Positions 1-36,050 of a stretch of 36,050 nucleotides of DNA are shown piece after piece. The translations under genes and the position numbers were made by a program. This DNA comes from a virus. Under the pieces are notes generated by a model. It ran no database searches, had not been told where the DNA came from, and saw only the letters and a list, made by a program, of their open reading frames with translations. Position 1 is the first letter of the stretch. Every line of letters begins with the position of its first letter. The stretch is from the IMG/VR virus record IMGVR_UViG_3300030419_002892, positions 1 through 36,050 of that record; one strand, 5' to 3'.

Positions 1-1
1 C

Positions 2-283
2 AATGGATGGGCGTGTGGTCTCGATGAAGTAGCTATTTTTGATGAAGAAAAAGATTCTGATTGGGTTTCTGCAACATATAATAATGGAGTACCAAATAAT
101 TTAAAAGGTCAAAGTGGTCTTGTAGGATATTGGAGATTTGAAGAAGGTGGTGGAACTACTGTCGAAGATTTATCAGGAAACGGTAATCACGGAACATTAA
201 CTAATGATACATTAGGAGCTGATGGTGGAGCGGCTTGGGTTGATGCAACTGATACACCAACTTGGTCAACAGATATACCATAA
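2..283 (+). CDS. LamG/concanavalin-like domain protein, C-terminal part (5' truncated)
   Basis: The reading frame is open from the window edge and gives 93 residues before a TAA stop. The fragment contains GLDEVAIFDE, then GLVGYWRFEEGGG and DLSGNGNHGTL, the hallmark strings of LamG-type (concanavalin A-like jelly-roll) repeats found in adhesins and phage fibre proteins. The order suggests the end of one LamG unit followed by the start of another, cut short by the stop. Such domains typically bind carbohydrate. The next gene starts 14 bases downstream with its own ribosome binding site. The full protein is probably a virion adhesin or fibre-associated protein, but its N-terminus lies outside the window, so the role is inferred from the domain only. 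Confidence 0.75.
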   Translation, partial: NGWACGLDEVAIFDEEKDSDWVSATYNNGVPNNLKGQSGLVGYWRFEEGGGTTVEDLSGNGNHGTLTNDTLGADGGAAWVDATDTPTWSTDIP

Positions 284-297
284 ATAAAGGAGTTATA

Positions 298-864
298 ATG
301 GCAGGATATAGTAGAGAGAATAAAAGACAAAATGAGGCGTTACAAACTATTTTAGATGGTGGTACACCAGAAAAAAGAATTTTTGTTCCCGTTGAAGATA
401 AAGAGTTTAAAGAAAAGTTGAAATTAGAAAAAGAAATTGAACAAAAGAAAATTAACGAAAGATTAGAGATAACTAAAGAAGCACGAGTACCGTGGTTCTG
501 TCCTAATTGTAAGAAAGTAATGAAAAGACGTTTAGATGATAGAATGTGGTATTTATACGATCATTGTTTTGATTGTCAGATAAAAGTTGAAAATAAAATG
601 AGAATAGAAGGTACATTTAATAAATGGTCAGAAGAAAAAGTAATTGCAAATAAATTAGCTTGGATAAAAGAACAAAAAGAATCAATTGAAGAGTTCAAAA
701 AACAAAAAACACCAACTTTTTATAACCAAGTTAATCCAGACGGATATACGATAGATAAAGAAAAATGGCAAATGGATACTAAAGAGATAAAAAAACAAGC
801 AGATGAAGCGTTAGAATATCTACAAAAAATAGAAGATTCGTTAAAAGACTATATTTATACTTAG
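298..864 (+). CDS. Zinc-ribbon protein upstream of terminase, function unknown
   Basis: This encodes 188 residues. The chosen start is the ATG at 298, preceded by AAAGGAG at 286-292. A TTG start 36 bases upstream would overlap the LamG gene and has no comparable site. The visible feature is a four-cysteine zinc-ribbon-like motif, C68-x2-C71-x18-C90-x2-C93, flanked by long charged helical segments rich in Lys and Glu. The gene lies two genes before terL, where many tailed phages carry the small terminase, but nothing in the sequence shows a DNA-recognition domain typical of TerS. A nucleic-acid-binding role is plausible given the zinc motif. I do not recognise the family with confidence. Confidence 0.8.
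   Translation: MAGYSRENKRQNEALQTILDGGTPEKRIFVPVEDKEFKEKLKLEKEIEQKKINERLEITKEARVPWFCPNCKKVMKRRLDDRMWYLYDHCFDCQIKVENKMRIEGTFNKWSEEKVIANKLAWIKEQKESIEEFKKQKTPTFYNQVNPDGYTIDKEKWQMDTKEIKKQADEALEYLQKIEDSLKDYIYT
851..859 (+). promoter_or_regulatory. ATATTTATA element, candidate late promoter
   Basis: A perfect copy of the 9-mer ATATTTATA lies in the last codons of the upstream gene, 42 bases before the next start codon. It is one of seven perfect copies at gene boundaries in the window. Read on the minus strand it contains TATAAATA, the T4 late-promoter core. Confidence 0.4.
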
Positions 865-900
865 GGACAATATTAATTTTAATTATTTAGGAGAAAATAA

Positions 901-1221
901 ATGGCAACAGTAACACAAGGTGACAGAGGTAGAACTGATATATCTAGTAGAGAAGCTCCAGCGTCCGGAAAAAGTAGAGGAAAATATAACAAAATATTAA
1001 ATTTTTCTGGAAGTTTGAATACAGATGGTAATTTGATACTTACTGGTTCTTACCAAGCGGCTCGTGCTTTTATTATTAGAGAAGCTGGTCGTAATACACA
1101 ATTATTTGGAGTTGACGGTGGAATACTAGTAGCAGAATTCATGACTGGTTCAGCTGATACTATATTTGAAATAGGAATTGGAAGTGTATCTGGAAGTGGT
1201 AAGATAGACTTTCTATACTAG
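901..1221 (+). CDS. Small beta-rich protein of unknown function
   Basis: This encodes 106 residues and starts at an ATG preceded by TAGGAG at 888-893. The N-terminal 35 residues are polar and probably disordered (Gly, Arg, Ser). The rest alternates hydrophobic and polar residues, includes the SGS and TGS turns seen in this phage's fibre proteins, and looks like a small beta domain. It is sandwiched between a zinc-ribbon gene and terL, ending one base before the terL start, so the two are probably translationally coupled. A minor virion or fibre-associated protein is one possibility. A small terminase seems unlikely from the composition. I do not recognise the family. Confidence 0.75.
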   Translation: MATVTQGDRGRTDISSREAPASGKSRGKYNKILNFSGSLNTDGNLILTGSYQAARAFIIREAGRNTQLFGVDGGILVAEFMTGSADTIFEIGIGSVSGSGKIDFLY

Positions 1222-1222
1222 T

Positions 1223-2806
1223 ATGGAACGAAATAAAAAAGGACAACTAAAAGATGTAATCAAACAGGAGTATATAAAATGTGCTTCTGATCCTGTTTAT
1301 TTCTTGAGAAAGTATTGTGTGATACAACACCCAATAAAGGGAAAAATACCTTTTCATTTATACAACTTTCAAGAAAAAACAATAGAAGATTTTGTACAAC
1401 ATCGCTTTAATATTATTTTAAAAGCTAGACAGTTAGGTATATCTACTCTTACAGCTGGATACTCTTTATGGATGATGACATTTCATCAAGATAAAAACAT
1501 CTTGGTTATTGCTACGAAACAAGAAGTAGCAAAAAATTTAGTAACAAAAGTTCGTGTGATGCATGCAAACTTACCAAACTGGTTAAAACAGAAATGTGTT
1601 GAAGATAACAAATTGAGTTTAAGATATAAGAACGGTTCTCAAATAAAAGCTGTTGCGAGTGGTGAAGAGGCTGGTCGTTCTGAAGCACTTTCATTATTAG
1701 TATTAGATGAAGCAGCATTTATTGATAAAATAGATGGAATATGGGCTGCAGCTTCACAGACGTTATCAACTGGTGGTCAATGTTTAGCACTTTCTACACC
1801 AAACGGTGTTGGTAACTGGTTTCATAGAACTTGGATGGACGCTGAAGATAAATTAAATGACTTCAATTTTATTAAACTTCATTGGACAGTACATCCAGAC
1901 AGAGAACAAGAGTGGAGAGATGACCAAGACAAATTGTTAGGACCGTCATTAGCAGCTCAAGAATGTGATTGTGACTTTATCACTTCTGGTCAATCTGTAG
2001 TTGATGGTGTTATTTTAGAAGAATATAGAAATACTCAAGTTAAAGAACCAATTGAAAAAAGAGGTGTTGATAGTAATGTTTGGATTTGGGAGCCACCAAA
2101 TTACACAAAAGATTATATAGTATGTGCTGATGTTAGTAGAGGAGATTCTACAGACTATTCCGCTTTTCACGTTTTAGATGTAGAGAGTTTAGAACAAGTA
2201 GCTGAATATAAAGGTAGAATGTCAACAAGAGATTATGGTAATCTGTTAGTGAATATTTCTACAGAATATAATAATGCATTACTTGTTGTGGAGAATAACA
2301 ATATTGGTTGGGCAGCTATACAACAATGTATTGATAGAGAATATGAAAATTTATTTTATATGAGTAAAGATTTACAAGTAGTTGACGTACATAGACAAAT
2401 AAATAACAAAATAAATAGAATGGAAAAACAACTAATTCCAGGATTTACGTTAACACAGAAAACAAGACCGTTAGTTGTCGCAAAATTAGAAGAATTTTTT
2501 AGAGAAAGATTGGTAACTGTATATTCACAAAGATTAATTGATGAATTATTTGTATTTATATATAATGGTAGTAGAGCTGAAGCTATGAGTGGTTACAATG
2601 ATGATTTAGTAATGTCTTATGGTATGGCATTATGGATAAGAGAAACAGCTCTAAGATTAAGAGCCGAAGGTATAGAATTACAAAAGAAAGCGATTAATAG
2701 TGTTAAATCAAATCAAGGTGTTTATATACCAACAGATAACCAAAATGACTCTTGGACTTGGCAAAATGGTCAAAATCAAGAATCATTGGAATGGTTAATT
2801 AACTAA
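1223..2806 (+). CDS. terL: Terminase large subunit (gp17-like ATPase/nuclease)
   Basis: This 527-residue protein is the DNA-packaging motor, which docks on the portal, pumps DNA into the prohead and cuts the concatemer. The N-terminal ATPase shows a Walker A-type loop at residues 67-75 (KARQLGIST), Walker B at 158-166 (LLVLDEAAF, with D162 and catalytic E163) and a coupling motif at 191-195 (STPNG). The C-terminal RNase H-like nuclease shows acidic residues at D303 (ADVSRGD), E357 (VVEN) and D460/D461 (YNDD), the expected triad. Length is a little below T4 gp17 (about 610 aa). There is no good Shine-Dalgarno sequence and the start is one base after the previous stop, suggesting coupled translation. 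No intron or intein is seen. Confidence 0.95.
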   Translation: MERNKKGQLKDVIKQEYIKCASDPVYFLRKYCVIQHPIKGKIPFHLYNFQEKTIEDFVQHRFNIILKARQLGISTLTAGYSLWMMTFHQDKNILVIATKQEVAKNLVTKVRVMHANLPNWLKQKCVEDNKLSLRYKNGSQIKAVASGEEAGRSEALSLLVLDEAAFIDKIDGIWAAASQTLSTGGQCLALSTPNGVGNWFHRTWMDAEDKLNDFNFIKLHWTVHPDREQEWRDDQDKLLGPSLAAQECDCDFITSGQSVVDGVILEEYRNTQVKEPIEKRGVDSNVWIWEPPNYTKDYIVCADVSRGDSTDYSAFHVLDVESLEQVAEYKGRMSTRDYGNLLVNISTEYNNALLVVENNNIGWAAIQQCIDREYENLFYMSKDLQVVDVHRQINNKINRMEKQLIPGFTLTQKTRPLVVAKLEEFFRERLVTVYSQRLIDELFVFIYNGSRAEAMSGYNDDLVMSYGMALWIRETALRLRAEGIELQKKAINSVKSNQGVYIPTDNQNDSWTWQNGQNQESLEWLIN

Positions 2807-2817
2807 AGAGGTAAAAA

Positions 2818-4659
2818 ATGGCTGATAAAAGTCTATTTAGTAGATTAAGACGATTATTTTCAACAAATGTAATTGTAAGAAATGTAGGTGGAAAACGATT
2901 AAAAGTTTCTGATACAAGTCGTACACAATCTATAGCAAAAAATAATCTTATTGATAGATATCAAAAAATATTCACTGGTGCTGGTTTAAGTGGATATTCA
3001 GATTCATTATTAACAAAATCAATGAGATTGAATCTTTTCAAAGATTACGAATCAATGGATAGTGATGCAATCGTTTCTTCAGCACTTGATATTTATGCAG
3101 ATGAATCCACAATGAAATCTGAATATGGTGATGTTTTAGAAATTAAAACAGATAATAATCAGATTAAAGAAATATTACACAATTTATTTTATGATATTGT
3201 TAATATTGAATTTAATTTATGGCCTTGGGTTCGTAATATGTGTAAATATGGTGATTTCTTTTTAAAGTTAGAAATTGATGAAAAATATGGTATTACTAAT
3301 GTAGTTCCATTATCAGTTTATGATGTATCTAGATTAGAAGGACTAGACCCAGAAAACCCAGAGTATATCAAATTTTTAATTGAATCAGCTACATCACAAC
3401 ATAGATATAAACCTGAACAATCAGCTACAAGAGAAGAATTGGAAAATTATGAAGTAGCACATTTCAGATTACTTTCGGATTCTAATTATTTACCATATGG
3501 TAAATCACAAATTGAAGGTGGTCGTAAGATTTGGAAACAATTAACTCTTATGGAAGATGCTATGTTAATTCATAGAATTATGAGAGCACCTGAAAAAAGA
3601 ATATTTAAATTAGATATTGGAAATATACCACCAAACGAAGTTGATAATTATATGCAACAAGTTATTAATAAAATGAAAAAAGCACCTGTTGTAGATGAAG
3701 ATACTGGTGATTATAATTTGAAATATAATATGCAAAATATTACTGAAGATTTCTTCTTACCAGTTCGTGGTGGAGATAGTGGAACAAATATTGAATCTCT
3801 TCCAGGTTTAACTTATGAAGCTACTGAAGATATTGAATATCTTAAAAATAAACTTTTATCTTCATTGAGAATACCAAAAGCGTTTTTGGGATATGAAGAA
3901 CAAATTGGTTCTAAAGCAACTTTAGCCGCTGAAGATGTTAGATTTGCAAGAACTATTGAACGTATACAAAGAATAACTTTATCAGAATTAACTAAGATTG
4001 CTATTGTTCATTTATATGCACAAGGTTATCAAGACTCAGACCTAGTAAATTTTGAACTTGATTTGACAAATCCATCTACAATTTATGAACAAGAAAAAGT
4101 TGAACTATGGAATAATAAAACTTCTCTTGCTGAATCTATGATACGTGATGGTTTAGTTTCTTCAGAATGGATTTATAAAAATATATTTGGATTTACAGAG
4201 GACGAAATTAAAGAAGAAGATAAAAATATTATATATGATTATAAACAAAAGTATAGACGTTCGCAGATTGAACAAGAAGGAAATGACCCAGCTAAGACTG
4301 GACAATCAGTAGGTTCACCAAGTGATTTAGCTATGGGTAGAACAGGACATGAATTAAATGATGAGGGTGGTTCACCAGAAGGTGGATGGGATGGAGCAGG
4401 TAGACCTAAAGAACCTAATAAATATGGAAAAGATAGTGGTGCAAGAGGTAGAGACCCACTTGGAGCTCACGATAAGAAAAAAGGTGGTAGTGGAGCACCC
4501 AAATATGGGAAACCTTTAGCACTTGCACACTATGATAAATTAAAAAAATCAATGAAATTTGGTAAAAATGATGTAAAAATTATAAGTGAGGCGTCTGAGG
4601 TTGAAGAAGAGTACAAGAATGAGGTAACTTCTTTAACTAACGGTACATCAAATGACTAA
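2818..4659 (+). CDS. gp20: Portal vertex protein (gp20-like)
   Basis: This 613-residue protein should form the dodecameric ring at the unique capsid vertex that nucleates head assembly and through which DNA enters and leaves. The start follows AAAGAGG at 2805-2811. Portal-family features include the segment DAIVSSALDIYADES near residue 85 and, near residues 340-400, LKNKLLSSLRIPKAFLGY followed by a long helix with RFARTIERIQRI. T4 gp20 is about 524 aa. The surplus is mostly a Gly/Pro/Lys-rich, probably disordered C-terminal tail from about residue 480, followed by a helical end containing IISEASEVEEEY. Unlike in T4, portal follows terminase directly, with no sheath or tube genes between. Confidence 0.93.
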   Translation: MADKSLFSRLRRLFSTNVIVRNVGGKRLKVSDTSRTQSIAKNNLIDRYQKIFTGAGLSGYSDSLLTKSMRLNLFKDYESMDSDAIVSSALDIYADESTMKSEYGDVLEIKTDNNQIKEILHNLFYDIVNIEFNLWPWVRNMCKYGDFFLKLEIDEKYGITNVVPLSVYDVSRLEGLDPENPEYIKFLIESATSQHRYKPEQSATREELENYEVAHFRLLSDSNYLPYGKSQIEGGRKIWKQLTLMEDAMLIHRIMRAPEKRIFKLDIGNIPPNEVDNYMQQVINKMKKAPVVDEDTGDYNLKYNMQNITEDFFLPVRGGDSGTNIESLPGLTYEATEDIEYLKNKLLSSLRIPKAFLGYEEQIGSKATLAAEDVRFARTIERIQRITLSELTKIAIVHLYAQGYQDSDLVNFELDLTNPSTIYEQEKVELWNNKTSLAESMIRDGLVSSEWIYKNIFGFTEDEIKEEDKNIIYDYKQKYRRSQIEQEGNDPAKTGQSVGSPSDLAMGRTGHELNDEGGSPEGGWDGAGRPKEPNKYGKDSGARGRDPLGAHDKKKGGSGAPKYGKPLALAHYDKLKKSMKFGKNDVKIISEASEVEEEYKNEVTSLTNGTSND

Positions 4660-4674
4660 TTATTGTGTAACTTT

Positions 4675-4683
4675 ATATTTATT
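4675..4683 (+). promoter_or_regulatory. ATATTTATT, variant of the candidate late-promoter element
   Basis: This eight-of-nine match to the recurrent ATATTTATA element sits in the 61-base gap between portal and the next gene, 37 bases before the start codon. TTGTGT lies just upstream, as it does at the copies near 11223 and 19112. Confidence 0.3.
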
Positions 4684-4720
4684 TATGAGTAAATATAATT
4701 AAATATTGGAGTATTTTGTA

Positions 4721-5590
4721 ATGGCTCGGAAATTAAAACATTCGAAAATAAAGAATACGAGTATTCTTTTTGAATTATTAACAAGACAGATAACAGCTGA
4801 TGTTTTAGCAGGAAAAAGTACTAAATCAGTAAAAATAGTTAAAAGATATTTTAATGAAAAGACAGAATTAGGAAAAGAACTTCAATTATATCGTATACTT
4901 TCAGAAAAATATTGTGAATCTGAAAATAGAGCTAGTAATTTAGTAGATATTGTCTTAGAATCTAGACAAAAGTTAAATAATTCTAAACTTCGTAATGAAA
5001 AATATAATTTAATTAGAGAAATTAAAGAAAATTATAATGTAAGTGATTTTTTTAATGGTCGTATTTCGAATTATAGATTACTCGCATCAATTTATAATGT
5101 ATTTCAAGCACAAACATCACCTACTGTTTTTAATCCAGAAGAAGTGGTTAATTCCAAATTTACTGTTTTAGAACATATTACAAGTAAAAAGGTTAGTGAA
5201 AAAGAAATAAAAGAAAAAGTATTAAGTGAATATACTAAAAAAGATAAAGATTTAAGATTACTGGCTTATCAAATTCTTGTAGATAAGTTCAACAAAAAAT
5301 ACAAAACGTTAAATGAATCACAAAAAAGTTTACTTAAACATTATATCAATAATATAAGTAATACAAACTCTTTAAGAGAATTCGTAGATTCAGAGGTTAT
5401 TAAAATTAAGAAAACATTAAACGTACATCTACCAAAAGTTACAGATGAAATTACAAAAATTAAATTAACAGAAGCTGTTAATCAAATTGGTAATTTAACA
5501 AAAGGTAGGGTAGTTGATGAAAAACAGGTTTTAACTTTGATGAGATACTATGAATTAGTTAAGGAGATTGAAAATGTCCACAAAAGTTAA
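4721..5590 (+). CDS. Conserved helical protein of the prohead gene cluster, function unknown
   Basis: This encodes 289 residues. The ATG at 4721 is chosen because GGAG (4708-4711) is well spaced from it; the in-frame TTG at 4706 overlaps that site. The N-terminus, ARKLKHSKIKNTSILFELL, is basic and then amphipathic. The rest is almost entirely predicted helix with many Lys, Asn and Ile and no recognisable catalytic motif. Near the C-terminus is KLTEAVNQ, a match to the T4-type prohead protease site (L-x-E|A). Position between portal and protease is where T4 has its small core genes 67 and 68, so a prohead core or portal-associated role is likely by context. I recall similar N-termini in marine T4-like phages but cannot give a function. 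Confidence 0.85.
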   Translation: MARKLKHSKIKNTSILFELLTRQITADVLAGKSTKSVKIVKRYFNEKTELGKELQLYRILSEKYCESENRASNLVDIVLESRQKLNNSKLRNEKYNLIREIKENYNVSDFFNGRISNYRLLASIYNVFQAQTSPTVFNPEEVVNSKFTVLEHITSKKVSEKEIKEKVLSEYTKKDKDLRLLAYQILVDKFNKKYKTLNESQKSLLKHYINNISNTNSLREFVDSEVIKIKKTLNVHLPKVTDEITKIKLTEAVNQIGNLTKGRVVDEKQVLTLMRYYELVKEIENVHKS

Positions 5591-6215
5591 ACTTGAACTT
5601 TTAAGAAAATATATTAAAGAGCTTATAAAACAAGAATTAGCTGAAGCATCTGTAACTGGTAATATTGATGGTGGTGAAGGCCCACCTAAAACACCCGCCG
5701 CCTTTCGTAAGAAAAAATCTAAAAAAATTAAAAAAGCTGGACATGAAAACGGTCACAAAAATCCAGAAGTTTTTGGGTATAAAAAAGTATCTGAAGCTAC
5801 ATTTCACGTAAGAACTGAAGTTGGTAGTGTTTTAGTTGATGCTAGTGGTAAAGGTGAAGCGATTATGAAAGTTGCTAAAGCACTTAAAAAAGGTCGTAAA
5901 GGTATAATAGGTGCAAATAGAGTTGGTGTATCTCAAGCGAAACAAGTTGATAAAAAAATTGAATCTGTAACTGAAGGAAAATACCACGATTACAGAAATG
6001 ATGAATCTCTATCACCAAAACAAAAAATTGGTTACTCGATGAGAGAGGTTCGAGATAAATTAAACGAGTTAGATAAACTTGTTAAAATGAATGTGAGATT
6101 GAAGAACGAAATAGGAGTTGATTCTACATCCTATTGGAAACGAACTCACACGGCTATGAAAAAAATTAGTGAAAGGTTAGTAAAACTAGCAAACAAAGTC
6201 GGTCAACTTTATTAA
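5574..6215 (+). CDS. Basic prohead-cluster protein with candidate protease sites
   Basis: This encodes 213 residues. The ATG at 5574 is chosen because AAGGAG at 5561-5566 is ideally spaced; the TTG at 5568 is too close. It overlaps the upstream gene by 17 bases. The N-terminal 24 residues form a hydrophobic/charged helix ending KQELAE|AS, which fits an L-x-E|A cleavage site. A second candidate, IESVTEGK, lies near residue 133 and resembles the ESVNEG motifs of the gene at 8260. The middle is very Lys-rich (RKKKSKKIKK around residues 45-55), suggesting DNA or scaffold contact. The C-terminal third is helical. By context it may be a core or internal head protein. No enzymatic motif is visible. 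Confidence 0.82.
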   Translation: MSTKVKLELLRKYIKELIKQELAEASVTGNIDGGEGPPKTPAAFRKKKSKKIKKAGHENGHKNPEVFGYKKVSEATFHVRTEVGSVLVDASGKGEAIMKVAKALKKGRKGIIGANRVGVSQAKQVDKKIESVTEGKYHDYRNDESLSPKQKIGYSMREVRDKLNELDKLVKMNVRLKNEIGVDSTSYWKRTHTAMKKISERLVKLANKVGQLY

Positions 6216-6223
6216 TTTTCACT

Positions 6224-6427
6224 ATGAAGAAACCATCTTGGAATAAAGATGGACTTAACTTTTTGGGGAAATTATTAAGTCTATCTAATTTGAAAAAGCG
6301 TTGGCTTGTAGAAGAGATGAAAGTAAAAGGGGAAGAGCCAAACAAAATGGAAACAATAAATTTTATTGATAGATGGATAAAAAGATTAGAAGATTTGAAA
6401 AATGAAATTTTAAAAACACGGAGTTAA
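6224..6427 (+). CDS. Small basic protein, unknown
   Basis: This encodes 67 residues and starts with an ATG 8 bases after the previous stop, with no clear ribosome binding site. The sequence is helical with Trp at four positions and many Lys and Glu. It ends two bases before the GTG start of the protease gene, so it belongs to the same transcription unit. Unlike its neighbours it has no obvious N-terminal leader ending in a cleavage-type Glu, although LVEE occurs mid-protein. The tight packing between two real genes and the lack of any alternative frame support it as a gene. Its function is unknown. Confidence 0.65.
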   Translation: MKKPSWNKDGLNFLGKLLSLSNLKKRWLVEEMKVKGEEPNKMETINFIDRWIKRLEDLKNEILKTRS

Positions 6428-6429
6428 AT

Positions 6430-7041
6430 GTGAAACAACTTATTGTAGATTATTTACCATTTGAAGTAAAACCAGAACAAATTAATGAATCATTAAAAGA
6501 GAATAATGGTAAATTAATTGTTCATGGTGTATTACAAAGAGCAGAAGCTAAAAATCAGAATGGTAGAGTCTATCCACGCGATATTTTACATCGTGAAGCT
6601 AAAAAATATGCAAAAGAGTTTATAAAAGAACGTAGAGCTATGGGAGAACTTGACCATCCAGAGAGTTCAGTAGTCAATTTACAAAACGTATCTCACAATG
6701 TAAAAGAAATGCATTGGGAAGGTGATAATCTATTGGGTACTGTAGAAGTATTAGGTACACCAAGTGGTAATATATTAAAAGAATTATTTAGAAGTGGTAT
6801 TAAATTAGGTATCAGTTCTCGTGGAATGGGTTCAGTAGAAACTGTAAATGAAGAAGGTGGTGACCAAGTTACCCAAGTACAACCTGATTTTGAACTTATT
6901 GCTTTTGATTTTGTTTCTAATCCATCAACACACGGAGCATTTATGCATCCTATGAATGAATCAGTAGATAAAACACAAGGTAGAACTTGTGGAGAATATT
7001 GTAAAGTAGAAGCTGTTATTAATGATATTATGAGAGGTTAA
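6430..7041 (+). CDS. gp21: Prohead core scaffold protease (gp21-like, S80-type)
   Basis: This 203-residue serine protease should sit in the prohead core and, after assembly, cut the scaffold, core proteins and the capsid N-terminus. The start is GTG at 6430 with GGAG at 6420-6423; the overlapping ATG at 6428 runs straight into TGA in another frame. Family hallmarks are NGRVYPRDIL at residues 44-53, MGELDHPES at 71-79 with the probable catalytic His76, and LGISSRGMGSV at 127-136 with the probable catalytic Ser at 129 or 130. T4 gp21 has a similar length (about 212 aa). Two self-cleavage-like sites appear near the N-terminus, QINE|S and SLKE|N. The genes around it carry many candidate substrates. 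Confidence 0.93.
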   Translation: MKQLIVDYLPFEVKPEQINESLKENNGKLIVHGVLQRAEAKNQNGRVYPRDILHREAKKYAKEFIKERRAMGELDHPESSVVNLQNVSHNVKEMHWEGDNLLGTVEVLGTPSGNILKELFRSGIKLGISSRGMGSVETVNEEGGDQVTQVQPDFELIAFDFVSNPSTHGAFMHPMNESVDKTQGRTCGEYCKVEAVINDIMRG

Positions 7042-7045
7042 ACTT

Positions 7046-7429
7046 TTGAACATTTTAGAATCATATAATAAAATTGCTAAATCTTTACTTCTTGAATCCG
7101 AAGATGATAGGTATGTTTCTATAGGATTTGGTAGATTCAAACTAAAAGGTAAAGAAAATGATGACGATGCTGAAGTTTTTGTAAAAACTAAAGGTGGTAA
7201 GTATGTTTCAAGTGCTGACCAATCTTCAGATGATAAGGGAGCTGATAAGGAAGAACCTAAAGGTGGAGAAGATTTAGGTCAAGGTATGGATGACCCAAGT
7301 GATTATGAAAGAGATTTTGATGATGATGAAGAAGCTAAAGCACAAGCATTTAAAGATATGGAAGATGAATTTGATATGGAAGAAGAATCAATTCATCCAT
7401 TTAAAAAATTATTAAATAGGATACAATAA
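7046..7429 (+). CDS. Small acidic prohead-cluster protein with LLE|S leader
   Basis: This encodes 127 residues. The start is TTG at 7046, with GAGAGG at 7032-7037 and no in-frame ATG for a long stretch, so the non-AUG start is the best available. The first 17 residues (MNILESYNKIAKSLLLE) form an amphipathic helix ending in L-L-E|S, a candidate gp21 cleavage site. Next comes a short domain with YVSIGFGRFKLKG, then a strongly acidic low-complexity region from about residue 60 to 115. Composition resembles phage core or internal head proteins. It is translationally coupled to the next gene by a TAATG overlap. Its exact role is unknown; the core assignment is inference from context and leader. 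Confidence 0.75.
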   Translation: MNILESYNKIAKSLLLESEDDRYVSIGFGRFKLKGKENDDDAEVFVKTKGGKYVSSADQSSDDKGADKEEPKGGEDLGQGMDDPSDYERDFDDDEEAKAQAFKDMEDEFDMEEESIHPFKKLLNRIQ

Positions 7430-7668
7430 TGCCTAACTATAAATCAATGATGGAGACTTGGAAGGATTGGAGACTTGACGAAGCTACTTTAGAAAATGAA
7501 ACAAATTTACCTTTTAAAGTAATGGGTATACGTAACAATGATATAATCATTGAAGGTAAAAAAATAAAACTTACTTTGTCTTTTAAAGGTGATGATTTAA
7601 AAAATGCAATTGAAGGTAAAGGTAATAAAAAAGGTAGAGTAGTATTAGCTACAGCCAAAATAAAATAA
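7429..7668 (+). CDS. Small prohead-cluster protein with LDE|A leader
   Basis: This encodes 79 residues, its ATG overlapping the preceding stop (TAATG). The leader MPNYKSMMETWKDWRLDE is followed by ATLEN, giving a textbook L-x-E|A prohead protease site after residue 18. The mature part would be a 61-residue basic protein with alternating hydrophobic residues (FKVMGIRNNDIIIEGKKIKL), probably a small beta domain. A packaged internal head protein is the favoured guess, because leader plus site is the arrangement of T4 internal proteins. There is no recognisable family beyond that. Confidence 0.75.
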   Translation: MPNYKSMMETWKDWRLDEATLENETNLPFKVMGIRNNDIIIEGKKIKLTLSFKGDDLKNAIEGKGNKKGRVVLATAKIK

Positions 7669-7677
7669 GGAACGGTA

Positions 7678-7911
7678 ATGATTAAACTAAAAAAATTAAT
7701 GAAAGAATCAGCGTGGGATAGGAAATTCGGTGAACCATTACCTACCCTTGAAGATGTTGTTAAAAAACACAATGTTAAAGAAGAAACTATAACTGAAGAA
7801 CATACAGTAGTTTTTTCAAAAGCTGAAATGGAACAATTACATAGAGATGGTAAACTTATAAAATCCGACTCTGATGGTAATGAACATACATATATCTATT
7901 CAGAAGACTAA
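7678..7911 (+). CDS. Small prohead-cluster protein, MIKLKKLMKE leader (paralogue of next gene)
   Basis: This encodes 77 residues, with AAGGAAC before the ATG. The first ten residues, MIKLKKLMKE, are followed by SAWDRKFGEP. A ten-residue leader ending in Glu matches the length of T4 capsid-targeting sequences, which gp21 removes after residue 10. The first 68 bases differ from the start of the next gene (7913) at only three positions, showing a recent duplication of the leader and its following segment, after which the two proteins diverge completely. The remainder (residues 30-77) is acidic, with SKAEMEQLHRDGKLIKSD resembling a small helical motif. The function is unknown; an internal head protein is inferred. 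Confidence 0.75.
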   Translation: MIKLKKLMKESAWDRKFGEPLPTLEDVVKKHNVKEETITEEHTVVFSKAEMEQLHRDGKLIKSDSDGNEHTYIYSED

Positions 7912-7912
7912 A

Positions 7913-8260
7913 ATGATTAAACTAAAAAAATTAATAAAAGAGTCAGCTTGGGATAGGAAATTCGGTGAACCATTACCTACTTTAAAAGACGTGATGGAAA
8001 AACACAATTGTGATTGTGGTGGTAGTTGTTGTACTGTAAGTGAAGGTGCAGAAGAAAAAATTAAAGCAAAAAAAGAATTACAAAGGCTTATGAAAGTTGA
8101 GGCTAAATTTAGAGACAGAATGTTGAAGTTAGAACAAGTATTTTTAAGGGATGCTAGACCAGAAAATGTTAAATTAGCAAAAGATATAAAACAATCATAT
8201 AAGAAACACGTAACTCAATTTATGAGAGATGCTGTTTCGTTTTCTAGAAGAGTGAAATAA
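7913..8260 (+). CDS. Prohead-cluster protein with duplicated leader and Cys-rich motif
   Basis: This encodes 115 residues from the ATG at 7913, one base after the upstream stop. Longer in-frame starts would run back through the neighbour and are rejected because this start reproduces the leader of the gene at 7678. Residues 1-23 are almost identical to that paralogue (MIKLKKLIKE|SAWDRKFGEP). Next comes a compact cysteine cluster, NCDCGGSCC (C33, C35, C39, C40), which could bind a metal or form disulphides. A further V-S-E|G possible cleavage site follows at 42-45. The C-terminal 65 residues are a Lys/Arg-rich helix. It ends in a TAATG overlap with the DUF3008 gene. Confidence 0.78.
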   Translation: MIKLKKLIKESAWDRKFGEPLPTLKDVMEKHNCDCGGSCCTVSEGAEEKIKAKKELQRLMKVEAKFRDRMLKLEQVFLRDARPENVKLAKDIKQSYKKHVTQFMRDAVSFSRRVK

Positions 8261-9717
8261 TGCCTGCTAAGTCAAAAGCTCAACAAAGATTTATGGGGAT
8301 GGTTCACGGTCTACAAAAAGGTGAAATAAAACCATCTGATGTATCAAGTAAAGTTAAAAAGGTAGCTAAAGATATGAAGAAAAAAGATGCTGAAGATTTT
8401 GCTTCAACTAAACATAAAGGATTACCTAAGAAAGTGAAAGAAGCATTTTTAAGTGAAAATCCAGCGGCATCAGCCGCAGCTGCTATGGTTATGATGCAAA
8501 TGCAAAATCCTGATACAGGTAAAAAAATAAAAGCAATAACACCATTAAAAAATAAAGACCATAAATTACATGGTAAAGCTAAAGGTATATTCAAAAGATT
8601 AAAAGATAAATTTTCAAAGAAAAAACCACAAGGAACAGTACATAATTATTTACCTAAAGATTTTAAAAGAGAATCCGTAAATGAAGGTAGAAAAGCAATT
8701 CAAGCTTATAAAGAAATGGGTTCAGCATTAACTACCACTATTTATGGAATTAAAAATTTTAGAAAAATAATTAATGATGGCCCATATGATAAAAAACTTG
8801 ATAAAATAACAGGTGAATTATATAAACTTGAAATAGATTTAGAAAAAAAATTACGATTATTAATTCCACAAATGAAAAAGATTTCTGCAGATAAAAGATT
8901 AGAATCCGTAAATGAAAAGAAAAATCCAAAGAGAGAAAAAGTTAAAAAAGATTTTCTTAAATCCTTACAAACTTTAGAGAAAAGAGTTAAAAGAATCAAA
9001 CAATTCGCAAAATCAAATCAATGGGGTCCAGTTAGTAGTTTTGTAGAAGATGGACTTGTATATGATTTAAGAGATTTAGAAAGAGAAATTGACCAAATTA
9101 TATCGATGCCAGTTGATGAATCCGTAAATGAAGGTAAAGTTGAACCAAAAGTAAAATCACGATTAAATGTTCTTACAAAAAGATTAACAGATTTAAAAAG
9201 AGCTGATACACAATTAGAAAAATCTATGTGGGAAGCGGTTATGGAATATACAAAAATATATAATATGGTTAAAGATGGTAAATACTTCGAAACAGCTGGT
9301 TTTAAACAACTACCTGGTTCATTAGAACTTAACCATAAAAGATTTTCACAAAAGTTTTCAAAGAGTTTAGATTCTATTATAAAAAGTACTAAAGATTCAG
9401 TTAAAAGATTACAATTAAAAGAATCCGTAAATGAAGTCGTAAATGAAAAAGTAGTTGTTACTACTAAAAAAGATGATATACCTGGTAATCCAATGAAGAT
9501 GAAAGGTGAAGAAAAAATTAAAAAGTTAGCTTGGAGTGGTAGTGTTGGAATGAAAAAACCAGGTAGTTATGAAATTAAAGGTAATAAGTTAAATGTGAAT
9601 AACATTAGACCTCGTGATAAAGGATTTTTTGTAAGACATTTCACAATGGGTACTGGAATCAGAAAAGCAAATCTATATTATGATGGTGTTCATTGGCAAG
9701 GAAAGAAAAAATTCTAA
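8260..9717 (+). CDS. DUF3008-domain protein with four ESVNE-separated modules
   Basis: This encodes 485 residues, very rich in Lys. Residues 1-60 (MPAKSKAQQRFMGMVHGLQK, then KDAEDFASTKHKGLPKKV) match the DUF3008 family, usually a stand-alone protein of about 60-70 aa. A small Ala/Met-rich stretch follows (65-84). ESVNE then occurs at residues 138-142, 215-219, 287-291 and 388-392, each encoded by the same 15 bases and separating helical segments of 72-101 residues. The last 90 residues look like a different, beta-containing domain. Because Glu in similar settings is the cleavage point of the gp21 protease, this may be a polyprotein cut into peptides inside the head. That is inference. It overlaps both neighbours by TAATG. 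Confidence 0.85.
   Translation: MPAKSKAQQRFMGMVHGLQKGEIKPSDVSSKVKKVAKDMKKKDAEDFASTKHKGLPKKVKEAFLSENPAASAAAAMVMMQMQNPDTGKKIKAITPLKNKDHKLHGKAKGIFKRLKDKFSKKKPQGTVHNYLPKDFKRESVNEGRKAIQAYKEMGSALTTTIYGIKNFRKIINDGPYDKKLDKITGELYKLEIDLEKKLRLLIPQMKKISADKRLESVNEKKNPKREKVKKDFLKSLQTLEKRVKRIKQFAKSNQWGPVSSFVEDGLVYDLRDLEREIDQIISMPVDESVNEGKVEPKVKSRLNVLTKRLTDLKRADTQLEKSMWEAVMEYTKIYNMVKDGKYFETAGFKQLPGSLELNHKRFSQKFSKSLDSIIKSTKDSVKRLQLKESVNEVVNEKVVVTTKKDDIPGNPMKMKGEEKIKKLAWSGSVGMKKPGSYEIKGNKLNVNNIRPRDKGFFVRHFTMGTGIRKANLYYDGVHWQGKKKF
8671..9435 (+). repeat. Four identical GAATCCGTAAATGAA 15-mers (ESVNE motif)
   Basis: Perfect copies of GAATCCGTAAATGAA lie at 8671-8685, 8902-8916, 9118-9132 and 9421-9435, all in frame and encoding ESVNE. 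A partial fifth copy (GTAAATGAA, encoding VNE) follows the last. Identical codon choice despite diverged flanks points to recent spread or DNA-level constraint. Confidence 0.85.
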
Positions 9718-10007
9718 TGATTAAGTTAAAACATATATTAACAGAAAAAAGAGAATTAGGTGGTGCAATAATAGATAAGATTCACGATTTAACTGATAAA
9801 AATGCTCATAATATGGCTAGACTTACACTTGCTAAAGCAATGAGAAATAGAATTCTTATGAAAAATTATGAAGCATTAATGATATTACATACAAAATTTC
9901 GTGATATGAATGATTTAAAATCAGCTCGTGATAGATTAGATAAAGAGTTATTTGCTCAAGCAAAAAAAATGTATAGTGATTATGATATAATACATAACGC
10001 ATTCTAA
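9717..10007 (+). CDS. Small prohead-cluster protein, MIKLKHILTE leader
   Basis: This encodes 96 residues. The ATG at 9717 overlaps the previous stop and gives the leader MIKLKHILTE, close to MIKLKKLMKE and MIKLKKLIKE of the genes at 7678 and 7913. The TTG at 9693 would put it inside the upstream gene and is rejected. Residue 10 is Glu in the setting L-T-E|K, a candidate gp21 site. The rest is a basic helical protein (RLTLAKAMRNRILMKNYEAL and SARDRLDKELFAQAKKMY). A packaged core or internal protein is inferred from the leader and location. There is no known family. Confidence 0.78.
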   Translation: MIKLKHILTEKRELGGAIIDKIHDLTDKNAHNMARLTLAKAMRNRILMKNYEALMILHTKFRDMNDLKSARDRLDKELFAQAKKMYSDYDIIHNAF

Positions 10008-10348
10008 TGAGTAAAAAATCAACATATAAAAAGTTAATGACTGAATTAGATGAAGCACCATTTAGTTCACCATCACAATTACCTTTTAGTTCACCAGAAG
10101 CAAAACAAATGGTAGAAAAAGACATACAGAAAATGTCAAAGATTTTAGGAAAAGCATCACAACAATCTATTAAAACAATGATGGACGGTGTTAAAGGAAA
10201 AAGATATGATGCTATGGATATACAAAGAGCTATTATGAGTGGTAATATAAGAGATACTCATACAGGTGAAAGAGATTTTTTAAGAGTACTTTGGAATAAA
10301 GTACGAGATGGATTTAGAAGATATTCAAAAAGAGGAAAATTGAGATAA
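10007..10348 (+). CDS. Small prohead-cluster protein with LDE|A leader
   Basis: This encodes 113 residues from an ATG overlapping the previous stop. The leader MSKKSTYKKLMTELDE is followed by APFSSP, a clear L-D-E|A prohead protease-type site after residue 16. A short duplicated segment, PFSSPSQLPFSSPEA (18-32), follows. The rest is helical and basic, ending FRRYSKRGKLR. It is the last gene before a 30-base gap holding an ATATTTATA element and a fresh ribosome binding site. It is probably another core or internal head protein, by inference from leader and position. Confidence 0.78.
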   Translation: MSKKSTYKKLMTELDEAPFSSPSQLPFSSPEAKQMVEKDIQKMSKILGKASQQSIKTMMDGVKGKRYDAMDIQRAIMSGNIRDTHTGERDFLRVLWNKVRDGFRRYSKRGKLR

Positions 10349-10351
10349 CTT

Positions 10352-10360
10352 ATATTTATA
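10352..10360 (+). promoter_or_regulatory. ATATTTATA element, candidate late promoter
   Basis: A perfect ATATTTATA copy lies in the 30-base gap between two genes, 18 bases before the next start codon and just upstream of AGGAG (10364-10368). It would separate the leader-protein run from the 10379 gene and bS21. Confidence 0.4.
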
Positions 10361-10378
10361 GTTAGGAGATTAAAGATT

Positions 10379-11005
10379 ATGTCTAAAACAATTAAAATGA
10401 AAAACTTACTTAAAGAAAACTTTAGCGGTACTATGATGGGTGGAGTCGTATCACATAGTCCATTTCACGACAATATTAGTTTATCTAAAATTGTTAAAGA
10501 AAAGTATGGTGATATAGAAGAAGAAAAAGTTGATGTTAAAGGCTTAACTTCTGAAATTTCAAGCTATAACAAATTAGGTGAATCAATTTTTGGTGAATCT
10601 AATATAACAAAAGTAGCTGAAAGACTAAGTTGGATTGCAAATCAAGCTAAATCACATACATTAAGTGAGACCGAAGATTGGTTTGATAAGATTACAGTAA
10701 ATCGTAATATGAAAGAACTTACAGGCCTTTCTGGACAATTTGGTAAAATTGCTAAAGAAGCTAAATCATTACAAGAAAGAATGGGTGCTTTATATGAAGA
10801 TATGGGTAACATTCTTGGTAGGTATTATGAGATAGGTGAACAAGTAACAGAGGTTGAAGGAGACAAAGAGGAATATCAGAAATTCTTTAATGCCGCATTA
10901 AAAAAATTCGGTGTTAGTTCTCCTGACGAATTGGATGATGATAAGAAAAAAGAATTCTTCAATCATGTAGACAAAAATTGGCAAGGTGATAACGAATCTG
11001 ATTAG
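10379..11005 (+). CDS. Helical prohead-cluster protein with LKE|N leader
   Basis: This encodes 208 residues with AGGAG at 10364-10368. The leader MSKTIKMKNLLKE is followed by NFSGTMMGG, giving L-K-E|N after residue 13 as a candidate cleavage site. The central region is a long helix with heptad character (residues 60-155). The C-terminal 45 residues (EYQKFFNAALKKFGVSSPDE, then DDKKKEFFNHVDKNW) form a distinct small helical module that I recall from other phage structural proteins but cannot name. It lies between the leader-protein run and bS21, and a core or internal head role is inferred. No catalytic motif is seen. Confidence 0.8.
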   Translation: MSKTIKMKNLLKENFSGTMMGGVVSHSPFHDNISLSKIVKEKYGDIEEEKVDVKGLTSEISSYNKLGESIFGESNITKVAERLSWIANQAKSHTLSETEDWFDKITVNRNMKELTGLSGQFGKIAKEAKSLQERMGALYEDMGNILGRYYEIGEQVTEVEGDKEEYQKFFNAALKKFGVSSPDELDDDKKKEFFNHVDKNWQGDNESD

Positions 11006-11009
11006 GAGG
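11004..11009 (+). promoter_or_regulatory. Full AGGAGG ribosome binding site of the bS21 gene
   Basis: This is the only complete AGGAGG I found before a start codon here; other genes use AGGAG, GGAG or AAGGA. It sits four bases before a TTG and decides that start, because no in-frame ATG is available at the N-terminus of the S21 domain. Confidence 0.7.
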
Positions 11010-11013
11010 CCAT

Positions 11014-11202
11014 TTGATTTACGTAAAAGTTCGTAAAGGTCAATCTATAGACAAAGCTTTAAGTATCTTAAAGAAAAAAGTAAAAGAATCTAAACTGATG
11101 GTAGAGTTAAGAGAACGTGAGTTCTACAAAAAACCATCAGAAATTAGAAAAGAGAAAAAAGCTAAAGCTAGATTACGATATAAAAAAAATTTAAATAATT
11201 AG
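11014..11202 (+). CDS. rpsU: Ribosomal protein bS21 homologue
   Basis: This encodes 62 residues. MIYVKVRKGQSIDKALSILK, then ELREREFYKKPSEIRKEKKA, matches the bS21 pattern: a beta strand with VKVR, a helix, then the REFY-KPSE signature and a basic tail. Bacterial S21 is about 65-71 aa. S21 binds the 30S platform beside the anti-Shine-Dalgarno region and affects initiation, so a phage copy could replace the host protein and favour phage mRNAs. The start is TTG at 11014, only four bases after AGGAGG (11004-11009), the strongest ribosome binding site in the window. It is embedded in the head-assembly operon, which would make it late-expressed. Confidence 0.88.
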   Translation: MIYVKVRKGQSIDKALSILKKKVKESKLMVELREREFYKKPSEIRKEKKAKARLRYKKNLNN

Positions 11203-11222
11203 TTATATTTTTCAATTTGTGT

Positions 11223-11231
11223 ATATTTATA
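11223..11231 (+). promoter_or_regulatory. ATATTTATA element upstream of scaffold gene
   Basis: A perfect ATATTTATA copy lies 20 bases after the bS21 stop, preceded by TTTGTG. It lies 131 bases before the scaffold start, the longest leader of the set, and the intervening sequence holds three inverted repeats. Confidence 0.4.
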
Positions 11232-11241
11232 TATACAAAAA

Positions 11242-11277
11242 TACACTACGGCATTTTTTTAGCCTTCATGTAGTGTA
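11242..11277. other. Inverted repeat, 8-bp stem TACACTAC/GTAGTGTA
   Basis: TACACTAC (11242-11249) pairs perfectly with GTAGTGTA (11270-11277). Inside, GGC (11250-11252) can pair with GCC (11262-11264) around a T-rich loop. No U-tract follows on the + strand, but on the minus strand five Ts follow at once (complement of 11237-11241), so it looks like a minus-strand terminator or a structured leader rather than a + strand terminator. Confidence 0.55.
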
Positions 11278-11296
11278 ATCAAAATGTTAATCACAT

Positions 11297-11316
11297 TATA
11301 GTTCCCAATAACTATA
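11297..11316. other. Inverted repeat, 7-bp stem TATAGTT/AACTATA
   Basis: This is a perfect 7-base stem with a six-base loop (CCCAAT), AT-rich, in the untranslated region ahead of the scaffold gene. It is probably weak alone; its interest is as one of three consecutive hairpins. Confidence 0.45.
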
Positions 11317-11329
11317 TTAATTACAACTA

Positions 11330-11349
11330 ATGATTATTAATTTAATCAT
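11330..11349. other. Inverted repeat adjacent to the scaffold ribosome binding site
   Basis: ATGATTA and TAATCAT form a perfect 7-base stem around TTAATT, ending one base before the AGGAG ribosome binding site (11350-11354) of the scaffold gene. It could influence translation initiation or be a protein-binding palindrome. Confidence 0.45.
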
Positions 11350-11362
11350 AGGAGAAAACGTA

Positions 11363-12565
11363 ATGGATGATTTATTAAAAGAAGCCATTGCAGATGCAAA
11401 AGCAGTTCGTGAAACAGCTCTTGAAAACGCTAAAATCGCTTTAGAAGAAGCTTTCACACCTCGCTTACAATCTATGCTTTCTAAAAAAATCCAATCTGAA
11501 ATCGATGTTGAAGAACAAGAAGATGAAATGGATGATGAAGAAGCTCCTGAAGAGGAAGCTCCTGAAGAAGGATATGGTTGGAACGAGGACGATGAAGACC
11601 CTTCTGATGACCATTCTGAAGAAGAACCTGAAATGGAAGAAGATGAAGAAGAAATGGGTGATGAAGAAGAAGAAGCAGGTGAAGAAGAAATGGATATGGA
11701 AGGCGTGATTGAAATTAATGGTGTTAAATATGCACCAGTAGTTTCTGAAGAAGAGGAAGAAGAAGCAGGAGAAGAGGAAGAGGAAATGGAAGAATCCGAT
11801 GACCTTGACCTTGAAGCTGTTCTTCGTGAATTGGAAGAAGAAGATGTTAATGAAGAAGAAGAAGTTGACGAATCAAAAGAAGAAGTTGATGAAGAAACTG
11901 AAACCGTTGATGAAGACGAAGAAGTTGATGAATCAAAAGAAGAAGTTGATGAAGTTGATAAATCTTCTGGTGTTGGCAAAGGTGATAACCATAAAGGTGA
12001 ATCTGACCAATCTTCAGCTATCGGTTCAAAAGATAAAGCTAAACACGAATCAGTTGAAGAAACTGAGGAAGTTGTTACTGAATCTGAAGAAACTGAAGAA
12101 GTTAATGAAGATGAAGATATTGACCTTGAAGAAGTCATCGCCGCTCTTTCTGAAGAAGAAGACGAAGATGAAGAGAAAAATGAAGTCTCTAAACTTCAAT
12201 CTGAACTTGACGAGCATCGTAATGTCGTTAAATATCTACGTTCTAAATTGAATGAAGTTAATTTGCTTAACGCAAAGTTACTATTCACAAACAAACTTTT
12301 CCGTTCATTTGGTTTAACAAATGACCAGAAAATGAAAGTTGTGGAAAACTTTGATAGAGCACATAACCTTCGTGAAGTTAAATTGGTTTATTCCACTTTA
12401 GCTGAATCTTTTGGAACTAAAAAAACTAAAAAAGAAATTAAAGAATCAAAAGGTTCAGCTTCTAAAGCTACAGCCTCAACAAAATCTGAAAAGCAAGAAC
12501 AAGAAGTAATTGCTGAAGGTTCAGAATTGAGAGACCGTTTTAAGAAGTTAGCCGGTATTATTTAA
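11363..12565 (+). CDS. gp22: Prohead core scaffold protein (gp22-like), very acidic
   Basis: This encodes 400 residues from the ATG at 11363 with AGGAG at 11350-11354; the longer in-frame reading from 11330 runs through the hairpin and is rejected. The protein should form the inner core around which gp23 assembles and be degraded to peptides by gp21. The N-terminus MDDLLKE|AIADAKAVRE has an L-K-E|A site. Residues 45-270 are extremely Glu/Asp-rich low complexity. From about 272 a coiled coil begins (LQSELDEHRNVVKYLRSKLN), then LLNAKLLFTNKLF, a string I associate with the scaffolds of marine T4-like phages. VIAE|GSEL near the end is another candidate site. T4 gp22 is about 270 aa, so the acidic region accounts for the extra length. 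It directly precedes the capsid gene, as in T4. Confidence 0.88.
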   Translation: MDDLLKEAIADAKAVRETALENAKIALEEAFTPRLQSMLSKKIQSEIDVEEQEDEMDDEEAPEEEAPEEGYGWNEDDEDPSDDHSEEEPEMEEDEEEMGDEEEEAGEEEMDMEGVIEINGVKYAPVVSEEEEEEAGEEEEEMEESDDLDLEAVLRELEEEDVNEEEEVDESKEEVDEETETVDEDEEVDESKEEVDEVDKSSGVGKGDNHKGESDQSSAIGSKDKAKHESVEETEEVVTESEETEEVNEDEDIDLEEVIAALSEEEDEDEEKNEVSKLQSELDEHRNVVKYLRSKLNEVNLLNAKLLFTNKLFRSFGLTNDQKMKVVENFDRAHNLREVKLVYSTLAESFGTKKTKKEIKESKGSASKATASTKSEKQEQEVIAEGSELRDRFKKLAGII

Positions 12566-12609
12566 TTTTAAATTAATTTTAAACCTTATTATTATATTGG
12601 AGAAATATA

Positions 12610-14265
12610 ATGTCAAATAAAAATCTTGGAACAATCGAGAAGTTGATGGACGGATTTAATCCTTATCGCGACCGTATCGAAGAATCCCGCGGATTAGTAA
12701 AAAAGTGGGAGCCAACTGGATTATTGGAAGGTTTAGAGGATGAACAAAAAACTCTTGGAATGTCTACACTATTAGAAAACCAAGCTCGTCAGTTAATTGA
12801 TGAAGCCAGCAAAACTGGTACTTCAGCAAATTCTGAAGAGTGGTCTGGTGTAGCACTTCCTTTGGTTCGTAAAATTTTTGGTGAACTTGCTTCACAAGAA
12901 TTTGTTAGTGTTCAACCTATGAACTTACCATCTGGTCTTATCTTCTATCTCGATTTTAAATATGGAACATCTCAAGCCGCTTTTGGTGTTGGTGAACAAG
13001 TATTTGGTGTAACATCAGGTTCTAGTGACCCAACTGGTGGTCTTTATGGTGCTGGTGCATTTGGATATTCTATAAACGATGCCTGTGGTGTTGCAGACGC
13101 TCAAACTGATATGACAGCGTCAACTACTTGGGCATCTGTTGATTTCGAACCTGATTTGTCAGCTTCAGCAGTATCTACAACAGTAGGTACAGGGTTGAAA
13201 ACATTCGATTATCCTATTTCAAATATGAGTAATCCTGACCTTGAAGGTGTTAGAGCATTCGAACCAACTGGTTCAACTGCATTTACCGCTTACTATCCAG
13301 CTTACACACACGTAGTTAATAGTTCTGGTGTTGAAGTAGCTCCTTCTGATTCAGCTGCTGCATCTGTTCGCTTTATTATTAAAGAAGCTGCCGCAACTGG
13401 TGGTGCTACAGTATCAGTACAATATCATAAAGCTCCAGCAGACACCTCACGTGGTGACTTTGAAGCTGATGCTGGTTCAGGTCCACCTGAAACAGATGTT
13501 GATATCCCTGAAATCGATATCGCAATGCGTTCAATCGCTATTGTTGCTAAAACACGTAAATTGAAAGCAGTATGGACTCCTGAGTTAGCTCAAGACCTTA
13601 ACGCTTATCATAGTGTTGATGCAGAAGCAGAACTTACTTCACTACTTAGTGAATATGTATCAATGGAAATCGACCTTGAAATCCTTGATATGCTTCGTTT
13701 AAATGCAAGAGCTAAAACAGAACGTTGGAGTGCAAGAGTTGGATATGAATATAATTCATCAACTTCGTTGTTTGCAGAATCTTCAGCGAGCTCAAATGCA
13801 TACACAAAAGGTGATTGGTTCCAGACTCTTGGTAACAAGATACAGTCTGTTTCCAACGCTATTCATCAGAAAACACTACGTGGAGGTGCAAACTTCTTAG
13901 TAGTTAGTCCTGAAGTTGCTACAATCCTTGAATCTATTCCTGGATATGCAACATCATCTGATGGTGATGCTAACAACAAATCCTATGCAATGGGTGTACA
14001 AAAAGCGGGTATGTTAAATAACCGTTTCACCGTATATAAAAATCCATACCAGTTCGAGAATGTAATTCTTGTTGGTTTCAGAGGAAGTAACTTCCTAGAA
14101 ACTGGTGCTGTGTATGCTCCTTATGTACCATTGATTATGACACCTCTTGTTTACGACCCAACTAACTTTACACCACGTAAAGGTGTGATGACACGATACG
14201 CTAAAGAAATCGTGCGTCCTGAATTTTACGGTAAAGTTATTGTTGCTGACGTTAACTATGTTTAA
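12610..14265 (+). CDS. gp23: Major capsid protein (gp23-like)
   Basis: This encodes 551 residues with TTGGAG at 12597-12602. This HK97-fold protein builds the capsid hexamers. T4 gp23 signatures are present: FVSVQPMNLPSGLIFYLDFK around residues 97-116 and RKLKAVWTPELAQDLNAYHS with DAEAELTSLLS around 317-345. The N-terminal delta region ends QLIDE|ASKTG, with Glu at residue 65, the same number at which I recall T4 gp23 being cleaved (LTE|A). The middle (about 150-310) holds Ala/Ser/Thr-rich sequence typical of the family's variable insertion. Codon use here is somewhat less AT-biased than in neighbours, as expected for a highly expressed gene. A strong terminator follows, so it ends a transcription unit. 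Confidence 0.95.
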   Translation: MSNKNLGTIEKLMDGFNPYRDRIEESRGLVKKWEPTGLLEGLEDEQKTLGMSTLLENQARQLIDEASKTGTSANSEEWSGVALPLVRKIFGELASQEFVSVQPMNLPSGLIFYLDFKYGTSQAAFGVGEQVFGVTSGSSDPTGGLYGAGAFGYSINDACGVADAQTDMTASTTWASVDFEPDLSASAVSTTVGTGLKTFDYPISNMSNPDLEGVRAFEPTGSTAFTAYYPAYTHVVNSSGVEVAPSDSAAASVRFIIKEAAATGGATVSVQYHKAPADTSRGDFEADAGSGPPETDVDIPEIDIAMRSIAIVAKTRKLKAVWTPELAQDLNAYHSVDAEAELTSLLSEYVSMEIDLEILDMLRLNARAKTERWSARVGYEYNSSTSLFAESSASSNAYTKGDWFQTLGNKIQSVSNAIHQKTLRGGANFLVVSPEVATILESIPGYATSSDGDANNKSYAMGVQKAGMLNNRFTVYKNPYQFENVILVGFRGSNFLETGAVYAPYVPLIMTPLVYDPTNFTPRKGVMTRYAKEIVRPEFYGKVIVADVNYV

Positions 14266-14303
14266 TAATCAGTAATGATTGAATCGTACTAGGGTACAAT
14301 TAG

Positions 14304-14335
14304 AAAAAAAAGGGAGGCTTCGGTCTCCCTTTTTT
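14304..14335 (+). terminator. Rho-independent terminator with UUCG loop
   Basis: GGGAGGC (14312-14318), loop TTCG (14319-14322) and GTCTCCC (14323-14329), with one G-U pair, are followed by a six-T run. The C(UUCG)G tetraloop is exceptionally stable. An A-run upstream (14304-14311) pairs with the T-run and would also let it act on the other strand. It lies 46 bases after the capsid stop. Confidence 0.93.
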
Positions 14336-14352
14336 GTTTATTGTACTTCTTT

Positions 14353-14361
14353 ATATTTATT
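14353..14361 (+). promoter_or_regulatory. ATATTTATT, variant candidate late promoter
   Basis: This one-mismatch copy of the ATATTTATA element follows the terminator and lies 35 bases before the next start codon. Position right after a terminator is where a new promoter is needed for the downstream neck and tail genes. Confidence 0.4.
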
Positions 14362-14396
14362 ATTGAGTACTTATATTCAATTTAGGAGAATTTTTT

Positions 14397-14885
14397 ATGG
14401 CAAACTTAAAAGTGACAATTAGAGAAGAATTGACCTTAAATGGTTATGACCAAGGTGCTAAAAATACTTTAACAATTTCAGATGTTGATGAAGTATTTAA
14501 AAGAATAGTTACGTGTCCTGCTAATAATGAAACTACTGTCGCAAGATTTAGAAGTTCAGTTGGTAATGCAAGTGGTACTGCTACTTTTGATTCAGCATTA
14601 GATGTTCAAGATGTAAAATATATTAGATTAACTAATTTAGATAGTTCTAATAGTTTAAAGTTAAGTTTACAAGTAGAAGTCGGTGAAGATGATTCAGGTG
14701 CTGATACTTCTGCTACTGTTTTAGTAGAAGCTGGTAAAAGTTTTGTTATGGGTTCTCCTCACGATGGTATAAGTTTATCTGATGCTAACGCTAATTTAGT
14801 TACAGACCTTGTAGATTTAGATAGTTTAGTAGTTCAACCTGGTAGTAATTCAATAGATGTTGAAGTATATGTTGCTTCAGCATAA
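14397..14885 (+). CDS. Beta-rich structural protein, possible capsid decoration or neck protein
   Basis: This encodes 162 residues with TTAGGAG before the ATG. The sequence alternates hydrophobic and polar residues throughout, with segments such as VKYIRLTNLDSSNSLKLSLQ and SATVLVEAGKSFVMG that look like a beta-sandwich, and no catalytic motif. It is the first gene after the capsid terminator and the first of a new unit leading into neck genes. Small beta-sandwich proteins next to the capsid gene are often capsid decoration (cement) or head-fibre proteins in tailed phages. That is the favoured inference, but the family is not recognised and a neck-associated protein is equally possible. Confidence 0.82.
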   Translation: MANLKVTIREELTLNGYDQGAKNTLTISDVDEVFKRIVTCPANNETTVARFRSSVGNASGTATFDSALDVQDVKYIRLTNLDSSNSLKLSLQVEVGEDDSGADTSATVLVEAGKSFVMGSPHDGISLSDANANLVTDLVDLDSLVVQPGSNSIDVEVYVASA

Positions 14886-14908
14886 AAATATAGTTTAGGA
14901 GATAAATA

Positions 14909-16057
14909 ATGGCAGAAGTTATTTGGCAAGGAAGTAGTTCATTTACAACAGGCCAAACCCCGTGGGGGCTATATGATGAAGACAGTACGTTTTCGTCAGA
15001 TGTAGATAAATTTGCAGATTGGTGTGCAAGAAGACTTGGATATCCAATTATGTCTGTTGAACTACAATCTGGTTCATTTTATGCTTGCTATGAAGAATCC
15101 ATTAGTGAATATTCAGCACAAGTTAATCAGTTCAATATTAAAGATAATTTATTACATTTAACTGGACAAGCAACTGGTTCAAACGTTACACACAAAAGAA
15201 TTACACCAACTATGGGTAGAAGTATATTTTTATCTAAACAATATGGTACAGAAGCTGGTGTAGGTGGTGATGTACCTTACAGTAAAGGTTCGATATCAAT
15301 AACAAGTGGTTCACAAGAGTATGATATAAATGAATTATTTACAGATGTTAGTGCAAGTGAAGCTATTGAAATTAAAAGAGTTTATTATGAAGGTACACCC
15401 GCAATGCAGAGATTCTTTGACCCATATGCAACAACTGGATATGGAACTTTAAATATGGTTGAGGGATTTGGATTTGGTAATTATTCACCTGCAGTATCTT
15501 TTACTTTAATGCCTTTATTTGAAGATTTATTAAGAGTCCAAGCTATAGAATTAAATGATTCTATACGAAAATCAGCATATTCTTTTACTTTACAGAATAA
15601 TAAAATTAGATTATTCCCTGACCCAGAATCAACTAGTACATTGTATTTTGATTATGTTAAAGCATCTGATAGAGATAATCCATTAATTACAGAATATAGT
15701 GGTTCTGCGAACGTAGTATCTGATTATTCAAATGTTCCGTATGATAATATGGAATATCAGTTTATAAATGATGTTGGAAAACAATGGATTAGAAAATATG
15801 GATTAGCATTATCAAAAGAATTACTTGGAATTGTTAGAAGTAAATATGGTACTATTCCAATTCCAAATGCAGAAGCAACTCTTGATGGTGATACGTTACG
15901 AGCTGAAGCGGCCGCAGAAAAAGAGTTATTAGTAACTCAACTTAGAGAAATGTTAGAACAAACAAGTAGAAAAGCCTTACTTGAAGCTGATAAGGATGAA
16001 GCAGAATTTTTACAAGAAAAATTACAAAAAGTTCCCTACCCAATATACATAGGATAA
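14909..16057 (+). CDS. gp13: Neck protein gp13-like (head completion)
   Basis: This encodes 382 residues with TTAGGAG before the ATG. The N-terminal part RRLGYPIMSVELQSGSFYAC (41-60), then YEESISEYS, corresponds to T4 gp13 LRRLGAPIINVEL followed by a helix with ELYGEY. The C-terminal WIRKYGLALSKELLGIVRSK and ATLDGDTLRAEAAAEKELL match gp13 WVKDYATALAKELNG and VTIDGQRLIEEARLEKEAL as I recall that sequence. T4 gp13 is about 309 aa, so this version carries inserts in the middle and a longer C-terminus. gp13 binds under the portal after packaging and receives gp14 to seal the head and attach the tail. Order 13-14-15 in the next genes supports the call. Confidence 0.85.
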   Translation: MAEVIWQGSSSFTTGQTPWGLYDEDSTFSSDVDKFADWCARRLGYPIMSVELQSGSFYACYEESISEYSAQVNQFNIKDNLLHLTGQATGSNVTHKRITPTMGRSIFLSKQYGTEAGVGGDVPYSKGSISITSGSQEYDINELFTDVSASEAIEIKRVYYEGTPAMQRFFDPYATTGYGTLNMVEGFGFGNYSPAVSFTLMPLFEDLLRVQAIELNDSIRKSAYSFTLQNNKIRLFPDPESTSTLYFDYVKASDRDNPLITEYSGSANVVSDYSNVPYDNMEYQFINDVGKQWIRKYGLALSKELLGIVRSKYGTIPIPNAEATLDGDTLRAEAAAEKELLVTQLREMLEQTSRKALLEADKDEAEFLQEKLQKVPYPIYIG

Positions 16058-16061
16058 TAAA

Positions 16062-16547
16062 ATGGCAGGACGTTACTATCCTCAAAAAGACATAGATACT
16101 TTTGATAAATTTAATAAAGAACTAGTAGGTGATTTAAATACTGGACAAGATGGAGTTATAAATCAATTAGTAGTAATTTATAAAATATCAGCATATGATA
16201 CAGAAGTAAATATGTACGGTGAAACCGCCGATGGTAAAGTGTATAAACCTGGAGTTCAAATAACTGCACTTATATCAGCAGAAGACCAAACTACAACAAC
16301 AGATGAATTTGGCCCTGATTTGGCACAAACTGCAACATTTTCATTTATAAGACAATCATTAGTTGATATAAGTTATGTCGTTGAAATCGGTGATATAATT
16401 GATTGGAATAATGGATACTGGGAAGTATCATCAGTAAATGAAAATCAATTAGTTGGTGGACAAACTGATTACAATCATTCAGTTATATGTGATACATTTT
16501 TAGTAAGAATATCTAATTTGAATATTGAAAGAGTTAGGAGTATTTAA
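16062..16547 (+). CDS. gp14: Neck protein, probable gp14-like
   Basis: This encodes 161 residues and starts four bases after the gp13 stop, with AGGA upstream. The C-terminal half contains VDISYVVEIGDIIDWNNGYW followed by EVSSVNENQLVGG, which parallels the T4 gp14 stretch with EGDLIYFP, LFEINWV and YQLG. The N-terminus (YYPQKDIDTFDKFNKELVG) is unlike T4. The protein is much shorter than T4 gp14 (256 aa). The role would be head closure under gp13, forming the tail-attachment surface. The assignment rests largely on synteny between clear gp13- and gp15-like genes plus this weak motif match. It overlaps the next gene by one base (TAATG). Confidence 0.6.
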   Translation: MAGRYYPQKDIDTFDKFNKELVGDLNTGQDGVINQLVVIYKISAYDTEVNMYGETADGKVYKPGVQITALISAEDQTTTTDEFGPDLAQTATFSFIRQSLVDISYVVEIGDIIDWNNGYWEVSSVNENQLVGGQTDYNHSVICDTFLVRISNLNIERVRSI

Positions 16548-18241
16548 TGGCTATAACTGAAAGACAAAAACCTTTACCAAGAAAACAACGAGTTCTTAAT
16601 AGAGGATATTTGTATTCAAGAACAGATGATGATATACAAAATCCATCCGTAACTTTAATGGATATGGATAGTGCCATACTTTTTTATTTTGAAAATGTAA
16701 TCAAACCATCTGTAGAAGATAATGGTGAAAATGTAAAAGTTCCTATTATGTATGCATCACCTGAACGTTGGAAAGCAATTCAACGTGATGGTTTTATGAA
16801 AGATAAAAAAAGACAAACAATTACACCAGTTATAGCTTATCGTAGAACATCTATTGAAAAAGATGAAATGTTACCTCAAGATAAATTAGATGCTAATAAT
16901 CCTAATCTTTTTTACACATTTGAAAAAAAATTTTCAAATATAAATCGATATGATAATTTTACAGTTCAACAAGGATTATTGCCACAGAAAGAATATTATA
17001 ATGTATCTTTTCCAGATTATGTAACGTTAACATATGATTTTATTATTTGGACAACTTATATTGAACAAATGAATAAGATTGTTGAACGTGTTGTATATTC
17101 AGATGGTGCGTATTGGGGTGACCCAAATAAATTAAGATTTAGAAGTCATATTGATAGTTTTACTGATGCTACAGAGGTATCCGATGCCGAGAGATTAGTT
17201 AGAACTAATTTTACAGTAACTATGAGAGGTTATTTATTACCTGAAGGAAACTTTGACCACCGTTCAACTACACAAAAATTTATAACACCAAAAAAAGTAA
17301 TATTTGGTAGTGAAACAGATAGTACTGTTCAAAATAATGTTGGTAGAGCTGGACAGTTTATAGAAGATTTAACAAGTGAAACTACCTCTATCGGAGCGGC
17401 AGAGACATCAGATACACTAGGTCTTAGTCTTACAAATCCACTAATATTTACGGCTGGAACTGGAGTTACATTGTCTAATGATGGTGCGGAATATGATGGT
17501 GGTTCACGTTTAGAACAACAAATTTCAATAGGTCAAGTTGTAGAAACAACATCAGATGTAATATTTAATCAAGTTTCAGCTAGTTCAATATCTATTGGTG
17601 ATTTTTCTATGACTGGAACTACTATGACTGGAGATTTAAATGTAACAGGTTCAGTTACAACCACTGGTGCACTAACAGTCAATGGAGCTGCAACAATTAC
17701 AGGTATATTAACAGCTCAAGAATTTCATACAGAAGTAGTATCAGCGTCGATAATATATTCAAGTGGTTCAACACAATTTGGTAATGATACAAGTGATACT
17801 CACCAATTTACAGGTAGTTTATTAATTACAAGTTCTTTAGCTCTGAATAATTATACCGTGAATGAAATATCAAATGATACTACACTTGCAGACAGTAACG
17901 CTGAAGCATTAGTTACTGAAAACGCAGCAAAAACTTATATTGATAATCAAACTGATGACCAACAAACATATTTAAGAAAACAATATGTAAAATTATCTAG
18001 TTCTATTACTGGAACAGGAACAGCTAGTTTTTCAGCTGTAACAGCGTCAGCTCCAACTGGTATGACCTCAACAACAGAAAATGATTTTATATTCTTTATT
18101 AATGGTCAATATATGGAACATGATGCAATTCAAATACAACAAGAGTCTTCTACATTTAGGTTGATAGTGGACAATGATAGTATAGGATATGATTTAGAAT
18201 CTGATGATGAGATATTGGCCATAGGTAAATTTAATTCTTAG
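16547..18241 (+). CDS. gp15: gp15-like tail terminator fused to a fibre-like C-terminal domain
   Basis: This encodes 564 residues. Residues 1-250 match T4 gp15 (tail sheath stabiliser, 272 aa) in order: VKVPIMYASPERW (63-75, T4 IRVPITYASKEHF), QTITPVIAYRR (90-100), VTLTYDFIIWTTYIEQMNKI (159-178, T4 IYELSIFTRYEDDMFQIVE) and RTNFTVTMRGYLLPEG (219-234, T4 EWSLTFEVNGWMYP). After a linker, residues 340-564 are a fibre-type region with TGDLNVTGSVTTTG repeats and a C-terminal domain (EISNDTTLADSNAEALVTEN to EILAIGKFNS) shared with the next gene. gp15 caps the tail and joins it to the neck, so the extension would place a fibre or collar whisker at the head-tail junction. The start overlaps the gp14-like stop, with TTAGGAG upstream. 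Confidence 0.82.
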   Translation: MAITERQKPLPRKQRVLNRGYLYSRTDDDIQNPSVTLMDMDSAILFYFENVIKPSVEDNGENVKVPIMYASPERWKAIQRDGFMKDKKRQTITPVIAYRRTSIEKDEMLPQDKLDANNPNLFYTFEKKFSNINRYDNFTVQQGLLPQKEYYNVSFPDYVTLTYDFIIWTTYIEQMNKIVERVVYSDGAYWGDPNKLRFRSHIDSFTDATEVSDAERLVRTNFTVTMRGYLLPEGNFDHRSTTQKFITPKKVIFGSETDSTVQNNVGRAGQFIEDLTSETTSIGAAETSDTLGLSLTNPLIFTAGTGVTLSNDGAEYDGGSRLEQQISIGQVVETTSDVIFNQVSASSISIGDFSMTGTTMTGDLNVTGSVTTTGALTVNGAATITGILTAQEFHTEVVSASIIYSSGSTQFGNDTSDTHQFTGSLLITSSLALNNYTVNEISNDTTLADSNAEALVTENAAKTYIDNQTDDQQTYLRKQYVKLSSSITGTGTASFSAVTASAPTGMTSTTENDFIFFINGQYMEHDAIQIQQESSTFRLIVDNDSIGYDLESDDEILAIGKFNS

Positions 18242-18250
18242 AGTAATAAT

Positions 18251-19084
18251 ATGGCAACTTATATTTTAAGAGAAGCACTAGTTTTTAAAAATGGAACTGG
18301 ATTTACTACAAATTTAGCTGATGTTGAGTTATTAGGTAATCAATCAAGAACAGTAACATTTTCAATACCTCAAGATGTATCAACAACTTCTAATGTAGAA
18401 TTTGATGATATAACATTAAGTAGTAAAGTAATTTTAGATAATGATAGTTTAATAATTCAAGAAAATAGAATAACAGGTTCTTTTACTCAAACTGGAAATT
18501 TAATAACTTCACAATCTTTTATACATAATGGTCATGCTACAATTGGTGGTATAATAACAGCTGAAAAAATAGTATCGGAGTTAACACAATCAGCTACATT
18601 TTTTGATAGTGGTAGTACATTATTTGGTGATAGTATTGATGATACTCATATATTAAGTGGTAGTAGTTCAATATCTGGTTCAATAAATATTAATTACTTT
18701 TCTTTAGAAGAGATATCAAATGACACAACTTTAGCAGATGGAAGTTCTACATCATTAGTTACAGAAAATGCAGTAAAAACTTATTTAGATGACCAAAGTG
18801 ATGATTTTCAAACATATGCAAGAAAAAGTTTTACACATACTGGTAGTTTTGTAAGTGTTAGTACAGCTAGTTTCACCGCAACATCAGCGTCAGCACCAAG
18901 TGGATTTACATCTACAAGTGAAGATGATTTTATGTTTTTTGTTAATGGTGTTATTGCAGAACATAACGCGTTAACAATTGAACAAAGTGGTTCTACTTTT
19001 TTGATGAAAGTAAATAATGATAGTATTGGATATGATTTACAAAATAGTGATGAGATAGTAGCATTTGGAAAATTTAATTCGTAA
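18251..19084 (+). CDS. Fibre-like protein sharing its C-terminal domain with the gp15 fusion
   Basis: This encodes 277 residues and starts nine bases after the upstream stop, without a strong ribosome binding site. Residues 1-40 (MATYILREALVFKNGTGFTT) are unique, followed by short beta repeats (FTQTGNLITSQSFIHNGHAT). The C-terminal 130 residues are a clear paralogue of the end of the gene before: EISNDTTLADGSSTSLVTEN, a conserved Asp/Gln-rich linker, ATSASAPSGFTSTSEDDFMF and a final EIVAFGKFNS. It is probably a fibre or whisker that trimerises through that shared C-terminal domain, possibly a partner of the gp15-linked extension. No chaperone domain is present. The role is inferred from composition and paralogy. 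Confidence 0.8.
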   Translation: MATYILREALVFKNGTGFTTNLADVELLGNQSRTVTFSIPQDVSTTSNVEFDDITLSSKVILDNDSLIIQENRITGSFTQTGNLITSQSFIHNGHATIGGIITAEKIVSELTQSATFFDSGSTLFGDSIDDTHILSGSSSISGSININYFSLEEISNDTTLADGSSTSLVTENAVKTYLDDQSDDFQTYARKSFTHTGSFVSVSTASFTATSASAPSGFTSTSEDDFMFFVNGVIAEHNALTIEQSGSTFLMKVNNDSIGYDLQNSDEIVAFGKFNS

Positions 19085-19111
19085 ATTCCACTTTTCTTTT
19101 ACCATTGTGTG

Positions 19112-19120
19112 ATATTTATA
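19112..19120 (+). promoter_or_regulatory. ATATTTATA element, candidate late promoter
   Basis: A perfect ATATTTATA copy lies in the gap after the 18251 gene, preceded by TTGTGT. It ends three bases before the ATG at 19124, leaving almost no leader for that gene, so it may mainly serve the long fibre gene downstream. Confidence 0.35.
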
Positions 19121-19123
19121 TGT

Positions 19124-19417
19124 ATGAGAAAAAGAAGTTGGCCCAATAGAAAGAATCGTCCTTGTCCTGATTGTGGGAAAATGTTAACCTACACCAGAAA
19201 AGATACATTTGATAGGGCGGTAGGTAATAATTCAGTATGTAAGTCTTGTGCACAAATGGACAGAAAACTTACATTGGAAACTATTGAAAAGATGAAACAA
19301 CCTAAAACGGTTGAACATAAAAAGAAGATTTCGAAATCTATCACTAATTGGTGGGAAGATAGGAAACAAAGAGAAGTAGAGTATGGCTTTATTAGACAGC
19401 AAACAACTAAATCCTAA
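19124..19417 (+). CDS. Small zinc-finger/NUMOD3-like protein, possible homing-endonuclease remnant
   Basis: This encodes 97 residues from the ATG at 19124; the in-frame GTG at 19109 lies over the promoter-like element and is not favoured. The N-terminal half carries a zinc-finger pattern CPDCGK followed by SVCKSCAQ (Cys at 14, 17, 39 and 42). The second half, KTVEHKKKISKSITNWWEDR, resembles NUMOD3, a DNA-binding helix common in phage GIY-YIG and HNH homing endonucleases. No nuclease catalytic motif is visible. Its composition is unlike the Ser/Gly-rich genes on both sides, and its 3' end overlaps the next fibre start by 35 bases. It is probably a mobile DNA-binding cassette or degenerated homing gene, though a regulator is also possible. 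Confidence 0.72.
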   Translation: MRKRSWPNRKNRPCPDCGKMLTYTRKDTFDRAVGNNSVCKSCAQMDRKLTLETIEKMKQPKTVEHKKKISKSITNWWEDRKQREVEYGFIRQQTTKS

Positions 19418-22400
19418 ATTATCTGGTTCGTTTATATTGTCTGGTTCAACCCAGACATTTATAGGTCGTTCTGATTTCCAAGGAAGTATTACTGCTAGTG
19501 GTGACATTAGTGCAAGTGGTGTTATTATAGCCGATACATTTCAATCTACTGGTGGTGATGTAGATGGAATATCTTTTACCGATGACTTAAATCTATCAGG
19601 TAATTTAACGGCTAGTGGTGACATTAGTGGTAGTGGAAATATATTTGGTACAGGTAACCTTGATATTGATGGAACTTCAAATCTTCAAGGTAATGTCACA
19701 CTTCAAAATGATTTATCAGTAAGTGGTAACATTACCGCAAGTGGAGATATAAGTTCAAGTGCTAACATAACAGGTAATATTCTAAATGTAGGAACAAGAG
19801 TTAAAGCCATAGGTTCTACTTTAGAGTTTGCAGGTGATACATTAGATTTTGTAGATGGTAGTTCCGCCGGCCGTTTGTTCAAAGGAACAGCAGGTGGTAG
19901 TTTTGAAGCATACCACAATGGTCAGAAAAAATTAGAAACAACAGCAGGTGGTATTAATGTAGGTTCGCCTAGTATAACAGGTCATATAACTGCTAGTGGA
20001 AACGTAAGTAGTTCACATACATCAACTGGTTCTTTTGGTAAAATTGAAACAGTTGGTGACATAAGTGTAGCTGGTAGTCTTCGACACGCTGGAGACAATA
20101 ATACTAGAATTTTATTTACTGATGACGATATAAATATCAACGTTGGTGGTGTCAATATGATTGACTTTACTGAGGATGACAGTCAAGATGAAGTAACTAT
20201 TAATGAAAGTGGAGCGGACTTAGACTTTAGAGTTGAATCACAAAATGATACTAAAGCAATCTATCTTGACGCTAGTCAAAACTCCATTCAATTAGGAACT
20301 GCCGCAACAACCCACGTAACTGCTAGTGGTGCTATAAGTGCAAGTGGTAACTTATCTGCTACTGGTAACCTAGATATTGATGGAACTTCCAATTTTGCTG
20401 GTAACGTCACAATGCAGAATGACCTCACAGTTACAGGTAGAATTGATGCAGAAGAAATTCATACAACTTTCATAAGTTCTTCAATAACTCAAGCTACTGG
20501 TTCTAACATTTTTGGTGATGAAATAACAGATACACATCAATTTACTGGTTCTATATATCAAAGTGGTTCTCTTAATTTAAATAATGGTGGTTTGACTGTA
20601 AGTGATGGTGATTTTAATGTAACAGGCGATTTAACTGTTTCAGGTTCAACTCATACATTAATTGGTAACCAAATAGTTATAGGTTCAGATTCTGGTTCTG
20701 CTCCAAGTCATCCTTCAGCGTCATTAACTGTATTGATGGGTTCAAAAAGTGGTATGATGTTACCATCAGCTTCATTTGACCCAGCTGGATTGGGAGCAAC
20801 TGAAGAAGGAATGATGTATTTTAATACAACTGATGGGTTGTTGAAACTTTTTGATGGTTCTAATTGGATACCAGCGGGTGATATTAACACTAAAAATACC
20901 CATCTTACAATGTCTGCTGATATTGATGATGATGGTTCTAATAGTACAATACTTTTTAGAATAGATGGTCAGAATGATTCTGATGTTAAATTTAGATTAA
21001 AGTCTGATAATGTACACGAAGTTACAGGAAGTACTAATTTTTCTGGTTCAATTACTGCAACAAGTGCTCCAACAAGTTCTACTACAATAATTGCTAATAA
21101 TATGCAAAATGGATATCCTACGTCAAACTTATGGGGTAGTAATTTAGAAGGTAGTTATTTTAATAATTTTGATAATACATCCCACGTTTCAGAAATTTTA
21201 AGATTTATGTCAGGTGTTTTAAGTCATTCTTTAGATGTATCGGATGCCGCACCAAATACAAAAACATTTGCATCTGTAGATACGAATACTAACAGTTTAG
21301 GTACTTCAGATACAGTAGATGGATATTTACCACAAAGTTATGATAGTACAAACGCTACTATGTTATATCTATATACAAAAGATTGGGTAGAAACTGGTGG
21401 ACAAATTTTTAGTGGTATTACTTCGTATCACGATAATGGTTCAACTTTTTATTTAGATTTTGATTCAAATAGTGGTGGTGCAACAAACATTAGTTCATCT
21501 GCAGATTCGGAATTATTTGGTTTAGGTGGTCTTACAAGTGGAGCCGCTACAGAATTTAAAGTTAGATTACTTGCTACACAATCTTTTAGTGATACAGGAA
21601 GTGTACCAAATCCATCATCATCTTATACATTTACAACACAATCTTTACTTGACTTATCTTTAAGTTCTTTTGGGTCGTCAAATGGATTAACTTTAGCAAA
21701 AATTAATACATCACAACCAGCTGTTATACCAGCGGGTTATCAAGATGGTAAATTTGCAGATTTGGGTGGAACTTTAATGACAGGTTCTTTAACAAGAAGA
21801 TTTTCTGGTTCTAATCCAAGTTTAAATAACGACTTTACCTCAGTTTCAGCGAGTGGATATTATAATTTTCACGGGTTAACAGTTGGTATAGCTACAGGTT
21901 CTGGTAATTATCAAGTTGTTAATGGGACAACTACAACACATTTTTGGGCACCAATTGATAAAATTTCTTCGAATATTGGTACTAACTCATTATCAATATT
22001 ACATCCTACACAAAGTTATGTAAGTGCTACAAGTAGGAGTTTAAGTGGAGTACCTTATTTAACTGCAGGTGCTACTTATCATTTAAGTGCTTCAATTCAT
22101 GGATTATTCAGTCCAATGTATGTAGCTAGTACTACTCTTGTGGATGATAGTATTGGTGGTGAATCTCTATCTAACGTATCAATAGCTGGTTCAGGTATAG
22201 ATGATGTTTCTACAAGTGGTGGAACAATACAAACAGCGGCTGCAATATTTGCGTCAGAAAGTGGTTCAGTTAGAGCTACAAGTGTAGTTCCAACAAGAAG
22301 TGATGTTGTAGTATTTAATGCTACATATACTCTATCTGGAACAGGAACAAACATTCGTCAAGCTGGTGGTGATTTTGGAGCGTCTGTATCAGATGAAACA

Positions 22401-23195
22401 TATACTGTTGTTGTAAGAGGTAGGAATAGAAGTAATTCTCGTTCTAACCTAGCAACATATACTTATTTTTTCCATTCAGGTAGTACATTTGGTCAACCAG
22501 CTTCAAGTGGAAGTATGGCATATTATGGTCGAGCAGATGGTTATGATGGTGGTAGTTTGACAGGAACAAGTGAAACTTTTAGTGGTGAAAGTTTTAGAAT
22601 ATCGTTAAATAATGATGTATTGGGATTTAATGGTGATTCATTTGATAGTGGTTCTAAACTTGGTGAAAATGATTTACAAGTAAAACCAGGATATTTGGTA
22701 AATCCAGGTGATAGTTACAGATATTGGTATCCAGAAAGTTATGGTAGTGGTTCTTACAAATATTATATTAGAAGATTTCAAACAAGTGGAACAAAAACAA
22801 GTATGACGGTTAATCTTAATAATAATACTTTAGTTAATTGGAAAGCAACAACAAATGATAAGATTGCATGTGCATTACTTTTTAAGAGTTCTGCAAGTGG
22901 TAGTGGAGCTAATAGTGAGTTGTCAAGAGCAAGAATTTTTGACCCAACTGAGACAACAGCTAATGCAATTTCAAGTAGTGTAGCAAATCAAACTGATTAT
23001 CATTTAAATCCGTTTGTTGATGCAATAGATTTGTATGGAAATACTGGTGGTAGTGTTGCAAGTAATACTTATACAGTTCCAATGAGAAATAGTGATGGAA
23101 TGTATTTAGATAGTAGTGATAACGAACTATATGTGATAGTTAGATATAGAGGTAACCCAACACCTATAGATGATATTACATTAACATTTAGTTAA
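19383..23195 (+). CDS. Large fibre/adhesin protein with SASGN modules
   Basis: This encodes 1270 residues. The ATG at 19383 lies inside the previous gene and has only a weak ribosome binding site. Residues 1-390 consist of beta-repeat modules (TASGDISASG, NLDIDGTSNLQGNVTLQNDL, TGRIDAEEIHTTFISSSITQ then NIFGD and HQFTGSI) shared with three other fibres. Around residues 425-500 is a segment ending GMMYFNTTDGLLKLFDGSNW, which occurs in many phage fibre and adhesin proteins. The remaining 770 residues are unique, Ser/Thr/Gly/Asn-rich, beta-type sequence, a likely host-receptor region. No S74 chaperone domain is present, so folding may need a neighbour. It is a virion surface protein by inference. 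Confidence 0.85.
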   Translation: MALLDSKQLNPKLSGSFILSGSTQTFIGRSDFQGSITASGDISASGVIIADTFQSTGGDVDGISFTDDLNLSGNLTASGDISGSGNIFGTGNLDIDGTSNLQGNVTLQNDLSVSGNITASGDISSSANITGNILNVGTRVKAIGSTLEFAGDTLDFVDGSSAGRLFKGTAGGSFEAYHNGQKKLETTAGGINVGSPSITGHITASGNVSSSHTSTGSFGKIETVGDISVAGSLRHAGDNNTRILFTDDDININVGGVNMIDFTEDDSQDEVTINESGADLDFRVESQNDTKAIYLDASQNSIQLGTAATTHVTASGAISASGNLSATGNLDIDGTSNFAGNVTMQNDLTVTGRIDAEEIHTTFISSSITQATGSNIFGDEITDTHQFTGSIYQSGSLNLNNGGLTVSDGDFNVTGDLTVSGSTHTLIGNQIVIGSDSGSAPSHPSASLTVLMGSKSGMMLPSASFDPAGLGATEEGMMYFNTTDGLLKLFDGSNWIPAGDINTKNTHLTMSADIDDDGSNSTILFRIDGQNDSDVKFRLKSDNVHEVTGSTNFSGSITATSAPTSSTTIIANNMQNGYPTSNLWGSNLEGSYFNNFDNTSHVSEILRFMSGVLSHSLDVSDAAPNTKTFASVDTNTNSLGTSDTVDGYLPQSYDSTNATMLYLYTKDWVETGGQIFSGITSYHDNGSTFYLDFDSNSGGATNISSSADSELFGLGGLTSGAATEFKVRLLATQSFSDTGSVPNPSSSYTFTTQSLLDLSLSSFGSSNGLTLAKINTSQPAVIPAGYQDGKFADLGGTLMTGSLTRRFSGSNPSLNNDFTSVSASGYYNFHGLTVGIATGSGNYQVVNGTTTTHFWAPIDKISSNIGTNSLSILHPTQSYVSATSRSLSGVPYLTAGATYHLSASIHGLFSPMYVASTTLVDDSIGGESLSNVSIAGSGIDDVSTSGGTIQTAAAIFASESGSVRATSVVPTRSDVVVFNATYTLSGTGTNIRQAGGDFGASVSDETYTVVVRGRNRSNSRSNLATYTYFFHSGSTFGQPASSGSMAYYGRADGYDGGSLTGTSETFSGESFRISLNNDVLGFNGDSFDSGSKLGENDLQVKPGYLVNPGDSYRYWYPESYGSGSYKYYIRRFQTSGTKTSMTVNLNNNTLVNWKATTNDKIACALLFKSSASGSGANSELSRARIFDPTETTANAISSSVANQTDYHLNPFVDAIDLYGNTGGSVASNTYTVPMRNSDGMYLDSSDNELYVIVRYRGNPTPIDDITLTFS
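20451..20519 (+). repeat. 69-base segment identical to 24332-24400
   Basis: This stretch, encoding EEIHTTFISSSITQATGSNI plus FGD, is base-for-base identical to 24332-24400 in the next fibre gene. Two further, more diverged copies of the same module lie near 27777-27846 and 32583-32652. Confidence 0.85.
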
Positions 23196-23203
23196 GGAAT
23201 GAA

Positions 23204-26173
23204 ATGGGACAAATAGATTCAGGTTCAAAATCGAGTAGACTGTTAGCGTCAAGAAGGTATACACATAATACCTATACGACAGCACAAGAGTCATTCACAG
23301 AAGTTCTTGATTTAGGTGCTTCTGAGATATATACTCAAGCCTCGAAAATACCATCTTCAGGATTACCATTTAGTGGTAGTTCTCAATTAGATTCCAATTA
23401 TGCTGATAGTGGTGATAATATATTAAAATATTGGTATAGACAAAAACTAACAAAATCTAACGTTAATAATGAAGTTTGGTTCTTTTTAGACCCAACTGGA
23501 AGTGATAGTGGAGTTGGTGCTCAGTTAATAAATGATAATCAACAAACTAATTTTGTATCACCAAAATATTCTGATTCATCACTTGCAAATTCTACCACAG
23601 AAGATACTACACCTGGTTATTTAGCAGTATTATACAAATCATCTGCTATAAGTCAAAGTGCACAAACAAGTTCATTAGCTAGTGGTGATATAGTTTCAAC
23701 TAACGATTATCAATTTGATTATAAAACTGGTATAGTTCAGTTTATGAATTCTGCTGTAGACCCAACTGATAGTGAATATTGTTTTATGACAGTAAATCAG
23801 TATGTTGGTAAAACATTAGCAGAGGGAGTTGAAGTAAGTGGTGATTTGTCTGGTTCATCTTCTTCAACTGGTTCATTTGGTAGATTAGAAGTTGCTGGAA
23901 ATAGTAGTCTTACGGGTGATATTACAATTGGTGGTAATATGACTTTTGGAAATGCAGATACGGATTCATTAGCTATAACCGCAGATTTAAGTTCAAGTAT
24001 TATACCAGACGCAGATAGTACTTATGATGTTGGTAGTTCAACTAAAAATTGGAGATTCGGTTATATAGAACAAGTGGTCGCAACTCACGTTACTGCAAGT
24101 TCTAATATTAGTGCAAGTGGTAATTTATATTTAACTGGAAATGCTGACATTGATGGAACTTCTAACCTTGCTAGTGATTTATATGTCGGCGGTAATATTA
24201 CTGGTTCAAATGACATAAGTGCTAGTGGTAACCTTTCAATTACAGGTAATGCTGATATTGATGGAACTTCCAATTTTGCTGGTAATGTTACAATGCAGAA
24301 TGACCTCACAGTTACTGGTCGTATAGACGCTGAAGAAATTCATACAACTTTCATAAGTTCTTCAATAACTCAAGCTACTGGTTCTAACATTTTTGGTGAT
24401 AATGTTGATGATTCTCATCAATTTACTGGTTCAATCGATATTAGCGGTTCAGGAACTGTTTTAAAAGTTAGTGATGGAAACGTAGTTGTTAGTGATACAC
24501 TTACAGCAACAAATATAGGCGCTTTTACTTCTACTGGTGCAATAGATTTTGATAGTCAAAATATGACTAACGTGGATATTGATAGTGGAACTATTGATGG
24601 AACTACCCTTGGTACAAACTCATATACCACAATAAAAGATTTTACTAATTTAAGTGGTAGCTCCACAGCGACAGCGTCTCTTGGAAGTCATTTATATGTT
24701 GGTGGTAATATTACAGGTTCAAATAATATTAGTGCAAGTGGTAATATTTATGGAACTGGTAATTTAGATATTGATGGTACTGCTAATATAGCGGGTGATA
24801 CAACTTTACAGTCAGATTTATCAGTAGTTGATATTAATGCTAGTGGTAATATAACTGCAAGTGGTGAAATAAGTGCAAGTGGTAACCTATCAGCAACTGG
24901 AAATCTTGATATTGATGGTTCAACAAATCTTCAAGGTAACGTTACTTTACAAGGTGATATAGATGTTGATGGCACTACTAATCTCGACAATACAGATATC
25001 GATGGAACACTTACAGTTGACGGCACAAACACCACTATAACATCTACTATAGTTAGTTTAGTTGGTGCGGTTACAGCATCATCCAATGTGAGTGCTAGTG
25101 GTAATTTGTCAGCAACTGGAAATCTTGATATAGATGGAACTTCTAATTTAGCTAGTGACTTATATGTTGGTGGTAACATTACTGGTTCAAATGACATAAG
25201 TGCAAGTGGAAATTTATATTTAACTGGAAATACTGACATTGATGGATATTTAACTGTAGCTGGTTCTATAACTGGAAGTAGTCATATAAGTGCAAGTGGA
25301 AACATTTATGGAGCAAATATAACTGCATCCTCTGGAATTTCAACAACTGACATTCGTATTGACGATTACATTTATCATAATGATGACCCCGACACTTATA
25401 TAGGATTCCCAACTGGTGATAAATTTGATGTTAAAGCTGGTGGTATAAACTTTATACATGCATGGCAGAAAGATTCCGATACTGATAAACTTTGGTTTAA
25501 TAAAAACGAAGAAAAGGTGAACTTTCGATTTTACACCAGTCAAAATAGTCCTGGATTGCAAATATCTGCTTCTGGTGATGTAGGAATACACGGAATACAA
25601 AAACCATCAGCATCATTGCATGTTGGTGGTAACTTATTGGTAGATTCTCATATAACTAGTAGTGGAGATATTAGTGGTTCTTATATTGGAACTGGTTCAT
25701 TTGGTAGATTAGAAGTTGTTGGAAATAGTAACCTTACAGGTGATTTAACACTTGGCGGAAATATTACAATTGGTGATGCGACATCTGATAGTGTATCTTT
25801 TGGTGCTGAAGTTTCATCTTCTATGATTCCAGATGCAGATAGTTCTTATGATATAGGTAGTTCTTCTAAAAATTGGAGATTTGGTTACATAGAACAAGTA
25901 GTCGCAACTCATGTTACTGCAAGTTCTAATATTAGTGCTAGTGGAAATTTATATTTAACTGGAAATGCCGATATTGATGGATATTTAACTGTAGCTGGTT
26001 CTATAACTGGTAGTAGTCATATAAGTGGTTCATCTACTTCCACTGGTTCATTTGGTAATGTAAATGTTTCTGAAATGAGTATTCCATCAGTTTCTGCAAT
26101 GAGTGCTTCAGTCGCAACAAAATTGAATACTTTAGAAGCTGATATAATAGCTTTAGCGATTGCGTTGGGATAG
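23204..26173 (+). CDS. Fibre/adhesin protein with unique N-terminal domain and shuffled modules
   Basis: This encodes 989 residues, with TAAGGAA before the ATG. Residues 1-205 are a distinct domain (ASRRYTHNTYTTAQESFTEV and NNEVWFFLDPTG are recognisable strings), possibly the attachment domain. Residues 205-950 are built from SASGN/DIDGTSN modules in at least eight variants. A 40-residue unit with SSKNWRFGYIEQVVATHVTA occurs twice (near 24040 and 25870). There is a short insertion with YHNDDPDTYIGFPTGDKFDV and IHAWQKDSDTDKLWFNKNEE, like the GIGT-type fibre segments. The last 40 residues (MSASVATKLNTLEADIIALA) form a short coiled coil. No S74 domain. A virion fibre by inference. Confidence 0.85.
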   Translation: MGQIDSGSKSSRLLASRRYTHNTYTTAQESFTEVLDLGASEIYTQASKIPSSGLPFSGSSQLDSNYADSGDNILKYWYRQKLTKSNVNNEVWFFLDPTGSDSGVGAQLINDNQQTNFVSPKYSDSSLANSTTEDTTPGYLAVLYKSSAISQSAQTSSLASGDIVSTNDYQFDYKTGIVQFMNSAVDPTDSEYCFMTVNQYVGKTLAEGVEVSGDLSGSSSSTGSFGRLEVAGNSSLTGDITIGGNMTFGNADTDSLAITADLSSSIIPDADSTYDVGSSTKNWRFGYIEQVVATHVTASSNISASGNLYLTGNADIDGTSNLASDLYVGGNITGSNDISASGNLSITGNADIDGTSNFAGNVTMQNDLTVTGRIDAEEIHTTFISSSITQATGSNIFGDNVDDSHQFTGSIDISGSGTVLKVSDGNVVVSDTLTATNIGAFTSTGAIDFDSQNMTNVDIDSGTIDGTTLGTNSYTTIKDFTNLSGSSTATASLGSHLYVGGNITGSNNISASGNIYGTGNLDIDGTANIAGDTTLQSDLSVVDINASGNITASGEISASGNLSATGNLDIDGSTNLQGNVTLQGDIDVDGTTNLDNTDIDGTLTVDGTNTTITSTIVSLVGAVTASSNVSASGNLSATGNLDIDGTSNLASDLYVGGNITGSNDISASGNLYLTGNTDIDGYLTVAGSITGSSHISASGNIYGANITASSGISTTDIRIDDYIYHNDDPDTYIGFPTGDKFDVKAGGINFIHAWQKDSDTDKLWFNKNEEKVNFRFYTSQNSPGLQISASGDVGIHGIQKPSASLHVGGNLLVDSHITSSGDISGSYIGTGSFGRLEVVGNSNLTGDLTLGGNITIGDATSDSVSFGAEVSSSMIPDADSSYDIGSSSKNWRFGYIEQVVATHVTASSNISASGNLYLTGNADIDGYLTVAGSITGSSHISGSSTSTGSFGNVNVSEMSIPSVSAMSASVATKLNTLEADIIALAIALG
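24224..24330 (+). repeat. 107-base segment identical to 27671-27777
   Basis: The fibre module encoding SGNLSITGNADIDGTSNFAG and the start of its continuation is identical at the base level in this gene and in the 26561 gene, including third codon positions. This implies recent recombination or gene conversion between fibre genes. Confidence 0.85.
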
Positions 26174-26189
26174 GTTAGTGAATTTTTTA

Positions 26190-26198
26190 ATATTTATA
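26190..26198 (+). promoter_or_regulatory. ATATTTATA element, candidate late promoter
   Basis: A perfect ATATTTATA copy lies in the 49-base gap between fibre genes, 24 bases before the next start codon, with TGAGGA between as ribosome binding site. Confidence 0.4.
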
Positions 26199-26222
26199 GT
26201 AGAAAGATAATGAGGATATAAA

Positions 26223-26561
26223 ATGGCAAATACATTCAAATCAGTAACAAGTGGTAGCATTGGAACAGTTTTAACAAATGTTTATTCTTGTCCAGCTTCA
26301 ACAACAACAATTATATTAGGAGCTGCAATGGCCAATACAGATAATAATCCCATTGGTGGTTCAATAAAGTTAGCTAAAAGTGGTAGTAGTGAGGGAGCAG
26401 ATAATGTCTTTATTGTAAAAGCTGCACCAGTTCCTGCTGGTTCAACTGTTGAAGTTATGTCAGGTAATAAAGTTGTTTTACAAGAAGAAGATATATTACA
26501 ATTTCAAAGTGATACTGCTAGTTCATTAGATGCAGTGGTTAGTATGTTGGAGATTACTTAA
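26223..26561 (+). CDS. Small beta-rich fibre-associated protein
   Basis: This encodes 112 residues with GAGGA upstream. The sequence MANTFKSVTSGSIGTVLTNV followed by YSCPASTTTIILGAAMANTD is a pattern I recall from small proteins beside tail-fibre genes in marine T4-like phages, where they are annotated as hypothetical structural proteins. It reads as a compact beta-sandwich. The gene sits between two giant fibre genes and shares a TAATG overlap with the next, implying coordinated synthesis, perhaps as a fibre connector or small tip or hinge protein. Its specific function is unknown. The architecture (small beta domain, PAST motif, hydrophobic strands) is loosely similar to the 14397 protein, but I see no clear homology. 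Confidence 0.8.
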   Translation: MANTFKSVTSGSIGTVLTNVYSCPASTTTIILGAAMANTDNNPIGGSIKLAKSGSSEGADNVFIVKAAPVPAGSTVEVMSGNKVVLQEEDILQFQSDTASSLDAVVSMLEIT

Positions 26562-29500
26562 TGGCTTATATAGGTAAAATACCCGCTACCCAAGGAAAAG
26601 ATGCGGGGCCTGCGTTAAAACTTGATGATATATCAGGTGATTTTGATGGTTTAACAAAAACCTTCAGTTTATCAGTTGATGGAACGTCAGTAGACCCACA
26701 CGTAAATAACATTTCAGTTTATTTATCTGGTGTATATCAGATACCTGGAAATTCTTATAGTTTAAGTGGTTCTTATATTGTATTTACAGGTGCTCCATCA
26801 GCGTCATTAGATTTTCACGGTAGTATAGTTGGTGACTCTAGATTGATGACACCTGACAATGATACTATTGAAACAGCTGCATTTACTGCTGGTACACGTT
26901 CAGCTATTAGTGGTTCATTTAGAACAGAATTATCAGGTAGTCACGTAAAACTTGTAGGTGGTGGTGTTAGTGGTTCATCTACCTCTCTTGGTTCATTTGG
27001 TAATGTAGTTTCTGCTACACATATAACCGCAAGTGGAAACATAAGTGCTAGTGGTACTGTTTTCGCGGATACATTCCAATCAACTGGTGGTTCAGTCGAT
27101 GGAATATCTTTTACAGACGATTTAAATTTATCAGGTAATTTTACTGCAAGTGGTGACATTAGTGGTAGTGGAAATATATTTGGTACAGGTAACCTTGATA
27201 TTGATGGTACAAGTAACCTACAAGGAAATGTTACACTTCAAAACGACTTAACAGTAGTTGATATTAATGCTAGTGGTAATATAACTGGTTCTGTAGTTAG
27301 TGCTTCAAGTGCTAAATTTACTTCAGTCGATATTGATGGTGGAACTATTATTGCTGATTCATTTACTGGAACATTCGATGGAGCACTATCAAGTTCTGCT
27401 CAAATAGCGGCAGATATTAGTGGTTCACGAGATGCAGCTTCTATTAGTGGTTCACTTGGTGCTAACGCGTCAACAATCAGAACTTTAAGTTCTGCGACTG
27501 TTAGTGGTTCAAGAGATGCAGCTTCGATTAGTGGTTCACTTGGAGCTAATGCTGGTGTAATCAGAACATTAAGTGCCGCAACTGTTAGTGGTTCTTTTGG
27601 AAACCAACGAGTGGGTACAACTGATGATGTCAAATTTGCTAATATTACAGGGAGTGGTAATGTTAGTGCAAGTGGTAACCTTTCAATTACAGGTAATGCT
27701 GATATTGATGGAACTTCCAATTTTGCTGGTAATGTTACAATGCAGAATGACCTCACAGTTACTGGTCGTATAGACGCCGAAGAAATCCACACAACATTTA
27801 TTAGTTCTTCTATTGCACAAGCCACTGGTTCTAACATATTCGGTGATAGACAAGATGACATTCATCAGTTTACTGGTTCTATCCAACAGAGTGGTTCAAC
27901 AGGACATCATTATTTTCAAACTGGTAATGTAGGCATAGGGACAACAGCTCCAAGTAGAACTCTACACGTTTCTGGTGGTTTTATGCAATCAGTTGATAGT
28001 GGTAATGGTTCAGGTGCTTGGGCGGCAAGTTTTTACAATTATGCAACTGATGGTCACGGAGTCGAACTTGGTATAGGTAATGGTACAAGTACTAATTCAG
28101 CTTTTGAAATTCAGAATTCTGCAGAGAATAGAACTTTTTTTAAAGTTGCACAAAATGGTACATCAAGTTTTAGTGATGCTAAACTCGGCATTGGTCTCAC
28201 TAATCCATCTAATTTACTTCACGTAGAAAAAAGTGTAGCTGATGCTTTTTTAACTTATATAAATAATACAAATTCTGCTGGATGGGGATTAAAGGTTAAA
28301 GGTGGTGGTAATGCTACTAATGATTATGCACTAGTTGTAGAAACACAAGGTTCTAGTGAACATAAAATGAGAATTGATGGTACTGGAGATGTAATTTTTG
28401 GTGGTGCTAATCAACATATAAGTGGTTCAAACACTTCGACTGGTTCGTTTGGTGCTCTTGGTATTAGAGCTGGTTCAAATCCAACTTATCCAGTAACTAT
28501 TAATGATAGTAAAGGTGGACTTGCATTGGCAGCACAAAGCGGTGGTAGTGATAGAGTTGGATTATACACTGGTAATGATACAGGTGAACTTTATTTGTGG
28601 AACGATAGTGATGTTCTCAAGGTATTATTAAGAAGCGGAAATACGAGTTATATTAATGGTGGTAATGTCGGCATCGGAACATCTACTGTACCAAAAAAAT
28701 TAACCGTTGCTGGTGAAATAAGTGGTAGTGATGATTTAACTATATCTGGTGACTATATTAATATTAAAAACACTGCTCAATCAGGTCTTAGAGTTTATAC
28801 AAATGATACTTATGCTAATTTAGTTTATGATTACGCTGGTAATTTACGAGGTCGTATGATGTACGAAGGTACTCAAGCTAATCAGGCTCAAAAATGGACA
28901 ATTTATGCAAATAATAGTGAAAAAATGGTTATTTCTGGTTCAGGTGAAGTTGGTATCGGGACAAATGCTCCAGCAAATAATCTCCATATTCATACCGATA
29001 GTGGGGATGAGGGTATATTAATAAAAAGCACAGGTGATACATCAAACGCTATAATCAGTAGTGCAAATAGAAGTAGTGCGGGTGCTGCAATAAATAATCT
29101 TCAAGGACAATGGAACGGAACTGCAGTCGCTGATATGATATTTTTTACAGGTACTGATACAAGTAACAAAGACGATGGTGTGATAGTTTTCAGAACCTCA
29201 GCTGCTGACGATATAACAGAAAGGATGAGGATTGATAAAGACGGTATGGTCGGCATCGGGACAAATAGTCCAACTAATCTTCTTACAATTCATGCTGGTA
29301 CAAGCACCGATGGAGACGTAACAGTTTTAAGATTAAACAATGATGAAACTGCTTTAGCTGATGGAGATGGCGTTTCAATGATGTTTGGACTTGGTACTGA
29401 TTTTAGAGATGCAGGGAAAATAGGAGTTTTTTCTTCAGACTCAAGTCATGACCAATTTAATATGAGATTTACTGTAAGAGATGCTTCTAACACAATGGTA

Positions 29501-31396
29501 GAAAGGATGAGGATTATTGGTTCTTCTGGTAATGTTGGTATCGGGACAGATGCTCCAAATAAACAACTTGAAGTTGCTCATGCAACAGACCCTGTTATAC
29601 GTCTTAATAGAAAAGATTCAACTATTGTAGATACAGAAAATTTAGGTAGTATACAATTTTCAGGAGATGACCCAGCTACAGATACAACGGGTGCTATAAT
29701 ACAAGGTCGAGCTGAAGGAGCTTGGGCAACAAATGACTATCCAAGTGCTTTATTATTTTATACTTGCCCTGATGGTGATGGAGATGTATATGAAAGAATG
29801 CGTATTAATAATGGTGGTAAAGTTGGCATTGGGACATCAAGTCCTAATTATGCATTAACAATAACTGCTTCATACGGTGGTGAAAATAACAATTTCATTC
29901 AAATGTTACCAACTGGTGCTGGAACAGGTGCTAGTGATGGAATGATTGTTGGAATGGCTGCCGCGGGGCCTTCTTATGTGTGGAACTATGAAAATACAGA
30001 TATGCATTTTGGTACAAATGGTACTACAAGAATGACTATTGATAATGAATATCCTAATGTAGGCATCGGTACAAATAATCCAAGTTATAACCTTGATATA
30101 CAATCTGGAAGTGCGGATACATTAAATGCTCTATCAATTTATAATACAACTAATGGTGGAGATACAAAAATACGAGTAAAAGCAGAAGCTAATCAAGGTG
30201 GTGACCCATACATAGTTTTTGATGCTGGTGGGGTAGATATGTATGTAGGAACTTTTTGGCAAAGTAGTGATAATATATTCTGTATTGGTAAAAATAAACC
30301 TTCAAGTTTTGGTTCTGATGATGGTATTATGATTGATAAAGACGGTATGGTCGGCATCGGGACAACGAATCCAAGCATTACTTCTGGTGTTGGATTACAC
30401 GTTGAAACGGCTAGGTCAGGTAAACACTGCGGAATAAGACTTCACGCCGCTGGTGCTGCAGCGGGAGCTGATTGGACTATGTTTGCAACTGATAATGACC
30501 AAAGACTTTTATGGTATGATAATAACAATAGTAGGTATGGATTATGTATTTCAGGTTCAAGTACACACGCTTCAATAGGAATAGGAATGACAGAACCAAA
30601 AGATGCATTATTACACGTTTCTAATTCGTATTCTACACATGCTGTAAAAATAGATAATCATGGTTCAAAAAGTGCTTTACTAATCAACTCAGGTGTTGAT
30701 AGTGGTCAAGATAATCCTTTAGTTGATATTTATGCAAATCATTCAGGATTTGACCAAGAAGTATTAAGAGTCCAGAGTGTAGGTAGTAATTATGCTCTAT
30801 TTGTAAAAAATGCAGCAACAAATGGGTATTTTTATCGTACATCAAGTGGAACAGGGATGAATGCAAGTATGCATTGGGCATCGGATGTAGGTGGTACAAA
30901 TACTATTGTTTGTACTATTAGAAACGATGGTGATTTAGAAAATACAAATGATTCATATGGAGGACTTTCTGATAGAAACATAAAATCATATATAAGTGAT
31001 TCACGTGGTTATTTAGCTGATATAAATAAGTTAAAAGTTAAAAAGTTTAAATTTAATTCTCATATAGTTCAAGAGAGTGAAGGAACTGGTAGTGCCGAAT
31101 GGAGACTTGGACTTATAGCTCAAGATGTAGAAGAGATTTTTCCAGGTTTAGTTACGAGTGGTTCTTATGAAGGTGCACAAACAATGTATTCAGGTAGTGC
31201 TGAAAATGATACTATAACTAAAGTAACAGGTTCTGAAGCTGTAGTAAAATCTCTTAAATATTCAATATTTAACAAAATGTTAATTAAATCAGTACAAGAA
31301 TTAACAGACGAAATAAGATTTTTAAGAGCATCAATAACAGGTAGTACAGATATAAATCAATTAAAAGCATTAGTATCAGGAAGTACATTTGTCTAA
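26561..31396 (+). CDS. Giant fibre protein with GIGT repeats and C-terminal S74 chaperone
   Basis: This encodes 1611 residues. Residues 1-110 (MAYIGKIPATQGKDAG, then LDDISGDFDGLTKTFSLSVD) form an N-terminal domain shared with the 31428 gene, probably the attachment end. Residues 110-450 are SASGN modules plus two RDAASISGSLGANA units. Residues 455-1265 carry a series of repeats of type VGIGTxxPxxxLxI, typical of long adhesive fibres. At about 1465-1560, SDRNIKSYISDSRGYLADIN to GLIAQDVEEIFPGLV is a peptidase S74 intramolecular chaperone, which trimerises the fibre and is then self-cleaved. The protein ends in a coiled coil and DINQLKALVSGSTFV. Probably a trimeric receptor-binding fibre. Confidence 0.9.
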   Translation: MAYIGKIPATQGKDAGPALKLDDISGDFDGLTKTFSLSVDGTSVDPHVNNISVYLSGVYQIPGNSYSLSGSYIVFTGAPSASLDFHGSIVGDSRLMTPDNDTIETAAFTAGTRSAISGSFRTELSGSHVKLVGGGVSGSSTSLGSFGNVVSATHITASGNISASGTVFADTFQSTGGSVDGISFTDDLNLSGNFTASGDISGSGNIFGTGNLDIDGTSNLQGNVTLQNDLTVVDINASGNITGSVVSASSAKFTSVDIDGGTIIADSFTGTFDGALSSSAQIAADISGSRDAASISGSLGANASTIRTLSSATVSGSRDAASISGSLGANAGVIRTLSAATVSGSFGNQRVGTTDDVKFANITGSGNVSASGNLSITGNADIDGTSNFAGNVTMQNDLTVTGRIDAEEIHTTFISSSIAQATGSNIFGDRQDDIHQFTGSIQQSGSTGHHYFQTGNVGIGTTAPSRTLHVSGGFMQSVDSGNGSGAWAASFYNYATDGHGVELGIGNGTSTNSAFEIQNSAENRTFFKVAQNGTSSFSDAKLGIGLTNPSNLLHVEKSVADAFLTYINNTNSAGWGLKVKGGGNATNDYALVVETQGSSEHKMRIDGTGDVIFGGANQHISGSNTSTGSFGALGIRAGSNPTYPVTINDSKGGLALAAQSGGSDRVGLYTGNDTGELYLWNDSDVLKVLLRSGNTSYINGGNVGIGTSTVPKKLTVAGEISGSDDLTISGDYINIKNTAQSGLRVYTNDTYANLVYDYAGNLRGRMMYEGTQANQAQKWTIYANNSEKMVISGSGEVGIGTNAPANNLHIHTDSGDEGILIKSTGDTSNAIISSANRSSAGAAINNLQGQWNGTAVADMIFFTGTDTSNKDDGVIVFRTSAADDITERMRIDKDGMVGIGTNSPTNLLTIHAGTSTDGDVTVLRLNNDETALADGDGVSMMFGLGTDFRDAGKIGVFSSDSSHDQFNMRFTVRDASNTMVERMRIIGSSGNVGIGTDAPNKQLEVAHATDPVIRLNRKDSTIVDTENLGSIQFSGDDPATDTTGAIIQGRAEGAWATNDYPSALLFYTCPDGDGDVYERMRINNGGKVGIGTSSPNYALTITASYGGENNNFIQMLPTGAGTGASDGMIVGMAAAGPSYVWNYENTDMHFGTNGTTRMTIDNEYPNVGIGTNNPSYNLDIQSGSADTLNALSIYNTTNGGDTKIRVKAEANQGGDPYIVFDAGGVDMYVGTFWQSSDNIFCIGKNKPSSFGSDDGIMIDKDGMVGIGTTNPSITSGVGLHVETARSGKHCGIRLHAAGAAAGADWTMFATDNDQRLLWYDNNNSRYGLCISGSSTHASIGIGMTEPKDALLHVSNSYSTHAVKIDNHGSKSALLINSGVDSGQDNPLVDIYANHSGFDQEVLRVQSVGSNYALFVKNAATNGYFYRTSSGTGMNASMHWASDVGGTNTIVCTIRNDGDLENTNDSYGGLSDRNIKSYISDSRGYLADINKLKVKKFKFNSHIVQESEGTGSAEWRLGLIAQDVEEIFPGLVTSGSYEGAQTMYSGSAENDTITKVTGSEAVVKSLKYSIFNKMLIKSVQELTDEIRFLRASITGSTDINQLKALVSGSTFV
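27418..27593 (+). repeat. RDAASISGSLGAN tandem units (two) in the 26561 fibre
   Basis: Two copies of a 28-residue unit, GSRDAASISGSLGANA followed by IRTLSAATVS (with small changes), lie in tandem. The same unit recurs several times in the 31428 fibre at the equivalent position. Confidence 0.8.
27671..27777 (+). repeat. 107-base segment identical to 24224-24330
   Basis: This is the second copy of the perfect 107-base match between two different fibre genes. Sequence on its 3' side diverges quickly (synonymous changes within the same encoded module), marking one edge of a recombined segment. Confidence 0.85.
27929..30364 (+). repeat. Dispersed GTCGGCATCGGGACA-type 15-mers (first fibre)
   Basis: Near-identical GC-rich 15-mers encoding VGIGT start at 27929, 28667, 28949, 29249, 29534, 29822, 30059 and 30350, with a weaker copy at 28184. 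The copies at 29249 and 30350 are identical GTCGGCATCGGGACA. They contrast with the AT-rich codon use of surrounding sequence. Confidence 0.8.
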
Positions 31397-31401
31397 TGAA
31401 A

Positions 31402-31410
31402 ATATTTATA
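31402..31410 (+). promoter_or_regulatory. ATATTTATA element, candidate late promoter
   Basis: A perfect ATATTTATA copy lies in the 31-base gap between the two S74 fibre genes, 17 bases before the start codon, with AAAGGAA between. Confidence 0.4.
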
Positions 31411-31427
31411 GTAAATAAAGGAATATA

Positions 31428-34400
31428 ATGGCATATATAGGAAGAGAACCAACAAATACAGGAGAATTTTTACTAATAGATGATATTAGTGGAGATTTTA
31501 ATGGCTCAGACGTAAGTTTTACCTTACAAGTAGGTTTACTTGATGTTACACCAGCTGCTGCAAATACAGTCATTGTATTAGATGGTGTAGTACAAGAACC
31601 AACTACAGCATATTCAATAAGTGGTTCAACTATCACATTTACAGAAGCACCTGATAACGGATTATCTTTTTATGGTTTATTAGCTGGTCAATCACAGTAT
31701 ATTGCAAATAGTTCTGTAACGAATGACCATATAAGTGCCGCAACAAGTATTAGTGGTAGTAAAATAAGTACAGATTTTAGTGCACAAAACCTTCAAATAA
31801 CTCATATAACTGCTAGTGGAAATATTAGTGCTAGTGGAATTGTTATAGCAGATACATTTCAATCATCAGGTGGTTCAAGTGATTCAATTTCATTTACTGA
31901 TGATTTAAATATAACTGGACATATAACTGCTAGTGGAAATATAAGTTCGAGTGCAAGTATAATAGGTAATACATTTACTGGAACATTCAATGGAGCACTA
32001 TCAAGTTCTGCACAAATAGCTACGACAATTAGTGGTTCACGAGATGCCGCTTCAATTAGTGGTTCACTCGGAGCTAATGCTGGTGTAATCAGAACATTAA
32101 GTGCTGCAACTGTTAGTGGTTCAAGAGATGCAGCTTCAATTAGTGGTTCAAGGGATGCAGCTTCGATTAGTGGTTCACTTGGTGCTAACGCCGGTGTAAT
32201 CAGAACTCTAAGTGCTGCAACTGTTAGTGGTTCACGTGATGCCGCTTCAATTAGTGGTTCAAGGGATGCAGCTTCGATTAGTGGTTCACTCGGAGCTAAC
32301 GCAACGGTTATTAGAAATCTAAGTGCTGCAATTGTTAGTGGTTCATCTGTCTCATCAAGTAACTCAGTTAGTGCAAGAGTTGTTTCACTTGAAGGTAGTG
32401 GAACTATACAAGGAGTTGGAACTACAAATAATGTGCTATTTGGTAGTATAACTGGTAGTGGTAATGTTAGTGCTAGTGGTAATTTATCAGCAACTGGAAA
32501 TCTTGATATAGATGGAACATCAAATTTTGCTGGTAACGTCACAATGCAAAACGATTTGGTTGTTACAGGTAGAATTGATGCAGAAGAAATCCATACCACA
32601 TTTATTAGTTCATCTATAGCTCAAGCTACTGGTTCTAACATATTCGGTGATAGTATCAATGATTCACATCAATTTACAGGTTCAATTGATATTAGTGGTT
32701 CAGGAACTGTACTACGGGTTAGTGATGGTAATGTAGATTTTGATGGCGATTTAGATGTTGATGGCACATCTAATCTGGATATAGTCGATATAGATGGTGC
32801 AGTAGATATGGCTTCTACATTAAAAGTTGATAGTCATATTGCTGTAGGAACAACCTTAGATGCTAATAGAAGTTTAATGGTAAATAGAACCTTTACAGGA
32901 AATGCTGGAGGACAATTAGCTCAATTATCAGTAGGTGGAAACATTACAGAAGCTGGTTCTGGAACTCATGCTAATATAGCAACTTTATTACTTGAACGAC
33001 CAACTGTAACAAATGCTGGTGGTGCTACAACTAATCTTTCAACATTATATATTGACAACGCACCAACTGGAATAACACCAACGAATGGCCCTTATGCAAT
33101 ATTTGTAGATGCTGGAGATAGTAGATTTGACGGTAATATAGACGTTGGTGGTAACATTAGTGGTTCAAGTGATTTAGGAACTGACGGTGATTTATATGTT
33201 GGTGGTAGAATTACAGGTAGTAGTGGAGCTACATTTGTAGGTAATGTCGGCATCGCGACAACGGCTCCAACAGCTCCATTGACAATAGAAGCAAATGGTA
33301 GTCATATTCATTTAGATACTCCAAGTTCTGGTCAAAATAATTGGATTACTTGGAAAGATAATGGAAGTAATAAGTGGGAAGTAAATAAAGATACCTCTCA
33401 TAATTTCAATGTCTATTCTTATCAAGCATCAGCAAATCTTATGCAATTTCTAGCCGCTGGTACTACTCTTGAATTCCCTACTGCTAATTTTCTAATAAGT
33501 GGTTCAGCAACTACAACTGGTTCGTTTGGTGGACTTAAAATTAATAATGATACAATAGTAACTACTAGAATAGGGAACGTTGGTATAGGTGGTACACCTC
33601 TAAATCCAGGTGGTATGAGTAGAACATTAGAGTTAACAAGTACTTCTGGTGACTTACAATTGGCAATATGGTCAAGAAATGATTCTTTAAGTCACGACGC
33701 TAGAATTGGTGAACTTGCATTTATGGCAGGTTCGGATAGTACAGAACCTTATCTTGCGGGTATGAAAGGTAGTGTGTCGGGTTCATTAGAAAATGCTGGA
33801 TATTTATCATTTCATACGAGAACAGCTGGTAATTCTGGAGGACAACCACCTGAAAGAATGCGTATTGAACACGATGGTAAAGTCGGCATAGGTACAGATA
33901 ATCCAAATGGTCTTTTAGAAATTTATAATTCAAATACAGAAGCTTATGCTGGTAATGATGGTGTAGGAGCGTTTGGTGGTTCTGATTTATTAATAACTAA
34001 TGGAAATACTACTAATAATACGAGTAATCTTATATTTTATTTTGGTGGTTCAGGAAGTTCTCTTGCGAGAATAGCTGGATTAAGAACTGGTACTGGTGCA
34101 AGTGATTTAGTTTTTATTACACAAAATAATTCTTCTGGAAGAGCTGAAAAAATGAGAATACTTTCAACGGGCAATGTCGGCATCGGAGTTACAGACCCAG
34201 ACCAAGCTCTTGAAGTAAATGGAAGAATTCATGTAAATAGAGATGGTGGATATCCATCCCTGTATTTTAGTTCTGCAGCTTCTGCAGCTTGGACTCCTTA
34301 TGTTTGGTTTGATACAGATAGCGGTACTCTTCAATTAGGAACTTCTTCAGCTGGAACAGGTATTAATATTACATCTGCTGGTAAAGTCGGCATCGGAGAT

Positions 34401-35924
34401 ACATCGCCACAATCCTTATTAGACATCGGTGGTGCAACTCACGATTATGGAGCACTTTCAGTAAATGCTACTGGTTCAAATAGTATAGCAGTATTTCAAA
34501 CAGGAGATACAACAACATTTACTGGTACAACTTTACCTGCAGGTCAAATAGCTAATAGTATGGTAACATTAAGAAATGCTCAGGCTACAGATAACAACTA
34601 CGCTGGTATTAGATTTATGGATGCTGGTGCATTTACAAATGCTATGATTATCGCTAGAAACGTAGACCACGATTCAAGTGGTGGTGGAGATTTATTATTC
34701 TTTACTCGTAAAGATGATAGTAATGCAGATAGTAGTTCGTTAAGTATGATTATAGAAAATACAGGCAATGTCGGCATCGGGACGGCGAGTCCAACTTCTT
34801 CTTTACACATTGCTGGACTCCCCGCTGAATTGACTTTACATCAGACAAGTGATTCTATAGCAGATGGTACAGTAATAGGAGAAATTAAGTTTAGAGGAAC
34901 AGATGAACATAGTACAGGACCTGGTGTAGCTGGAATAATTAGATGTGAAGCAGCTGGTACTTGGGGTGATCATGGTGGTGCTGATTTAGATTCACCTGGA
35001 GAATTACAATTTTTTACTCAAGCTGATGGTGGTGGAGATGATCTTGGTACACCAAAAATGACATTAAGGGCTAATGGTGATTTACATATATTCAAAGGTT
35101 GGAATTCAACCCATGAAGACAATAATCAAATAGTTTGGGGTAGTACAACCGCTGCATCTACAAATAATAATACTGCAGCGAAATTAGTGGTTTCATCTTC
35201 GACTCACAGTGGTGCTGCAAGAGGGGAAATACAATTTTGGACTAATGAAGGAGATGATCTTGAACAGGCTATGGTTATAGACAGACATTGGGGTGTTGGT
35301 ATCGGGACAGGGGCCCCAACTTACGGTACTAAACTTCATATAAACGGAAATGCTGATGATAGAGAATTATTAATAGTAGAAGATACACAAAATAGTGTTA
35401 TGCAAGCTGGTGATACATTAGTAGCACTTCGATTTGGTAATGATGAAAATTGTAATGAAGCCCGTTTTCTTGATTTTAAAGACCAAAATGGCTCTATAGG
35501 TGATGTTAGAGCACACAGCGGTGGAACGTCAGTTACATTTACTTCTGATTATAGATTAAAAGAAAATATGACATCTATAACTGGATCACTTGAGAAGATT
35601 AATAAACTTAATCCAATATCGTTTAACTATAAACTATATCCTAGTGCATCTCATCAGGGATTTATAGCACATGAAGTACAAGAAGCTGGACTTGGTTATG
35701 CTGTATTTGGTGAAAAAGATGCTATGAAGGTTGAAAATGATAGAAGTAGTCCAAATTACGGACAAGAAGTTATAGATAAACAAAATATGGCACCTGTAAA
35801 TTTAATTCCACAAATGGTAGCAGCAATAAAAGAACTTTCAGCAGAAGTAAACAAATTACAAGCACAAATAAGTGGTAGTAGTGATTTTAATGCATTAAAG
35901 ACTGCAGTAAGTGGAAGTTCTTAA
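31428..35924 (+). CDS. Giant fibre protein with GIGT repeats and C-terminal S74 chaperone (paralogue)
   Basis: This encodes 1498 residues with AAAGGAA upstream. Residues 1-105 (MAYIGREPTNTGEFLLIDDI, SGDFNG) are homologous to the start of the 26561 fibre, then come SASGN modules and an expanded RDAASISGSLGANA tandem array (about residues 203-305). A TGRIDAEEIHTTFISSS module follows. Residues 606-1295 contain VGIGT-type repeats. SDYRLKENMTSITGSLEKIN at about 1371, with SFNYKLYPSASHQGFIAHEV, is a canonical peptidase S74 chaperone domain, closer to the classic form than the 26561 copy. A coiled coil and DFNALKTAVSGSS end the protein, matching the tail of the other fibre. Probably a second, alternative receptor-binding fibre. 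Confidence 0.9.
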   Translation: MAYIGREPTNTGEFLLIDDISGDFNGSDVSFTLQVGLLDVTPAAANTVIVLDGVVQEPTTAYSISGSTITFTEAPDNGLSFYGLLAGQSQYIANSSVTNDHISAATSISGSKISTDFSAQNLQITHITASGNISASGIVIADTFQSSGGSSDSISFTDDLNITGHITASGNISSSASIIGNTFTGTFNGALSSSAQIATTISGSRDAASISGSLGANAGVIRTLSAATVSGSRDAASISGSRDAASISGSLGANAGVIRTLSAATVSGSRDAASISGSRDAASISGSLGANATVIRNLSAAIVSGSSVSSSNSVSARVVSLEGSGTIQGVGTTNNVLFGSITGSGNVSASGNLSATGNLDIDGTSNFAGNVTMQNDLVVTGRIDAEEIHTTFISSSIAQATGSNIFGDSINDSHQFTGSIDISGSGTVLRVSDGNVDFDGDLDVDGTSNLDIVDIDGAVDMASTLKVDSHIAVGTTLDANRSLMVNRTFTGNAGGQLAQLSVGGNITEAGSGTHANIATLLLERPTVTNAGGATTNLSTLYIDNAPTGITPTNGPYAIFVDAGDSRFDGNIDVGGNISGSSDLGTDGDLYVGGRITGSSGATFVGNVGIATTAPTAPLTIEANGSHIHLDTPSSGQNNWITWKDNGSNKWEVNKDTSHNFNVYSYQASANLMQFLAAGTTLEFPTANFLISGSATTTGSFGGLKINNDTIVTTRIGNVGIGGTPLNPGGMSRTLELTSTSGDLQLAIWSRNDSLSHDARIGELAFMAGSDSTEPYLAGMKGSVSGSLENAGYLSFHTRTAGNSGGQPPERMRIEHDGKVGIGTDNPNGLLEIYNSNTEAYAGNDGVGAFGGSDLLITNGNTTNNTSNLIFYFGGSGSSLARIAGLRTGTGASDLVFITQNNSSGRAEKMRILSTGNVGIGVTDPDQALEVNGRIHVNRDGGYPSLYFSSAASAAWTPYVWFDTDSGTLQLGTSSAGTGINITSAGKVGIGDTSPQSLLDIGGATHDYGALSVNATGSNSIAVFQTGDTTTFTGTTLPAGQIANSMVTLRNAQATDNNYAGIRFMDAGAFTNAMIIARNVDHDSSGGGDLLFFTRKDDSNADSSSLSMIIENTGNVGIGTASPTSSLHIAGLPAELTLHQTSDSIADGTVIGEIKFRGTDEHSTGPGVAGIIRCEAAGTWGDHGGADLDSPGELQFFTQADGGGDDLGTPKMTLRANGDLHIFKGWNSTHEDNNQIVWGSTTAASTNNNTAAKLVVSSSTHSGAARGEIQFWTNEGDDLEQAMVIDRHWGVGIGTGAPTYGTKLHINGNADDRELLIVEDTQNSVMQAGDTLVALRFGNDENCNEARFLDFKDQNGSIGDVRAHSGGTSVTFTSDYRLKENMTSITGSLEKINKLNPISFNYKLYPSASHQGFIAHEVQEAGLGYAVFGEKDAMKVENDRSSPNYGQEVIDKQNMAPVNLIPQMVAAIKELSAEVNKLQAQISGSSDFNALKTAVSGSS
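32034..32345 (+). repeat. Expanded RDAASISGSLGAN tandem array in the 31428 fibre
   Basis: RDAASISGS occurs five times here, three of them as full GSLGANA/IRTLSAATVS units and two as short duplicated inserts. Codons differ only slightly between units, consistent with tandem expansion by recombination or slippage. Confidence 0.85.
33246..35309 (+). repeat. Dispersed GTCGGCATCGGGACA-type 15-mers (second fibre)
   Basis: Related 15-mers start at 33246, 33882, 34176, 34386, 34770 and 35295, again encoding VGIG or VGIA followed by Thr or a variant residue. The GTCGGCAT core is kept in five of the six, while the surrounding fibre sequence shows little similarity. Confidence 0.75.
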
Positions 35925-35931
35925 AGATTAA

Positions 35932-35940
35932 ATATTTATA
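35932..35940 (+). promoter_or_regulatory. ATATTTATA element, candidate late promoter
   Basis: A perfect ATATTTATA copy lies in the 35-base gap after the second S74 fibre, 19 bases before the next start codon. The arrangement closely matches the copy at 31402. Confidence 0.4.
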
Positions 35941-35959
35941 ATAAATAGGATATAATTTA

Positions 35960-36050
35960 ATGAGAATACATAATCCATCAATAACAGGAAGTCTTACTTT
36001 AAGTGGCTCAAATCTAAATATTAGTTCAGATGGAACTATTAGTGGATCAG
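35960..36050 (+). CDS. Fibre-type protein, N-terminal fragment (3' truncated)
   Basis: The ATG at 35960, with TAGGA at 35946-35950, opens a frame that runs to the window edge (30 codons). The fragment MRIHNPSITGSLTLSGSNLN continues with SSDGTISGS, the same Ser/Gly/Thr beta-repeat style as the preceding fibres, and has a normal promoter-like element and ribosome binding site upstream. It is therefore the start of another fibre or adhesin gene. Nothing more can be said because most of it lies outside the window. Confidence 0.75.
   Translation, partial: MRIHNPSITGSLTLSGSNLNISSDGTISGS

Follow-up and report, generated by a model that had tools for sequence, protein, structure and literature searches.

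A T4-like marine phage with a probable battery of small, leader-tagged head proteins, some of them predicted to be cuttable chains

The stretch of DNA analyzed here (the window) is a virus record of 36,050 bases, a fragment of a T4-like phage in which the genes for a terminase (1223-2806) and a portal (2818-4659) are followed by a dozen small genes and then by the gene for the major capsid protein (12610-14265, phrog_138). The small genes lie on a single strand, and every feature described below is on the + strand. When the region was compared with phage records by megablast, no match was obtained, and a scan of genome contigs for a host returned three contigs, located in unrelated bins, and led to no host assignment. 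Among the small proteins, searches of PHROGs and Pfam recovered only the prohead protease, DUF3008, S21 and weak matches to families of unknown function; no recognised function was found by these searches for any of the protein bodies.

Nine genes in this stretch had been predicted to begin with a short leader ending in hydrophobic-x-Glu; all nine leaders are present, each in a plausible gene with a plausible start. The first belongs to a head accessory protein (5574-6215) whose 24-residue leader (5574-5645) ends in QELAE↓A (the arrow marks the predicted cut), a site kept in 47/47 orthologues. Two internal sites of the same protein, VSE↓A (5787-5795) and ESVTE↓G (5961-5975), flank an exchangeable insert, and inserts of proteins of this type are shared with polyprotein modules. 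An acidic protein, core or cargo, follows the protease (7046-7429, TTG start); its leader MNILESYNKIAKSLLLE (17 residues, 7046-7096) ends in SLLLE↓S, and the site is found in 10/10 orthologues, in five of which it is internal to a longer protein. The next small protein (7429-7668) has a tryptophan-type leader, MPNYKSMMETWKDWRLDE (18 residues, 7429-7482), ending in WRLDE↓A (9/9 orthologues).

Exactly three leaders, the number originally counted, are ten residues long. They are MIKLKKLMKE↓S (7678-7707, in the small protein at 7678-7911; site in 69/71), MIKLKKLIKE↓S (7913-7942, in the small protein at 7913-8260, which has a second site, TVSE↓G) and MIKLKHILTE↓K (9717-9746, in the small protein at 9717-10007; site in 15/15). 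The first two share the same leader cassette in front of unrelated bodies, and the leader of the protein at 7913 keeps its site in 67/80 aligned homologues. The leader together with a RKFGEPLPTL segment forms a 97-nt duplication (D2, 88% identical), the first copy of which lies in 7678-7911. Further downstream are a small protein (10007-10348) with the leader MSKKSTYKKLMTELDE (16 residues, 10007-10054; TELDE↓A, 38/42), a conserved head accessory protein (10379-11005) with the leader MSKTIKMKNLLKE (13 residues, 10379-10417; NLLKE↓N, 51/53) and a very acidic gp22-like scaffold protein (11363-12565), which precedes the capsid gene, gave no family match and has DLLKE↓A at residue 7. E13 of the protein at 10379 is nearly invariant among orthologues; its structure model is of low confidence, leader included. 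The genes in this run that do not have such a leader are those at 6224, 6430 (the protease), 8260 (DUF3008) and 11014 (S21), so that 9/13 genes of the run carry one as compared to a control rate of 0.213 (P = 3e-4). In T4 gene 21 directly adjoins gene 22 and, as had been stated, there is no such run between them.

The original prediction, while correct as to every leader, overlooked the internal sites of 5574-6215 and a predicted polyprotein encoded at 8260-9717. The latter begins with DUF3008 (PF11450) and continues with helical blocks separated by four copies of ESVNE, ending at residues 142, 219, 291 and 392. All four joints (8671-8685, 8902-8916, 9118-9132 and 9421-9435) are encoded by the same 15 bases, GAATCCGTAAATGAA, with the Ser codon TCC, which makes up 2.6% of the Ser codons in the window; because the joints are identical in 15 bases and share this rare codon, they are likely, judging from the DNA, to have spread by DNA-level copying. 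An AlphaFold2 model, of low confidence overall and supportive only, resolves into distinct helical blocks, and at three of the four joints the chain between them is modelled with low confidence: segments 214-221, 288-293 and 389-409 adjoin the sites whose last residues are 219, 291 and 392/396. This low-confidence model matched no PDB structure at E<=0.001. The polyprotein is leaderless, and DUF3008 may be its targeting part; elsewhere modules of this kind occur as separate leader-bearing genes.

The enzyme that would act on these sites is encoded within the cluster. The product of 6430-7041 is an S77-family prohead protease homologous to T4 gp21: it matches PF03420 (E=1.6e-29) and phrog_207, and alignment shows His76 of GELDHP and Ser129/130 of SSRG to be invariant with gp21. 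In the capsid protein the predicted propeptide extends to residue 65 (LIDE↓A, with the Glu codon at 12802-12804); E65 is invariant and aligns with LTE↓A of T4 gp23, there too at residue 65. Assuming the specificity of the T4 enzyme, the phage protease is predicted to cut after hydrophobic-x-Glu.

For comparison with relatives we fetched 80 loci containing the protease, 41 containing the protein at 7913 and 80 containing the capsid protein; other proteins from the same contigs served as controls. Of 560 head accessory proteins, 81% have hydrophobic-x-Glu with the Glu at residues 7-22, as compared to 21% of 534 control proteins. A first single-linkage clustering merged 713 head proteins, itself a sign of module sharing; the family counts given here therefore come from a clustering in which coverage was limited. 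Averaged over body families the N-terminal frequency is 0.64 in head and 0.38 in control proteins, while at positions 31-46 there is no per-family excess (0.24 head, 0.30 control). Leaders of type I (MxKLxxLLxE) stand in front of 30/72 head body families and 8/85 control families, and tryptophan-type leaders in front of 13/72 and 0/85; a conserved leader is therefore combined with diverse mature parts, as in the capsid-targeting sequences (CTS) of T4. It could be argued that such motifs arise by chance in Lys/Glu-rich, AT-rich genes, where both residues are common, and a Lys decoy is indeed likewise raised at the N-terminus of head proteins. This is because the leaders are rich in Lys, and it means that counts at the N-terminus cannot settle the matter by themselves; the decision rests with the junction and position tests.

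The position test concerns the arrangement of residues within the leader. Across the 154 head proteins with Glu at position 10, residues 2, 4, 7 and 8 are hydrophobic in 81, 88, 87 and 97% of cases, and residues 3, 5, 6 and 9 in 7, 10, 1 and 15%. The full 4/7/8/10 pattern occurs in 132/469 head proteins of relatives versus 11/534 controls, and seven of these eleven have the same MxKL leader and are encoded by genes after the capsid gene. In T4, IPII and IPIII start with MKTYQEFIAE↓A. For IPIII the first ten residues are enough for packaging; its targeting involves residues 4 and 7, its processing residues 8 and 10, and Asp at position 10 blocks processing while targeting is kept (PMC9026906). 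The leaders at 7678, 7913 and 9717 fit the T4-type description, a leader of 10-19 residues that is hydrophobic at 4, 7 and 8 and has Glu10; the remaining window leaders, of 7-24 residues, match the T4-type sequence at the Glu end only. A few orthologues do not have Glu10, and some have Asp10 (for example L052 and L016); most of them have a site just downstream, which in the Asp10 relatives is ITE↓G a few residues on.

The conservation of targeting residues 4 and 7, together with the targeting retained by the T4 Asp10 variant, would also suit a leader that is an uncleaved docking helix, with the Glu forming part of the docking surface. We consider this improbable: the encoded protease belongs to a family that cuts at hydrophobic-x-Glu, and Glu with a hydrophobic P3 is kept at internal junctions despite wholly different upstream sequence. 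The latter point comes from the junction test, in which homologous segments with unrelated upstream sequence were collected from an all-against-all BLAST and their left ends compared with the sites. Hydrophobic-x-Glu coincides with 173/261 well-supported module boundaries as compared to 52.2 expected (z=19). Replacing Glu by other residues (D, K, R, N, Q, S, T, G, A and others) gives 0.2-1.4 fold (a cysteine decoy, with a single case too rare to judge, was left aside), and shifting the hydrophobic residue to other distances from the Glu gives 1.6 to 2.2 fold. Since a few families supply many boundaries, the count made once per downstream module family matters: 17.9 versus 6.0 expected, of 36 families. 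Control proteins of the same phages had 11 boundaries with a site, against 13.0 expected.

The Glu junction survives leader replacement as well as gene fusion or fission. The body of the protein at 9717 is also found behind ...EQLISE↓ at residue 44 (L092) and behind ...RTLTE↓ at residue 40 (L041). That of the protein at 10007 follows MSKKSTYKKLMTELDE when it is a gene of its own, and ...KKKKKVDE↓ or ...ILESVDE↓ in polyproteins, where it is located at residue 259 (L149) or 331 (L108) with DE↓A kept. The module RDNVGMAYKRTL...ESVNE is shared by two kinds of protein, of the 5574 type in L194 and a DUF3008 polyprotein in L185, and the last module of the L046 polyprotein is a separate gene in L025, beginning MIKLKELLNE↓RMSKREAG. 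Altogether 27 module families are found in at least two contexts (alone behind a leader, in a DUF3008 polyprotein, in a 5574-type protein or internal elsewhere), a count that is illustrative, the segments having been cut at sites; the boundary test (173/261) is the actual test. The check proposed with the original prediction, that leader and site be conserved while mature parts vary, thus gave a positive result, sites being kept in 47/47 to 67/80 cases. Relatives swap these protein parts precisely where the cuts are predicted.

The exchange could in principle reflect DNA alone: ESVNE would be no more than a repeated 15-base element that moves modules by recombination, with no proteolysis involved. 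Its four copies in the window, with their unusual codon, and the 83 copies in the loci of relatives, every one of them in coding-strand orientation, fit this idea. However, the junctions TELDE↓A, HILTE↓K and LFTE↓D differ in both DNA and protein and keep hydrophobic-x-Glu only, which makes a purely recombinational origin very improbable. A bolder reading is that in a large group of aquatic T4-like phages the prohead protease acts on an interchangeable stock of cargo: the GAATCCGTAAATGAA linker may be cut site and recombination joint at once, and polyproteins and leader genes could draw on a shared pool of modules, re-assorting cargo like cassettes; we put this forward tentatively, at slightly less than even odds.

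Leaders of the same kind are found on other phage proteins. Downstream of the capsid gene, some relatives have a HAD-phosphatase-like gene that starts MLKLVDLLTE↓KKLRVFDFDDTLV. Among HAD homologues in viral contigs the site lies no more than 14 residues from the motif in 64/64 distinct N-termini, against a background rate of 8.6%, and the leaders are of at least three unrelated types. With this result, the residue and position decoys at junctions and the behavior of control proteins, chance is already contradicted and hardly worth entertaining.

Virion proteomes of cyanophages offer an independent view. NMNAT is reported in several such proteomes, including that of S-SCSM1, whose virions contain an NMNAT starting MKSFLQFLKE↓A as well as a DUF3008 protein and its neighbours (PMC9602691); cyanophage NMNAT N-termini include MKSFLQFLKE↓A, MKSFSQFLTE↓T, MKNFLAFITE↓A and similar sequences. 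In S-CREM2, six proteins annotated in the stretches covered have the 4/7/8/10 pattern, and five of them are in the virion proteome (Fisher P=0.003), namely a SAM hydrolase, an APH-like kinase, a cytidylyltransferase, ORF13 and ORF136, whereas the virion proteome comprises 42/177 proteins overall (PMC10665884). In the Cas9-like protein of S-CREM2 the sequence RFASFMAE↓A is displaced inward by a few residues. The excerpts of the proteome papers cited mention no leader, and the authors note there that CsCl-purified virions could hold contaminants. Both phages are distant, and their virions support the leader rule rather than the window phage directly.

The proteomes bear also on whether the small proteins are cargo at all. 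They might instead be core proteins, scaffold like T4 gp22, gp67 and gp68, multiply cut and leaving as fragments before DNA is packaged. The region from portal to capsid that encodes them is also where T4 has 67 and 68, there are several sites per protein, and the products of 7046, 10379 and 11363 are acidic (net charges -17, -12 and -99). However, the bodies between sites are conserved modules of 45-130 residues, many of them basic, which are found also as single leader-bearing genes, and a DUF3008 homologue is in S-SCSM1 virions (PMC9602691) and enzymes with the same leader are in S-CREM2 virions (PMC10665884). We therefore regard the core explanation as unlikely for the set as a whole, although the acidic products of 7046, 10379 and 11363 may belong to the core or scaffold, to be destroyed like T4 gp67 and gp68, instead of serving as cargo.

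Together the above analyses favor, with a probability of roughly 80%, an expanded and modular head-cargo system of T4 type, based on leader targeting, S77 cutting and module exchange at cut sites. The packaged, protease-trimmed internal proteins of the original prediction are thereby largely supported (by the 4/7/8/10 match, the preserved Glu junction and the virion enzymes), except that some members are perhaps core or scaffold. The leaders, the sites and their conservation, the protease, the conserved capsid site and the module exchange at sites are read directly from the sequences; for the window phage we infer cleavage, packaging, injection and cargo function as follows. By analogy with T4 (PMC9026906, PMC9958956, PMC3012670), N-terminal capsid-targeting leaders would bind the scaffold core, building the small proteins into the prohead; once the shell is complete the S77 protease would cut after hydrophobic-x-Glu, and the propeptides would leave the head. 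Cutting would remove leaders and split polyproteins such as 8260-9717 into their modules; the mature pieces, of ∼45-130 residues, would then stay alongside the DNA inside the head and probably be delivered to the cell. T4-type internal proteins are injected with the DNA and act on the defences of the host; the bodies here gave no functional hit. Since a module ends where a cut site lies, genes can exchange cargo modules through joins made at that site.

If true, this would provide a sequence rule for predicting which unknown phage proteins travel in the head, a rule that already sorts one independent virion proteome, that of S-CREM2 (PMC10665884), and that offers a reason for the presence of NMNAT, SAM hydrolase and kinase in cyanophage virions, which the discoverers were unable to distinguish from contamination. 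Module exchange at cut sites would represent a novel means of varying phage cargo; leaders and linkers are candidate tags for loading proteins into phage heads.

In the papers covered by our literature search we found no description of cargo polyproteins with exchange at cut sites, of a targeting pattern in cyanophage virion enzymes, or, for marine T4-like phages, of polyproteins or targeting leaders of such a system. The inner-body and ejection proteins of phiKZ, 201phi2-1 and SPN3US are similar in that many head proteins are cut after Glu and precursors have several prohead-protease sites, but their propeptides are mostly long, their precursors are paralogous, and no description was found of cargo exchange between precursors at sites; moreover the phiKZ motif is S/A-x-E, whereas P3 is V, I, L, M or F at 173/261 module boundaries. 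P1 DarA and DarB and the polyvalent proteins are likewise head-packaged multidomain polypeptides with N-terminal targeting; polyvalent proteins, however, combine several recognisable effector domains, whereas in the polyproteins described here Pfam finds DUF3008 only. Cyanophage virion enzymes (NMNAT, SAM hydrolase, kinase) share the leader pattern, as MKxFxxFLxE, but their genes are scattered. The closest likeness is to T4 IPI, IPII, IPIII and Alt, with a ten-residue leader, hydrophobic residues at 4, 7 and 8, Glu10, a P1' that is small or polar, a conserved leader combined with diverse bodies and an S77 protease (gp21, which cuts L/I-x-E): the already known T4 capsid-targeting system has the leader, the protease and the site found here. 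The window differs from T4 in having nine leader genes of several leader types in one head-cluster run, a P3 that is often Val in the internal ESVNE sites, and polyproteins with modules exchanged at cut sites. Such swapping points to a general mechanism by which phages might load their cargo and change it.

All four ESVNE joints, the junctions between modules of the predicted polyprotein (8260-9717), are a single exact 15-base repeat on the + strand (8671-8685, 8902-8916, 9118-9132 and 9421-9435) in which serine is encoded by the rare codon TCC; the fetched loci hold 83 exact copies, each on the coding strand.

The HAD-phosphatase-like phage enzyme (locus L162:14418-14942; homologues in L210-L289), encoded also by contigs >200 kb, carries mutually unrelated leaders (MIKLKDLLLE, MKVEFGKVYSNPFxNAFKPINE and MIARSLFTE), and every type ends hydrophobic-x-Glu immediately ahead of the start of the fold. 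The cyanophage NMNAT/cytidylyltransferase (L206:38819-40048; also L290-L295) has a ten-residue leader of T4 type, MKSFLQFLKE/A (slash, predicted cut), and variants of it. Several virion proteomes report this enzyme, and no mention of its leader was found in the passages of those papers that were consulted. In cyanophage S-CREM2 (OR473000; records L296-L298), MKxFxxFLxE is the common leader of five virion-detected proteins: SAM hydrolase, APH-like kinase, cytidylyltransferase, ORF13 and ORF136. The phage's Cas9-like protein, likewise detected in virions, has RFASFMAE/A close to the N-terminus.

Two genes upstream of terminase in Flavobacterium phage immuto (L083:1960-3260) have similar FLTENKLT.N...LKE-like N-termini, possibly another leader type. 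The last 40 residues of the 10379-11005 protein form a short domain (FFxxALKKFGVxSPxEL...FFNxVDxNW) that recurs in proteins of Vibrio, Tenacibaculum and Pseudomonas jumbo phages; some of these proteins carry a DNA ligase annotation. Within the head cluster, directly upstream of the scaffold gene, lies a phage-encoded ribosomal protein bS21 gene (11014-11202, + strand; phrog_21469), a position kept by most relatives.

Leader and RKFGEPLPTL segment are copied in tandem at 7677-7773 and 7912-8008 (97 nt, 88% identical), ahead of bodies that are unrelated to each other. Many leaders of type I and of the ESY type are followed by this segment, which may serve as a second element for docking or processing. 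In the 7913 orthologues of L052 and L016, leader residue 10 is Asp, not Glu, and a further hydrophobic-x-Glu site, ITE/G, lies some residues downstream; in T4, Asp10 for Glu10 stops processing, and targeting still occurs (PMC9026906).
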